Source: Candidatus Hydrogenedentota bacterium (GTDB lineage: Bacteria; Hydrogenedentota; Hydrogenedentia; Hydrogenedentales; JAGMZX01). From it: a DNA stretch of 53,005 nt. A program made the position numbers and the translations under genes. The notes below the pieces were generated by a model that did not search any database, had not been told where the DNA came from, and saw only the letters and a list, made by a program, of their open reading frames with translations. The stretch spans positions 1 to 53,005 of the forward strand of contig JAKQEQ010000112.1 of the NCBI GenBank assembly GCA_029556545.1. The letters run 5' to 3'. This document shows, piece after piece, positions 1 through 53,005 of the stretch (position 1 is its first letter; every line of letters begins with the position of its first letter).

Positions 1-3000
1 GTCGGCGACGTCGCGTCGAAACCGTCCGGCAAGTCGCCGTACCAGCGCCAGAACACGTGTTCCGCCGCAGGCAGCGTCGCCACGCTGAACGGCTCGCCGT
101 CCAGGTACCAGTACACGTCCGGCGCCGGGTCCGTCGTCCCGTTCCCGATCACCTGGATATACAGGTACCAGTCCGCCAGGATGAAGTTGGCCGTGATATT
201 CCGGTCCTGGTCCATAATGAGCGGCAGTTCGGGGTCGTTCTCGTCCGCGCCCGGCGGCAAATCGCCGGTCCAGTGGCTGAACCGCCCGTCGCTGTTCTGC
301 ACCGCCACCAGCGTCGGCGTCGCGCCCGCCGTGTATCCCGTCGTGCCGCTCGGAACCGTCGTCCCCGGACCGGAAACGCTCGGGTTGAGTAAGAACCCGG
401 TGGTCGTCACGGTCGGCGTCACGGTCTTATCCGCGTCCATCAACGGACGCGCGATGAAGTCGTAGGTGTCGATGTCGCCGGACCAGCCGCCCCAGAACGC
501 GCCGGGGTTCAGCCGTATCTCCGCCCGGCCCAGCCGGCCGTCCAGATATCCGTATACGCCCGGCGGCGGGTCCTGGAATGCCGAGCCGCCGCCCGTGATT
601 CCATTGATCGTCAGCGACCAGTCCGCCGGCGCAAACACCGCCGTCAGCACACGATCCTGGGTCATTGGGAACCGGTGGTGCGTCTCCTGCGGGTTGCGCC
701 CTGCGGGCAGGTCGCCGACCCACTGGTCGAAGGCGTCGCCGCCGCTCAGCAGGTTCGCGCCGAACTCGGCCTCGCCGTTGTCCACGAAGCCGTAGACACC
801 GGCGCCGGGCCACAGCGAGCCGGCGCCCGTGTAATCCAGCGTCAGCATCCAGTCCGCCGCCATGTAGTGCGCCGTGATCGTCCGGTCCTGGTCCATGAGC
901 AGGTTGATCCGATAGCTCTGCGAACTGGCGCCGCCAAGGTCCCCGCTCCAGTGGCTGAAGGCCCAGCCGTCCGTGCCGTAGAAGGCCTCGACGAAGGCGG
1001 AACTCCCGCCGGGGTAGGTGTGCTGCGAGCCGGGGTCTGCGCTGCCCGGGGGATTCGTGCTGCCCGTGCCCTCGATAATGATCGTGAGGTTTCTCGGCGG
1101 CGAGGCCGTGAACACGGCGGTGATCGACCGGTCTTGGTCCATGGTCACGTCAATGGTCGGATCGTTCGGGTCCGCGCCGCCGATGTCGCCCTCCCAGCGG
1201 TCGAAGCCCGCCCCGCCAGCGGGGAATGCCTCGATCGTGACCACCGCGCCGGCGGCAAGTGGGTACGACCCGGGCTGTGGGTTTACGAAGCCGGGGCCGG
1301 CAGTCATCAGGTCCAGCATGTAGCCCGAGGTCGCGAAGTTCGCCGTGACCGACTTGTTTGCGTCCATCGTCACCTGGATGCCCGGGCTATAGCCCGAGGC
1401 GTCGCCGGTCCAGCCCGCGAAGTAGCCGCCCGGCTGCGTGTTCGCGTTCACAAAGGCGGTCCGGCCGTCCAGGTAGGCATACGCGCCCGGCTCGGGGAAG
1501 GTGCTGCCCGCGCCCGCGCCCGCGCGCGCCACGGTCAGGGTCCAGTCGCCGGGAACGAACTCGGCCGTGACCGTCCGGTTCTGGTTCATGATGAACTGTT
1601 GGAAGGTGTCTTGCGGATTGTTCTGCTCAGGCAGGTCGCCGCTCCACTGGCTGAAGGCGTCGCCGCCATCCACAAGGTTCGCATTGACATCCGCGTTTGC
1701 GCCGTCCACGTAGCCGTAGGTCCCCGGATTCGGGAACGTGGCGCCGTTGCCGCTCACCTGGACCGTCAGGTCCCAGTCCGGCGCCACGAAGACGGCTGTG
1801 ATGCTCCGGTCCTGGTCCATCGTCACGCAGATGTTCGGCTGGTTCGCGGGTGCACCGCCGAGGTCGCCTTCCCAATGGCTGAAGGCCGCGCCAAGGCCCG
1901 CAACCGCCTGCACGCATGCAATATCGTTTTCCACGAAGCTATATGAACCTGGGTCTGGGAAGGTCGTGCCGCCGCCCGTCACGTTGATGGTGAGCGTATA
2001 GGTATCGCCGCAGATGGCGTTGGATTGGACATTGTCCGGGTTGTTGAACTTCGCGCGCAGCGCGGGCAACTGGTTGCACGCGGCGTCCTGCGAGAGCGGG
2101 TTGTCCCACAGGTTGACGTTGTCGTCGCCGCCCAGGCCCGTATTGTCCACCAGCGCCTGGATGTCGGTGATCTGATTCGCCGATACGGTGAGATACTCGA
2201 GGTTCGTCAACCCCTCGATGGCACTGATGTCTTCGATTTGGCACTGCTCCAAGATCAGTTGCCGGACCCCGGTGGCACCGGCGACCCCCGAGATGTCGGT
2301 GAGTTGCGCGTTCTGCCCGAACACCATCGTGTCCACATTGGTGAGACCAGACACATCCGGGACCGCGGTAATGCCGGTTCCCGCCACGATCAATTGCATT
2401 GTCAGGTTGGTGTAGTTCGAGACCACGCTCGCGTCGGTGACACTCGGCGCGCCAAACAGGCCGAAAAATATGCTCGGGTTGATGGCGGTCAATCCGCTGA
2501 TGTCCGTCAAGTCAAACTCGATGAGGAACCCAAGCGCCTGGAGGTTGGTCAGCGTGTTGATGGTGGCGATATCGCTGTCCTGGATGCCGCAGGAAATGAT
2601 GGCCAGGATATTCAACGTCGCGGCCCGCGATGCCAGGGGCGAGAAGTCGGCGATGGGGTTCGAGGCCAGAAAAAGTTCCGCGAGACCGGACATGGTGGCA
2701 ATAGGCGCGATGCTGGTCAGCAGGTCGTTGCCAATAAGGCTGAGGTAGGCGAGATTGGTCAGCCCGGCCAGCGGCGAAATGTCCGATATCAGGTTGGTTC
2801 CTGTCTGTAGCATATCGTCGATTTCGCCGCCCGCGAACGGGTTTACTCCGATCCCCAGATCGAGTGACGTCAGCGCCGTCAGCCCGCTGAGCAGCGTCAG
2901 GTCCGATATCTGGTTCAACCCGAGATTCAATTCCTCGAGGGACGTGCAGGCCTCGATGCCCGTCAGGTCGCTGATGCCCAGGTCCTTCGCGTCCAGCTCC

Positions 3001-3188
3001 GTGAAATCCGGACGCGAAAGTTCCGTGTCCTGGGGCGGCGTGCTCAACGTCCACCCGTTGTCCGTGAACACGTCGCGAATCGCCTGTTCCAAGGCCGCGT
3101 CGGTGAACGTTACATCCGCCGCGTTGGCCGCGCCGGCCGTGCACAAGAAGGCCAGAAGTCCGATGGTCAGGAGTTGCTTCGTTCCCAT
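1..3188 (-). CDS. Secreted leucine-rich-repeat / InlB B-repeat surface protein (partial, runs off left edge)
   Basis: Open for 1062 codons from an ATG at 3188 to the window edge, so the C-terminus is missing. A GGGAG ribosome-binding site lies about 8 nt upstream. The N-terminus is a signal peptide (MGTKQLLTIGLLAFLCTAGA). Residues of about 60-380 are SDS22/internalin-type leucine-rich repeats with units such as LTGLTNLAYLSL and ISDISPLAGLT. From about residue 395 there are at least nine copies, 70-80 residues apart, of an InlB-like beta-repeat with the signature W-x-GD (FSHWEGDLGG, FSQWSGDLPE, FAGWTGDASG and others), followed by a MDQDRSITAVF-type strand. Such proteins are exported and bind protein or glycan partners at the cell surface. 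Architecture is clear; the ligand is unknown. It has no gene partner on its strand in the window. Confidence 0.9.
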   Translation of the reverse strand, partial: MGTKQLLTIGLLAFLCTAGAANAADVTFTDAALEQAIRDVFTDNGWTLSTPPQDTELSRPDFTELDAKDLGISDLTGIEACTSLEELNLGLNQISDLTLLSGLTALTSLDLGIGVNPFAGGEIDDMLQTGTNLISDISPLAGLTNLAYLSLIGNDLLTSIAPIATMSGLAELFLASNPIADFSPLASRAATLNILAIISCGIQDSDIATINTLTNLQALGFLIEFDLTDISGLTAINPSIFFGLFGAPSVTDASVVSNYTNLTMQLIVAGTGITAVPDVSGLTNVDTMVFGQNAQLTDISGVAGATGVRQLILEQCQIEDISAIEGLTNLEYLTVSANQITDIQALVDNTGLGGDDNVNLWDNPLSQDAACNQLPALRAKFNNPDNVQSNAICGDTYTLTINVTGGGTTFPDPGSYSFVENDIACVQAVAGLGAAFSHWEGDLGGAPANQPNICVTMDQDRSITAVFVAPDWDLTVQVSGNGATFPNPGTYGYVDGANADVNANLVDGGDAFSQWSGDLPEQNNPQDTFQQFIMNQNRTVTAEFVPGDWTLTVARAGAGAGSTFPEPGAYAYLDGRTAFVNANTQPGGYFAGWTGDASGYSPGIQVTMDANKSVTANFATSGYMLDLMTAGPGFVNPQPGSYPLAAGAVVTIEAFPAGGAGFDRWEGDIGGADPNDPTIDVTMDQDRSITAVFTASPPRNLTIIIEGTGSTNPPGSADPGSQHTYPGGSSAFVEAFYGTDGWAFSHWSGDLGGASSQSYRINLLMDQDRTITAHYMAADWMLTLDYTGAGSLWPGAGVYGFVDNGEAEFGANLLSGGDAFDQWVGDLPAGRNPQETHHRFPMTQDRVLTAVFAPADWSLTINGITGGGSAFQDPPPGVYGYLDGRLGRAEIRLNPGAFWGGWSGDIDTYDFIARPLMDADKTVTPTVTTTGFLLNPSVSGPGTTVPSGTTGYTAGATPTLVAVQNSDGRFSHWTGDLPPGADENDPELPLIMDQDRNITANFILADWYLYIQVIGNGTTDPAPDVYWYLDGEPFSVATLPAAEHVFWRWYGDLPDGFDATSP

Positions 3189-3479
3189 GGCGTCAGTCTC
3201 CCCGATGCAGTCTTCGTGACTGGTTCCAGTTTTTGGGTTGCGCACAGATCGCCCGGCGAGACTCCCCGCGAGAGAGCCTCGCCCGCACCTCAAACACGTA
3301 CCAAGGACCATCCTATAGGCAAGGGGATCGAATTGCAAGCACAAAAGTCCTTGTAGCTGTGAATACCGAGACATCGCACGGTCTCGCACGCCACAGCCGA
3401 CGTCTTCCGGGTCCCTGTCCTCCAAGTATGGCCGCACACTCGTGGTTCACACGTCGAGGCCGCCGGAAGCGGCTGTCGT
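3189..3479. other. Intergenic region upstream of the LRR gene
   Basis: No convincing gene is seen. On the minus strand, TTGCAA (3333-3338) and TATAGG (3312-3317) could form a weak promoter for the LRR gene, but the 15-bp spacing is short. No strong terminator is visible for the DUF2007-type gene that ends at 3480. Confidence 0.4.
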
Positions 3480-3929
3480 TCAGGGCGTCCATTCCCAGCC
3501 GCATTGCGGGCAATTCCAGGATTTGCCGTGAAAGAGGCAGGGAAGGCCAAGCAGCAGGATCACGAGCCAGCGCGGCGTCTTCACGCGCGCGACGTGGGTT
3601 GAGCCGCAGTTGGGACACGATCCGGGCACCGAGGGCGCCGTGTGCGCTTCCGGCGCCAATTCCCGCCCGTCCGCGTCTTCGTCGGCTTCCTGGGGCGCGG
3701 GGGCGCGTTCGAGCAGGGCGCGGGCGCGCTTGGCGTCTTTTTTGTGCACCCGCAGATACACGCCGCGCCCGACGACGGCGTAGCGGCCGGTGAAGCCCCG
3801 CCCATCTTCGCCGTCATACCATGCGGCAACGCCTTCCGATTCGAGGTAGGCCTTCAGGAAGGCGGCCTCGAAGGGGTTGGCGCAGAGATGGACGCCGATG
3901 ACGTCTGTTGGACGACCTGGTGATTGCAT
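3480..3929 (-). CDS. DUF2007-type protein with C-terminal zinc ribbon
   Basis: 149 aa. Residues of about 10-75 (IGVHLCANPFEAAFLKAYL, then a YAVVGRGVYLRVHKKDAKRA segment) match the DUF2007 fold, a small ferredoxin-like domain described as putative signal transduction. A variable acidic linker follows, then a cysteine-rich tail with CPNCGS and CPQCGWEW, two CxxC knuckles typical of a zinc ribbon, which flank a short hydrophobic stretch (WLVILLLGLPCLF). It starts 9 nt after the stop of the isomerase-like gene on the same strand, so the two are probably cotranscribed. Its biochemical role is unknown. Confidence 0.75.
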   Translation of the reverse strand: MQSPGRPTDVIGVHLCANPFEAAFLKAYLESEGVAAWYDGEDGRGFTGRYAVVGRGVYLRVHKKDAKRARALLERAPAPQEADEDADGRELAPEAHTAPSVPGSCPNCGSTHVARVKTPRWLVILLLGLPCLFHGKSWNCPQCGWEWTP

Positions 3930-3938
3930 ATGCTTGCT

Positions 3939-4814
3939 TCACACGCTGCAAATCTCGAAGGCACGCCGGAGCGACGCGATCGGGTCGGGGCCGGCGGGCA
4001 CGAATTCGTGGCCCACATAACCGGTGAATCCCGTATCCGCGATCGCCTGCATGATTCGCCGGTAATTCAATTCCTGGGTCTCGTCGATCTCGTTGCGGCC
4101 GGGCACGCCGCCCGTGTGGAAGTGGGCGATGTACTCGATGTTTTCCTGAATGGTCGCGATGACGTCGCCTTCCATGATCTGCATGTGGTAGATGTCGTAG
4201 AGAAGGCCGAAACGCTTCGGGCCGAGTTCCGCGGCGAGGGCCGCGCCCCATGCCGTGTGGTCGCACATGTAATCCTTGTGGTCCCGCTTGCTGTTCAGCA
4301 GTTCCATCACCAATTTCACGCCGAGTTGCTCGGCCAGCGGCAGGATGCGGTTAAGCCCCTTCACGCAGTTTTGCAGGCCCTCGCTGTCGGGCATGCCGCC
4401 GCGATTGCCGGAGAACACGATCATCGTGTTCAGGCCGGCCTCGGCAATTTGGGGCAGCAATTCCTCGGATTTCGCCACGAGTTCGTCGTGATTCGCCGGG
4501 TCGTTCCAGCCCTTTTCGATGCGCCCCGGCCCGTTCGGCATGGCGCAGGTCAGCCCGAATTCCTTGATTTTCTCGACTTCGCGCAGGCTCAGCAGATCGA
4601 TGGAAACCAAGCCGATGTCCTTGGCGGCCTGGGCCAGTTCTTCGAGCTTCATGCGGAAGCACCAGCGACTCACGGACTGCTTCAAGCGTCCCTCGGGCGC
4701 GGGGGCCGCCTGTGGGGATTCCTGGGCGTGCAGGTTCATGGCGGCCAGAGCGCCGGACATGCCGGCGACCGTGGCCAGGACGGCGCGGCGCGTTATCATG
4801 GGTTGCTCCTTCAT
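3939..4814 (-). CDS. Hydroxypyruvate isomerase-like TIM-barrel protein with Tat-type signal
   Basis: 291 aa from the ATG at 4814, which has AAGGAG about 8 nt upstream. A second possible start is at 4799. The N-terminus has a twin-arginine-like signal (TRRAVLATVAGMSGALAA). The rest is a xylose-isomerase-like TIM barrel. Segments such as VMELLNSKRDHKDYMCD, YDIYHMQIMEGDVI, FHTGGVPGRNEID and YVGHEFVPAGPD match the hydroxypyruvate isomerase (Hyi) subgroup, including the metal and catalytic glutamates (MELLNSK, GHEFVP). Cytoplasmic Hyi interconverts hydroxypyruvate and tartronate semialdehyde. An exported copy suggests a periplasmic sugar or sugar-acid substrate, as in many PVC-type genomes. It sits between the PLP enzyme and the DUF2007 gene. 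Fold is certain, substrate inferred. Confidence 0.88.
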   Translation of the reverse strand: MKEQPMITRRAVLATVAGMSGALAAMNLHAQESPQAAPAPEGRLKQSVSRWCFRMKLEELAQAAKDIGLVSIDLLSLREVEKIKEFGLTCAMPNGPGRIEKGWNDPANHDELVAKSEELLPQIAEAGLNTMIVFSGNRGGMPDSEGLQNCVKGLNRILPLAEQLGVKLVMELLNSKRDHKDYMCDHTAWGAALAAELGPKRFGLLYDIYHMQIMEGDVIATIQENIEYIAHFHTGGVPGRNEIDETQELNYRRIMQAIADTGFTGYVGHEFVPAGPDPIASLRRAFEICSV

Positions 4815-4887
4815 GGTGGGACTCCTTCGGTTTCCACGGACGCCCATTCTGCCAGAACAACGCTGGTCAGGCAACGCGTCCCGCGCG

Positions 4888-6033
4888 TCAAACGGTCTCG
4901 AGCGCCTGCTGAATATCCTCGATGAGTCGATCCGCGGGCTCGATGCCGAGGGACATGCGGACGGTGTTCTCGCGCACGCCGAACACGGCGCGGCGTTCCG
5001 GGGGTAGGTAGAGCATGGTGGTCAAGTGCGGGATACAGACAAGCGTCTCGGTCGCGCCCAGGCTGACGGCGTGATAGATGACCTTGAGATTGTTGATGAA
5101 TTTCTTGGCGTCGTCCTGACATCTCCCGACGTCGAACGCGAGCATGCCGCCGAAACCGCGCCGCATCTGGCGAGCGGCAACGGCGTGGCCGGGGTGCTGG
5201 GGCAGGCCGGGGTACATGACACGGGAGACCTTCGGGTGATCGGCCAGCATTTCCGCGACACGCTGGGCGCTTTCGGCCATGGTCGCCACGCGCAATTCGA
5301 AGGTCTTCAGGCCTCTGTCGAGCAGAAACGCGGAGTAGGCGTCGAGCGTCGTGCCGATGGCCTGTCGCGTAAACCAGAGTTCGTCGTAGTGATCCTTGGA
5401 ACATGCGATTGCGCCGGCCATGATGTCGTTGTGGCCTCCAAGCGCCTTGGTCGCGCTGTGGATGACGAGGTGCGCGCCCAGCGCGAGCGGTTCCTGATGG
5501 TACGGCGTGGCGAAGGTATTATCGACAACCACCATCGCGCCCGAGGCGTCGGCGGCCTGGCGCACGGCCGCGATGTCGATAATCTTGCAGAGGGGATTGC
5601 TCGGCGTCTCCAGCACAATCATTCGTGTATTCGGCCTGATCTCCTCGTGAATGCGCTGGTAGTCGTTGGCGTCGACCCAGGTGACCTGGATGCCGAGCCG
5701 TTCGAGTATGAGGGCGACCTTGTAGTTGGCGCCGTAGGTGTCGTGGAAGATGATCAGGTGGTCGGCGGCGCGCAGATAGGTCAGGTAGACCATGGTGCAT
5801 GCGGCCATCCCGGTGGTGCAGACGACACAGTCTTGCGCGTTTTCGAGCGCGGCGATCTTGCGCTCGACCTCGCGAACGGTCGGGTTGTCGTCGCGGTGGT
5901 AGGTGTACCCCTCGACCTCCCCCTCGGTGATTTGCCGGAGTACCTCGAACGAGGCGTACTCGTAATTCACCGCGTTCACAATCGGCGTAACCATAGGCCG
6001 ATTGCCGTATGGCGTCAACGGGTCCAGAGGCAT
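4888..6033 (-). CDS. Transsulfuration PLP enzyme (cystathionine gamma-synthase/lyase or methionine gamma-lyase family)
   Basis: 381 aa, the usual length for Cys/Met-metabolism PLP enzymes. The ATG at 6033 is preferred over the longer reading because it has AGGGTGA upstream and gives the family N-terminus. Visible motifs: YHRDDNPTVREVE near the N-terminus, CVCTTGMAACT (phosphate binding), VVVDNTFATPYHQEP with the PLP-pyridine aspartate, and IHSATKALGGHNDIMAG with the Schiff-base lysine. The C-terminal MRRGFGGMLAFDVG and VRMSLGIEPADRLIEDI are also typical. Family certain. MetB, MetC/CGL and MegL cannot be told apart by eye. It is the first gene of the 6033-3480 set and has a TATAAT promoter at 6100-6129. 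Confidence 0.93.
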   Translation of the reverse strand: MPLDPLTPYGNRPMVTPIVNAVNYEYASFEVLRQITEGEVEGYTYHRDDNPTVREVERKIAALENAQDCVVCTTGMAACTMVYLTYLRAADHLIIFHDTYGANYKVALILERLGIQVTWVDANDYQRIHEEIRPNTRMIVLETPSNPLCKIIDIAAVRQAADASGAMVVVDNTFATPYHQEPLALGAHLVIHSATKALGGHNDIMAGAIACSKDHYDELWFTRQAIGTTLDAYSAFLLDRGLKTFELRVATMAESAQRVAEMLADHPKVSRVMYPGLPQHPGHAVAARQMRRGFGGMLAFDVGRCQDDAKKFINNLKVIYHAVSLGATETLVCIPHLTTMLYLPPERRAVFGVRENTVRMSLGIEPADRLIEDIQQALETV

Positions 6034-6061
6034 GAGATTTTCACCCTTGTTTATGAATTGC

Positions 6062-6085
6062 GCCTCCGCTCCCACGCGCGGAGGC
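6062..6085 (-). other. Hairpin in leader of the PLP-enzyme transcript
   Basis: GCCTCCGC and GCGGAGGC form a perfect 8-bp stem around an 8-nt loop, between the predicted start of transcription and the start codon at 6033. There is no U-run, so it is not a simple terminator. Confidence 0.5.
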
Positions 6086-6099
6086 GTATGCAGGGAGGC

Positions 6100-6129
6100 A
6101 TTATATCCTGGATTGGCCCGCCATGTCGC
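6100..6129 (-). promoter_or_regulatory. Sigma70-type promoter for the PLP-enzyme operon
   Basis: On the minus strand, GCGACA (6129-6124), an 18-bp spacer and a perfect TATAAT (6105-6100) lie about 70 nt before the start codon at 6033. Confidence 0.6.
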
Positions 6130-6222
6130 GTTTGCCGAAGCCTGCCGAAGCACCCCGCGCGCGGGGCCCTCAATTCGCAAACAGGTCTCGTCTTGCCGGC
6201 ACTACACTTCTTCTCAGATTGG

Positions 6223-6231
6223 TGCTATAGT
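6223..6231 (+). promoter_or_regulatory. Extended -10 promoter for the beta-helix protein gene
   Basis: TGC followed by TATAGT lies 34 nt before the start codon at 6265. No good -35 is present, consistent with an extended -10 promoter. It diverges from the promoter at 6100-6129. Confidence 0.5.
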
Positions 6232-6264
6232 CGGACGGCGGGAGCATCATGTGGAGGCACGGGT

Positions 6265-8202
6265 ATGAAGCGGCGACCGGCGGTACGATGGGCGGCTGTG
6301 TGCGGCATTGTCGGAGTGGTACTCGCGCACGAGGCGGTTGCCTGGCGCAGCGCGCTGTATCCGGAGGAGTGGACACCCGCATTCACGGACGGCGAAGGGC
6401 GTTTTCTGCACGATTTCTCTTACGCGGGTTACCGGAATGGCGCGGCGGCCATCCCGGTTGACCACGTCGGGCCCGTGTTTGACGTAGTGAGCGATTTCGG
6501 CGCGGACAATACGGGCGCGTCGGACGCGACGGGGGCCATCCAGGCGGCGATTGACGAGGCGTCGGACGGCGGCGGCGTGGTGTATCTTCCCGGCGGCCTG
6601 TACCGGTGCGACGGGGTGCTGCAAGTCGCGGCGTCACGTGTCGTCATACGCGGGGACGGACCCGGCGCGACATTCCTTTACTTCACGCGGCACGAGGGTA
6701 TGTCCGGGCGCGCTCACCTTACGTTTCAAGGCAGTATGGCCGTGTCAGCGCCGCTATTGCTGGCCGCCGACGGCGAGAACCGGTCGCGCACCGTGCAAGT
6801 CGCGGACGCAAGCGGCCTGAATGTGGGCGACGAAGTCGGCGTCGGCTGGACGATAACGGACGCGTTTGTTGCCGAGCACGGCATGACGGGCACGTGGTAC
6901 TCGTTCAACGGGCAGTGGAAGCCGGTGTTCCGCCGCGAGGTTACGGGGTTGAACCTGGATATCACGCCGCATACCGTGACGATCGACGTTCCGCTGCGCT
7001 ACGCGGCGAAAACGCGCGACGGGGCCGCGCTGCGCCGCGAGAGCGGTTATCTCGAAGAGTGCGGCATCGAAGACCTGGCCTTGGCAAACGCCGTGGCGTC
7101 GGCGGACGCCTGGGCGCAGGTCCGGCAACACCTGGTCGCGTTCCGAGAGGTGAAGGACTGCTGGGCGCGCAGTGTTCATTCCTTCCCCTCGCCACTGCCG
7201 GAAGCGGCGGGTTACCACGTGCAGAATTGCGGGTTCTACATTTGGGCGTCGAAGCGCGTCACCATCGCCGACTGCGACCTCCGCAAGGCGCAGAACCGCG
7301 GGAGCGGCGGCTGCGGTTACCTGTACGAAATCGGGGCAAGCAACGAGGTCCTGGTGCGCGACAGCATTGCACGGGACGGCAGGCACAACTACATCCAGAA
7401 TTGGGATTTCGGCACGACGGGCTGCGTGTTTCTCCGTTGCCAAAGCAGCGGGAGCCGCAGCATGCTCTCCCCCACCGTCGGATTCACCGCATATTGCGAA
7501 TACCATCACTCGCTGGCCATGGCCTGCCTGGTGGATGCGTGCACCCTCGATGACGGCTGGTACGGCGGCAACCGCCGCGGCGAAAGCTCGGGGGCGGGCC
7601 ATACGGTGACGGAGAGCGCCTACTGGAACACGATCGGCGGCGGGACCTTGCGATCGTATCAGTACGGCCAAGGTTACATTATCGGCACAGGCCCGGAAAT
7701 CGAACTCAGAACCAGCTTGGGAACCATCGAGGCCACCGGGACCGCGCCGGAGGACTATATCGAGGGCGCGGGCGAGGCAGGCGCGCTCGAACCGGCGTCG
7801 CTCTACCTCGATCAACTCGGGCGGCGTCTCGGCGCGGATCAGATCGGCAACCTCGACTGCGGTCGCCCTCGGGGCGGCCTTTACAGTGTAGGCGACGATC
7901 TCTGCCTGGTCGTGCCGTCGCCCGTGTCGCTGGTCTCGACGTTCCAATGGCGCAAGAACGGGGCGGCCTTGCCGAACGACGCGCGCATAACGGGCCGCAA
8001 CGCGCGCAAGCTGGTCATCGTCGACCTCGATATTGCGGATTCGGGCGTCTACACCTGCCAATACGAGAACGGCAGCAAGCAATCCGCGACGTTCACCGCG
8101 TATGTCACGGTCGCCGCGTCCGTCCCGTCCCTGGCGCCGCCCTGGTTCCCTTCCGCAGCGCGGCCCGGCGCCGGCGCTGACTCAAGCGCGGCAATTCAGT
8201 AA
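6265..8202 (+). CDS. Secreted right-handed beta-helix (pectate-lyase-like) protein with C-terminal Ig-like domain
   Basis: 645 aa. ATG at 6265 is preceded by GGAGG 7 nt upstream and starts a signal peptide (MKRRPAVRWAAVCGIVGVVL, then AHEAVA). Residues of about 70-125 (FDVVSDFGADNTGASDATGA, IQAAIDEASDGGGVVYLPGG) are the N-terminal cap typical of the pectate-lyase-3 superfamily (PF12708). The central region to about residue 470 is the predicted parallel beta-helix, with segments such as NCGFYIWASKRVTIADCDL. The C-terminal 90 residues look like an immunoglobulin-like domain (FQWRKNGAALP, DSGVYTCQYENG), probably for adhesion or substrate contact. Likely an extracellular polysaccharide lyase or hydrolase. 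Monocistronic. No catalytic residues could be assigned by eye. Confidence 0.88.
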   Translation: MKRRPAVRWAAVCGIVGVVLAHEAVAWRSALYPEEWTPAFTDGEGRFLHDFSYAGYRNGAAAIPVDHVGPVFDVVSDFGADNTGASDATGAIQAAIDEASDGGGVVYLPGGLYRCDGVLQVAASRVVIRGDGPGATFLYFTRHEGMSGRAHLTFQGSMAVSAPLLLAADGENRSRTVQVADASGLNVGDEVGVGWTITDAFVAEHGMTGTWYSFNGQWKPVFRREVTGLNLDITPHTVTIDVPLRYAAKTRDGAALRRESGYLEECGIEDLALANAVASADAWAQVRQHLVAFREVKDCWARSVHSFPSPLPEAAGYHVQNCGFYIWASKRVTIADCDLRKAQNRGSGGCGYLYEIGASNEVLVRDSIARDGRHNYIQNWDFGTTGCVFLRCQSSGSRSMLSPTVGFTAYCEYHHSLAMACLVDACTLDDGWYGGNRRGESSGAGHTVTESAYWNTIGGGTLRSYQYGQGYIIGTGPEIELRTSLGTIEATGTAPEDYIEGAGEAGALEPASLYLDQLGRRLGADQIGNLDCGRPRGGLYSVGDDLCLVVPSPVSLVSTFQWRKNGAALPNDARITGRNARKLVIVDLDIADSGVYTCQYENGSKQSATFTAYVTVAASVPSLAPPWFPSAARPGAGADSSAAIQ

Positions 8203-8204
8203 TT

Positions 8205-8221
8205 CACGAACTTCGTTCGTG
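8205..8221 (+). terminator. Terminator-like hairpin after the beta-helix gene
   Basis: CACGAAC and GTTCGTG form a 7-bp stem with a TTC loop, starting 3 nt after the stop codon. Only a short, mixed T stretch follows, so termination efficiency is uncertain. Confidence 0.5.
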
Positions 8222-8267
8222 TGATTTGTGGCCGCAGTGACGTCGAGGCGAACACGCAGGTTCGTCT

Positions 8268-9038
8268 TTACATCGGGCGAAATCCGGTGAAGAGGCGGGG
8301 ACGGTAAACACCAAGTTTTCCAAGGCGATACTGGAGCCCCGTCCAGATGCAGCCGAATCCGTAGCGCAGGCTGCGCCTGAAGTTGATGGAAGACGCTTCT
8401 CTGAAATAGCGGGTGGGACAAGTTATCTCAGCGATGGTGTAGCCGAGCCAGAGCACCTGCGCAAGCATCTGGTTATCGAAGACGAAATCGTCGGAATTCC
8501 TATCCAGCGGCAGTCGTTCGAGCAGTTCCCGCGAGAACGCGCGATACCCGGTATGGTATTCGGAGAGCTTGGCGCCCGTGAGGAGGTTCTCGATAAAGGT
8601 CAGACCCCGATTGGACACGTATTTCCACCACGGCATGCCCTGCTTCAGCGCCGCGCCACCAAGAATGCGCGAACCCAGCACGCAGGCGTAGAGCCCGTTT
8701 GCGATCACGGCAACCATCGCGGGCAGGAGTCTTGGCGTGTACTGGTAGTCGGGATGCACCATCACGATGATATCCGCGCCGGCATCGAGGGCAAGCCGGT
8801 AACAGGTCTTCTGGTTCGCGCCGTAACCCGCGTTGCGCGGGTGCACCACCACGGTGGTGCGGGGCAAGGTTCGCGCGATCGCGGCCGTGTCGTCGCCGCT
8901 CGCGTCGTCAACCACAATCACGTGGTCCACCACCCCCTGGTCCATAACCTCGTCATACGTGCGGCGCAACGTCTGGCCGGCGTTATACGCGGGCATGACG
9001 ACAACGACTTTCTTGTCCTGGTACATGCGGACACTCAT
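8268..9038 (-). CDS. Family 2 glycosyltransferase (polyprenyl-phosphate sugar transferase type)
   Basis: 256 aa. The GT2 N-terminal fold is clear: [20 protein letters not shown], then [12 protein letters not shown] (nucleotide contact) and [13 protein letters not shown], with HPDYQ where many GT2 enzymes have DxD. The order resembles DPM1/ArnC-type enzymes that move a sugar onto a polyprenyl phosphate, but there is no C-terminal membrane domain. Downstream segments [20 protein letters not shown] and [16 protein letters not shown] are typical of this subgroup. It is on the same strand as the exopolysaccharide operon but separated from it by the gene at 9146-9763 with its terminator, so it may be a stand-alone cell-envelope gene. 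Acceptor and donor are unknown. Confidence 0.88.
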
Positions 9039-9070
9039 GTTGCCGGCGGCGGCGCCTCAGGCGAGAAAAG

Positions 9071-9104
9071 AAAAAAGGCGAGCATGTCACCCGACATTCT
9101 CGCC
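9071..9104 (-). terminator. Rho-independent terminator of the 9146-9763 gene
   Basis: Read on the minus strand, GGCGAG and CTCGCC plus an inner ATGTC/GACAT pairing give a long, nearly perfect stem (9104-9077) with a 4-nt ACCC-complement loop. It is followed at once by six T residues (9076-9071) and then TCTTTTC. It lies about 40 nt after the stop codon at 9146. Confidence 0.85.
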
Positions 9105-9145
9105 CCACGTCAATTCAGTCAACGCTCGATTACTGGTGCGGCGCC

Positions 9146-9763
9146 TCAGGTTCCCGGCGGCAGCAAATGCGCGTAGGACATCGTCGTTGTCGTCGTGATC
9201 CCGGCGATATCCTTCCGAGCCGTCTGGAAGTAGGCAATCTGGCCCTGAATATCCTGATCGCCACCGACCCAGGAAATCGTGCACGAGCCGTTGCTCTTGG
9301 TGTCAACCACCTCGTTGCCTTGGCCGTCATCCGATCCGGGGATCGGCGCGCCATCGATGCTCTTCGGACGATCAGGCACCAACCAGCCCTGATAGCCTTC
9401 CTGACCACCGGCGTTGGCCGTATTCGGCGTTGTCGTCGGCAGGCCATCCGGTCCAATCGTCTGGTCCGGGTCGCTCAACACCGGGCGGAACGCCAAAGCG
9501 GACAGCGGGGCAATCGTGAAGGTGTTATCCGGCGCCAACGGCCCGAGGAAGTAACCTTCCTGCGTGAAGTAGGCGACGGAGCACGTCACGGTGTCCGTGC
9601 GATTGCTCTTCAGGGTAACGATCCCCGTCACGCCGGCGACCGTGCCCGGAATCCCGTTCTTGGCCGGGGCGTTATCGACGAACCAGGGTATGGCCAACGA
9701 GGCCGCCACCGCCACGCTCGTGCCAATAATCACCAGCACTGCAAATACGCTCAGCTTCTTCAT
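9146..9763 (-). CDS. Unknown exported protein, single-gene unit with strong expression signals
   Basis: 205 aa; I do not recognise the family. Residues 1-25 (MKKLSVFAVLVIIGTSVAVA and following) form a signal peptide or N-terminal anchor. The remainder is Gly/Thr/Asp-rich, with strand-like segments such as GVTGIVTLKSNRTDTVTCSV and SCTISWVGGDQDIQGQIAYF, and a central low-complexity part (TTTPNTANAGGQEGYQGW). Two cysteines (in VTCSV and SCTIS) could form a disulfide. The start has an ideal AAGGAGGT ribosome-binding site 7 nt upstream. A promoter (9868-9896), a leader hairpin and a strong terminator frame it, so it should be an abundant, independently expressed surface or periplasmic protein. It lies between glycosyltransferase genes. 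Confidence 0.8.
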   Translation of the reverse strand: MKKLSVFAVLVIIGTSVAVAASLAIPWFVDNAPAKNGIPGTVAGVTGIVTLKSNRTDTVTCSVAYFTQEGYFLGPLAPDNTFTIAPLSALAFRPVLSDPDQTIGPDGLPTTTPNTANAGGQEGYQGWLVPDRPKSIDGAPIPGSDDGQGNEVVDTKSNGSCTISWVGGDQDIQGQIAYFQTARKDIAGITTTTTMSYAHLLPPGT

Positions 9764-9840
9764 CTAATGCACCTCCTTTCCCTGTGGGATTCTACGTGGC
9801 CTCCCGGCAACGTATTCGCCCTCTTTTCAATTGCGTAGCG

Positions 9841-9858
9841 ACGCCGCTTTTCGGCGCC
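9841..9858 (-). other. Leader hairpin of the 9146-9763 transcript
   Basis: CGCCG-AAAAG-CGGCG on the minus strand makes a compact stem-loop near the 5' end of the predicted transcript. It may stabilise the mRNA. Confidence 0.4.
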
Positions 9859-9867
9859 ACCATCTAG

Positions 9868-9896
9868 TTTGTAGCACAAACCAGTCTGAAAGTCAA
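9868..9896 (-). promoter_or_regulatory. Sigma70-type promoter of the 9146-9763 gene
   Basis: TTGACT (9896-9891), exactly 17 bp, then TACAAA (9873-9868) on the minus strand. Transcription would begin near 9861 and give a leader of about 97 nt. Confidence 0.65.
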
Positions 9897-9917
9897 GTCT
9901 TTTTTTCGCCCCGTTTC

Positions 9918-10439
9918 TTACGGGTATCGGGCGTCGTACAGGGCGAGAAGTTCGCGGTGAACGGAAAAAGCGAGTCGCGGGCGCGCCGACCGCGAGAAAA
10001 AGCCCAATTCCAGGGCGTCCGTGTCGGGTCTGGGTTCGCCTTCCCAGTCTTCGATAACGAAGCCGACCACCATGATGGACCCCGAGACCGGACTGGGCTT
10101 GCTACGAATGCCCAGCAGCTTCGGGTTGCGCGCTTCGAGTCCGGTTTCCTCCTGGATTTCGCGCAGGACGGTCTCCTCGGGCGTTTCCCCGATCTCCATG
10201 AAGCCGCCCGGCAGCGACCACTCGCCCTTGGCCGGATCGACGGCCCGCCGGGTAAAAAGCAGTTCATCGGAGCCGCGACGGAGAAAGGCGCAAGCGGCCG
10301 GGACGGGATTACGGTAGTAGAAGCGGCGGCACGGCGGGCAATGCGGAACCTCGCTCTGGCCGTCGTGGGCGACGATCAGCAGTTGTCCACAGATGGGGCA
10401 ATGATTCCAGGCGAACGGTTCCGGCATTTGGTACGTCAT
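9918..10439 (-). CDS. Nudix hydrolase with N-terminal zinc ribbon
   Basis: 173 aa from the ATG at 10439. The start has no strong ribosome-binding site, and a TTG at 10475 is an alternative. The N-terminus has CPICGQ and CPPCRR knuckles, as in NudC/NADH-pyrophosphatase-like proteins. The Nudix box is complete: GGFMEIGETPEETVLREIQE followed by ETGLE. These enzymes hydrolyse nucleoside diphosphates linked to another moiety, possibly a nucleotide sugar or NADH; the substrate is unknown. It lies about 50 nt after the WecG-type gene and is the last gene of the polysaccharide operon as drawn here. No clear terminator follows. Confidence 0.88.
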   Translation of the reverse strand: MTYQMPEPFAWNHCPICGQLLIVAHDGQSEVPHCPPCRRFYYRNPVPAACAFLRRGSDELLFTRRAVDPAKGEWSLPGGFMEIGETPEETVLREIQEETGLEARNPKLLGIRSKPSPVSGSIMVVGFVIEDWEGEPRPDTDALELGFFSRSARPRLAFSVHRELLALYDARYP

Positions 10440-10490
10440 GCGGTTCAGCGTAACAGGCACGGGCGGCGGGCGCAAGGCGCGACGTCTTGA

Positions 10491-11285
10491 TCAGGCGTCA
10501 GGCCGGTATTTTCGAAGGCCGCAATACTGAAGGGCTAAGCGCCAGAGGAAAACGCTGTTGTAGATGAAATACCGCCGCCAGAGGCGACGTGGTTCCTGCA
10601 ACAGCCGGTACAGCCACTCGAGGGAATGGCGCTGCATCCACGCGGGGGCCATCTTCTTGGTTCCGGCGTGGAAGTCAAAAGCCGCCCCGACGCACAGCAT
10701 CACCGCCGTAATGCGGCCCTTGAAGACGTGGGCGAACCGCTCCTGAAGCGGGCACCCGAGGCCGATGAACATCACACCCGCGCCGCTGTCGTTCACGCGC
10801 CGCGCCAGCGCGTCTTCCTCCGCCGGCGTCAGGGTCCGAAACAGGGACGGTTCGCAACCGACCACGCGCAGGCCGGGAAAGCGCGTCACGAGCGCATCGC
10901 GCATCGCTTCGACCACGTGCGGCTGACTGCCGTAGAGGTAAACGCCGATGCCTTCGCGCGCGGCCTGCTCGCAGACGCGCAACGTGAACTCGGGGCCGTA
11001 GCAGCGGTCCGACAGGCCGGCGTGATAAAGCAGGTTCAGCGCGTGGCGAACGGGATGTCCGTCCGGCGCGACGATGTCGAATGCGTCAAGCACGGCGCGG
11101 AACTCAGGGTCACGGCTGCCCTCGACGAGGCCGTGAACGGCCAGATGCGAGACGCACGAGGATTGGCGCGCGCGCGCGGCGTGCAGCACGACATCGAGCA
11201 TGGCGTCATAGGTCGTGGCGCTGACCCGCACGCCGAGCACGTTGTGGCGAACCGGCCATGGGATTCCTGGTGCATCGTCGTTCAT
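10491..11285 (-). CDS. WecG/TagA/CpsF family glycosyltransferase (GT26)
   Basis: 264 aa, the usual length of the family. Diagnostic segments: VSHLAVHGLVEGSRDPEFRA near the N-terminus, VAPDGHPVRHALNLL (the D-G-x-P/G-V/I active-site region), GIGVYLYGSQPHVVEAM, GVMFIGLGCPLQERF and GAAFDFHAGTKKMAPAWMQR with LEWLYRLLQEPRRLWRRY. These enzymes add an N-acetylated aminosugar (ManNAc or ManNAcA in studied members) to a lipid-linked acceptor at the inner membrane. Its ATG overlaps the TGA of the upstream glycosyltransferase gene (ATGA at 11285-11282), so translation is probably coupled. The conserved T-x-N of many members is not obvious. Confidence 0.92.
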   Translation of the reverse strand: MNDDAPGIPWPVRHNVLGVRVSATTYDAMLDVVLHAARARQSSCVSHLAVHGLVEGSRDPEFRAVLDAFDIVAPDGHPVRHALNLLYHAGLSDRCYGPEFTLRVCEQAAREGIGVYLYGSQPHVVEAMRDALVTRFPGLRVVGCEPSLFRTLTPAEEDALARRVNDSGAGVMFIGLGCPLQERFAHVFKGRITAVMLCVGAAFDFHAGTKKMAPAWMQRHSLEWLYRLLQEPRRLWRRYFIYNSVFLWRLALQYCGLRKYRPDA

Positions 11286-13645
11286 GGGGTCTTGCCTTGG
11301 CCGTCAGTCAGATCAGTCAGATCAGTCAGATCAGTCAGATCGGTCAGATCGGTCGGTTTCGCGGGGCCGAGCGCGACCGCCCGGTCATACGCGGCAATCA
11401 ACCTGGCGTAATGCGTCTCCTCCGAGTATTTCGCCGCGACTTCCTCGCGCGCGGCCCGGCCCATGCGCCCGCACAGCTCGGGATCGCGCCAGAGCCGGTC
11501 CATCTTCTCGGCGAGGTCCGCCGCGTCGCCGGGGGTGAAATGAAAGCCTGAGACGCCGTCCGTGACCAGTTCCTGGAGGCCGCCGATGCGGGCCGCAATA
11601 ACGGGGACGCCGTGGCTCATCGCCTCGATCGCGACCAAGCCGAAGGTCTCGTACCAGACGCTGGGCACAACGAGGAATCGCGCACCCCGGTAGAACGCCG
11701 TCAATCCGTCGCGGGACATCATGCCCGGAAACGAGACACTGCCGGGCGCACCTCGTTGCAGGGATTCGAGGAGCGGGCCGTGGCCGGCGACGTGTACGGG
11801 CACGTGCGGCAACCGCCGTGCCGCATCGAGCAGCACCGGGATGCCCTTCTCCTCGCTGGCGCGGCCGGCGAACGCGACATAGGCGCCGCCCGACGCGTCG
11901 ACAGGCGTGTCCGGCAGCGAAATCATGTTCGGGACCACCTCGATGCGGTCCTCGGGGACACCCGCCGCGATCAGGCGCGTTTTGAGGAACTCGCTGATGG
12001 CGAGATACAGCGTAATGTTCTTGAGAAACAGCCCGAGGCTCCGCGTGACGAAGCCGCGCAACGCGTAGGCCGCGCTCTCGATGCGATTGTCGCGGCAGTT
12101 CCACAGGAAGCACCAGTACTCACGGCCACCCGCGCACCGATCGCAGACCGCGCCCCGGATGAAGTGTACGGCGATGGGGCACACCAGCCGGTAGTTGTGG
12201 CAGGTCATGACCACCGGCACACCCGCGCGCCTGCACGCGACCAGCACGGATGGGGAGAGTAACGGGAACAAGTTGTGGACATGCACAACGTCGGGGCGTT
12301 CTTGATCGAGAAGTCGCGCCATCTCCCGCCGCGACGCGGGCGAGTAGATGCCGGAGAAGACGGCGCGCGCGCGGCGCGCAAGCCCTTTCGCGGCATCGTC
12401 GCTGTGCTTGTCGAACAGGAGCGCCGTATCGCCGCGGCGGCGCAACAAGTCGAGCGTCGTCTCGACCACCGCGTCTTCGCCGCCGCGCAGGCGGTATCGG
12501 TTATGGACGAGCAAGACCTTCATTCGCGGCCCCCGCGTGGCACGGGCGTCCCGCCCGTGGGCTTGAACCCTCACCCCGACCCTCTCCCTCGGGGAGAGGG
12601 AATCTGGGGTGGCAGGGGCGTCCCGCGTGTGGTCCGAGCCCATGGGCGGGATGCCCATGCCACCGTCGTCCGCGAACAATTCGCGCTCCTTGCGGAACTG
12701 GGTTTCTTCCAAGAACCGCGACTGCGGGAACACGCGCGGCGCCATCAGCCACAGCGTCGTGCGCACGTAGCCCTCGGCGCGCCAGAGGAGCGCCCGGCGG
12801 TCGAGCGCCTCGGCCGCGTCGCCTCGCAAACGCGCCAACGCGAGTCGCGGCAAGTTCACGGCAAGCGCCTGCGCCACGCGCGCGGCGCACAGCAGCCCGG
12901 TCTTCACCCTGCCTCGTTGTTTCCAGTCGATCTTGGCAAGGCCGTGGCCCCAGCGGAGCGAGGTCCAGCGGAAGTAGGGCGGTCTCGTGCGATACGCGGA
13001 GATCATGTGCGCGCAGAGCGCGCTGGGGGCGGTCCATATGGCAAACCCGGCGCCGCGGAGCCGGTTCAGGAACTCTGTGTCCTCGTTGCCCGAGAAACGC
13101 GGGTCGAAATCGCCCAATTGGTCGAACATGCGCCGCGCAATCAAGAGGTTCCCCGTGGTCGGCAGTTCCTTGCCGTCAAGGACCGTAGGCGGCTCGCGAT
13201 AGAGGTTTTCGCCGAGCACGCCGCGACAGACAGGTCCCAGCGCCGCAAGTTTATCCGGCGCGAGATCCAATCGGCGCGCCCCGCCCACGCATTGGGCCTC
13301 GTGCGATTTCGCGACGGCGAACAAGTGCCGCAGCCAGTCAGGCTCGGCCAGTTGATCGTCGTCGAAGAAGACGATCCAATTGCCGCGCGCCTCGTGCACG
13401 CCGCGATTGCGCGTGTACGCCAGCCCGGCGCGCCCCTCCTGAAGCACGTAGCGGACGGGTACGGGCGCGCCCGCGGCGGCGTCCTCGATGACAGCGCGCG
13501 TGTCGTCGGTCGATTCATCGTCTACGACCACCACCTCATAGGTGAACTCGTCGGTTTCCTGGCAAACAACGGTTTCGAGCGCCTGCCTCAGCGACGCAGC
13601 GCGGTTGTAGGTACAGATAATTACGCTTACAAGGTTTTCGGACAT
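11282..13645 (-). CDS. Fused glycosyltransferase: GT2 domain + GT4 domain joined by a repeat-derived linker
   Basis: 787 aa. Residues 1-325 are a GT2 enzyme (VSVIICTYNRAASLRQALET, VVVVDDESTDDT, FFDDDQLAEPDW as the DxD region, GNEDTEFLNRLRGAG). Residues from 375 on are a complete GT4/GT-B enzyme beginning MKVLLVHNRYRLRGGEDAVV, with HVHNLFPLLSP, FAGRASEEKGIPVLLDAARR and SVWYETFGLVAIEAMSHGVP (the EX7E motif). Between them about 45 residues ([30 protein letters not shown]) are the translation of a palindromic repeat at 12533-12664. The internal ATG at 12523 looks like an original start, so this may be two former genes fused in frame. The C-terminus carries a second repeat, (TDL)n. Both halves should transfer sugars during polysaccharide assembly. 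Confidence 0.88.
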   Translation of the reverse strand: MSENLVSVIICTYNRAASLRQALETVVCQETDEFTYEVVVVDDESTDDTRAVIEDAAAGAPVPVRYVLQEGRAGLAYTRNRGVHEARGNWIVFFDDDQLAEPDWLRHLFAVAKSHEAQCVGGARRLDLAPDKLAALGPVCRGVLGENLYREPPTVLDGKELPTTGNLLIARRMFDQLGDFDPRFSGNEDTEFLNRLRGAGFAIWTAPSALCAHMISAYRTRPPYFRWTSLRWGHGLAKIDWKQRGRVKTGLLCAARVAQALAVNLPRLALARLRGDAAEALDRRALLWRAEGYVRTTLWLMAPRVFPQSRFLEETQFRKERELFADDGGMGIPPMGSDHTRDAPATPDSLSPRERVGVRVQAHGRDARATRGPRMKVLLVHNRYRLRGGEDAVVETTLDLLRRRGDTALLFDKHSDDAAKGLARRARAVFSGIYSPASRREMARLLDQERPDVVHVHNLFPLLSPSVLVACRRAGVPVVMTCHNYRLVCPIAVHFIRGAVCDRCAGGREYWCFLWNCRDNRIESAAYALRGFVTRSLGLFLKNITLYLAISEFLKTRLIAAGVPEDRIEVVPNMISLPDTPVDASGGAYVAFAGRASEEKGIPVLLDAARRLPHVPVHVAGHGPLLESLQRGAPGSVSFPGMMSRDGLTAFYRGARFLVVPSVWYETFGLVAIEAMSHGVPVIAARIGGLQELVTDGVSGFHFTPGDAADLAEKMDRLWRDPELCGRMGRAAREEVAAKYSEETHYARLIAAYDRAVALGPAKPTDLTDLTDLTDLTDLTDGQGKTP
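11303..11355. repeat. 9-bp tandem repeat encoding (Thr-Asp-Leu)n
   Basis: About six tandem copies of a 9-bp unit close to tcagtcaga; the last two carry a G for A change. In the minus-strand gene it is read as six Thr-Asp-Leu units just before the stop codon at 11282. Confidence 0.9.
12533..12664. repeat. REP-like element with three palindromes, inside a coding region
   Basis: Three consecutive palindromes: cacgggcg-tcc-cgcccgtg at 12541-12559, ccctctcc-(ct)-ggagaggg near 12580-12600, and catgggc-gggat-gcccatg at 12641-12659. The last shares the core gggcgggatgccc with the element at 27751-27804. Read on the minus strand it is open and forms the linker of the GT2-GT4 fusion. Confidence 0.85.
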
Positions 13646-13667
13646 GTTTCTGATCGTAGCGCGGCCG

Positions 13668-15035
13668 TCAAGCCGTGGTCTGTAACACAGGTTTCGGTCT
13701 CGTCTCCCCCGCCACTTCCGGCGCGCCGGTCTCCTGGGGCGCTTTGTGGAACGCGAGATGGACGAGCACCATCATCGCGAGAAAGGTAAGCTGACTTCGC
13801 TGCACCGCAACGCTTTCAAGCAATCCGTTCAAGGCGCAGAAGAGCAGCGTCATGGCGAAAAACCCGTACGCCGGCGCGCCGGTCTCCCGCAGGTACCCGA
13901 TGGCCAATGTGCAGCCGACGATAATTATCAAGATGAACGCGAGCGCCGCCACGGCGCCGAGGTCCAACGTGATATCCAGGTAGGCGTTGTGCGCGTGGGA
14001 AATGGGCCAACCCTGCTTGTCGATGATCTCCTTCGATCGCTCCGGATTCCAGAACCCGCCGTACCCGTAGCCGAGCACGGGCCGATCTGCGGCGAAATCG
14101 AGGCATTGGTCCCAGAGTTGGCGGCGTCCGGTCAGCGTGCCGGTGGTTTGGCTGGCGTCCTCGCGGCCCATCGTGATGCCGCGCTGCGCCACGGGCCAGA
14201 GCACGTCGCTCAGGAGCCCGAACGAGACGGCGGCGACGGCGACCGCGCTCGCCAGGGCCACCTTCGTCGAGCGCGCCTGGATGATGCCCCATTGCACGAG
14301 GACCACCGCCACGACGCCGACAAAGGCCGTGCGCGACCGCGTGAGGTAGAGAAATCCAAACGCCGCGACCGCCAGGAGGAACCATAGAAATCGCGCCCGC
14401 TCAACGCCGCGCATCAGATGTATGGAGGCAAAGAACAGGATGGCGCAGTTCACGGCCTGCGCGTTCGGGTGTATCGTGCCTGCGAAGCGATATCCTTGGG
14501 CGAACGGGTTGAACGTGCCGTGCATAATCTCGACGCCGACCGCCATCGCGAGGTATGCGCCGCTCCATAGTGCCGCGACCCCGAGCAATTGCCGGGGCAT
14601 CAAGCGGTCCGCCACGCCCGCCGCGCCCAACGCGAGCAACAGGAAGAGCGCCACGCGCCGGAACGTCAACGCCGGATCATCCGCCCAGGATATGCTCAGC
14701 ACCGACCAGCCGACGAAGAAGATAAGCAGCCCGCCAAGAAAGCCGAAGGCGCTGTCGGCATCGCGGCGACGACGCAAGAGATGGAACAGCCCATACGCGC
14801 CGAGCGCCAACCCGCCGACCTGCCGCCATGCGCGCGGCTGAAACAACTGTTGTTCGAGGTTGACGAATTCATCCAGACTCCGGGCGCTCACGAGCTTCTC
14901 GAACTTTATTGGGCCTTCGTAGTCGTGCTCGATGGCGATAAAGGCGAGCGCCACGATAAGGAACACACCAAGGGGGACGCGCACCCGCGCGCCATCGGGA
15001 GCACCGCCTGCTTGCGATTTCACGGCCGTAATCAC
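13668..15035 (-). CDS. O-antigen ligase / polymerase-like membrane protein (Wzy/WaaL family)
   Basis: 455 aa with about 10-12 hydrophobic segments (for example VPLGVFLIVALAFIAI, LLIFFVGWSVLSISWA, VALFLLLALGAAGVA, FVGVVAVVLVQWGII). The large periplasmic loop and following helix contain RPVLGYGYGGFWNPE and ISHAHNAYLDITLDLG, the Wzy_C signature with its conserved H-x-H-N. Such proteins polymerise repeat units or ligate polysaccharide to an acceptor on the periplasmic side of the inner membrane. The start is a GTG at 15035 whose bases overlap the TGA of the flippase gene (GTGA), indicating translational coupling. Polymerase and ligase cannot be distinguished by sequence alone. Confidence 0.9.
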   Translation of the reverse strand: MITAVKSQAGGAPDGARVRVPLGVFLIVALAFIAIEHDYEGPIKFEKLVSARSLDEFVNLEQQLFQPRAWRQVGGLALGAYGLFHLLRRRRDADSAFGFLGGLLIFFVGWSVLSISWADDPALTFRRVALFLLLALGAAGVADRLMPRQLLGVAALWSGAYLAMAVGVEIMHGTFNPFAQGYRFAGTIHPNAQAVNCAILFFASIHLMRGVERARFLWFLLAVAAFGFLYLTRSRTAFVGVVAVVLVQWGIIQARSTKVALASAVAVAAVSFGLLSDVLWPVAQRGITMGREDASQTTGTLTGRRQLWDQCLDFAADRPVLGYGYGGFWNPERSKEIIDKQGWPISHAHNAYLDITLDLGAVAALAFILIIIVGCTLAIGYLRETGAPAYGFFAMTLLFCALNGLLESVAVQRSQLTFLAMMVLVHLAFHKAPQETGAPEVAGETRPKPVLQTTA

Positions 15036-16402
15036 AATGCGTCCTTTCCTTCCCCCGTATCCGTTGGGTCCATGAGTTCCCGACGCCGGGATTCCCGGGC
15101 GAATACCACCCGATTATACACGCAGGCGATGCCGTTTCCCGCCAGCAGACCGCACGCAACCCCAGCCGGGCCGAACGCGTTCACGAGCCAGACGCCCGCC
15201 GTGAACGTGAACGCCAGCGCCAGCAGCAGCGACTTGAACGCCACATCCGGCCGTTCCATGGCGTTCAGGCCGAAATTCACGGGTATCGTGAGCGACCAAA
15301 TCAACTGGCTGGCGGCCAGGATGCTTACGGTAACGCCGTTGCCGGCATAGGCCGGGCCGAAGAGCAGAACAAGCAGCCATTCGCCCAGCAGCGTCATGCC
15401 GAGCCAGAAAAGCGTCATCGTCACGGCGAAGAACAGCGTCGCCTTGCGGACCACCGAGCGCATGCCCGGTACGCCGCCCTCTTTGTAAGCGTGCACCGCT
15501 TTGGGGCCCAGAAAGTTACTGAGGCCCAGGACGAAGGGATTGGCGAAAAAGACCACCCCGGCGCAGGCCCCGAATACGCCGTTCGCCACGGGGCCGTGGA
15601 AGCCCACGAGCACCCACGGATAGGCCTGATTCGCCGCGACATAGGCGAGGTTCATCGCGAAAATCCACCTGCAATACGCCCAATTGCGCAGGAAATCGGG
15701 AAGGACTTCGCTTCGAACCGGCGCGAACCGCCGCCGCTGTGTTCCCAGCCACGTCAGCGCCGCGAAGGCCGCTGCGACCCCGATCACGCCATAGGCCCGA
15801 CCCGCCGACAGATGCCCCATCACGCCCAACGCCGTCAGCCCCCCCACCTGCAGTGCGGACATACCCAGGTCCAGCACGAGCGCGGCCCCGGTGCGTAACC
15901 CGGCAAAACACACTTGTCGCGCGTACTCCTTAAGCAAGATGAAGAAAATGACCATTGCCAGCGCCCATAAGACCCGGTCGAGTCCGGCCAGATCGGCGGT
16001 GGGCGCGGTCATGAACGCGAAGAGGCCCCCGGCAACCGCGAGGCCCGCCGCGATAATGACGGCGAGTGTAACGTGGTGGACCAGCGTGCTGCCGGTGTAG
16101 CGCGCGTGGGCCTCGCCGGAAAGCCGGGGACTGAACACGATATAGGCGGACGTGATCAAGGCGTTCTGCGAGTTCATCGCGAAGAGGACAATCGTGAACC
16201 CGAGTGCGTACAGCCCGAGTTCGCTCTGCGCGCAGGCGCGTCCCACGATGATAAGGCTCAGGAAATTGGCGGCGCTTACGACGCCCTGATCGATGACGGT
16301 GAGCACCGCCTTCGCCGCCGACCCGTTCCACAGGGAGGATTGCGCCGAGTGACGGAGCCGACCGGAAATGAACGTCTTCTCGCGCTGTAAGTCCGTGTTC
16401 AC
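15032..16402 (-). CDS. Wzx-like polysaccharide flippase (MATE/MVF superfamily)
   Basis: 456 aa if translation starts at the GTG at 16402, which overlaps the TGA of the acyltransferase gene (GTGA). The same frame is open further upstream, but that stretch lies inside the acyltransferase gene and is not protein-like. About 12-14 membrane segments are visible (FTIVLFAMNSQNALITSAYI, VTLAVIIAAGLAVAGGLFAF, VLWALAMVIFFILLKEYA, ATLFFAVTMTLFWLGMTLLG). The N-terminal ANFLSLIIVGRACAQSELGLY and the FANPFVLGLSNFLGPKAVHA region fit lipid-linked oligosaccharide exporters. Role: flips undecaprenyl-linked repeat units across the inner membrane for the polymerase encoded next. Confidence 0.88.
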   Translation of the reverse strand: MNTDLQREKTFISGRLRHSAQSSLWNGSAAKAVLTVIDQGVVSAANFLSLIIVGRACAQSELGLYALGFTIVLFAMNSQNALITSAYIVFSPRLSGEAHARYTGSTLVHHVTLAVIIAAGLAVAGGLFAFMTAPTADLAGLDRVLWALAMVIFFILLKEYARQVCFAGLRTGAALVLDLGMSALQVGGLTALGVMGHLSAGRAYGVIGVAAAFAALTWLGTQRRRFAPVRSEVLPDFLRNWAYCRWIFAMNLAYVAANQAYPWVLVGFHGPVANGVFGACAGVVFFANPFVLGLSNFLGPKAVHAYKEGGVPGMRSVVRKATLFFAVTMTLFWLGMTLLGEWLLVLLFGPAYAGNGVTVSILAASQLIWSLTIPVNFGLNAMERPDVAFKSLLLALAFTFTAGVWLVNAFGPAGVACGLLAGNGIACVYNRVVFARESRRRELMDPTDTGEGKDAL

Positions 16403-17001
16403 GGTTGCGGCTTCAGATGGTCGCCGGCCAAGGGCGTGACATGCCCCTCGATCCATTCGGGCCGGGGCGGTTTGCGCCATTTCACGACGCGAGCGGGGTT
16501 GCCGGCGATCACGGCGAACGGGGGCACGTCGCGTGTAACCACGGTCCCCGCGGCTATCACGCTGCCGGATCTGACGCGCACGCCCGGGAGTATGATCACG
16601 CGGGCGAAGATAATCACGTCGTCCTCGATAACGACCGGATCGTCGGGAATCTTGCCTTGGAGCGCCATCGGCATGTCCACTCGCGAGAGCTGCCGTCCGT
16701 AGGCGGTGATGAAGACTTCTTGCGCAATCCCCACGTAGCTGCCGATGGTAACGTCCCCGATGATGCGCGTGTTGAAGCCCATGCTGGAATAATCGCCGAG
16801 CGACAAGGCGGCGCCGTTGCCGAAATGGGCGCCGCGGTTGATATGCACTTCCTTCCCGCAGTGGCGCAGGGTTGGGCCGGCGGTCCAGCGGCGCAACAGG
16901 AGCCACAACTTCCCCCTCGGGAGGCTGTGTTCCGGCAAGTGGCGCGTGAATCCATAATAGAGCGCCAGACAGATCAGCCGCTTTACCCTGCTAAGACTCA
17001 T
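16399..17001 (-). CDS. Left-handed beta-helix (hexapeptide) acyltransferase
   Basis: 200 aa from the ATG at 17001. The longer open frame upstream overlaps the sugar transferase gene and looks like non-protein sequence. After a short basic helical N-terminus (SRVKRLICLALYYGFTRHLP), the sequence has imperfect hexapeptide repeats: VHINRGAHFGNGAALSLGDY, TRIIGDVTIGSYVGIAQEV, VIEDDVIIFARVIILPGVRV, then GSVIAAGTVVTRDVPPFAVI with AGNPARVVKW, the classic C-terminus of acetyltransferases of the WcaF/NodL/MaT type. It probably O-acetylates the sugar repeat. Stop overlaps the flippase start. No clear ribosome-binding site is seen. Confidence 0.88.
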   Translation of the reverse strand: MSLSRVKRLICLALYYGFTRHLPEHSLPRGKLWLLLRRWTAGPTLRHCGKEVHINRGAHFGNGAALSLGDYSSMGFNTRIIGDVTIGSYVGIAQEVFITAYGRQLSRVDMPMALQGKIPDDPVVIEDDVIIFARVIILPGVRVRSGSVIAAGTVVTRDVPPFAVIAGNPARVVKWRKPPRPEWIEGHVTPLAGDHLKPQP

Positions 17002-17071
17002 ATTCGCGCTCGTGCCGCTCCGGATTGGGACGAATTGGGCCGGGGACACCCCATGAGCCGAGCCGCGACGG

Positions 17072-17926
17072 TCAATGGGCGCCGCGCCGCGACAACACCG
17101 CCGGGATGGTCCACAGGAGAATCTTGAGGTCCAGCCAAAAGGATAGGTTCTCGATATACCGCAAATCCAGCCGGACCCAGTGGTCAAAACAGCTCTTGTC
17201 GCGGCTGCTGACTTGCCATAGCCCGGTGATGCCGGGTTTGACCGCGAGTCGTCCGCGTTGCCAGCGCGCGGAGGCGCGGTCTTCCGCCACCGGCAATGGA
17301 CGCGGACCGACCAGGCTCATGTCGCCTTTCAGGACGTTGAACAACTGCGGCAGTTCATCGAGGCTCAGGCAGCGCAGCATACGGCCTACTCGCGTTACGC
17401 GCGGATCATGCGTCATCTTGAAGACCGGCCCCTTACGCTCATTGAAACGCATCAACTCCGCCTTGCGCGCTTCCGCGTCCCGGACCATCGTGCGAAACTT
17501 GTACACCGTGAAGGGCTTGCCGCCCCGGCCACCGCGCTGCTGCTTGAAAATCGCGGGACCCGACGAACTCAGCCGCACCGCGGCCGCGACGAGCAGCATC
17601 AACGGCGCGAGCAGGATAATGCCGGTCAACGCGCCGCACACGTCCATCACCCGCTTCCACCAGGGAGACGGACGGACTTCCAGTAGATCGAGCGGCAGGG
17701 CGTGAATTGACGGGAGCGGCGTCCGCGCAAGCGGCACGCGATCGAGACCCTGAATCCTGATCATCCATCGGGCAACGGCCTTGCGCACGGCAGGCGCCTG
17801 TGCCAGGCCGCCGTCCGCCGCGACTCCCGGTTGATCCTCGTGCCCGTGCGCCCCCGCAGCATGATCGTGATACACCATCCCCAACAACGACATAAGCCTG
17901 TTGCTCCACATTTTGTATTTATACAC
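17072..17926 (-). CDS. Initiating sugar transferase (undecaprenyl-phosphate sugar-1-phosphate transferase family)
   Basis: 284 aa. The start is uncertain: a GTG at 17926 or an ATG at 17911, neither with a clear ribosome-binding site. The first 90 residues are a poorly conserved cytoplasmic segment. One membrane helix follows (VCGALTGIILLAPLMLLVAA), then the bacterial-sugar-transferase domain: GPAIFKQQRGGRGGKPFTVY, KFRTMVRDAEARK, DPRVTRVGRMLRCLSLDELP, QLFNVLKGDMSLVGPRPLPV and KPGITGLWQVSSRDK. It is the short form without the N-terminal multi-helix domain of WbaP/WcaJ. Such enzymes start each repeat unit by placing a sugar phosphate on undecaprenyl phosphate at the inner membrane. Confidence 0.93.
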   Translation of the reverse strand: MYKYKMWSNRLMSLLGMVYHDHAAGAHGHEDQPGVAADGGLAQAPAVRKAVARWMIRIQGLDRVPLARTPLPSIHALPLDLLEVRPSPWWKRVMDVCGALTGIILLAPLMLLVAAAVRLSSSGPAIFKQQRGGRGGKPFTVYKFRTMVRDAEARKAELMRFNERKGPVFKMTHDPRVTRVGRMLRCLSLDELPQLFNVLKGDMSLVGPRPLPVAEDRASARWQRGRLAVKPGITGLWQVSSRDKSCFDHWVRLDLRYIENLSFWLDLKILLWTIPAVLSRRGAH

Positions 17927-17942
17927 CGCGCGGTGTCTTTCG

Positions 17943-18392
17943 TTACCCGCGCGGCGCGCCAGTCAATTCCTCTTCGGGATACGCGTACACCTCGAACGTC
18001 ACTGTCGGCAGCGGCGAGCGTTCGGCGCTGGCCGAATGCGACCGCTGGTCGAACGCCTCCTTGATGGGCGGCCATATATGAACAACGCTCGCGCTCGGAG
18101 TATTCGGGAAGATCACGCCAATGCGGTCGCCGAACCAGCCCTTCGTGTCGATGAATCGCGTCCGCTGGTTCAGGAGGGCCGAAAGGACCCATGCCGCCTG
18201 GAGAAACGCCTCGCTGTCCGGCGGCGCGTCAATGCGTAACGCCAGCAGGGTGAACGACCCGGCGCCGCGGTCGGTGCGCGCCCGTTCCTTCCGCAGTTGC
18301 TGCTCGAAGGCCTCGGACGACCACAACCCTTCAATCGACCGCCGGGCGTTCCCGCGTCTCCAGGCGATGCCACGCCTGAGAAAAGCAAACAC
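17943..18392 (-). CDS. Small degenerate GGDEF-like protein in the polysaccharide operon
   Basis: 149 aa from a GTG at 18392 (AAGGGA about 10 nt upstream). The pattern FTLLALRIDAP, then LLNQRTRFIDTKGWFGDRIGV and IFPNTPSASVVHIWPPIKEA, followed by VTFEVYAYPEE, follows the secondary structure of a GGDEF domain, but WFGDR replaces GGDEF and the catalytic acidic residues are missing. It would not make c-di-GMP if this reading is right, and might be a structural or nucleotide-sensing remnant. It lies between the BY-kinase-like and sugar transferase genes. Family assignment is tentative; the gene itself is well supported by spacing and codon use. Confidence 0.7.
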   Translation of the reverse strand: MFAFLRRGIAWRRGNARRSIEGLWSSEAFEQQLRKERARTDRGAGSFTLLALRIDAPPDSEAFLQAAWVLSALLNQRTRFIDTKGWFGDRIGVIFPNTPSASVVHIWPPIKEAFDQRSHSASAERSPLPTVTFEVYAYPEEELTGAPRG

Positions 18393-18460
18393 AGCCTACG
18401 TCCCTTCTACGCTGGGTCGAAACCCACGCAGCTGCGCTTCCCGTATCCTCGTCAAGGCCG

Positions 18461-19165
18461 CTAGATGCGACGATAGACGAAATCCGGGATATAGTAACGC
18501 CGTTTATTCAATATCAGACCCAGGACCTTCGCGCCCTGCGCCTGCATTCGAGCCACCTCGCGTTTCGCCGCCTGCCAGCGCGTCCTGCCGGCCTCGATGA
18601 CCACCACCACGCCGTCCACCACGGAGGCCAATTGATACCCCTCCGGCGACGTGCCCAGCGCCGGCGCGACGACAACCACGATGTCAAACTGCTCGCGGAT
18701 CTGCTCCAGGACCTGGGGCAGGCCCGGCGCATCAAGGACCGCGGAGAGGGTCGAGGCATTGGACGCCATCTGGCTGACGCACAGACTGGAGTCGCCCACG
18801 AGGCGGAATGCCTCCTCACGCAGTTCCCCGCTCTCGGCCATGGCCTGCCAATCCGAAGTCGCTTCCGTTACCAGGACGGGACCCACGGCGCCCAACAGCA
18901 GCACGCGCTTGCCCATGCGGGCCGAGGCCAGTTTCGCGAACTGCCGCGCGATACGCGCCGTTTCGTCGCCCGGATGCGCGCTGACCATCTCGATAATTGC
19001 GCCGCGCTGCCGCTGCAGGGCCGCCTCGATCTGTTGATACAGGGACAGCAGCTTGTCTTCGAGGGGCTTCGAGGCGGTGATGGCCAATCCGGCCCCGCCG
19101 CGTCTCGCCGCGCCCTGCGTCCGTTCACGGCCCGCGTTATCGAGTGCTTCATAAATCTTCGTCAT
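18461..19165 (-). CDS. BY-kinase/ParA-like protein with a lost Walker A motif
   Basis: 234 aa from the ATG at 19165 (AGGGGA 7 nt upstream). The N-terminus MTKIYEALDNAGRERTQG is the usual start of CpsD/CapB/XrtA-type tyrosine autokinases, and VLGLILNKRRYYIPDFVYRR is the usual C-terminus. Position 3' of the ATPase gene also fits. However, the P-loop region reads MVSAHPGDETARIARQFAKL, without GK[ST]; the Walker A' strand reads KRVLLLGAVGP without the aspartates; and the Walker B position reads FDIVVVVAPALG instead of DxxIIDxPP. The VDGVVVVIEAGRTRWQAAKR segment is kept. There is a Tyr pair (RRYYIP) but no Tyr-rich tail. Inference: a pseudokinase that regulates chain length or assembly by binding partners. 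Confidence 0.83.
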   Translation of the reverse strand: MTKIYEALDNAGRERTQGAARRGGAGLAITASKPLEDKLLSLYQQIEAALQRQRGAIIEMVSAHPGDETARIARQFAKLASARMGKRVLLLGAVGPVLVTEATSDWQAMAESGELREEAFRLVGDSSLCVSQMASNASTLSAVLDAPGLPQVLEQIREQFDIVVVVAPALGTSPEGYQLASVVDGVVVVIEAGRTRWQAAKREVARMQAQGAKVLGLILNKRRYYIPDFVYRRI

Positions 19166-19175
19166 GAGCGGTCCC

Positions 19176-20711
19176 CTATTCTCCGACGGATGCCGCCGGG
19201 ATAGCCACCGAATGCACGACACCCTGTTCATCCACAATCCGTTCGGGGAAGACCAAGGTATCCCCGAACCAGATGATATCCACATTCGCAACCTGGGGAT
19301 TTTCACGCCGCACAGCCTCAAGAAGAGCGGGCGTGCTGCGCCCATACACCTCCGCCACCAGCCGAGTCAGACAATCGCCACGGCCGACGCGCCGCTCTAT
19401 CTTCGAGGATTCCGTCGCCGCCGTATCGAGTGCCGTTGGGAGCGCGGCCTTCAGGCCGCCTTCCGGCGCGGTTTCGATCCCGGCCTTCAGGCCGCCCCGA
19501 GCTTCGGTTTCGAGGCTGTCTGCCGTTGTTCGTAGTGCAGCCTTCAGGCTGTCTTCCTCCAATTTCACGCTGTCTTCTTCCAAGGACACTTCCGCTTGCG
19601 CCTCTTTTTCACGCGACGCCTCGACCGCCGCCGGCGCGCCCGCGAAGGTCTCCTCCATCTTCTTCATGGCGACCAGCCTATGGTCCAGCGATTTCGGCGT
19701 CGGGACGGGGGCCGGTTCGACCGGAACGGCCATCTCAGCCTGCGCAGTGACGGGCGCGGGCGTCACGGTCTCTCGGACTTCCGCCACCGCCGCGCGCGGG
19801 GCGCCCTCCGTGCGCGATGCGAACGCCAGGCCGACCGTGAATGCCGCGACCGCCATACATACGGTCCCGGCCGCGACCGCCCAGCCCAGACGGCGACGGC
19901 GCGCGCCGCCGCTGAGGTCGGCGATGACCTGCCGCACAATCTTGCCGGAGACGGTCTGCTCCATCGCGCCGAAACCGGCGATGAGCGCGTTGTCGCACAG
20001 GATGTTGAGCAGCCTCGGATTCCCGCGCGCCGACGTGACCATGCGGCGCAGGGCGTCCTTGGCGAACACGCTTTCGCGCAGGCACCCGGCCTGCGTCAGG
20101 CGGTACCGCACGTATTCGTAGCTCTCGCCGCGCGTCAAGGGGCGTATAACGGCCCGGACCGCGACCCGCTGCCGCAGTTGGCGGAGGGCGTGCAGTTCGA
20201 GCTTCCGGTCGAGTTCCGGCTGGCCCACCAGCACAATTTGGAGGAGTTTGTCCTTCGCCGTCTCGAGGTTCGAGAGCATGCGCAGTTTTTCAAGCGTTTC
20301 AATGGGCATGTTCTGCGCTTCGTCAATGATCAACGCGACATTCTGTCCGGCCTTGTACTCATCGATAAGCAGCCACTGGAGCCGGTCCAGCATGGCGGCG
20401 GCCGGCCCTTCGAGATCGTCCGCACCCGTCTCGCGCAGGATAAGCCGCAGCAGTTCCTCGAAGGTCAAGTCTGGATTGAACAGGTAGATGGGCCGCGTCG
20501 GCGTTTTGTCAATCCGCTTGAGGTAGGCGCGCAGGATGGTGGTCTTGCCCGTGCCGACTTCACCGGTCAACGCGACGAAGCCCTTGCGCTGCTCGACGCC
20601 GTAAACCACGGTGGCGAACGCCTCCTTGTGGCTCGGACTCAGGAAGAGGAAGTCCGGGTCGGGCGTGATATGGAACGGCTCTCGCTCGAAGCCGTAGAAG
20701 TCTAGGTACAT
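19176..20711 (-). CDS. ExeA/XrtA-associated AAA ATPase with periplasmic C-terminal domain
   Basis: 511 aa. Residues 1-270 are an ExeA-like AAA ATPase: MYLDFYGFEREPFHITPDPD, FLFLSPSHKEAFATVVYGVE, Walker A GEVGTGKTT, Walker B NVALIIDEAQNMPIETLEKL, sensor region QIVLVGQPELDRKL and ARGNPRLLNILCDNALIAGF. One membrane helix (LGWAVAAGTVCMAVAAFTVG) follows. The periplasmic part has low-complexity repeats (LEEDSVKLEEDSLKAAL) and ends in a LysM/FimV-like domain (RVGRGDCLTRLVAEVYGR, FGDTLVFPERI). In exosortase and EPS loci such ATPases pair with the chain-length protein; no exosortase is in this window. The start overlaps the preceding gene by 10 bp. Confidence 0.9.
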   Translation of the reverse strand: MYLDFYGFEREPFHITPDPDFLFLSPSHKEAFATVVYGVEQRKGFVALTGEVGTGKTTILRAYLKRIDKTPTRPIYLFNPDLTFEELLRLILRETGADDLEGPAAAMLDRLQWLLIDEYKAGQNVALIIDEAQNMPIETLEKLRMLSNLETAKDKLLQIVLVGQPELDRKLELHALRQLRQRVAVRAVIRPLTRGESYEYVRYRLTQAGCLRESVFAKDALRRMVTSARGNPRLLNILCDNALIAGFGAMEQTVSGKIVRQVIADLSGGARRRRLGWAVAAGTVCMAVAAFTVGLAFASRTEGAPRAAVAEVRETVTPAPVTAQAEMAVPVEPAPVPTPKSLDHRLVAMKKMEETFAGAPAAVEASREKEAQAEVSLEEDSVKLEEDSLKAALRTTADSLETEARGGLKAGIETAPEGGLKAALPTALDTAATESSKIERRVGRGDCLTRLVAEVYGRSTPALLEAVRRENPQVANVDIIWFGDTLVFPERIVDEQGVVHSVAIPAASVGE

Positions 20712-22273
20712 GTACGGAATTCCTTCTCGGAAATCTCCGCCAGCACCGGCGCCCCGATGCGCTTCTCAGCCGCCTCGGTGGTGTTAATCGTGTCGTCCAG
20801 ATATTCCCGAACGAAGGCGTAGCATATTCCGCCGAAGAGTCCGAGCAGAATGCCAAGGGCAATATTGCGCGTCTTGTTCGGGCGCACGGGCGCGAGCGGC
20901 GCGGACGCGGCCTGGACGATGCGGATGTTCGACACCTTGTCGATGTCCTTGGCCTGGGCGATGAGCGTGCGCTGCCACGTATCGCGGAATTCGCGGTACT
21001 CCTGTTCGCGCAGGTCGCGCTCGCGCGTCAACTGCTGCAACTCGACTTCCATGGCGGCGGTGCTTGCCAGGCGATCCCGGAGCTTGGCAATCTCGTCCTG
21101 CAGCACCACGATGCGCGCGCGCACCCCGCCGAGTTGGGCGCGTTCGCTTTCGAGCGTGTGCTCGAAAGCCTCGTAATTCCGGTTCAAGCCGGTGGTTACC
21201 TCCGTAAGCGAGGGGTTTTCTCGGTTCAACAGGTCCTCGAGCGTGGCGATTTTTTTGCGCAATTCCACCAGCGGGCGGTGCGTGTCGGCATAACGCGCCG
21301 CGAGGTCCGCCTCTTGCGCGCGCAGATCGATTAACCGTTCCTTAAGCGTGTCCGCGGCGTAGTTGGGCATACCCGTTGTACGCGAAAGTTCCTGAACCCG
21401 CGGCTGCCGCTGCATGGCATCGCTGAGCTGGTTGACCACCGCTTGCAGGCCGTCCGCATCGGCGGTCACTAAACTGAGTTGTCCCTCGAGTTCGCTGATC
21501 TGCGAGAGCAGCGTCTCCTTCTGCGCCTCCAACGACGAAATGTCATGTTCTCCGCGAAACGCTCGAAGGGCATCGTCCGCGGCCTTCATGTCCGCCTCCG
21601 CGGCCTCGACCTGCTTCTTGAAGAAATCCGGGCCGGCCTGCGCGGAGAATACATCGACGTGCCGCTCGAGGTACAAGGCGAGCAAGCGGTCCAGGACCAG
21701 CCGGCTTACCTCGGGGTGCTTTAATTCCATGCCGACGCGGATGATGTTCGTCTTGTCCTCGACGTCCACCGTGATGCTGTCCATCAGTGCGCGAATGGCC
21801 TCCTCGCGGGGCGTCAGCCGTTCACGCAACTGGAGCAGCACGAGCAGATTCTTCAGTTGTAGCTGGGCGAGGCGGGCCACTTGCTTGAGCGGCCCGGGAG
21901 ACGGCGGCTCATCGAGGGGCTGCGGCCTGCGTTCAAGGTCTCGGCGGTACAGAATCCAGCCTTCGCCGAATTCCTCGACCACCTGCTTCGCCAAGTCATA
22001 ACTTGTCAGAATTGCGACCTCGGACTTGACCTCGCCTGTGCGGTCCTGGGTGACGTTGACGAAGGCCTGCTCGACCGACCAGTCGGCGGGCAGGTATTCG
22101 CGCCCGAGGCGCACGAGCAGCACCGCCTCCGAGCGATACGCCACAGGCAGCACAAACGTGACGACCGTCACTACCGCGACTACCAGGAGGAAGAACGCGG
22201 TAATCCTCCACTTGTGCCGGAAAAGGACGTAGAGTATGTCACGCACCGAATTGAGCAGGATGCCGCTGTCCAT
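20702..22273 (-). CDS. Polysaccharide chain-length determinant (Wzz/GumC family)
   Basis: 523 aa. N-terminal cytoplasmic segment and membrane helix (WRITAFFLLVVAVVTVVTFV), Wzz domain (SEAVLLVRLGREYLPADWSV), long periplasmic coiled coil (residues of about 200-430, e.g. EAQKETLLSQISELEGQLSL and VVLQDEIAKLRDRLAST) and a C-terminal membrane helix (IALGILLGLFGGICYAFVRE) preceded by the proline-rich PLAPVRPNKTRN motif. There is no fused kinase domain; that role would fall to the gene at 18461, which is itself degenerate. The protein spans the periplasm and sets polymer length together with the export protein encoded upstream. AAGGAG lies about 10 nt before the ATG at 22273. Confidence 0.93.
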   Translation of the reverse strand: MDSGILLNSVRDILYVLFRHKWRITAFFLLVVAVVTVVTFVLPVAYRSEAVLLVRLGREYLPADWSVEQAFVNVTQDRTGEVKSEVAILTSYDLAKQVVEEFGEGWILYRRDLERRPQPLDEPPSPGPLKQVARLAQLQLKNLLVLLQLRERLTPREEAIRALMDSITVDVEDKTNIIRVGMELKHPEVSRLVLDRLLALYLERHVDVFSAQAGPDFFKKQVEAAEADMKAADDALRAFRGEHDISSLEAQKETLLSQISELEGQLSLVTADADGLQAVVNQLSDAMQRQPRVQELSRTTGMPNYAADTLKERLIDLRAQEADLAARYADTHRPLVELRKKIATLEDLLNRENPSLTEVTTGLNRNYEAFEHTLESERAQLGGVRARIVVLQDEIAKLRDRLASTAAMEVELQQLTRERDLREQEYREFRDTWQRTLIAQAKDIDKVSNIRIVQAASAPLAPVRPNKTRNIALGILLGLFGGICYAFVREYLDDTINTTEAAEKRIGAPVLAEISEKEFRTCT

Positions 22274-22288
22274 CGCCGCTGAGTCTCC

Positions 22289-23053
22289 TTACAGGCCGGG
22301 GACCGCCTGGATCGTGAAATTCCGGCTGTCTGAATCGAAGTCTTGCTGGTTCAGGTCATACGTGAGGTTCCAGTACACGCTGCGCGGAATGATCTGATTG
22401 ATGTACTGGTCCACCCACTGGTCCACCTTGTCAATGGTTGTGCGCGGCACGTAGACGACGTCATACGGTTCGAGATAGACCGCCGTACTCTCCGGCTTCT
22501 CGAGCGCCTTGCGCAGATCGAGGGATTTCGCGAAGCGCTTGCCCTCGCGCTCGCGGATCAACACCACGTTGCGCATCTGGGCCGTGCCCTTATTGAAGCC
22601 GCCCGCCTGCATGATCGCCTCGAGCACCGTCAACCGACCTTGGATCGGGATAAGTCCCGGCGTCCGGACCTCGCCGCCCACGTAAACCCGCTGGCTCACA
22701 TACTGCGTGACCACTACGGTGATCTCCGGGTTCTTCAGCTTGTCGGCATAGCGTTCGAGCAACGCCGTCCGGAGGCCGTCCGGCGTCAACCCCTGGACCT
22801 CCACGTCCCCAACCAATTGCAGCGCCACTTTGCCGTCGGGGCGTATCATCTGTTCCGCCTCCAACTCCGGCCAGTACGGGAAGAGTATCTTGATGACATC
22901 GCCGGGCTGGAGCGTCACGGCGGGCGGCGCGGGTTCGGGCCACCCCGGATTCTCGCTGGGCGGCGTCGTCACGCATCCCGCCGACAAGACCATGATGATT
23001 ACGCCGAGGGTTAATACGCCATGATGCATGTGCAACCATCCGTTTTGTTTCAT
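22289..23053 (-). CDS. Wza-like polysaccharide export lipoprotein
   Basis: 254 aa from the ATG at 23053; a second ATG at 23032 is possible. The N-terminus ends in a lipobox (VLSAGC), so the mature protein should be lipid-anchored in the outer membrane. Domains: polysaccharide export domain (LQPGDVIKILFPYWPELEAE, MIRPDGKVALQLVGDVEVQG, LTPDGLRTALLERYADKL) and a SLBB-type domain (RVYVGGEVRTPGLIPIQGRL, TVLEAIMQAGGFNKGTAQM). The C-terminal part has a likely amphipathic segment (QWVDQYINQIIPRSVYWNL), as expected for the outer-membrane helix. It is the first gene of the operon, behind a promoter at 23468-23496. Confidence 0.92.
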   Translation of the reverse strand: MKQNGWLHMHHGVLTLGVIIMVLSAGCVTTPPSENPGWPEPAPPAVTLQPGDVIKILFPYWPELEAEQMIRPDGKVALQLVGDVEVQGLTPDGLRTALLERYADKLKNPEITVVVTQYVSQRVYVGGEVRTPGLIPIQGRLTVLEAIMQAGGFNKGTAQMRNVVLIREREGKRFAKSLDLRKALEKPESTAVYLEPYDVVYVPRTTIDKVDQWVDQYINQIIPRSVYWNLTYDLNQQDFDSDSRNFTIQAVPGL

Positions 23054-23461
23054 GGATACGCATTCCCTAACCTGCGCGGGGTCACTGAAAATTCCGAGAC
23101 CGCCCGTCGCGTGTTGCCGCCCAGGCATCGATTCGGCCACATGCCAGATCCCTCTCCCTGTGAACAACTCCAACCCGCCGCGCGGCAACCGAGTGCTTTC
23201 ACGGGTCTCCGCTTCCGCGCGACCACTTCCCAAAGTCTAATTGCGGAGGCATTACTGCGGTAAACGACTCCCACCCTATCTTTTCGCGCACTCCCGAATC
23301 GCTAAACCCGACGGTTTCTCGCTTCCGCACACGGCGATGTGACGCCGTAGCGACTTCGTTTGTACACCGAGAGCACGCGATCCGAGCGGGTACGGTTCGC
23401 TTACGCTCGCCGCCGCGAAGCACGGTTGCTCCGCACCGGCTTCGCACCATACAGTCCAGTG
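23054..23461 (-). other. Long predicted 5' leader of the polysaccharide operon
   Basis: About 400 nt lie between the predicted transcription start and the first start codon (23053), and I see no gene in it. The nascent RNA would fold first into GCGAAGC-CGGT-loop-ACCG-GCTTCGC (23445-23415), then ACGGCG-loop-CGCCGT (23348-23331). I cannot match it to a known riboswitch or to JUMPstart. An unannotated second promoter nearer the gene is possible. Confidence 0.5.
23415..23445 (-). other. Strong hairpin at the 5' end of the polysaccharide operon leader
   Basis: An outer 7-bp stem (gcgaagc/gcttcgc) and an inner 4-bp stem (cggt/accg) are separated by a single-base bulge. It lies roughly 15-45 nt after the predicted transcription start. 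No T-run follows. Confidence 0.55.
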
Positions 23462-23467
23462 GCCGAA

Positions 23468-23496
23468 AGTATAGCAGGAACGGGTGAACTTGTCAA
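23468..23496 (-). promoter_or_regulatory. Consensus promoter of the polysaccharide operon
   Basis: On the minus strand TTGACA (23496-23491, perfect -35), 17 bp, TATACT (23473-23468), with TGC directly before the -10 (extended -10). It is the best promoter match in the window. Confidence 0.75.
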
Positions 23497-23706
23497 AAGC
23501 CCTGCGCTATAAGGATAAATTCGTGGTGTTCGGGGCGTCATCGCGACACTATGACTCGGGAGGCGCGCGGGAGCAACGTTGCGTCTTAAGGGTCAAGCCC
23601 AATCTTGCCGGAAATTCGCCGGAGAAATGGCGCCGATTAGCCCGCATATCTGGACATCGGCCATGGAATACCACTGTTTTGCATAAAGACAAGGCGGATC
23701 CAATGC

Positions 23707-23735
23707 TTGCTTTTCCCGCCCCCGGCGTTCATAAT
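23707..23735 (+). promoter_or_regulatory. Promoter of the hydrogenase-like sensor kinase gene
   Basis: TTGCTT (23707-23712), 17 bp, CATAAT (23730-23735). Transcription would start about 70 nt before the start codon at 23813. It diverges from the operon promoter at 23468-23496, with about 210 bp between the two. Confidence 0.5.
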
Positions 23736-23812
23736 TGGCACATAAAGTCCGTCCGGTTGCGCCGGGGGCGGCCCGCGCCAATCGCCGGACCGTCAGGAAA
23801 TTCGAGGATTCG

Positions 23813-25870
23813 ATGCGCGAATCGGCCAAAATACCGCTGGTCACGACGATTAGGGAACGGTGCCGGACCTGCTACACCTGCGTCCGCGAGTGCCCCGCCA
23901 AAGCTATTCGGATTGTGGACGGACAGGCGGACGTCATTAGTCAGCGGTGCATCGGTTGCGGGAATTGCGTGCAGGTCTGCGGCCAGCACGCAAAGCGGGT
24001 GTATGACTCGACGGAGGCGGTCAAGCAGCTCTTGGCCGGCGACGGGCGCGTAGCGGCCATTATCGCGCCGAGTTTCCCGGGGGAGTTCGTGGACTGGAAT
24101 TTTCGGCTGCTGGCGGGGGTACTGCGGCGTATGGGGTTCCGGTACGTTGTCGAGGTGGCAGCTGGCGCGGACCTCGTGGCGGACCGCTACCGCCGTCTGA
24201 TGGAGCGCAACGACGGCAAGTCCTACATCGCCACCACGTGTCCCGCGATCGTCGCGTATGTCGAACGCTACTTCCCCAAGCTTGTGGATTCGCTGGCGCC
24301 TATTGTGTCGCCAATGGTGGCTACGTCGCGCGCGGTGCGACGCATGTACGGCGATGAAGTAAAGATCGTGTTTATAGGCCCGTGCATCGCGAAGAAGGGC
24401 GAGGCGGTGAGCGGCAGTGTAGACCACGACGTTGACGCGGTGCTGACTTTTGTCGAACTACGCCAGATGGCCTGGGAACTGGACCTGTCGCGTCACACGG
24501 TTACGGAAAGCGAGTTTGACCCGCCGTTGGCCGGGCCCGGCGCCCTTTTCCCGTTGCACCGGGGGATGCTCCAGGCGGCGGACCTTCCCGAGGACCTTGT
24601 CAGCGGAGACGTCGTAACCGCCGGTGGGCGGGCGGGTTTCGTCGAGGCGATCAAGGAGTTCTATCTGGGCCATTGCAGCCCGCGCCTGCTCGAGGTGCTG
24701 GCCTGCGAAGGATGCATCATGGGGCCCGGCATGAGCAACAAAGACCCCTTGTTCCGCCGGCGGCGCCGCGTCAGCACCTACGTGCGCGCCCGCCTCGAGC
24801 AATTGGACCACGACGCGTGGCGGCGTCAAATGGACGGCTTTGCCGATCTCGATCTCTCGCGATCGTTTGAGCCGGACGACCAGCGTATTCCCGATCCCAC
24901 GGATGAGGAAATCAAATACATTCTGCATCGCATGGGCAAGCACTCGGTCGAGGACGAACTCAACTGCGGGGCATGCGGCTATGAGACCTGCCGTGAGCAC
25001 GCGACCGCCATCCAAAAGGGCTTGGCGGAGAGCGAGATGTGCCTGCCCTACACGATCGATAAGCTGCGCCAAGCCGTGAGCAGTCTCGCCGTGTCGAACG
25101 AGAAGTTGGCGCGCGCGCGGGAAACGCTGGTCCAGGCGGAGAAGCTGGCCACTATGGGCCAATTGGCGGCGGGTATCGCGCACGAATTGAACAATCCGCT
25201 GGGCGTCGTGCTGATGTACGCGCATATGCTCCTCGAGGACTGCCAGGAGGATCAGCAGATGCGCGAGGACCTCGGAATGCTGGCCACCCAGGCGGACCGC
25301 TGCAAGAAGATCGTGGCGGGGCTGCTGCATTTCGCTCGGCAGAACAAGGTAGCTCTGGAGCCCACGGACATGCGGGCGCTTGTCGAGGGATGCTTGAGAC
25401 TGGTTACGCTTCCGCCGCACGTGACTTCCCAAGTGCGACACGAAGGCGATAACCCGTGGGCCGAGGTCGATCGCGACCAGGTGACGCAGGTATTGACCAA
25501 CCTGATCAACAACGCCTGCCACGCCATGCCCGACGGCGGCGTACTCACGGTCAGCACGCGCAGTGAGGCCGAGGAAATCCATCTGATAGTCGAGGACACG
25601 GGCGCGGGCATTCCGGAGGAGAACCTTAGCAAGATTTTCGATCCGTTTTTCACTACGAAACCCATTGGCGAGGGCACCGGCATGGGCCTTGCCGTGAGTT
25701 ACGGCATCGTGAAGATGCATCGAGGCAACATCCGGGTCGAGTCGAACGCGGCGCCCGAGCAAGGCCCCACGGGGACGAAATTCACGGTCTCTCTGCCACG
25801 GCGGGGCCACGTGGGCGCGCCGGGCGCGACCGCGGAGGTCGTCGAGGAACAGATTGGCGCGCCGGCCTGA
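23813..25870 (+). CDS. [FeFe]-hydrogenase-like sensor histidine kinase
   Basis: 685 aa from the ATG at 23813 (GAGG 5-8 nt upstream). Two 4Fe-4S motifs come first: C17, C20, C23, C27 and C46, C49, C52, C56. An [FeFe]-hydrogenase large-subunit domain follows (about 75-320) with all four expected H-cluster ligands: C143 in TTCPAIV, C191 in [10 protein letters not shown]298 and C301 in [11 protein letters not shown]. In catalytic enzymes the first motif is TSCCP; here the proton-relay Cys is replaced by Thr. Next is a PF04060-type Fe-S motif (C385, C388, C393, C410), then a coiled linker and a histidine kinase: H457 in [12 protein letters not shown] box [16 protein letters not shown] and GTGMGLAV. 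Likely a cytoplasmic H2 or redox sensor. Its partner is probably the next gene. Confidence 0.92.
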
Positions 25871-25927
25871 TGGGCCTGATGGGGATGAGACTCGGGGCGG
25901 GAACGCTCCGCTGAAGGATGACGTGGT

Positions 25928-27082
25928 GTGGAAACAGTCAACGTACTCGTAGTCGATGACGAACTCGGCATCCGGGCCGCGGTGAGCCGGGTGTTGCGCG
26001 GTTTCACCGTAGCCGTGCCGGATTTCGAACTCGAGGTCGGATTCGATGTTAGCGAGGCCGAATCCGGCGAACAGGCGCTCGACATCATCCAGGCCACCCC
26101 TCCGCAAATTCTCCTGCTCGACAACAAACTGCCGGGCATCAGCGGCATGGAGGTGTTGGAACAGGTTGCCCCGCTGGGCCTGGACATGCACATCGTCATT
26201 ATCACGGCTTATGCGTCCATCGAGACGGCCGTTCGCGCCACAAAACAGGGCGCTTTTGACTTCCTGCCGAAACCGTTCACGCCCACGGACCTCAAGAGCA
26301 CGGTACGCAAGACGACCAAGCACCTTGTCGTCACGCGCCACGCGAAAGCGCTTGCGGCCGAAAAACGCCGGCTGCGCTTCCAGTTCATTTCCGTGCTCGC
26401 CCACGAACTCAAAGCGCCGCTGAACGCCGTCGAGGGGTATCTGAATATTCTGCGCGACCCCGGGCTGGTAAAGGATGAGCGGGTTCATCACGAGTTTATC
26501 GAGCGGTGTCTTGTGCGCACAGGATTCATGCGCAAGATGATCGTCGACCTGCTCGACCTGACGCGCATCGAATCCGGCGAGCGTCCCCGGGAGATTCAGG
26601 ACTGTGATCTCGTGCACGCGGCCCGGGCTGCCTTGGACACGGCGGCACCCGACGCGCGTGAGCGCGGCATCGTGTTGGCGCTTCACGCGGACGGGCCCAT
26701 CCCGTTGCGGGCGGACCCCGCCGAACTCGCCATCATGCTCAATAACCTGGTTTCGAACGCCGTCAAATACAATCGTGACCAAGGCCGCGTCGATGTGACA
26801 TTGCGCCGCCGCAATGGCGAAGCGGTAATCGCCGTATCGGACACGGGCATCGGATTAACCAAGGACGAGGCGGCCAAACTGTTCAACGATTTCGTGCGCA
26901 TCAAGAACGAAAAGACCGCGAACATCCTTGGCAGCGGGCTCGGCCTGTCCACCGTAAAGAAGTTGGCCCTCCTATATGGCGGCGACATCAAGGTCGCTAG
27001 CGATCCCGACAAGGGCAGTACGTTCACCCTCACCGTCCGCGACGCCGACGCGGCGTCCGCACAGACCGCCGCAGACCGGTAG
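25928..27082 (+). CDS. Receiver-histidine kinase hybrid (REC first)
   Basis: 384 aa from a GTG at 25928. Residues 5-125 are a receiver domain: NVLVVDDELG, phosphoacceptor D65 in LLLDNKLPG, IITAYAS and the K in LPKPF. A histidine kinase follows directly: H159 in SVLAHELKAPLNAVEGYL, LDLTRIESGE, MLNNLVSNAVKYN, DTGIGL and GSGLGLSTVKKL. The receiver has a longer beta2 region than usual (FTVAVPDFELEVGFDVSE). With the receiver at the N-terminus, this protein can take a phosphate from another kinase and then signal on. It begins 57 nt after the hydrogenase-like kinase, so the two probably form one pathway. No DNA-binding output is encoded nearby. Confidence 0.9.
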   Translation: METVNVLVVDDELGIRAAVSRVLRGFTVAVPDFELEVGFDVSEAESGEQALDIIQATPPQILLLDNKLPGISGMEVLEQVAPLGLDMHIVIITAYASIETAVRATKQGAFDFLPKPFTPTDLKSTVRKTTKHLVVTRHAKALAAEKRRLRFQFISVLAHELKAPLNAVEGYLNILRDPGLVKDERVHHEFIERCLVRTGFMRKMIVDLLDLTRIESGERPREIQDCDLVHAARAALDTAAPDARERGIVLALHADGPIPLRADPAELAIMLNNLVSNAVKYNRDQGRVDVTLRRRNGEAVIAVSDTGIGLTKDEAAKLFNDFVRIKNEKTANILGSGLGLSTVKKLALLYGGDIKVASDPDKGSTFTLTVRDADAASAQTAADR

Positions 27083-27145
27083 ACATCAAGATTCTCCTAT
27101 CCTGTAGAACCCATCTCCCCCGTTTCGCATCCCCGCCGGACCATT

Positions 27146-27154
27146 TGCTATACT
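27146..27154 (+). promoter_or_regulatory. Extended -10 promoter upstream of greA
   Basis: TGC followed by TATACT, about 120 nt before the greA start at 27278. No recognisable -35. A GCCGACGG/CCGTCGGC hairpin (27194-27222) lies in the leader. Confidence 0.5.
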
Positions 27155-27193
27155 TGGATCCTGGTCGGCGCACGCGCGTCGGGCACAGGTCGG

Positions 27194-27222
27194 GCCGACG
27201 GTGACTTCAGGCCGCCGTCGGC
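27194..27222 (+). other. Hairpin in the greA leader
   Basis: GCCGACGG and CCGTCGGC pair over 8 bp around a 13-nt loop. No T-run follows, so it is not a typical terminator. It could stop read-through weakly or shape the leader. Confidence 0.45.
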
Positions 27223-27277
27223 GTTGGTTTATCAGGCGGCCACAACTCTCCGTGGCCGGCGCACGGAACAGTCATTG

Positions 27278-27745
27278 ATGCAGAAACTGTATATATCCCG
27301 CGAGGGTCTGGCAAAAATGAAGGCCGAACTCACGGTCCTGAACGAGCGGCGCATGAAGGTCGCCGTCGCCATCGAGCATGCGCGGTCCCTCGGCGACTTG
27401 AGCGAAAACGCGGAATACCATTCGGCGAAAGAGGAACAGGCGCTGATCCACGCGAAGATCAAGGACCTCGAAGACAAGGTCACGCGCGCGACATTGATCG
27501 ATGACCTGGATATCGACACCAGCAGGGCGTACCAAGGCGCGACGGTGCGGGTGCGAAACGGGAAAACAGGCCAGGAAATCACGTACCGCTTGGTAAGCCC
27601 GCCGGAGGCGGACCTCGCCGCCGGCAAGATTTCCGTGCAGTCGCCCGTCGGGAAAGCACTGCTTGGAAAAGGGCCCGGAGAAGCCGCGACGGCGAAGGTC
27701 CCGGCGGGCGATCTGACGCTCGAGATTCTCGAGATTTCTTACTGA
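27278..27745 (+). CDS. greA: Transcription elongation factor GreA
   Basis: 155 aa, close to the usual 158. Starts at the ATG at 27278 with only a weak upstream site. The N-terminal coiled coil begins KLYISREGLAKMKAELTVLN and contains RSLGDLSENAEYHSAKEEQA, the conserved tip motif with the D and E that cleave backtracked RNA in RNA polymerase. The C-terminal domain includes TVRVRNGKTGQEITYRLVSP, GKISVQSPVGKALLGKGPGE and LEILEISY, all standard for GreA. It frees stalled transcription complexes by stimulating RNA cleavage. It precedes carB on the same strand with a repeat element between them. Confidence 0.97.
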   Translation: MQKLYISREGLAKMKAELTVLNERRMKVAVAIEHARSLGDLSENAEYHSAKEEQALIHAKIKDLEDKVTRATLIDDLDIDTSRAYQGATVRVRNGKTGQEITYRLVSPPEADLAAGKISVQSPVGKALLGKGPGEAATAKVPAGDLTLEILEISY

Positions 27746-27750
27746 ACCGT

Positions 27751-27804
27751 TGTGGCGTGGGTATCGTGCCCATGACCGTCCACGGGCGGGATGCCCGTGC
27801 CACG
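27751..27804. repeat. REP-like palindromic element between greA and carB
   Basis: Contains cacgggc-gggat-gcccgtg (27781-27799), the same design and core as the last palindrome of the element at 12533-12664. A related, less perfect half (gtgggtatcgtgccca) lies upstream of it. It ends about 8 nt before the carB start codon. Confidence 0.8.
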
Positions 27805-27811
27805 GGGTCTT

Positions 27812-30800
27812 ATGCCCAAACGTACTGATATCAAGAAGATTCTGCTGATAGGCTCGGGGCCGATTGTCATCGGCCAGGCCTGCGAGTTCGACTATTCGGG
27901 GACGCAGGCGTGCAAGGCCCTGCGGGAAGAGGGGTACACCGTCGTTCTGGTCAACAGCAATCCCGCCACGATCATGACGGACCCCGAGACGGCGGAGCGC
28001 GTGTACATCGAGCCGCTGAACGCCGCGTTTCTCGAACGTATCATTGCGCGCGAGCGCCCGGACGCGCTGTTGCCGACGGTAGGCGGGCAGACGGGGCTCA
28101 ACCTGGCCGTCGAACTGGCGGAAAAGGGCATCCTGGACCGGTACGGCTGCGAGTTGATCGGGGCGAAGCTCGCGGCCATCAAGAAGGCGGAGGACCGCGG
28201 CTTGTTCAAGCAGGCCATGCTGGATTGCGGCCTCGACGTACCGCGCAGCGTAGTGGCGCACTCCCTCGAAGAGGCGATGCGCTTTGGCGCGGAGGTCAAT
28301 TACGCGGCGGTGATTCGTCCGGCGTTCACGCTCGGAGGTTCTGGCGCCGGGCTTGCCTTCAACATCGAGGAATTCACGCACGCGGTGCAACACGGCCTCG
28401 ACGCCAGCCCCATCCGGGAGGTGCTCATCGAGGAGTCCGCCCTCGGCTGGAAGGAATTCGAACTCGAGGTGATGCGGGACCACAACGACAACGTGGTCAT
28501 CATCTGCTCGATTGAGAATGTGGACCCGATGGGCGTTCACACCGGCGACAGCATCACGGTCGCCCCGGCGCAGACCCTGACGGATAAAGAGTATCAGGCG
28601 ATGCGCGACGCCTCGATTGCCATCATGCGCGAGATCGGCGTGGATACGGGCGGATCGAACGTGCAATTCGCGGTGCATCCCGAGACGGGCCGGATGGTAG
28701 TCATCGAAATGAACCCGCGCGTGTCGCGCAGTTCGGCTCTCGCGTCGAAGGCCACCGGCTTCCCGATCGCCAAGATCGCCGCGAAACTCGCCGTCGGATA
28801 CACACTCGACGAAATCCCGAACGATATTACGAAGGAGACGCCCGCTTCGTTCGAGCCGACCATCGACTACGTGGTCACGAAAATCCCCCGGTGGGCCTTC
28901 GAGAAGTTTCCCGGATCGGACCCGCTGCTCACGGTGCAGATGAAGAGCGTGGGCGAGACCATGAGCATCGGCCGCACGTTCAAGGAGTCGCTGCAAAAGG
29001 CGATTCGCGGCCTCGAGATAGGGCGCTTCGGCTTCGGCGGCGACGGCAAAGACAAGCCGCTGACCGATTTCCCGGAATCGCCGGAGGAAAAGGAGGCGTT
29101 GCTGCGCGCCATCCGCACGCCGAACCCCGCGCGGGTGCTTCAGATCGCCCAGGCATTCCGGCTCGGCGCGACGGTTCCCGAGATTGTCGAAGCAACGAAG
29201 ATGGACCCGTGGTTCGTGCGGCAGATGCGCGATATTGTCGTCGAGGAGGCGCGCCTGCGCGACGCGGCGCCGAACTGCGCCGCCACGCTTCTCCGCGCGA
29301 AGCGCTGCGGCTTCGCGGATGCCCAACTCGCGCGCTGGTGGGGCATGACGCCGGACGCGGTGCGCGCGCTGCGCAAGAAACACGGCGTCGTGCCGGGTTA
29401 TCGGCTGGTGGACACCTGCGCGGGCGAGTTCGAGGCGTTTACGCCTTATTATTACTCGACCTACGACTACGATGACGAGGTGCGCCGCTCGGACAAGCCG
29501 AAGATCATCATATTAGGCGGCGGACCGAACCGCATCGGGCAGGGCATCGAGTTCGACTATTGTTGCGTCCATGCGGCCTTCGCGCTCAAAGCAGACGGCT
29601 TCGAGACCGTTATGGTCAACTGCAACCCGGAGACGGTCTCGACCGACTACGACACATCGGACCGGCTGTTCTTCGAGCCCGTCACGTTCGAAGACGTGAT
29701 GAACATCGTCGAGCACGTGAAGCCGGCGGGCGTCATTGTCCAATTCGGCGGCCAGACGCCGCTCAACCTCGCGCAGGCGCTCAAAGACGCGGGCGCACCC
29801 ATCATCGGCACCTCCCCCGAGAGCATCGCGCGGGCGGAGGACCGCAAGCTGTTCCGCGAGGTGGTCGAGAAATTGGACTTGCTCCAGCCCGACAACGACA
29901 CGGCCACCTCGGTCGAAGAGGCGCTTGCGATCGCCGAGCGCATCGGTTACCCCGTCGTTGTGCGGCCCTCGTTCGTACTGGGCGGGCGCGCGATGGAAAT
30001 TGTGTACGACGCGGACTCGCTCGAACGCTACATGACCTACGCGGTCGAGGCATCCCCCGAGCACCCCATACTGATCGACAAGTTCCTGGAACGGGCCATC
30101 GAGCTTGACGTGGACGCCATCGCAGACGGCGAGACGGTGATCGTGGCCGGAATCATGCAGCATATCGAGGAAGCCGGCGTCCACTCCGGCGACAGCGCGT
30201 GCATCCTGCCGCCCTACGATCTTGACGCGGACCTTCTCGAACGGGTGCGCGAGCAGACCCGCGCGTTGGCCCGCGAACTCCGCGTGGTAGGACTGATGAA
30301 CATTCAGTACGCGGTGCGCGACGAGGAAATCTTCCTGCTCGAGGTCAACCCGCGCGCCTCGCGGACCATCCCGTTCGTGAGCAAGGCGGTCGGCGTGCCG
30401 CTCGCGAAGCTCGCCGCGCGCGTGATGGCGGGAAAGACGCTGCGTGAACTCGGCCTGACCCGGGACCCGTGGCCGAACTACACGTGCGCCAAGGAGGTCG
30501 TCCTGCCGTTCATCAAGTTTCCCGGCGTGGATATTCTTCTCGGACCCGAAATGCGCAGCACGGGCGAAGTCATGGGCATCGACCGCAACATGGGCCTCGC
30601 TTACGCCAAGAGCCAGACGGCCGCGGGCAACACCGTTCCCCTGAGCGGCGCGGTATTCCTCAGCCTGAACCGGCGGGACCAGCAAACCATGGGAACCCTT
30701 GCCCAGGACCTGGTTCAACTGGGCTTCAAGATCATCGCAACGGAGGGCACGGCGGAGACCTTGCGAGACCAGGGAATCGAGGTCGAGGTCATCCCGAAGG

Positions 30801-31045
30801 TCGGCGAAGGGCGCCCCAACGCCGTGGACCGTATCATCAACGGCGACATCCACTGGATAATCAACACGCCGCTGGGCGCGGCCTCGAAGACGGACGAACG
30901 CGCCATTCGGCGCACCGCCCTCGAACGCGGCGTGCCGACCATGACCACCCTCGCCGCCGCCGTCGCCGCCGTCAGCGCCATCCGCGCCATGAAACAGAGC
31001 GACCTCCACATCCTCACGCTTCAGGAGTACCACGCCGGACTGTGA
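27812..31045 (+). CDS. carB: Carbamoyl-phosphate synthase large chain
   Basis: 1077 aa, the full length of CarB. The ATG at 27812 starts [20 protein letters not shown]. Two homologous ATP-grasp halves are present, each opening with a dinucleotide-type loop ([40 protein letters not shown]), with a conserved EFELEVMRD region, [19 protein letters not shown] in the second half, and a C-terminal MGS-like regulatory domain ([27 protein letters not shown]). It makes carbamoyl phosphate from bicarbonate, ATP and ammonia for arginine and pyrimidine synthesis. Its glutaminase partner carA is not in the window, so the pair is split or carA lies elsewhere. Confidence 0.98.
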
Positions 31046-31087
31046 ACGCCTGCCGCCGCGTAAGGGACTGGCGCAAGCGAGCACGCG

Positions 31088-31222
31088 CTTCGCGTGCGAG
31101 ACGTGCCTGTCCCCGATCCAACATCCCCCCACTTTCGGGTACGTCTCGCCCTCCTTCGCCAAGGCTTCGGAGGACAGGCTCGAAGACTCGCTCGCGTGTG
31201 CCAGTCCCCGAACAACCGTTAC
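31088..31222. repeat. Dispersed repeat with 'tgcctgtcccc / tgccagtcccc' modules
   Basis: agacgtgcctgtccccgatc at 31100-31119 recurs as its reverse complement at about 52777-52798, and tgtgccagtccccgaac near 31198 matches the tgtgccagtccccat copies at 52734 and 52813. The rest of the carB-acyltransferase gap holds no gene. Confidence 0.65.
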
Positions 31223-31294
31223 GTGAAACGAATGCGCGCGGCGGCGGTAAGTGTGGCGGAGTTTCCCTCAAGCGCGCGGCGAGGCAATAGCACA

Positions 31295-32593
31295 ATGGGT
31301 TTATCCAGCCATCAACTGGAACAGGGTCGGGGTCCGCGGCCGCCCTGGTGGGGCGGTGCGGCCAGGACGCTGTACATGGGCTGGAGCCGGATTGCGTCGC
31401 GGTGTTGTGTGCGGTTGCATGTGGCTGGTCTCGAAAACCTTGAGAATGCGCCCGGTCTCGTCGTGACGGTGTGCCACAGGAGCGACCTCGACGGCGTGAT
31501 TATCCCGCCCGTCTTCCATCGGCATTGCCGCGGGACGGGGCCTGTGGGCCGGTGCGCATTCGTCAGCGGGGAGCACGTCTTTCAACGGGGTTTCATGGCG
31601 GGTTACGTGCTGCCCCGACCGCGCTGGCTACATCCGCTGCTCTTTCGCGTGAGTGTGTCGGGGGTCGTGCGCGCCTTTCGCTTCTATCCGATCCCGATGG
31701 CGAAGCGGCGGTTTCTGGCCGCGCACCTGAATGATCTCCTCACCGCCGCGGGCGATCTCCCCCTACGCGACGTTCTTGCCGACTCGCCCGAGGCGGTTTT
31801 TCCCGGTGCTCCGGACGGCGCAACCATCCGCGCCGTCTATCGTTCCCGTTACGCGAAGGAACTTTTCACGCTGCACGATCCCGACGCCTTCCGCCCTGAA
31901 GTCGCGGCATTGCTCGACACGCGCCAACGCGACGCCATTCGGGAGTCCCTTGACGTGTTCGCGCGCGTTCTCGACGATGGCGATGCGCTGTTCATCGCTC
32001 CGGAAGGGGCGCTTTCCCCCGATGGGCGCATTGGCCGCATCAAGTCGGGACTGCGGCAAATCGTCGGGCGCGCCTCCCGCGCGACGACGCTGCTGCCGGT
32101 CTGTGTCACCTATGACTTCATGACGACGGGCCGCCCGGCGGCGTACCTGCGCATCGGACCGCCGATTCGGGACGCCAGGACGTGGCCGGACGAAGAGTGG
32201 CCGCATCGCGTCCGGCGTCTCCTCGCGCGCGAGACGACGGTCACGTTCAGCCAACTCGCGGGACAATACGTCCTGGAACAGACGGAGGCACATGACGGCC
32301 CGCTCGACATGGCCGCCATGAAGGCGGCGTTGACGCGCCGCGCCGCAAATTGCGCCGCTCACGGGCTGCACGTTGCGGAAGCGCTGCTGCAAGGTCCGGC
32401 GTTCGAGCGCCGGTGGGCGCGTTTCCTGGGCTACTGCCGCCGACACGCCCTCCGCGAAGTCGGCAACGGGGTGCTTGCGATCAACAATCCGCGCACGACG
32501 CCCGCGCGGCATGCGGTCCACGCGCGCGTCTCCCCCTGGGTCTACGCCGCGAACGAATTGAACGAAGCTCTCGAAGCGCACAAATCAGCCTGA
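31295..32593 (+). CDS. PlsC-like lysophospholipid acyltransferase domain protein
   Basis: 432 aa from the ATG at 31295 (GAGG about 11 nt upstream). The longer frame upstream runs through a repeat and is rejected. An amphipathic start is followed by the acyltransferase motif HRSDLD (H-x4-D) in VVTVCHRSDLDGVIIPPVF. Further on come ALFIAPEGALSPDGRIGRIK, the family's glycerol-3-phosphate or glycerolipid contact region (EGxxS-like, here EGALS), and TTLLPVCVTYDFMTTGRPA. The 430-residue length exceeds that of a minimal PlsC, with an extra C-terminal helical region of unknown role. It should acylate a lysophospholipid or a related lipid at the inner membrane. It stands alone after carB. Confidence 0.85.
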   Translation: MGLSSHQLEQGRGPRPPWWGGAARTLYMGWSRIASRCCVRLHVAGLENLENAPGLVVTVCHRSDLDGVIIPPVFHRHCRGTGPVGRCAFVSGEHVFQRGFMAGYVLPRPRWLHPLLFRVSVSGVVRAFRFYPIPMAKRRFLAAHLNDLLTAAGDLPLRDVLADSPEAVFPGAPDGATIRAVYRSRYAKELFTLHDPDAFRPEVAALLDTRQRDAIRESLDVFARVLDDGDALFIAPEGALSPDGRIGRIKSGLRQIVGRASRATTLLPVCVTYDFMTTGRPAAYLRIGPPIRDARTWPDEEWPHRVRRLLARETTVTFSQLAGQYVLEQTEAHDGPLDMAAMKAALTRRAANCAAHGLHVAEALLQGPAFERRWARFLGYCRRHALREVGNGVLAINNPRTTPARHAVHARVSPWVYAANELNEALEAHKSA

Positions 32594-32641
32594 CGCGGTT
32601 CCCATGCCTTGTCACAGGCGCAAGTTACAGCGGAACGTTCG

Positions 32642-34204
32642 TCAGGGGACGGCGACGGCTGCGCGGGGCCGGGCGGCGGCCTCGACGGCGGTCGCATAGG
32701 CGTGGAGGTCCGCCGTCGCGGCCCGCGCATTCGGATTGGCGACAACGTTCCCTTCCGATTCGGCGAGACGCCCGGCAAGGACCTCAAGCGCGTCGAGAAC
32801 ATTGAACGCGCACGGAGTGGCCTCGGGGAGCGCGGCGTTGGCATCGCGCTTTTCGAGGAACGGCGCGAGCCGCCTCTTCCACTCCTCGGCGGTCAGGGCG
32901 ACGGTGTACGAGCGGGCCGGTTCGAGGGTCGTATCGCGCACCACCGCCGGCTCATTGCGTTGGATACGGAAGACGGCCGCGAAACCGTCCCACGAGGGCC
33001 TATCCATTCCGGCGACGTATTCTCCAAGGTACGCGAGCAGGTCCTCACCCGCGACCGAGACGGTCACCACGTCGAGCGCCCAGGGCGCGCAGGCGCGGAA
33101 CAGCGCATTGACATCGATTGGTCCTTCGGGCAGCCCGTTGCGGACTACGCGGTCCGTCATGCAGAGGCCCGCCTCGGCCTGGGCCTCTTCCCGCAACGCG
33201 GCCGCTATGAGGAACCCGACGCTGCCCGGCCCCACTTCCTTGCTCGCGTACGCGACCTCGCGCGACGCCTCGGGGCAGACTTCCTGTTCGCGGTCGCGCA
33301 CCCACGCCAGAAAATCCTCATCGACGGGGATTTCTAGATGACTCATGGACACGAGTTTTCCCGCATACTCGATGATGTTCCGCCCGTCGAGATCAACGGT
33401 CACTTCCAATTGCCCGACATAGCGGGCGTTGCAGCCCGCCTGGACGATGACGCCTCCCGTGCCTTCGACCCGCCGCGGAGCATGAAGGACTTGGTGCGTA
33501 TGTCCCGAGACGAAGACGTCCACGTCCGGCGCGACGGCCGATAATTCGAGGCATTCGGCGACGCCCTCGTGGACCACTGCGACAACGAGGTGCGTTTCCG
33601 GAGCCAGGCGCGCCGCTTCCGCGGCCAACGCCTTCTTACTGAACGCGAAGTCCGGGATTTCCGCCCGCTTCGACTCGCGCGTCAGGCCAATAACGCCCAC
33701 CTTCACGCCGCCCACGTCGAAGACCCGCGAGGCCGGGTAACGCGGCGCGCCGTCGTCGCGGAGCAGGTTGGCGCAAAGAAATGGCGCACCCAACAAGTCG
33801 CGGCGGCGGTCCAGTTCCGCCAAGTCCCCCTTTACGTCGTGGTTTCCCGGCACGGCGGCGTCATAGCCGATGCGTCGCATGGCCTCGTACATGATGCTCC
33901 CCCCCGTCGCGTACGAGACCATATCGCCCTTTTCGAGCACGTCGCCTGCGTCAAGCACCAGCACATCCGGGCGCTGAGCCCGGAGCGCGGCCACGTAGCC
34001 GGCCACGTACGGCAGGCCGCCCTCGCCGTTGTATCCCGGCCTGATGTGATCGTGCAGGTCGTTGGTATGCACGATGCAGACTGTACCGGTGGCCGCGAAG
34101 ACCGCCGTGGTCAGGAGCAGCGCGAGCAGGCATCCGAGAAACGCCTTGTGATTGAGCATGCGGGCGTCAGGATTGGTCAGACTCTCCGGGAGGCGCTTGA
34201 ACAC
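32642..34204 (-). CDS. Secreted 5'-nucleotidase-like metallophosphoesterase (UshA/YfkN family)
   Basis: 520 aa from a GTG at 34204, chosen because AAAGGA lies 7 nt upstream. An ATG at 34159 is an alternative that gives a shorter signal peptide. The signal sequence is LGCLLALLLTTAVFA. The N-terminal metallophosphoesterase domain has every metal motif: HTNDLHDH, DAGDVLEKG, GNHDVKGD, AVVHEGV and SGHTHQVLH. The C-terminal 5'-nucleotidase domain follows (VGFLIAAALREEAQAEAGLC, PIDVNALFRACAPWALDVVT, YTVALTAEEWKRR). These enzymes hydrolyse nucleotides in the periplasm. Divergent from the Gfo/Idh/MocA gene, with a promoter at 34240-34268. Confidence 0.93.
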   Translation of the reverse strand: MFKRLPESLTNPDARMLNHKAFLGCLLALLLTTAVFAATGTVCIVHTNDLHDHIRPGYNGEGGLPYVAGYVAALRAQRPDVLVLDAGDVLEKGDMVSYATGGSIMYEAMRRIGYDAAVPGNHDVKGDLAELDRRRDLLGAPFLCANLLRDDGAPRYPASRVFDVGGVKVGVIGLTRESKRAEIPDFAFSKKALAAEAARLAPETHLVVAVVHEGVAECLELSAVAPDVDVFVSGHTHQVLHAPRRVEGTGGVIVQAGCNARYVGQLEVTVDLDGRNIIEYAGKLVSMSHLEIPVDEDFLAWVRDREQEVCPEASREVAYASKEVGPGSVGFLIAAALREEAQAEAGLCMTDRVVRNGLPEGPIDVNALFRACAPWALDVVTVSVAGEDLLAYLGEYVAGMDRPSWDGFAAVFRIQRNEPAVVRDTTLEPARSYTVALTAEEWKRRLAPFLEKRDANAALPEATPCAFNVLDALEVLAGRLAESEGNVVANPNARAATADLHAYATAVEAAARPRAAVAVP

Positions 34205-34239
34205 GAGTTGATCCTTTCGCAAGACCCGTTTCGCGGGCG

Positions 34240-34268
34240 AGGTTACCGGTTCAGACTATTGCGGTCAA
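34240..34268 (-). promoter_or_regulatory. Promoter of the 5'-nucleotidase-like gene
   Basis: On the minus strand TTGACC (34268-34263), 17 bp, TAACCT (34245-34240), about 35 nt before the GTG at 34204. The -35 is good and the -10 is weak. Confidence 0.5.
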
Positions 34269-34284
34269 GCTTGGGTGTCGCGTC

Positions 34285-34315
34285 TTGGGTATTCCGTTCT
34301 TTCTCAGGGTATAAT
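34285..34315 (+). promoter_or_regulatory. Promoter of the Gfo/Idh/MocA gene
   Basis: A perfect TATAAT (34310-34315), with TTGGGT (34285-34290) 19 bp upstream. The leader would be about 140 nt to the start codon at 34465. Confidence 0.5.
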
Positions 34316-34464
34316 CGAAACCCTGGCACGCCGGCGGCAGTCCTATAGTCGGCGGTTGTGTCTTGCACGTATTCGCGTGGCCATTGGGGGCGGCAGGCGG
34401 GTAATCACTTGCGAGCGCGCGAAACGCGGACCGAACCATCACACTCAAAGAAGGATGTAACATC

Positions 34465-35817
34465 ATGGCGGACCAATTGAGCAGACGGGCATTTCTGGCG
34501 GCGACCACCACAACGGCGGCGGCGGCGTTTCTGCCGTTGCGACTGAACACGGCCCAGGTTATCCCCGGCAAGTTGTCACCAAACGAGAAGATGCGCATCG
34601 CGGGTATCGGCGTGGGCGGCAAGGGCCTCGGGGATATCATGTCCTGTCGGCGTGAGAATATCGTCGCCCTGTGCGACCCGGACTGGGAACGGGCGGGCGA
34701 GGCCTTTTACAGGCTCAAGGACGCCAAGCAGTACAAGGACTACCGCAAGATGCTCGAGGAGATGGGTGACGGGATTGACGCCTGCACCATCTCGACGCCC
34801 GACCACTCGCATGCCCTCGCCGCTTATATGGCGATGAAGATGGGCAAGCACGTCTACGTGCAGAAGCCACTTACTCACACCATCGCCGAGGCGCGGCTCC
34901 TCACGAAAACCGCGCGCGAAACCGGCGTCACGACGCAGATGGGCAACCAGGGCCACTGCGGCAACGGCGTGCGCGAATTGTGCGAGATGATATGGGCCGG
35001 CGCCATCGGCACGGTCAAGGAGGCGCATATCTGGACGAATCGCCCGATCTGGCCTCAGGGCATGACCGCGCTGCTGCCCGAGCAACCGGTTCCCGACACG
35101 CTGGATTGGGACTTGTGGCTCGGCCCGGCGGCGGCGATCCCCTACAACAAGGGCTATGCCCCGTTCAATTGGCGCGGCTGGTGGGCCTTCGGCTGTGGCG
35201 CCATCGGCGATATGGCGTGCCACATCATGGACCCCGCGTTCTGGGCGCTAAGGCTCTACGAAGCCAAGTCGTACAGCGTCGAGGTGGTCCGCCAGGACGG
35301 CATGACCGAGTTCAGCCCGCCGACGGCGTCTATCATCAAGTTCCAGTTCCCCGCGCGGGGCGACATGGGTCTCGTCGATGTTTACTGGTATGATGGCAAA
35401 CTGTTGCCTGAGCGTCCGGCGGCCATTCCCCAGAACCAGAAACTCGGCGCCGGCGACAATGGATCGCTCTTCATCGGGTCGGACGGCTACGCGACGGCCG
35501 GCGAGTACGGCGACGATGCGCGACTCCTGCCCGATGAACGGATGAAGGACTACACGCGCCCGCCGAAGACGCTCCCCCGTGTTCGCGGCCAGAACCCCTA
35601 TTACAACTGGATCAAGGCGTGCAAGGGCGAGGACGAGGCGGCGTCGCACTTCGATTACGCGGGACCGTTGACGGAAGCGGCCAACATGGGCAACGTGGCG
35701 CTGCTGGCGGGCGAACGTATCGAGTTTGACGTCGAGACCATGCGGATTACGAACAGCGAACGCGCCAACCGGTTCCTTACGAAGGAGTATCGTCAAGGCT
35801 GGGAACTGCCCTGCTGA
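34465..35817 (+). CDS. Tat-exported Gfo/Idh/MocA family oxidoreductase
   Basis: 450 aa, with AAGGATG about 9 nt upstream of the ATG. The N-terminus (LSRRAFLAATTTTAAAAFLP) is a clear Tat signal. The Rossmann domain begins MRIAGIGVGGKGLGDIM, with VALCDPDWERAGEAF, the substrate/catalytic lysine region KHVYVQKPLTHTIAEAR (EKP-like, here QKP) and TTQMGNQGHCGNGVRE. The C-terminal domain includes WWAFGCGAIGDMACHIMDPA. Secreted members of this family are abundant in PVC-type genomes and act on sugars or other polyols with NAD(P); the substrate here is unknown. Its 3' end overlaps that of trmH by 41 bp in convergent orientation. Confidence 0.94.
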   Translation: MADQLSRRAFLAATTTTAAAAFLPLRLNTAQVIPGKLSPNEKMRIAGIGVGGKGLGDIMSCRRENIVALCDPDWERAGEAFYRLKDAKQYKDYRKMLEEMGDGIDACTISTPDHSHALAAYMAMKMGKHVYVQKPLTHTIAEARLLTKTARETGVTTQMGNQGHCGNGVRELCEMIWAGAIGTVKEAHIWTNRPIWPQGMTALLPEQPVPDTLDWDLWLGPAAAIPYNKGYAPFNWRGWWAFGCGAIGDMACHIMDPAFWALRLYEAKSYSVEVVRQDGMTEFSPPTASIIKFQFPARGDMGLVDVYWYDGKLLPERPAAIPQNQKLGAGDNGSLFIGSDGYATAGEYGDDARLLPDERMKDYTRPPKTLPRVRGQNPYYNWIKACKGEDEAASHFDYAGPLTEAANMGNVALLAGERIEFDVETMRITNSERANRFLTKEYRQGWELPC

Positions 35818-36523
35818 CCTCTGGCGGCCCATGGCGGCTGAGGAGTTGCGCCGCATGCTCGACGCTGCGCAGGTAGTACGCCGCGGTCAGGGCCGCTTGT
35901 TCCGCGTCGTCGAGATCGCCGTGGCGGCCCAGAACGCGGATGCGCGCCTCGCGGATGTGGTGCAGGGCCACCCCCGCCGCCACCGAGATGTTGAAGCTGC
36001 GCGTGAAGCCGGGCATCGGGATCACGAGGCGCGCGTCGGCATCATCAAGCAGTTCCCGGCTCACGCCGTCCCGTTCGCCGCCGAAAAAGAGGGCCGTGGG
36101 CGCGTCGAACGGATAAGCGTCGATGGGCTGGGCGTCTTCCATGCACATGGCGGCGATGCGATAGCCCCGCGCGCGCAGGCAGACGACGCACGCGCGCGTG
36201 GTGGCCCAGCGGTGGAGGTCGATCCATTTCTCCGCGCCCTGGGTGACCCGGTTGGCGACCTTGAACTTCTCCTGAAGATCGACGATGTGCAGCGCCTGAT
36301 AACCGAGCGCCTCGGCGGTGCGCATCACGGCGCAGACGTTGCCGTGGTCGTACAATCCTTCGAGCACCGGGACCACCGAACGGGTCCGCTCCGCGACCAC
36401 GGCGGCGATGCGCGCGCGCCGCTCCGGCGTCAAGTACTCTCCGATCACGCGAATGATTTCGGCGGCGCTGTAGGCCGCGCCGCCCACGTGAAACAACCTG
36501 CTCTGGGCATCTCCGCCGGGCAT
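35777..36523 (-). CDS. trmH: TrmH-type tRNA/rRNA 2'-O-methyltransferase (SpoU family)
   Basis: 248 aa from the ATG at 36523, whose first base is shared with the TGA of the ABC ATPase gene. The three SpoU motifs are visible: motif 1 LYDHGNVCAVMRTAEALGYQ, motif 2 TALFFGGERDGVSRELL, motif 3 LVIPMPGFTRSFNISVAAGV. The N-terminal YLTPERRARIAAVVAERTRS and the C-terminal extension fit TrmH, the Gm18 tRNA methyltransferase that uses S-adenosylmethionine through a trefoil knot. TrmH against an rRNA-modifying relative (RlmB/TsnR) is the main doubt. The stop overlaps the convergent oxidoreductase gene. Confidence 0.87.
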   Translation of the reverse strand: MPGGDAQSRLFHVGGAAYSAAEIIRVIGEYLTPERRARIAAVVAERTRSVVPVLEGLYDHGNVCAVMRTAEALGYQALHIVDLQEKFKVANRVTQGAEKWIDLHRWATTRACVVCLRARGYRIAAMCMEDAQPIDAYPFDAPTALFFGGERDGVSRELLDDADARLVIPMPGFTRSFNISVAAGVALHHIREARIRVLGRHGDLDDAEQAALTAAYYLRSVEHAAQLLSRHGPPEVSRAVPSLDDTPS

Positions 36524-37512
36524 CAGGACGCCTCGACCGCTTCCGGCGCGTGGACGTGACACGCCGCGCGGTGATCGCCCGCGACGACAACGAGGCGTTG
36601 CTCGATTTCGGCGCACTCGGGGCGCGCGTCGGGGCAACGCGGGTGAAACGGGCAGCCGGACGGCGGGTTGATGGGACTCGGCACGTCGCCTTCGAGCAGG
36701 ATGCGCTTCAGGCGCTGTGCGGGGTCCGGGTTCGGCGCGGCGGACAAGAGCGCGCGGGTGTACGGATGCGCCGGACGCTCGAATATGTCCTCCGCGGCGC
36801 CCGTCTCGACGATGCGGCCCAGGTACATAACCGCGACATAATCGGAGATGTGCCGGACCACGCTCAGGTCGTGGCCGATGAAGAGGTACGTCAGGCCAAG
36901 GCGCTCTTGGAGGTCTTCGAGCAGATTGAGTATCTGCGCCTGGACCGACACATCGAGCGCCGAGACCGGTTCATCCGCCACGATGAGGTCCGGCTCGACC
37001 GCGAGCGCGCGCGCGACGCCGAGGCGCTGCCGCTGGCCACCGCTGAATTCGTGGGGATACCGGTCCGCCGCCTCCGGCGAAAGCCCGACCAGGCCAAGCA
37101 ATTCCTCGATGCGCGCCCGGCGCTGCTCACGCGGGACGACGGCATGCACGCGCAGGGCCTCGGCGAGCATCGCGTACACCGTCATCCGCGGGTTCAGCGA
37201 CCCGAACGGGTCCTGGAAGATAATCTGGATGCGCTTGCGTAATCGCCGTAATTCGCGCCGGTCGAGCTGCGTCAAATCGATGCCGTCGAACACGACCCGC
37301 CCCGCCGTCGGCTCCATCAACCGGAGGATGCAACGGCCCGCCGTTGTCTTGCCGCTGCCGCTTTCGCCTACGAGGCTGAGCGTCTTCCCCCGCGGAATGC
37401 CGAAGCTGATCCCGTCCACGGCGCGCACCTGCGCCGCCACGCGCGACAATACCCCCCGCCGCACCGGGAAGTGCTTCACGAGGCTATCGATAACCAACAG
37501 ATCGTCGGACAT
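36523..37512 (-). CDS. Oligopeptide/dipeptide ABC transporter ATP-binding protein (OppF/DppF type)
   Basis: 329 aa, the usual length. Walker A is GESGSGKTT at about 49-57, the Q-loop [13 protein letters not shown], the signature [16 protein letters not shown], Walker [15 protein letters not shown], and the H-loop [11 protein letters not shown]. The C-terminal oligopeptide extension is present ([36 protein letters not shown]) with the cysteine set seen in Opp/Dpp proteins. Such proteins energise uptake of peptides or related small molecules with a second ATPase, two permeases and a binding protein. None of those is encoded in the window, so it is either orphaned or the last gene of a broken set. 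It overlaps trmH by one base. Confidence 0.95.
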
Positions 37513-37554
37513 ATATCCGGTCTCGACAGGATTACCATTTCAGATTGAAGAAGA

Positions 37555-37563
37555 ATGATAGCA
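37555..37563 (-). promoter_or_regulatory. Candidate extended -10 promoter of the OppF-trmH pair
   Basis: TGC followed by TATCAT on the minus strand (37563-37555), about 45 nt before the start codon at 37512. Confidence 0.4.
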
Positions 37564-37666
37564 TGCCGCGCTCATCCCCTGCCCCAACGCAAGGCTTGCC
37601 TTGGCGGCGATCCGTTCCGACGTGACGGCTTACACGTCGTTCTCGCTTTGCTTGATCCCGCTCGAA

Positions 37667-38005
37667 TCAGGGACAGTCCTTCATTTCGATTCGAGCGTCA
37701 ACACGACGGTTCTGCCGTCGGTACATTTCTTCAGGACGGTCGTTCAGCGGCCGCGATTCTCCCATGCTTTCCACCCCGAGTTGCGCATCAGGTATTCCAA
37801 GTTCGCGCAGATAGGCCCTCACTGCCTCTGTGCGCCGCAGCCCCAAGCGCAAGTTGTAATCAGCGGAGCCCACGGCGCACGTATGCCCAACACAGATTAG
37901 CGTGTCGCACGGGAACTGCTTGTGATACCCGGCCCACCGCCTCAGTTCCGACCTGGCGTCCTCCGAGAGCTCGGCACCCCGGTTGCGGCCTGCCGCCGCC
38001 GCACG
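37667..38005 (-). pseudogene. OmpA/Pal C-terminal domain remnant without a start codon
   Basis: The minus-strand frame reads, from about 38005, AELSEDARSELRRWAGYHKQ, then DTLICVGHTCAVGSADYNLR, LGLRRTEAVRAYLRELGI and NRRVDARIEMKDCP. This is the OmpA-like peptidoglycan-binding domain, with the YNLRLGLRR and NRRVDARI signatures. An in-frame TAG lies just upstream (38006-38008) and there is no ATG; only a GTG at 37873 would start it, in mid-domain. The N-terminal beta-barrel or lipoprotein anchor is missing. It is best read as a decayed gene. The tRNA-His promoter overlaps its 5' edge on the opposite strand. A short expressed fragment is less likely. Confidence 0.65.
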
Positions 38006-38012
38006 CTATACT
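37983..38012 (+). promoter_or_regulatory. Promoter of tRNA-His
   Basis: TTGCGG (37983-37988), 18 bp, TATACT (38007-38012), about 42 bp before the mature tRNA 5' end at 38054. Confidence 0.55.
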
Positions 38013-38053
38013 TCCCCTCGAACAGCGGCCCCATCCGACGGCGCCGCTCCCGG

Positions 38054-38130
38054 GCCGGGGTAGCTCAGTTGGTTAGAGCACTGGATTGTGGATCCAGGGG
38101 TCCAGGGTTCAAGTCCCTGCCCCGGTACCA
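38054..38130 (+). tRNA. tRNA-His (anticodon GTG)
   Basis: A 77-nt cloverleaf can be drawn, with genomic CCA at the 3' end. Acceptor GCCGGGG pairs with CCCCGGT (G1 opposite U72), the D arm starts GCTCAG, the anticodon stem is CTGGA/TCCAG with loop TTGTGGA, and the T loop is GTTCAAG. Anticodon GTG reads histidine codons. A G is present at -1, but the discriminator is A instead of the usual C73 opposite G-1. Confidence 0.95.
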
Positions 38131-38393
38131 TTCCTTTTTCGCCTCAGAATCTCCGGAAACACGCACTTTCCCCCGCAATTGCCCCGCTCTCTGGCCGTAG
38201 GTATGTAGACAGCCGCTATCTTGTGCTCCTGATACGGTTTCGCCAGGCCGCACCACGTGCAATCCTTAAGGAAGGCCTCCGCGTCCTCCTTCGATGCACA
38301 AGCGCGAAGAACGTCGAGGCACTCCCTTATTTTCTGTTCGTCAGTAATCGATCCGGACCCGGACGGTCCAGCCTGTAGGTGTAGTCGGGCCAT
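38109..38393 (-). CDS. Doubtful small cysteine-rich ORF
   Basis: 94 aa if it starts at the ATG at 38393, inside the 3' end of the dihaem protein gene. It has no ribosome-binding site. The middle looks protein-like (KIRECLDVLRACASKEDAEA, FLKDCTWCGLAKPYQEHKI, then a C-x3-C-type tail), with amphipathic helices and six cysteines. It ends within the 3' half of tRNA-His on the other strand, which is unusual and suggests a lost natural stop. It could be a real small gene, a remnant, or chance. I do not recognise a family. Confidence 0.35.
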   Translation of the reverse strand: MARLHLQAGPSGSGSITDEQKIRECLDVLRACASKEDAEAFLKDCTWCGLAKPYQEHKIAAVYIPTARERGNCGGKCVFPEILRRKRNGTGAGT

Positions 38394-41300
38394 AAGGGGC
38401 AATTCAGGTCGACCCAGGCCTTCACCGCGCGCATCTCATCCCGGCTCAGGACAACTTCCTTGTGGTCCTGGTCATCGAGGACTTTCCACAGACGGCTCTG
38501 GAGCGTCCCGAACGAGAGCGGTTCGGCCTTGAATGGACGCATGCCGTACGTGTAATCGAAGAAGTGAACCCATCCGCCCGCGATGAGGGATCGATAGGAA
38601 GCCGGGATACGGTGTCTGTCGAGTTTTCCGCGCAAATCGGGGCGCGCCCCGAGCCATCCGCCGTCGTGACAGCGGACGCAATTGCGGTCCCATACCGGTT
38701 GAACGACCTTTTCATAGGAAAAGGGCACGGCGCCCCAAGGCGGCGGATCGAGGTGGGCGGCCGGCTGCCGCATGGCCTGCCGCAGGCCCATGGCGGGCGA
38801 GGTGGTCTGGCGGTCTTCGTGGCAGCCGATGCAACTGCGCGTTTCCCCGGGCTGCAATTGAATAACACTCCGCATCCGCTGGAGCTCATTGAAATCCGCG
38901 TCAAGCAACTGAAAATAGAGCTGCCTGCCCGCGGGCGCCAGGAAATTGGCGGAACCATCCTCCGCGACGGGCGCGACGCCGTAGGATCGCTTTGCCTCGT
39001 ACGCCGGCCAACTCGCATCCTCGGTCACGCGGTAGAGACCGTCTCCCACGGCTTCAATCTTCTTGGACCAGTCGTGGTTCGTCCTTACAGGCCCCACCGA
39101 TGCATTGGCCGTGCGCGTAAGGTAACTGTTCACATGGCCTTGCACCAGATGGATCGGCGAAGCGTAGAAATCCTGGAAGGGCGGATGGTCTTTTCGGCAT
39201 TCGCCATTGGCGAGCAATTCCAGTTCGGCGGGCACTTCCTCGGCAACACGGACGTACCTGACACGGCCGCGCCCGACTTCCGCCCCCAGACCGATGTAGA
39301 CGTCCTGAATGGTAAAACGCCCCAGTTGCTCTTTGGCAAGAGGCTCGTCGAATCCGCTTGTCAACACCGGCGGGCGCGGCCGCGGCCGCAACAGCGTCGG
39401 CCCGGTGCTGCTGATTTCGGGGTCGATATACAGCAATTCACGGTTGCCGTACCGGTCGATGACGTACAGGCCCCAGTTATGGTGATTATCCGGGTTGTGA
39501 GTGACCAGGAAATGGTCGCTCGAGATGGGATACGGGTCCCGGAACGTGTCGAAGTAGCTGCGGTCCATCTGGTAGCACGGACGCGTATCCGGCGTAATGT
39601 TGGTAATGGCGTTCGTGTCGAAAGGCCCTTTGCCCCGGTCGATCAAGGCGATGGGGCCTTCGTGCGCGCCATGAGACATCAACGTGCAGACAATCTCGTT
39701 GGTTCCCGGCGCCTCGTGCGCCTGGCTGTAGCAATTGGGCGTGTTGTTGCCGAATAGCAGCGCGGGATGCGTTCCGTCGGGGCGGATGGTCCATAGCGTG
39801 TGGCTGAAGTCCGCGCCTTTGTCGATGTACTCCGACCGCGTCCAGAGAATCAGCCCGTCGCTCATAACGGATGGCTTCCACTCGCTCAGATTGGCGTAGG
39901 AAAGCCGCCGCGGACTCGTGCCGTCCCGCTCCATGCGGTAGAGCACATACGCCTGTGGCCGCCAGCAGAGAAAACGCAGCGCGCACCGGGTCGAGATGAA
40001 CGCCACGCCCCCGTCGGGCAGCACGACGGGGTCGAAATCATGAAACGGGCCGTCGGTGAGTTGCAGCACTTCGCCGCTCTTCAAGGACAGCGCATACATG
40101 TGCCAGTACGAGTCCCATCCGTCAACCTGTGGAACCTCCGGCCGATAAGCGAAGTAGACGGTCTGCGCCTCATAATCGAGCACCGGCTCGCGGACGATGC
40201 CCGCGCTGCCGTCGAACAGTTGTTCGACCTCGGCCGCGTCCGGAAGCAGGCCGCCCTGCGCGTCGCGGGCGACGTGGAGCACAAAGACGCCGCCGCCGGG
40301 TTCAAGACAACCGTCCAAGTGCTCGCTGTAGTTGTGCGATTCCAAAAAAGGATGCCGCTTGGCGAACAGCACGCGCTCCAGCGGCGCCAGCGAAGGGTCG
40401 CGGAAGAACAGACGCCGCTTGGCCCAGCGGGCCGCGAGGTAGAGGTCGTCGCCGGCGGCCGCGCCGGAGTCCGCCGCCGCGCGGAACTGGGCCAACTGCC
40501 GCCGTTCCGCGTCAACGTCCAGCCCCTGCCCTTCGAGCCGGTCAATCATGCCCGCGTACAGCGCCACGACCCGGTCCAACGGCGACAAACGCGCAAGCCG
40601 TCCCCAGTACGGGGCGCCGCCCGGATAAGCCGGGCGGTCCGTCAGTAGCGGCGACAGGTAATCGTCGTCGGGAATCCGGCTCCACGTGTCGCGCTCGCGC
40701 AGAAAAGCGTATTGCAGCACGCCGCGCCAGTTCTTTTCTGACAGCCGGTCAACCCGCAAGCAGGGCATCAGGTCAAACTGGCTCAACGGGTTTCGCCGGC
40801 GCGGCAACAGCGACGTGGAGTCTAACGTGCCCACCGGCCGCCAGTCCGTTCCGTCCACAGACACCAACAGTTGCGCCCTGGTGGCGATGCGGTCCTGAAA
40901 CTCGCCCATCCGATCCCGCGAAACCACCACCCGCGCCACCTCCGCCGCTTCCGGCAATTCGATTTGCGCCCACCCTTCTCCGGGCGTGGCGGCGATCCAG
41001 CTACGGGAGTTGCCATATTGGCCATCGTTCAAGTGAGCCACCGCGTGGATCGCGTACCCGGGTAGCAGCGACGACGCGCTTGCCACGGACCCGCGGGATG
41101 CAAGGGCCAGATTCTCCGTGGCGTTGGGAGCATAGACCTCCAATTCGTCCAGACACGGTTCCGCGTTTCCACTGGTCTCCTGGATTATCAGCCGCACAAA
41201 ACGGACCTTTTGGGCGGGAAACTGTATCGCCGCCGTACGCTGTGGCGCGCCGCCGGTCGAAACGCGCGCCACTTTTTCCGCAAACTCCTCCGCCACGGGA

Positions 41301-41401
41301 CGGCGCGCGGCTTCCCTCGCCCCCTCTGGCAAAGCCTCCTGTCCGGGCGCAGCCATCAGCACGGCGCCATACAACGCAAGAAAGACGGATACAGCAACCA
41401 T
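38327..41401 (-). CDS. HZS-alpha-like (hydrazine synthase alpha family) secreted dihaem protein with discoidin domain
   Basis: 1024 aa from the ATG at 41401 (GAGG 8 nt upstream). Signal peptide: MVAVSVFLALYGAVLMAA. Residues of about 45-210 look like an F5/8-type C (discoidin) domain (VRFVRLIIQETSGNAEPCLD, SWIAATPGEGWAQIELPEAA). The middle has beta-propeller-like blades (LTDGPFHDFDPVVLPDGGVA, FISTRCALRFLCWRPQAY, RMERDGTSPRRLSYANLSEW). Near the C-terminus are two c-type haem motifs, CIGCH at about 857 and CVRCH at about 908, plus the family segments PGETRSCIGCHEDRQTT and HDGGWLGARPDLRGK. This matches the HZS_alpha family, named after the anammox hydrazine synthase subunit but widespread in bacteria that do not make hydrazine. 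Function unknown; a periplasmic redox or glycan role is inferred. Confidence 0.88.
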   Translation of the reverse strand: MVAVSVFLALYGAVLMAAPGQEALPEGAREAARRPVAEEFAEKVARVSTGGAPQRTAAIQFPAQKVRFVRLIIQETSGNAEPCLDELEVYAPNATENLALASRGSVASASSLLPGYAIHAVAHLNDGQYGNSRSWIAATPGEGWAQIELPEAAEVARVVVSRDRMGEFQDRIATRAQLLVSVDGTDWRPVGTLDSTSLLPRRRNPLSQFDLMPCLRVDRLSEKNWRGVLQYAFLRERDTWSRIPDDDYLSPLLTDRPAYPGGAPYWGRLARLSPLDRVVALYAGMIDRLEGQGLDVDAERRQLAQFRAAADSGAAAGDDLYLAARWAKRRLFFRDPSLAPLERVLFAKRHPFLESHNYSEHLDGCLEPGGGVFVLHVARDAQGGLLPDAAEVEQLFDGSAGIVREPVLDYEAQTVYFAYRPEVPQVDGWDSYWHMYALSLKSGEVLQLTDGPFHDFDPVVLPDGGVAFISTRCALRFLCWRPQAYVLYRMERDGTSPRRLSYANLSEWKPSVMSDGLILWTRSEYIDKGADFSHTLWTIRPDGTHPALLFGNNTPNCYSQAHEAPGTNEIVCTLMSHGAHEGPIALIDRGKGPFDTNAITNITPDTRPCYQMDRSYFDTFRDPYPISSDHFLVTHNPDNHHNWGLYVIDRYGNRELLYIDPEISSTGPTLLRPRPRPPVLTSGFDEPLAKEQLGRFTIQDVYIGLGAEVGRGRVRYVRVAEEVPAELELLANGECRKDHPPFQDFYASPIHLVQGHVNSYLTRTANASVGPVRTNHDWSKKIEAVGDGLYRVTEDASWPAYEAKRSYGVAPVAEDGSANFLAPAGRQLYFQLLDADFNELQRMRSVIQLQPGETRSCIGCHEDRQTTSPAMGLRQAMRQPAAHLDPPPWGAVPFSYEKVVQPVWDRNCVRCHDGGWLGARPDLRGKLDRHRIPASYRSLIAGGWVHFFDYTYGMRPFKAEPLSFGTLQSRLWKVLDDQDHKEVVLSRDEMRAVKAWVDLNCPLWPDYTYRLDRPGPDRLLTNRK

Positions 41402-41430
41402 TTTCCCGCCTCTACACAAGGATTTTTCGG

Positions 41431-41460
41431 ATTATCATGCTTGCAGCCGGAACAAGTCAA
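41431..41460 (-). promoter_or_regulatory. Promoter of the HZS-alpha-like gene
   Basis: On the minus strand TTGACT (41460-41455), 18 bp, GATAAT (41436-41431). The start codon at 41401 is 30 nt downstream. Confidence 0.65.
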
Positions 41461-41514
41461 AGGCTAAGGGAAGTAGGGGCAAAAAACAATGAGTTGCAGT
41501 CCCCGATCCCTGGA

Positions 41515-41543
41515 TTGTCTCCTTGCATGTCGTTTCGTATACA
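41515..41543 (+). promoter_or_regulatory. Promoter of the GH3-LysM gene
   Basis: TTGTCT (41515-41520), 17 bp, TATACA (41538-41543), 45 nt before the GTG at 41588. It diverges from the promoter at 41431-41460. Confidence 0.6.
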
Positions 41544-41587
41544 ATCTCTCACAAGACGCCGCCGCTACGGCGGTGGGGAGGCTTTGG

Positions 41588-43717
41588 GTGAGCCTGAACT
41601 ATCGAAGAAAGCGACCGACCGGATCCGCCACCCTGTTTGTGACTTTCATGCTCGGCATGGCGATCGGGTTCACGCTTTGTTACGCCGTGCTGCAGTTGGG
41701 CCGGTCGGAAGGCGCGCCCGGACCGGACGTCCAGCCGCCCACCGTCGTGCTTATATCTAATGGCGACCGGCCCGCTCCCGAACCCGAGCCTGAACCCGCG
41801 CCGGAGTCCCAGACGGAACCCGCGCCGGAGCCCGAACCCGCCGCGCCGCCTGAGCAGGCGCTCCCGCCGGTGTGGCCCGCCCGGCACTTGTTCATCGGTA
41901 TCTCGGGCACGACGCTCGACGCGGACACGGCGGACCTGTTGCGGGTGTTTCGCCCGGGCGGCGTCGTGCTGCGGGCGGAGAACATCGAGAACGCGGATCA
42001 GACGCGGGCGCTCGTGGCGGCCATTCGTGACGCGGCATCCGGCACGGAAGACGCGCCGCCGCTGATCGCGGCCTTCCAGCGCGGGGGCGATGAGAATCCG
42101 CTCCTTCTCGAAGAAGCCCCGACGCCGCGCGATCTCGCCGCCGTCCAGGACGCGGCGGCCATTCGCGAGGCGGCACGGCGCATGGCCGAGGCATGCCGCG
42201 ACCGAGACATGGACCTTGTCTTCGCGCCGCCCCTGGACGCCTACGTCGAGGGGATTTCACCGCCGGAACTCGAAGCCCGCACGTTCGCCGCGGACGATGC
42301 AACGATCACGCGCGTCGCCGGCGAATGCCTCACGGGTTTCGAGGAAGCGGGCGTCGCGGCGTGCGCGGTGCATTACCCCGGGCTCGGGGGCGCGGTCCGC
42401 GACGAGACCGGGCTGCTGGTGGTGCGGGAGGAGGACCTCGAAGCGCTGGAGGCCATGATCCGGCCCTTTGACGAGGCGGTCCAACGCGGTGTGCCCGCGC
42501 TGCTCGTGAGCCACGTCGCCGTGCCCGCCATCGAGAGCGCGGTCGCGCCGATACCCGCCTCGTGCTCGCCGAAACTGGTGCGCATGTTGTTACGCGAGAA
42601 ACGGCATTTCGGCGGCGTCCTCATAGCCGACGATTTGTCGCGACCGGAGGCGCTCGGGGCCCGCGCCCACGAGGTCGCCCTGGTCGAGACCCTCGCGGCG
42701 GGTTGCGACGCCGCCATCCTCATCGACGCGACGCGCGACCGCCTGAGCGCGGCGTGCGAGGCCGTGGTCGCGGCGGTCGCGTTTGGCACGCTGACGGAAG
42801 AGGCATTGCGTGCAAGCAGCGACCGGCTGGACGCCCTGCGCGCGCGCGTGCCGCGAGTAGTCGCGCCGCCCGGTACGGAGGCCGTGCAACACCGGATCGC
42901 CCAGGGCGATACGCTGTCGAGCATTGCTACGCAATACGGTGTATCGATCGACGACCTGCGGCGATGGAACCAAATTGACGACCCGAGCCTGATCAAATTC
43001 GGGCAGGAGTTGACGGTGTATGTGAAACCGACGACCGGCGCCCCCGAGCCCGTCGTGGAACAGCCGCCGGAACCCGTCGAAGCGGAACAGGTGGAAGAGG
43101 GGAGACCTGCGGTCGAAGCCGGTGGCGCGGTCCCCGCTTCCGCGGGGATGAGACCGGCCGCAACGGAGGAACCGCCCACGGAAACTGCAGTGGAAACGCC
43201 CCCCGTGCCCGTTCCCGAAGAGACGCCGCCGGAACCCGTCGAAGTGGAACAGGTGGAAGAGGGGAGACCTGCGGTCGAAGCCGGTGGCGCGGTCCCCGCT
43301 TCCGCGGGGATGAGACCGGCCACAACAGAGGTCGCGAGTCCGGCCACCACGGAGACGCAGGCGCCGGACACCGTTCCGTCGCCGAACACGCAGCATCGCG
43401 TCTATCGCGTGGCGCCGGGCGACACGCTCGCCGGCATCGCCGAGCAGTACGGGGTCTCGACGGAAGAACTCGCGCGATGGAACACGCTCGAAGGTGAGAC
43501 CCCACTCCCCGGTACATTGATCGACGTGTATCTTCCCGTGGCGGAACCAAGCAACGGGACCACGTTCGAGGAGTATCGCGTCGCGCCCGGCGATACGCTG
43601 CACAACATCGCCACGCGCTTTGGCACAACCGTACCGCAACTGCTCAAGCATAACAAGCTGTCCAACCCGAACATCCTCATCGAGGGGCAGCGCATCAAGA
43701 TACCAAGGTCCCCCTGA
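41588..43717 (+). CDS. GH3 (NagZ)-like protein with three LysM domains and altered catalytic motifs
   Basis: 709 aa from a GTG at 41588, chosen for its GGAGG site 6 nt upstream. An N-terminal membrane anchor (ATLFVTFMLGMAIGFTLCYA) is followed by a Pro/Glu-rich stretch (PEPEPEPAPES). Residues of about 105-430 follow the GH3 barrel: HLFIGISGTTLDADTADLLR, FRPGGVVLRAENIENADQTR, GVLIADDLSRPEAL (nucleophile D position kept). The NagZ motif KH[FY]PGHG is VHYPGLG here, and the D-x-H loop reads RDETG. Three LysM domains follow: HRIAQGDTLSSIATQYGVS, YRVAPGDTLAGIAEQYGVS and YRVAPGDTLHNIATRFGTT. They should bind peptidoglycan. A duplicated 97-bp segment lies between LysM 1 and LysM 2. Enzyme activity is doubtful. 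Confidence 0.85.
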   Translation: MSLNYRRKRPTGSATLFVTFMLGMAIGFTLCYAVLQLGRSEGAPGPDVQPPTVVLISNGDRPAPEPEPEPAPESQTEPAPEPEPAAPPEQALPPVWPARHLFIGISGTTLDADTADLLRVFRPGGVVLRAENIENADQTRALVAAIRDAASGTEDAPPLIAAFQRGGDENPLLLEEAPTPRDLAAVQDAAAIREAARRMAEACRDRDMDLVFAPPLDAYVEGISPPELEARTFAADDATITRVAGECLTGFEEAGVAACAVHYPGLGGAVRDETGLLVVREEDLEALEAMIRPFDEAVQRGVPALLVSHVAVPAIESAVAPIPASCSPKLVRMLLREKRHFGGVLIADDLSRPEALGARAHEVALVETLAAGCDAAILIDATRDRLSAACEAVVAAVAFGTLTEEALRASSDRLDALRARVPRVVAPPGTEAVQHRIAQGDTLSSIATQYGVSIDDLRRWNQIDDPSLIKFGQELTVYVKPTTGAPEPVVEQPPEPVEAEQVEEGRPAVEAGGAVPASAGMRPAATEEPPTETAVETPPVPVPEETPPEPVEVEQVEEGRPAVEAGGAVPASAGMRPATTEVASPATTETQAPDTVPSPNTQHRVYRVAPGDTLAGIAEQYGVSTEELARWNTLEGETPLPGTLIDVYLPVAEPSNGTTFEEYRVAPGDTLHNIATRFGTTVPQLLKHNKLSNPNILIEGQRIKIPRSP
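43063..43321 (+). repeat. 97-bp direct repeat inside the GH3-LysM gene
   Basis: Copies at 43063-43159 and 43225-43321 differ at one base and are 162 bp apart, so the frame is kept. Each holds a tccccgc-ttc-cgcgggga-type palindrome that resembles an intergenic REP element. Confidence 0.9.
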
Positions 43718-43818
43718 CACGCCGACGTTATGGGTCCGTCCGCGGCCTGCCGGGCTTGACACCCCAACTGTATCGGCGGCACACTACGGCGACTCGGGTA
43801 TATAGGAGGGTGCCCAGT

Positions 43819-43860
43819 ATGATCCATCGAGGGACGCCGATTCGGGATGCCGCCGCATGA
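43819..43860 (+). CDS. Possible 13-codon leader ORF overlapping the hybrid kinase start
   Basis: ATG at 43819 with a near-perfect AGGAGGG site 8 nt upstream encodes MIHRGTPIRDAAA and ends in TGA. The stop shares its first two bases with the ATG of the kinase (ATGA at 43857-43860). The kinase start itself has no ribosome-binding site. Ribosomes would load here and reinitiate on the kinase. It could also be a chance ORF. Confidence 0.5.
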   Translation: MIHRGTPIRDAAA

Positions 43861-46268
43861 TCCGGCCCGTGGTACTGATTCTGCATGCCGTCGCCGCGGA
43901 ACGAGACCGTCTGGCCAACCTTGCCGAGCGGCATTGCCCCAAGGCCCGGCTGGTGGCGGCGCCTTCCGTCGCCAAAGCGATAAGCGCGCTGGCTAAAGCC
44001 TTCCCCAGCGTCGCGGTCGTTGGCGCGCCCGCGTACGACCAAGCGTTGAGACTCGCGCGATCGCTTCGCAAGCGGTTTCCGGACGATCCCTTCCCGATGC
44101 TGCTGCTTCTGCCCGAAAATACCTCGCCGGAGGCGCTGGATGCGCAAGCCTGGAGCCTCCTCGACGCCGCGCTGCCGGCTGGCGCTTCCGACGCCTTTGT
44201 GGCGGCCCGGCTTCAAGGGCTCTTGCAGCGGCGTAAACACATTGACGAATTGCGCGCCGCGAACAAGCGGCTTGCTTCCCTCGCCTCCGATAGAAGCGTC
44301 ACGCTGCGCGACTGCGAAGACCGCTATCGCATGCTCTTCAACACGGCCTCGGACCCTGTTGTCGTTTTCGAGATCTCGACGCAACCGCTGGCGCCCGGCC
44401 GCATCATCGAGGCGAACGAGGAAGTCTGCCGGGTCCTCGGCTATGACAACGAGAAGTTGACCGGCATGTCGATCATGGACATCCTGCACCCGGAACGGGC
44501 CGACGCGGCGACCGTCCGCATGGAAAGCCTGCTCAAGCACCATCAAGTGTTCTTCGAAACGGTGCTGGTCACCAAAGCGGGCCGTCCCCTCCCGATCGCG
44601 GTGACGGCACGCGCTTTTCTGTCGGATGACCGCTATCTCGTCCTGGCCGTCGGCCGCCTTCAGCGAATCGGTTCCGGCGCCGCGTCTACCTCCGAGGGCG
44701 ACAGCCGTTACGAGATCGTCGCGGATCGAACCGGCCAGATTCTCTACGATTACAATATCCCCGCGAACAGTATCCGCTGGATAGGCGCCGTTACACGCGT
44801 CACGGGATACGCCCGCGAGGAAATCGACGGCGCCGATTTTCAGCGACTCCTCGAGATGATCCATCCCGACGACCGAGATCGCGTCCGCGGCGCCATACAA
44901 CGCGGCGTGGCCGAAATCGGCGTCTATCACTCCGAGTATCGATTCCTTCACAAATCAGGCACATATCGGTATTTCGAGGACGAAGGGCTGGCCTTGCCCG
45001 GCGAAGACGGGCGCGCCTACCGCGTGCTGGGCGCGGTACGCGACGTCACCGCGCGCGCGCTGGCCGAAAGGGAGCGGCGACGCTTCGAACTCGAGGCCCA
45101 GCATTCCCAGCGCCTCGAGAGTCTCGGCGTGCTCGCCGGCGGCATCGCCCATGATTTCAACAACGTGCTCGCGGCGATTATCGGCCTCACCGACATGGCG
45201 CTACAGGACATTCCGGCTGATTCGCCCACCCACGCCGACCTCAGCGAAGCCCTCCAGGCCGCGCATCGCGCCAAGGAACTCGTCAAACAGATTCTCGCCT
45301 TCAGCCGCCAGACCGGCGAGGATCGCGGTCCGCTCTATCTCCACGTCGTGGTCCGCGAGGCCATGAAGCTGGCCCGCGCGACGCTCCCCGCCACCATCGA
45401 GATTATCGACGACGTCGATGTGCATTCCGGCGTCGTCGAGGCGAACGCCGGCCAGATCCATCAAGTCCTCATGAACTTCATTACCAACAGCGCTCAGGCC
45501 ATAGGCGACCGGGGCGGGCGCATCTCCGTGACGCTGCGGGACGTCGATGTGGATGAACACCTCGCGGCCACCCACCCGAAACTGCGTCCCGGCCCCTATG
45601 TCCGCCTCAGCGTTACCGATAACGGCCACGGCATGGAGCAGCGCATCCTCAAGCGTGTCTTCGACCCATTCTTCACGACCAAGGGCCCCGGAGAAGGCAC
45701 CGGCATGGGCCTGTCCGTGGTGCATGGCATCATTACCAGTCACAACGGCGCGGTCATGGCCGAGAGCGCGTCCGGGCAGGGCGCCACCTTCCATACCTAC
45801 CTGCCCCGCGTGGTCAGTCCGGTACTCGAGGACCAATTGGTCCGACATGCCCAGCCACGTGCACAAGGGCGCATCCTCTTTGTCGACGACGAGGAGGCGG
45901 TGCGCCGTTTTGGAAAGGCCGCGCTCGAAAAGCTGGGATACGACGTCGCCGCCGTCGATTCCGCCGACAGCGCGCTCCAGGCATTCGAGTCCGATGAAGC
46001 GGGCTTCGACCTGATCATCACGGACCAGGTTATGCCCAGGATGACCGGCGCGGATCTGGTCGAGGAACTGCGCCGCCGAGGAAGCAAAGTCCCCGTCATT
46101 CTCTTTACGGGCTTCGGCGAACACCTGACCGAAGCGAAGGCGGCCCGGGCTGGAATTCAGGAGATCGTGACGAAACCGGTGGTGGCGCACGAACTTGACG
46201 CCGTTATCCGGCGCATATTGGCCACGGAACCAAGCGACGACCGGCCGGGGGCCCGGCGGTCCAACTAG
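43857..46268 (+). CDS. Hybrid sensor histidine kinase (pseudo-receiver, two PAS domains, HK, receiver)
   Basis: 803 aa. Residues 1-125 look like a receiver fold without the phosphoacceptor (VAVVGAP in place of D-x-P). Two PAS domains follow (YRMLFNTASDPVVVFEIST, ANEEVCRVLGYDNEKLTGMS; and YEIVADRTGQILYDYNIPAN, SIRWIGAVTRVTGYAREEID, with a PAC segment YRVLGAVRDVTARALAERE). The kinase core has H432 in LAGGIAHDFNNVLAAIIGLT, NFITNSAQAIGD, DNGHGM and GTGMGLSVVHG. The C-terminal receiver has FVDDEEAVRRFGK, D723 in ITDQVMPRMTG and TKPV. No membrane segment is visible, so it senses a cytoplasmic signal. No cognate regulator lies nearby. Spacing to the ComEA-like gene suggests cotranscription. Confidence 0.93.
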   Translation: MIRPVVLILHAVAAERDRLANLAERHCPKARLVAAPSVAKAISALAKAFPSVAVVGAPAYDQALRLARSLRKRFPDDPFPMLLLLPENTSPEALDAQAWSLLDAALPAGASDAFVAARLQGLLQRRKHIDELRAANKRLASLASDRSVTLRDCEDRYRMLFNTASDPVVVFEISTQPLAPGRIIEANEEVCRVLGYDNEKLTGMSIMDILHPERADAATVRMESLLKHHQVFFETVLVTKAGRPLPIAVTARAFLSDDRYLVLAVGRLQRIGSGAASTSEGDSRYEIVADRTGQILYDYNIPANSIRWIGAVTRVTGYAREEIDGADFQRLLEMIHPDDRDRVRGAIQRGVAEIGVYHSEYRFLHKSGTYRYFEDEGLALPGEDGRAYRVLGAVRDVTARALAERERRRFELEAQHSQRLESLGVLAGGIAHDFNNVLAAIIGLTDMALQDIPADSPTHADLSEALQAAHRAKELVKQILAFSRQTGEDRGPLYLHVVVREAMKLARATLPATIEIIDDVDVHSGVVEANAGQIHQVLMNFITNSAQAIGDRGGRISVTLRDVDVDEHLAATHPKLRPGPYVRLSVTDNGHGMEQRILKRVFDPFFTTKGPGEGTGMGLSVVHGIITSHNGAVMAESASGQGATFHTYLPRVVSPVLEDQLVRHAQPRAQGRILFVDDEEAVRRFGKAALEKLGYDVAAVDSADSALQAFESDEAGFDLIITDQVMPRMTGADLVEELRRRGSKVPVILFTGFGEHLTEAKAARAGIQEIVTKPVVAHELDAVIRRILATEPSDDRPGARRSN

Positions 46269-46282
46269 GGGATAGGGAACCC

Positions 46283-47086
46283 ATGGTCAGCCGACTGCTC
46301 ACCTGGAAAGAACAGGCCATACTGGTCGCGTTTGCCGCCGCCGTGCTGGTGGGTTCAGCGGTGTTGTATTTCCGCAGCCGTTCCGAGCCGGGTCCGCCGG
46401 TCCCCGCCGCGGTCGTGCCCGCGCAAACGCCGGCGATGATCGTTGATGTGCCCCAGGCAACGGTACTGCCGGAACCGGCGCCAAAGAACGAAATACTGTT
46501 GCTGCCGCCTCCGCCCCAAGACGTCCAGCAATCCATTGTGGCCGAGATCAAAGGCGCGGTGAAGCACCCCGGCGTATATGACTTGGCGGAGACCGCCCGT
46601 GTCGAGGACTTGATTCAGGCCGCCGGCGGGCCGGACGCGGACGCGGATTTGAGCGACATCAACCGAGCGGCCAGGCTCCTGGACGGCGCACCGCTGACTA
46701 TCCCCCGAAAGGGTCGCATTGCCCTCATCGACGGCGTCGCGACCAATCGCGCCGATCCGAGCGCAAGTGAGTTGAACCCGCCGGAGTACACCGTCTCCGG
46801 CTGGCGGCGCGGTCCAGCGCAGTCCTCGAACACTCAGACGCCCGCGGTGGCCAATCCGTCCGGTGCGGCAGGGTCCGATTCAGCGATCATCGATCTAAAC
46901 ACCGCCACGCAGGCGCAGTTGGAGTCCTTGCCGAGCATCGGGCCGGTCACTGCCCGCAAGATCATCGACCACCGGTCCCATACTCCGTTCGCGACGGTGG
47001 ACGATCTCATGGCCGTCCACGGCATAGGCCCCAAGACCGTCGAGACGGTCCGCCCCTTCGTTACGGTAAGCGCGCCCCTACAGTAA
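46283..47086 (+). CDS. ComEA-like protein (SLBB-like domain plus helix-hairpin-helix)
   Basis: 267 aa, AGGG upstream of the ATG. One N-terminal membrane anchor (AILVAFAAAVLVGSAVLYF), a Pro-rich stalk, then a SLBB-like domain (IKGAVKHPGVYDLAETARVE, DLIQAAGGPDADADLSDINR, LLDGAPLTIPRKG), a second linker and a C-terminal helix-hairpin-helix pair (IDLNTATQAQLESLPSIGPV, TARKIIDHRSHTPFATVDDL, MAVHGIGPKTVETVRPFV). This is the ComEA layout. ComEA binds double-stranded DNA at the outer face of the membrane during uptake, but no other competence genes are in the window. It begins 14 nt after the hybrid kinase gene. Confidence 0.9.
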   Translation: MVSRLLTWKEQAILVAFAAAVLVGSAVLYFRSRSEPGPPVPAAVVPAQTPAMIVDVPQATVLPEPAPKNEILLLPPPPQDVQQSIVAEIKGAVKHPGVYDLAETARVEDLIQAAGGPDADADLSDINRAARLLDGAPLTIPRKGRIALIDGVATNRADPSASELNPPEYTVSGWRRGPAQSSNTQTPAVANPSGAAGSDSAIIDLNTATQAQLESLPSIGPVTARKIIDHRSHTPFATVDDLMAVHGIGPKTVETVRPFVTVSAPLQ

Positions 47087-47112
47087 ACCTCCCTCGTGCC
47101 CGCTCCGACCCT

Positions 47113-47691
47113 CTATCGTGCGAGACGAAGCAGGTTGCCGCGCATCGGACGCGATTCACGGTCAATGGCCCGGTCGCCGAGGTACGTGCGCCGCGCCCGG
47201 TCCACTCGTGATTCCCGGTACCAACTCTGCCGGGACCGGTGTTGGCGTTCCGCCTCGCCGCCGGACGGCGCTTCCGTCGTGGTGCCAGCGGTCGTCGCGT
47301 CAGGGGAGCCGGACTCCTTGTCCCTGCGAAGGGCAAACTCCGCCTCAAGCGCCGCATTCCAGTGGCCCGGGTCGCGGTAGGCCCGTTTTTCCGGCAAACG
47401 CGCGCCGATGGCCCCACGATAGCAACTCTCGCCGAGGGCGACGCTCCCGCGCCGCACGCCGCGCACGTTCTCGCGCACCGTCGGGTACACCCCTTTCAAC
47501 TCGCCGCCGCGAATATACGAGGAGGAGTGCCATACGAGGCTCTTGGTCCCGTGCCACAGCCACTTGATCGGACGCAGCGCGGGCTCCTCCGGGTTGCCAA
47601 ACTGGCCTCGGTACGCCGGTTCAACCCCATAGGCAAAGACGCCGCACAGCATGACCGCGCACACTGCCATCAACGAAGCACGAATCATCAT
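47113..47691 (-). CDS. Unknown exported protein, Arg-rich C-terminus
   Basis: 192 aa from the tandem ATGATG at 47691 (GGAGG about 9 nt upstream). Signal peptide: MMIRASLMAVCAVMLCGVFA. The mature part starts YGVEPAYRGQFGNPEEPALR and has a conserved-looking core: PIKWLWHGTKSLVWHSSSYI, RGGELKGVYPTVRENVRGVR and GSVALGESCYRGAIGARLPE. The alternation of aromatic, Gly and basic residues recalls the small exosortase-associated TIGR04073 family, but the match is too weak to name. The C-terminal 60 residues are Arg/Glu/Ser-rich and low complexity. Convergent with the ComEA-like gene. Confidence 0.7.
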   Translation of the reverse strand: MMIRASLMAVCAVMLCGVFAYGVEPAYRGQFGNPEEPALRPIKWLWHGTKSLVWHSSSYIRGGELKGVYPTVRENVRGVRRGSVALGESCYRGAIGARLPEKRAYRDPGHWNAALEAEFALRRDKESGSPDATTAGTTTEAPSGGEAERQHRSRQSWYRESRVDRARRTYLGDRAIDRESRPMRGNLLRLAR

Positions 47692-47748
47692 CGGACACGT
47701 CCTCCCATTTACGGCCACGGTGATTTACACTCATGGACTGTCTTCCCC

Positions 47749-47777
47749 ATTGTAGCGCAACCCCGGTCCGCAACCAA
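47749..47777 (-). promoter_or_regulatory. Promoter of the exported-protein gene at 47113-47691
   Basis: On the minus strand TTGGTT (47777-47772), 17 bp, TACAAT (47754-47749), about 58 nt before the start codon at 47691. Confidence 0.5.
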
Positions 47778-47967
47778 ATTCGCAAGTAACCGAACACCGC
47801 GGGAGAACCGTTTGAGAGGCGTCGCCCATGCGCCCTGCGGCCCTCATGGGTCCTGTAAGCCGTATGACTCTTGCGCGCGAGGATAAGCAGGGCTCGGTAT
47901 GCTAGAGTATGGCGCAGATCTGGAAGAGGCTCGCGCATCCAGTCGGAACATGCCAGGAGGAACTCGT

Positions 47968-50900
47968 ATGAAACCGTCCCACCATGTAATCATGGGCATC
48001 CTGTTCACGGGAGCGTTTATCGCTTCCGCCGCGCCCGTTGCCGCGCAGACGGCGACAAAACTCCTGTGGGAAATCGGCTTCGCGAACGAGTCATCCGCCG
48101 AATTCGCGCTTGCGCCGAACCGCTTCGGCGACTTCAGGGAAGACGGCTTATACGTCGTCGGGTGGTCGGACCCCGCGAAGGATTGGCCCTATGTCCACCC
48201 CGGCCCGATTGATCCTTGGGCCGGTGCGAGGAAGCACACGTTCCATATCGTCTTCGTGCTGGCGGAAGCGCCGACGGAGGGCAAGTCCATTCTCGATGTT
48301 CGGCTCGTCGACACCCATTCGGTGCGCGCTCCCGCCATTTCGTTCAACATAAATGGGACCTTGTTCCGCCGCCCGACGCCCAAGGGCGCGGGGGACGCCT
48401 CCATCCACGGCGATCCGACCGTATCGCAGCCGCACAAGATGGAGATACCCTTCTCGTCGAACCTGCTCAAGGTCGGCGAGAACGAGATCGCGATCACGGT
48501 CGAACTCGGCAGTTGGATGCTTTACGATTATATCGCCCTCAAAACCATGGAGAACGCCATGCTGGGAGACGTAAAGACCCTGCGGCCCCGCGTGGGCGCG
48601 GTCGAGTGCCCGCCGCTGTTGCGCGAGGAAAACGGCGCGCTGATGCAAGTCGTGCGCGCGCCGGTACGCCACTTGGGCGAGCCGCGCGAGATTACGCTGC
48701 GGATTGAGGATGGCCCGGCGGTCACGCGGACCCTCGTTAATGGGACCCAGACGGTGGAACTGCTCGTTCCGGCGGTAAGCCAACCCACCGCCAGACTGGT
48801 GACCGTCACGAGCGGCGAAGAACCCCTTTCCCGTACCGAAATTGAACTCACGCCGACCAGACGGTGGACGCTCTACCTCTTGCACCACACCCATCTCGAT
48901 ATCGGCTACACGCACCACCAGAGCGAGGTCGAGGAACGCCAGTGGTCATTTCTTGATCAGGCGGTCGAGTTGGGCAACGCCACGCGCGACTACCCGCCCG
49001 AGGCGCGGTTCACGTGGCTGCCCGAGGGCTTGTGGGCTGTGGACAGCTACCTGCGCCGCGCCGCGCCCGAGCAGCGCGACGCCTTCATCGACGCCGTGCG
49101 CGCCGGAACTATCGGTCTCGACGCCCTGTACGGCAACGAACTTACCGCCCTATGCCGACCCGAGGAACTCCTCGAACTGACCGGGTTCGCGCGACGCCTC
49201 GCCGCCCAGTACGACCTGACCATCGACTCGGCCATGATCTCGGACGTGCCCGGCTACACGTGGGGAATAGTACCAGCGCTTGCCCTCAGCGGCGTGCGCT
49301 TCTTCTCGATTGGCCCGAACCGCGGCCACCGCATCGGCTACACGCTCTCCGAATGGGGTGACCAGCCGTTCTACTGGATCTCGCCCTCGGGCAAGCAGCG
49401 TGTGTTGTGCTGGATTCATGCCGAGGGCTATTCATGGTTCCATCGCGGCCCGTTCTACCACCACGGCGACGCGGGCGTCGAGGCCCCGGCCCTGCTCGAA
49501 TACCTGGCCCGTCTCCAGGAGTCCAAGTACCCCTACGACATCGCCATTGCGCGATACAATATCGGCGGCGACAACGGCCCGCCCGACCCGAATCTTCCCG
49601 ACTTCGTCCGGGCGTGGAACGAACAGTACGCGTCGCCGAAGATCGTAATTGCGACGGTCAGCGAAGCGTTCGGCGCGTTCGAGGACCGTTACGGCAAAAT
49701 GCTGCCCCAGAAACGCGGCGATTTCACCCCGTATTGGGAGGATGGCGCCGCGTCCTCGGCCCTCGAAACGGCGGTCAATCGCGCCGCCGCCGATCGCCTC
49801 GTGCAAGCGCAGACGTTGTGGGCCCTGCTCGGCTCCGGCCCCTATCCCGCGGCGGATTTCAACGAAGCCTGGCGGCAGGCCATCCTCTATGACGAGCACA
49901 CCTGGGGCGCCCACAACAGCATCAGCGAACCGGAGAGCGAATTCGCGCTGTCCCAGTGGCGGACGAAGCAGGCCTTCGCGCTCGACGCCGACCGGCAATC
50001 GCGCGACCTCCTCGACCGCGCGCTGGCCGTTCTCGAACCCGACGCCGATGACGTGCGCCGGATCGCCGTCCTTAATACGACTTCCTGGCCCCGCACGGAC
50101 CTCGTGCTGCTGCCTGTCACGTGGAAACGGGCCGGGGACCGCGTTCTCACCGACGCGGGCGCCGTCGTGCCGTCGCAACGACTCTCGACGGGCGATTTGG
50201 CGTTCATCGCACGCGACGTGCCCCCCTTCGCGAGCGCCGTCTACGTGATCGAGGCCGGCGACCCCGCGCCCGAGGGCGACGCGCGCGCGGAAGGCGCGCG
50301 TCTGATCACCGGCGGCCTCGTAATCGAAGTGGATCCGGAATCGGGTGCCATTTTCCACCTGAGCAAAGGGGAAGGCGCGCCGAACCTCGTGGATACGAAT
50401 ACGGGGCTGGGACTCAACGACTACCTCTACGTCGCCGGGCGCGACCCCGCGTCGCCGCAACGCGCCGCTAACGCGACCGTGACCGTGAAAGAGCCCGGGC
50501 CGCTGGTGGCGTCGCTGGTTATCACGTCCGACGCGCCCGGCTGCCGCGCGCTCACCCGCAAAATCCGCGTTGTCGCCGGATTCGATCGCGTGGACCTGGT
50601 GGACACGCTGGATAAGGAGAAGGTCTACGAGAAGGAAGCCGTCCATATCGCGTTTCCCTTCAACATCGAAGGCGGCACCACCCGCATCGATACGCCCTTC
50701 GCCGTCGTTCGGCCCGACTCCGACCAGCTGGTCGGTTCCTGCAAGAACTACTTCACCGTCCAGCGCTGGGTGGACGTCTCAGGAAGCAAGCACGGCGTCA
50801 CCCTGGCCACGCCGGACTCGCCCCTCATCGAAATCGGCGCGATTACCTGCGACCCCGTCGTGGTCGGTTGGCTCAAGCAGACCGTCCGCCCGCGCACGCA

Positions 50901-51348
50901 CGTCTACGCCTACGTCATGAACAACTACTGGGAAACCAACTACAAAGCGGCGCAGGAAGGACCGACCGTGTTCCGCTTCTCCTTGCGGCCCCACGACGGT
51001 TACGACGTCGTCCAGGCACATCGCTTCGGCATCGATCAGAGCCAGCCGCTTATCGTGTCGCCCATCGGCCCGGACGCGAAGCGCCAAGGCGCGGTCCCGC
51101 CGCTCTTCGCCATCAAGACGGACCGCCTCGTCTGCACCGCCCTCAAACCCAGCGACGCGGGCGACGCGATCATTGCGCGACTGCACAACGTGACCCAGGG
51201 ACAGGAGCGCGTCGCGCGCTTCTTCAGCAACCTTGCGCCCGAGGCGGCGCACCTATGTACCCTGAGCGAGAAGCCGGGCCGCGTGGTCCACCGGGACACG
51301 ACTGTCCTTCCCGGCGACATCGTGACCGTGCGATTACCATCCAGGTAG
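47968..51348 (+). CDS. Secreted GH38-type alpha-mannosidase-like glycosidase
   Basis: 1126 aa from the ATG at 47968 (AGGAGG 7 nt upstream). Signal peptide: MGILFTGAFIASAAPVAAQ region. Residues of about 25-200 form a PL4-type beta-sandwich (LWEIGFANESSAEFALAPNR, KHTFHIVFVLAEAPTEGKSI, FNINGTLFRR) seen at the N-terminus of secreted enzymes. From about 300 the GH38 barrel starts with the zinc motif HTHLDIGYTHHQ (H309-x-D311), then RFTWLPEGLWAVDSYLRR, SAMISDVPGYTWGIVPALAL (nucleophile Asp region), and the long C-terminal beta-domains common to GH38. Studied GH38 members hydrolyse alpha-mannosides using Zn. Exact substrate unknown. The URO-D-like gene follows after 73 nt. Confidence 0.88.
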   Translation: MKPSHHVIMGILFTGAFIASAAPVAAQTATKLLWEIGFANESSAEFALAPNRFGDFREDGLYVVGWSDPAKDWPYVHPGPIDPWAGARKHTFHIVFVLAEAPTEGKSILDVRLVDTHSVRAPAISFNINGTLFRRPTPKGAGDASIHGDPTVSQPHKMEIPFSSNLLKVGENEIAITVELGSWMLYDYIALKTMENAMLGDVKTLRPRVGAVECPPLLREENGALMQVVRAPVRHLGEPREITLRIEDGPAVTRTLVNGTQTVELLVPAVSQPTARLVTVTSGEEPLSRTEIELTPTRRWTLYLLHHTHLDIGYTHHQSEVEERQWSFLDQAVELGNATRDYPPEARFTWLPEGLWAVDSYLRRAAPEQRDAFIDAVRAGTIGLDALYGNELTALCRPEELLELTGFARRLAAQYDLTIDSAMISDVPGYTWGIVPALALSGVRFFSIGPNRGHRIGYTLSEWGDQPFYWISPSGKQRVLCWIHAEGYSWFHRGPFYHHGDAGVEAPALLEYLARLQESKYPYDIAIARYNIGGDNGPPDPNLPDFVRAWNEQYASPKIVIATVSEAFGAFEDRYGKMLPQKRGDFTPYWEDGAASSALETAVNRAAADRLVQAQTLWALLGSGPYPAADFNEAWRQAILYDEHTWGAHNSISEPESEFALSQWRTKQAFALDADRQSRDLLDRALAVLEPDADDVRRIAVLNTTSWPRTDLVLLPVTWKRAGDRVLTDAGAVVPSQRLSTGDLAFIARDVPPFASAVYVIEAGDPAPEGDARAEGARLITGGLVIEVDPESGAIFHLSKGEGAPNLVDTNTGLGLNDYLYVAGRDPASPQRAANATVTVKEPGPLVASLVITSDAPGCRALTRKIRVVAGFDRVDLVDTLDKEKVYEKEAVHIAFPFNIEGGTTRIDTPFAVVRPDSDQLVGSCKNYFTVQRWVDVSGSKHGVTLATPDSPLIEIGAITCDPVVVGWLKQTVRPRTHVYAYVMNNYWETNYKAAQEGPTVFRFSLRPHDGYDVVQAHRFGIDQSQPLIVSPIGPDAKRQGAVPPLFAIKTDRLVCTALKPSDAGDAIIARLHNVTQGQERVARFFSNLAPEAAHLCTLSEKPGRVVHRDTTVLPGDIVTVRLPSR

Positions 51349-51379
51349 GCGGAGGCGTGTTCGTAATCGTAATCGATCC

Positions 51380-51398
51380 CCTCTCCCCGACGGAGAGG
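51380..51398 (+). other. Hairpin between the GH38 and URO-D-like genes
   Basis: CCTCTCC and GGAGAGG form a 7-bp stem with a CCGAC loop. No T-run follows, so it may tune mRNA decay or expression rather than terminate. Confidence 0.45.
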
Positions 51399-51421
51399 CT
51401 TACAGCGACGGAGGTAATGCC

Positions 51422-52648
51422 ATGACTTCCCGCGAACGCGTGCTTGCCGCACTGAACCATCGCGATCCCGACCGCGTGCCCGTGGACCTCTCGGGGCACC
51501 GCTCTTCCGGCATCGCGGCGATGGTCTACCCGAAACTCCGCGCCGCGCTCGGCCTGCCCCCGAAGCCGATCCGCGTCTATGACCCCGTACAGCAACTCGC
51601 CATTGTCGACGACGACGTCCTCGAACGCTTCGGCGTCGATACCATCGAACTGGGTCGCGGCTTCGCGCTCGATGACAAAGACTGGGCCGAATGGGTCCTC
51701 CCCGACGGCGCCCCCTGTCTCATGCCCGCCTGGGCATTGCCCGCTCATGAGTCGGGCCGCTGGGTGATCCGATCAGAAACCGGCCGCGCCATCGCCGCCA
51801 TGCCGGACGGTGTCTGGTTCTTCGAGCAGACGCACTGGCCCTTCCTCGACGGAGACGACGACCCCGAGCGCATCCCCGACGCGATGCGCGAGTGCATGTG
51901 GACCGCCGTCGCCACTCCGCCCGGCCCCCTCGCCGCCGGCGCGGACGGCCCGGAACGACTTGCGGTGGGCGCGAAGGCGCTTCGCGCGCAAACTGACCGC
52001 GCCATCATCGGCCTCTTCGGCGGCAACCTCCTCGAAATGGGTCAATTCTTCTATCGCAATGATCAATTCCTCCTCATGCTCGCCGACGCCCCCCACCGCG
52101 TCCACCGATTCCTCGACGCCATCGTCGAAATCCACCTCGCCAACCTCGAACGCTTTCTCGGCGCGGTCGGCCCATACATCGACGTCATCCTCTTCGGTGA
52201 CGACCTCGGCATGCAGAACGGACCCCAGGTGTCCCCCGCCATGTACGACGAATTCTTCAGAACGCGCCACGCCATCATGTGGAAACGCGCCAAGCAACTC
52301 GCCCGCGTCAAGGTCATGCTCCATTGCTGTGGCGGCGTACGCGAACTCCTGCCCAGCCTCATCGACGCCGGGCTCGACGCCATCAACCCCGTCCAAATCT
52401 CCTGCCGCGGCATGGACGCCCCCGGCCTCAAGCGCGATTTCGGCAAACACATCACCTTTTGGGGCGGCGGATGCGACACCCAGCACATCCTCCCCCTCGC
52501 CACGCCCGACCACGTCGCCGCACACGTCCGCCAACAAGTCGCTGCACTCGCGCCCGGCGGTGGCTTTGTCTTCCAGCAGGTCCACAACATCATGGCCAAC
52601 GTGCCCCCCGAAAACATCATCGCCATGTACGACGCGGTGAATACCTAG
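51422..52648 (+). CDS. Uroporphyrinogen-decarboxylase-like protein (URO-D/MtbA-type methyltransferase family)
   Basis: 408 aa from the ATG at 51422 (GGAGGT 8 nt upstream). The N-terminus MTSRERVLAALNHRDPDRVP is the signature of URO-D-like proteins outside haem synthesis. Further matches: FGVDTIELGRGFALDDKDWA, DVILFGDDLGMQNGPQVSPA, MYDEFFRTRHAIMWKRAK, VMLHCCGGVRELLPSLIDAG, LDAINPVQISCRGMDAPGLK and ITFWGGGCDTQHILPLATPD. The HCCGG and GGGCDTQ motifs match the Zn-binding sites of methylcobamide:CoM methyltransferase relatives. In sugar-degrading loci such proteins are common but their reaction is unknown; demethylation of methylated sugars or compounds is a possible role. Probably cotranscribed with the GH38 gene. 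Confidence 0.93.
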   Translation: MTSRERVLAALNHRDPDRVPVDLSGHRSSGIAAMVYPKLRAALGLPPKPIRVYDPVQQLAIVDDDVLERFGVDTIELGRGFALDDKDWAEWVLPDGAPCLMPAWALPAHESGRWVIRSETGRAIAAMPDGVWFFEQTHWPFLDGDDDPERIPDAMRECMWTAVATPPGPLAAGADGPERLAVGAKALRAQTDRAIIGLFGGNLLEMGQFFYRNDQFLLMLADAPHRVHRFLDAIVEIHLANLERFLGAVGPYIDVILFGDDLGMQNGPQVSPAMYDEFFRTRHAIMWKRAKQLARVKVMLHCCGGVRELLPSLIDAGLDAINPVQISCRGMDAPGLKRDFGKHITFWGGGCDTQHILPLATPDHVAAHVRQQVAALAPGGGFVFQQVHNIMANVPPENIIAMYDAVNT

Positions 52649-53005
52649 CGCCTCCCCACCATGCCCCCGATCCTGAATCCACCCTCCCCTCGTCTCGTAC
52701 TACACCGAGAATCGACTCGGGCGCGCGCTCGGTTGTGCCAGTCCCCATCCATGCACGTCCTCGTTCTCGGGGATCGGGGACAGGCACGTCTCCCCCGCGC
52801 GGCGCGGGGTCGCTTGTGCCAGTCCCCATCCTTGCTCGTCCTCGTACTACTCCGAAAATCGACTCGCTTTGGAGTGCTGGAGCTTGCTCCAGCTTTCCCG
52901 TCCAGCAAGCTAGCTTGCCGGACAAGAGCGCAAGCAAGCTTGCGCAGTCCACATGCGTCGCGCACTTTCATCCTCTGCGGGAGAAACCGCAGGTTTCATG
53001 ACAAC
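52649..53005. repeat. Repeat- and hairpin-rich region without genes
   Basis: No gene seen in 357 bp. Direct copies of ttgtgccagtccccatcc occur near 52733 and 52814, each followed by a related cgtcctcgt block. cgtactac and aatcgactcg also occur twice (near 52696/52843 and 52711/52857). Between them lies the reverse complement of a module at 31100-31119. Three perfect hairpins follow at 52877-52892, 52905-52918 and 52928-52945, all built on an aagcttgc-like core. Confidence 0.8.

Follow-up and report, generated by a model that had tools for sequence, protein, structure and literature searches.

A hydrazine synthase alpha-like dihaem protein with a discoidin-like domain in a Hydrogenedentota genome without a recognisable hydrazine pathway

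Gene and domain architecture

The window, a 53,005-nucleotide stretch of a Candidatus Hydrogenedentota genome (contig JAKQEQ010000112.1), carries on its reverse strand a gene for a large dihaem protein that resembles the alpha subunit of hydrazine synthase (HZS) (Table 1). The open reading frame called in a first-pass annotation of this DNA was found in place, with the length and upstream GAGG given in the table, and residues of the window protein are numbered from its ATG at 41401. A same-genus orthologue is 89% identical to the protein with a dN/dS of 0.13, which indicates that the gene is under purifying selection. Relatives at 47-81% identity are found in several phyla, those named from Hydrogenedentota at 75-80%. 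The congeneric copy and the spread of relatives across phyla together rule out a chance open reading frame. Exopolysaccharide and glycoside-hydrolase genes are also present within the window.

Table 1. Position of the dihaem gene and of the features of its product within the window.
Feature	Residues	Position	Strand	Basis
Dihaem HZS-alpha-like gene	1024 aa	38327..41401	(-)	ATG at 41401; GAGG 7 nt upstream
Hydrophobic N-terminal Sec-type signal-like segment	about 1-20	41342..41401	(-)	hydropathy maximum 2.35
Discoidin-like (F5/8 type C) domain	108-192	40826..41080	(-)	PF00754, 26.5 bits
TolB/HzsA-like beta-propeller	about 343-670	39392..40375	(-)	model, structure match, conservation
Asn at position of HzsA zinc ligand Cys303	Asn553	39743..39745	(-)	alignment column and profile alignments
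PF18582 (HZS_alpha) middle domain	790-862	38816..39034	(-)	74.9 bits, cut-off 26.6
Haem alpha-I motif, then E-D-R-Q; without Tyr591/Ser590 equivalent	C857-I-G-C-H861	38819..38833	(-)	
Haem alpha-II motif	C908-V-R-C-H912	38666..38680	(-)	
Candidate distal ligand of haem alpha-II	His980	38462..38464	(-)	aligned to 5c2v chain position 745 = His772

The N-terminus is likewise hydrophobic in 63 of 72 relatives, and the sequence suggests that the protein is probably secreted. The signal-like segment is followed by a discoidin-like domain, which in the window protein scores below the Pfam threshold of 28.2 bits. By profile comparison the same region also resembles the Sm-hPAF structure, though weakly (E = 0.0023). 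An F5/8 type C domain reaches 50 bits in one alpha paralogue. In the tree described below, the discoidin-like domain is found in all 37 window-type rows and is absent from all six HzsA and all five clade-I-like rows. The N-terminal discoidin domain of the first-pass annotation is thus supported at the level of the clade as a discoidin-like domain, with the window protein's own score short of the threshold.

An alpha-helical linker connects the discoidin-like domain to the beta-propeller, where 101 of 328 positions are conserved at 97% or more, many of them His, Asp, Arg and Tyr. The PF18582 domain comes next, exceeding its gathering score and closed by the first of the two CxxCH motifs of the protein (C857IGCH861). 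Conservation at the same level extends to 31 of the 75 positions of this haem alpha-I domain. On the C-terminal side lies a class-I cytochrome c domain with the second motif, CVRCH. The two-CxxCH module and central propeller had been assigned to the HZS-alpha family from the letters alone, and both the PF18582 score and the structural comparison below agree with that assignment.

Homology to hydrazine synthase alpha and the haem ligands

To our knowledge, hydrazine synthase was long believed to have no relatives. An AlphaFold model of the window protein, built on 72 sequences (pLDDT 86.9, pTM 0.85), has as its best PDB match the alpha subunit of Kuenenia HZS (5c2v_A, E = 2.8e-26), with TolB second. 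The resemblance to 5c2v_A is moderate, with a TM score of 0.62 normalised to the length of the target and 0.47 to that of the query. A PDB search with the single sequence returned only TolB, and 5c2v was recovered once the family profile was used. A profile-profile alignment to 12 true HzsA sequences spans 448 columns at a probability of 99.1% (E = 1.5e-18). As judged from these sequence and model comparisons, homology to HzsA is firm yet distant.

The distance is apparent from the curated HzsA model NF052339, which scores 25.6 bits on the window protein against a cut-off of 800. True HzsA was found in 27 of 392 Planctomycetota genomes, all above the cut-off at 1065-1642 bits, and beyond those 27 none of the 392 passed E = 1e-25 with this model. 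The top weak match among ten named genomes reached 92 bits; such matches were not counted as evidence on their own, as Caulobacter gives them too.

The window protein shares with HzsA (PDB 5C2V; NF052339) the order of propeller, PF18582 haem alpha-I domain and class-I cytochrome c domain, both CxxCH motifs and the His772-type distal ligand position of haem alpha-II. Unlike HzsA, it lacks equivalents of Tyr591, Ser590 and Cys303 and has the discoidin-like domain and helical linker added ahead of the propeller. Its gene also lies outside any hzsBCA operon. TolB shares the propeller fold but has neither haem nor a cytochrome domain. Some likeness exists to the planctomycete-specific cytochromes (PSCyt1-3), a set of proteins with cytochrome c domains that has expanded in PVC bacteria and includes members with carbohydrate-binding or F5/8 modules (PMC5615132). 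However, no PSCyt or PSD domain was found in the window protein at E values up to 1.

The zinc of HzsA is bound by Cys303 together with the haem alpha-I motif residue His587, and the proximal ligand is Tyr591 (PMC12607021, PMC12758564). The CxxCH histidine of haem alpha-I is retained across the 37 window-type rows. The position of HzsA residue 590 is Arg in all 37, and Tyr is absent from position 591, where Q, R, H, S and M are the commonest residues. The Cys303 column holds Asn in 29 rows and Asp in eight, and half of the anammox rows carry Glu there. Since the Tyr591 and Cys303 equivalents are lost while the CxxCH histidine is kept, haem alpha-I should be an ordinary His-ligated c-haem.

Haem alpha-II appears to have kept its putative bis-His ligation (C908VRCH912 with H980). 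The equivalent of H980 is His in all 70 relatives that have letters at that column of the window-type alignment. In the large alignment the His772 column is offset by an indel (13 of 37 rows with His), and the window-type and 5c2v alignments were used instead. Loss of both the distal haem and the zinc ligands, raised in the first-pass annotation, is therefore half borne out: the zinc ligand Cys303 is gone, together with Tyr591, but the distal histidine of haem alpha-II remains.

No member of the HAO/HDH family (PF13447) was found in this genome, which is 96% complete, or in that of its congener; the same search, run on two anammox genomes as positive controls, gave 14 and 8 matches. Proteins for c-haem assembly are encoded in the genome. 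The window contains no beta or gamma subunit gene, and no hydrazine-type genes adjoin the dihaem gene in the full genome. The picture of an HZS-alpha-type dihaem protein without a recognisable hydrazine pathway stands. On this evidence (the score far below the NF052339 cut-off, the loss of Tyr591 and Ser590, Asn in place of Cys303 and the lack of HAO/HDH), the protein is, as far as its sequence can tell, not a hydrazine synthase and makes no hydrazine. An "HZS_alpha" annotation outside anammox bacteria is no evidence of hydrazine metabolism.

Relatives, distribution and the fused beta-gamma homologue

HZS-alpha homologues outside anammox bacteria are already known. Hagglund et al. (2025) describe non-anammox homologues that lack key residues, some of them with a fused beta-gamma protein, and none with confirmed function (PMC12758564). 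Hydrogenedentota and discoidin domains are absent from its main text, and no one-to-many organisation of alpha and beta-gamma is described in the text available. Literature searches found no functional study of HZS homologues in Hydrogenedentes or Verrucomicrobia. The additions made here appear to be a discoidin-bearing clade that, by sequence, retains the bis-His haem, and the one-beta-gamma/many-alpha organisation described below.

In a tree of these proteins, HzsA (100% support), clade-I-like proteins (97%) and a large dihaem family (100%) are separate. The window-type rows form one clade (98%) in two parts. The part that includes the window protein (99%) holds members from Hydrogenedentota, Pirellulaceae, Verrucomicrobiales and a Solibacter; the other holds members found near beta-gamma genes. 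The base of the tree joins long branches, and the root order is insecure. One row first taken as an alpha (L106, 11169-15041) represents a protein with discoidin repeats that is unlikely to be an alpha.

The clade I homologues of Hagglund et al. (PMC12758564), represented here by the clade-I-like loci L174-L178, share PF18582, the loss of Tyr591 and Ser590 and fused beta-gamma homologues with the window family. However, the clade-I-like proteins group apart from that family (97-100% support) and have no discoidin domain. Clade I lacks His772 according to the same paper, and no equivalent of it is evident in the sequence tails of the clade-I-like rows. The partners differ too, with a 10-haem beta-gamma that has Cys165 in the clade-I-like loci and a 2-haem form without it in the window family. 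The window protein thus has none of the marks of clade I, namely its grouping, the absent distal His and the 10-haem beta-gamma. Clade IV is described in that paper as having alpha and beta-gamma together, in a gene order that varies, and as free of FG-GAP and ABC genes. The clusters found here agree with this description, and the window-type proteins may belong to the same family.

The genome encodes eight alpha-like proteins and a single beta-gamma-like partner. On another contig (C132), a tandem pair of alpha-like genes, each with an FGE-sulfatase fusion, is followed by one fused beta-gamma-like gene (116855-118690). Its product has 612 residues, a YVTN propeller and two CxxCH motifs, and is 27% identical to concatenated HzsB and HzsC from an anammox genome over 698 columns (2.5e-59). 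Among NCBIfam models, the one for the hydrazine beta-gamma fusion matches it best, with 173 bits where the cut-off is 1250; genuine HzsB and HzsC, as controls, exceed their own cut-offs. When the beta-gamma of a relative was modelled, its propeller had 5c2v_B as best PDB match (TM 0.87 by target length), a comparison confined to the propeller as the di-haem part is poorly modelled (pLDDT below 50 over 439-514). From sequence and model, the beta-gamma protein is predicted to consist of a 7-bladed YVTN propeller and a di-haem MauG/peroxidase-like domain. In the window family it has two haem motifs and no equivalents of HzsC Cys165 and His144, so any gamma-type chemistry would have to differ as well.

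The statement of the first-pass annotation that no beta or gamma subunit, hydrazine dehydrogenase or other anammox gene is seen therefore holds for the window and, for HAO/HDH, for the whole genome, but fails genome-wide for beta-gamma. Nor is the family simply detached from beta and gamma subunits, since in this genome and in most relatives a single fused homologue of the two accompanies other alpha paralogues.

A survey of 60 genomes from the order found alpha and beta-gamma together in 35, alpha alone in four, beta-gamma alone in two and neither in 19. Fisher's test for co-occurrence gives p = 7.5e-10 with shared ancestry ignored, and six genomes are discordant. Where both are present, the median number of alpha-like genes is nine (range 1-21), and beta-gamma is nearly always single; in 15 of the 22 genomes checked it is no more than 2.2 kb from an alpha-type match. 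An orthologue of the window type occurs in 12 genomes of the order, and all 12 have one beta-gamma.

No conserved neighbour of the window gene was found by neighbour clustering or same-genus comparison, even within the genus. Comparison with HzsB and HzsC, by contrast, placed a beta-gamma gene near the window-type gene at 7 of 80 loci from several phyla, five times directly downstream, with cases in Verrucomicrobiota, Kiritimatiellota and Armatimonadota. The notion of a stand-alone family without a partner, suggested by neighbour clustering, is thus incomplete. Another alpha lies within two genes at 17 of 78 loci. One of the loci (L118) belongs to a cultured relative, Aquisphaera insulae JC669. 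The commonest non-alpha neighbour family is of the Gfo/Idh/MocA type (16 loci), inconsistently placed.

Possible functions

The reading preferred here, to which we give an even chance, is that the window protein is an interchangeable alpha-type subunit of a periplasmic redox system with the HZS fold, completed by the single beta-gamma of the genome. Several such alpha paralogues would work in the periplasm with the one fused beta-gamma protein. The bis-His haem alpha-II would carry electrons, the His-ligated haem alpha-I beneath the strongly conserved propeller would be the site of reaction, and the discoidin-like domain may fix the protein on a surface or a glycan. We infer the partnership from co-occurrence and from relatives, since the window gene itself has no partner beside it and its surroundings differ even within the genus.

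Somewhat less probable, and put forward tentatively, is a periplasmic or surface redox protein that acts by itself, with no HZS-like complex, its discoidin-like domain on polysaccharide and its haems oxidising a sugar or reducing another acceptor. The gene belongs to no conserved cluster, every clade member in the tree has the discoidin-like domain and the window includes the exopolysaccharide and glycoside-hydrolase genes. A link to carbohydrate use has also been drawn for planctomycete-specific cytochromes that carry carbohydrate-binding modules (PMC5615132). However, same-clade relatives are encoded near beta-gamma, and every orthologue-bearing genome seen in the order holds one. The uneven placement of the Gfo/Idh/MocA-type neighbour also speaks against this reading, and no carbohydrate-oxidising signature was found. 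Action on carbohydrates is possible, hinted at indirectly by the discoidin-like domain and by neighbouring genes of no specific kind.

The many paralogues with their varied accessory domains, both FGE-sulfatase fusions and discoidin, would also suit a non-catalytic redox sensor, structural or haem-storage protein that has multiplied in PVC-type bacteria, and PMC12758564 offers no homologue of confirmed function to set against it. This is improbable, as the conservation in the propeller and in the haem alpha-I domain exceeds what a passive scaffold needs and argues for chemistry. That the protein is an unrecognised synthase forming the N-N bond of hydrazine is hardly credible: the fold of HZS alpha, the pair of haems and the beta-gamma homologue encoded in the genome are in its favour, but the Tyr591, Ser590 and Cys303 equivalents are absent, the beta-gamma lacks Cys165 and His144, no HAO/HDH-family protein is encoded and the scores fall far under the curated cut-offs.

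The interchangeable-subunit reading can be extended, though the extension is rather unlikely, to a modular system in which many exchangeable dihaem alphas share the one beta-gamma hub of their genome and hydrazine synthase is one specialised branch. The alphas would then vary in their accessory domains, such as discoidin and FGE-sulfatase fusions, and hence in their targets. A family with a retained bis-His haem and, as seen in the Hydrogenedentota order, a single beta-gamma per genome offers a testable route to the ancestral chemistry. This multi-copy family spans Hydrogenedentota, Planctomycetota, Verrucomicrobiota, Kiritimatiellota and Armatimonadota.

Other features in the window

The gene for the HZS-alpha-like dihaem protein is directly followed at its 3' side by a tRNA gene. 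Close by, an apparent C-terminal piece of an OmpA-type domain was read by eye, for which there is no intact gene among the listed ORFs. Elsewhere, a [FeFe]-hydrogenase large-subunit domain, Fe-S domains and a histidine kinase are joined in one fusion, which together with the next gene, encoding a response regulator/kinase, forms a putative hydrogenase-type sensor.

Locations of features in the window and in compared loci
Feature	Sequence	Position	Strand
tRNA-His (GTG)	window	38054-38130	+
Apparent OmpA-type C-terminal part	window	about 37660-38000	-
Hydrogenase/kinase fusion	window	23735-25870	+
Alpha-like/FGE-sulfatase fusion	L161	7213-13859	
Alpha-like/FGE-sulfatase fusion	L162	6773-10813	

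Variant alpha-like proteins

The FGE-sulfatase domain of the two fusions, in L161 and L162, is C-terminal to the HZS-alpha-like dihaem protein. In the tree, the second alpha genes of loci L085, L090, L094 and L132, encoded after the fused beta-gamma homologue, form a distinct alpha-like clade that has a third CxxCH.

Contigs with possible artefacts

The L110 contig, titled Candidatus Nealsonbacteria, carries both window-type and alpha-like genes and is perhaps misbinned. In one MAG, the contigs L067 and L068 have near-identical window-type and alpha-like genes, and the branch length between the alpha-like pair is 0 in the tree. This is due to recent duplication or else to an artefact of the assembly.
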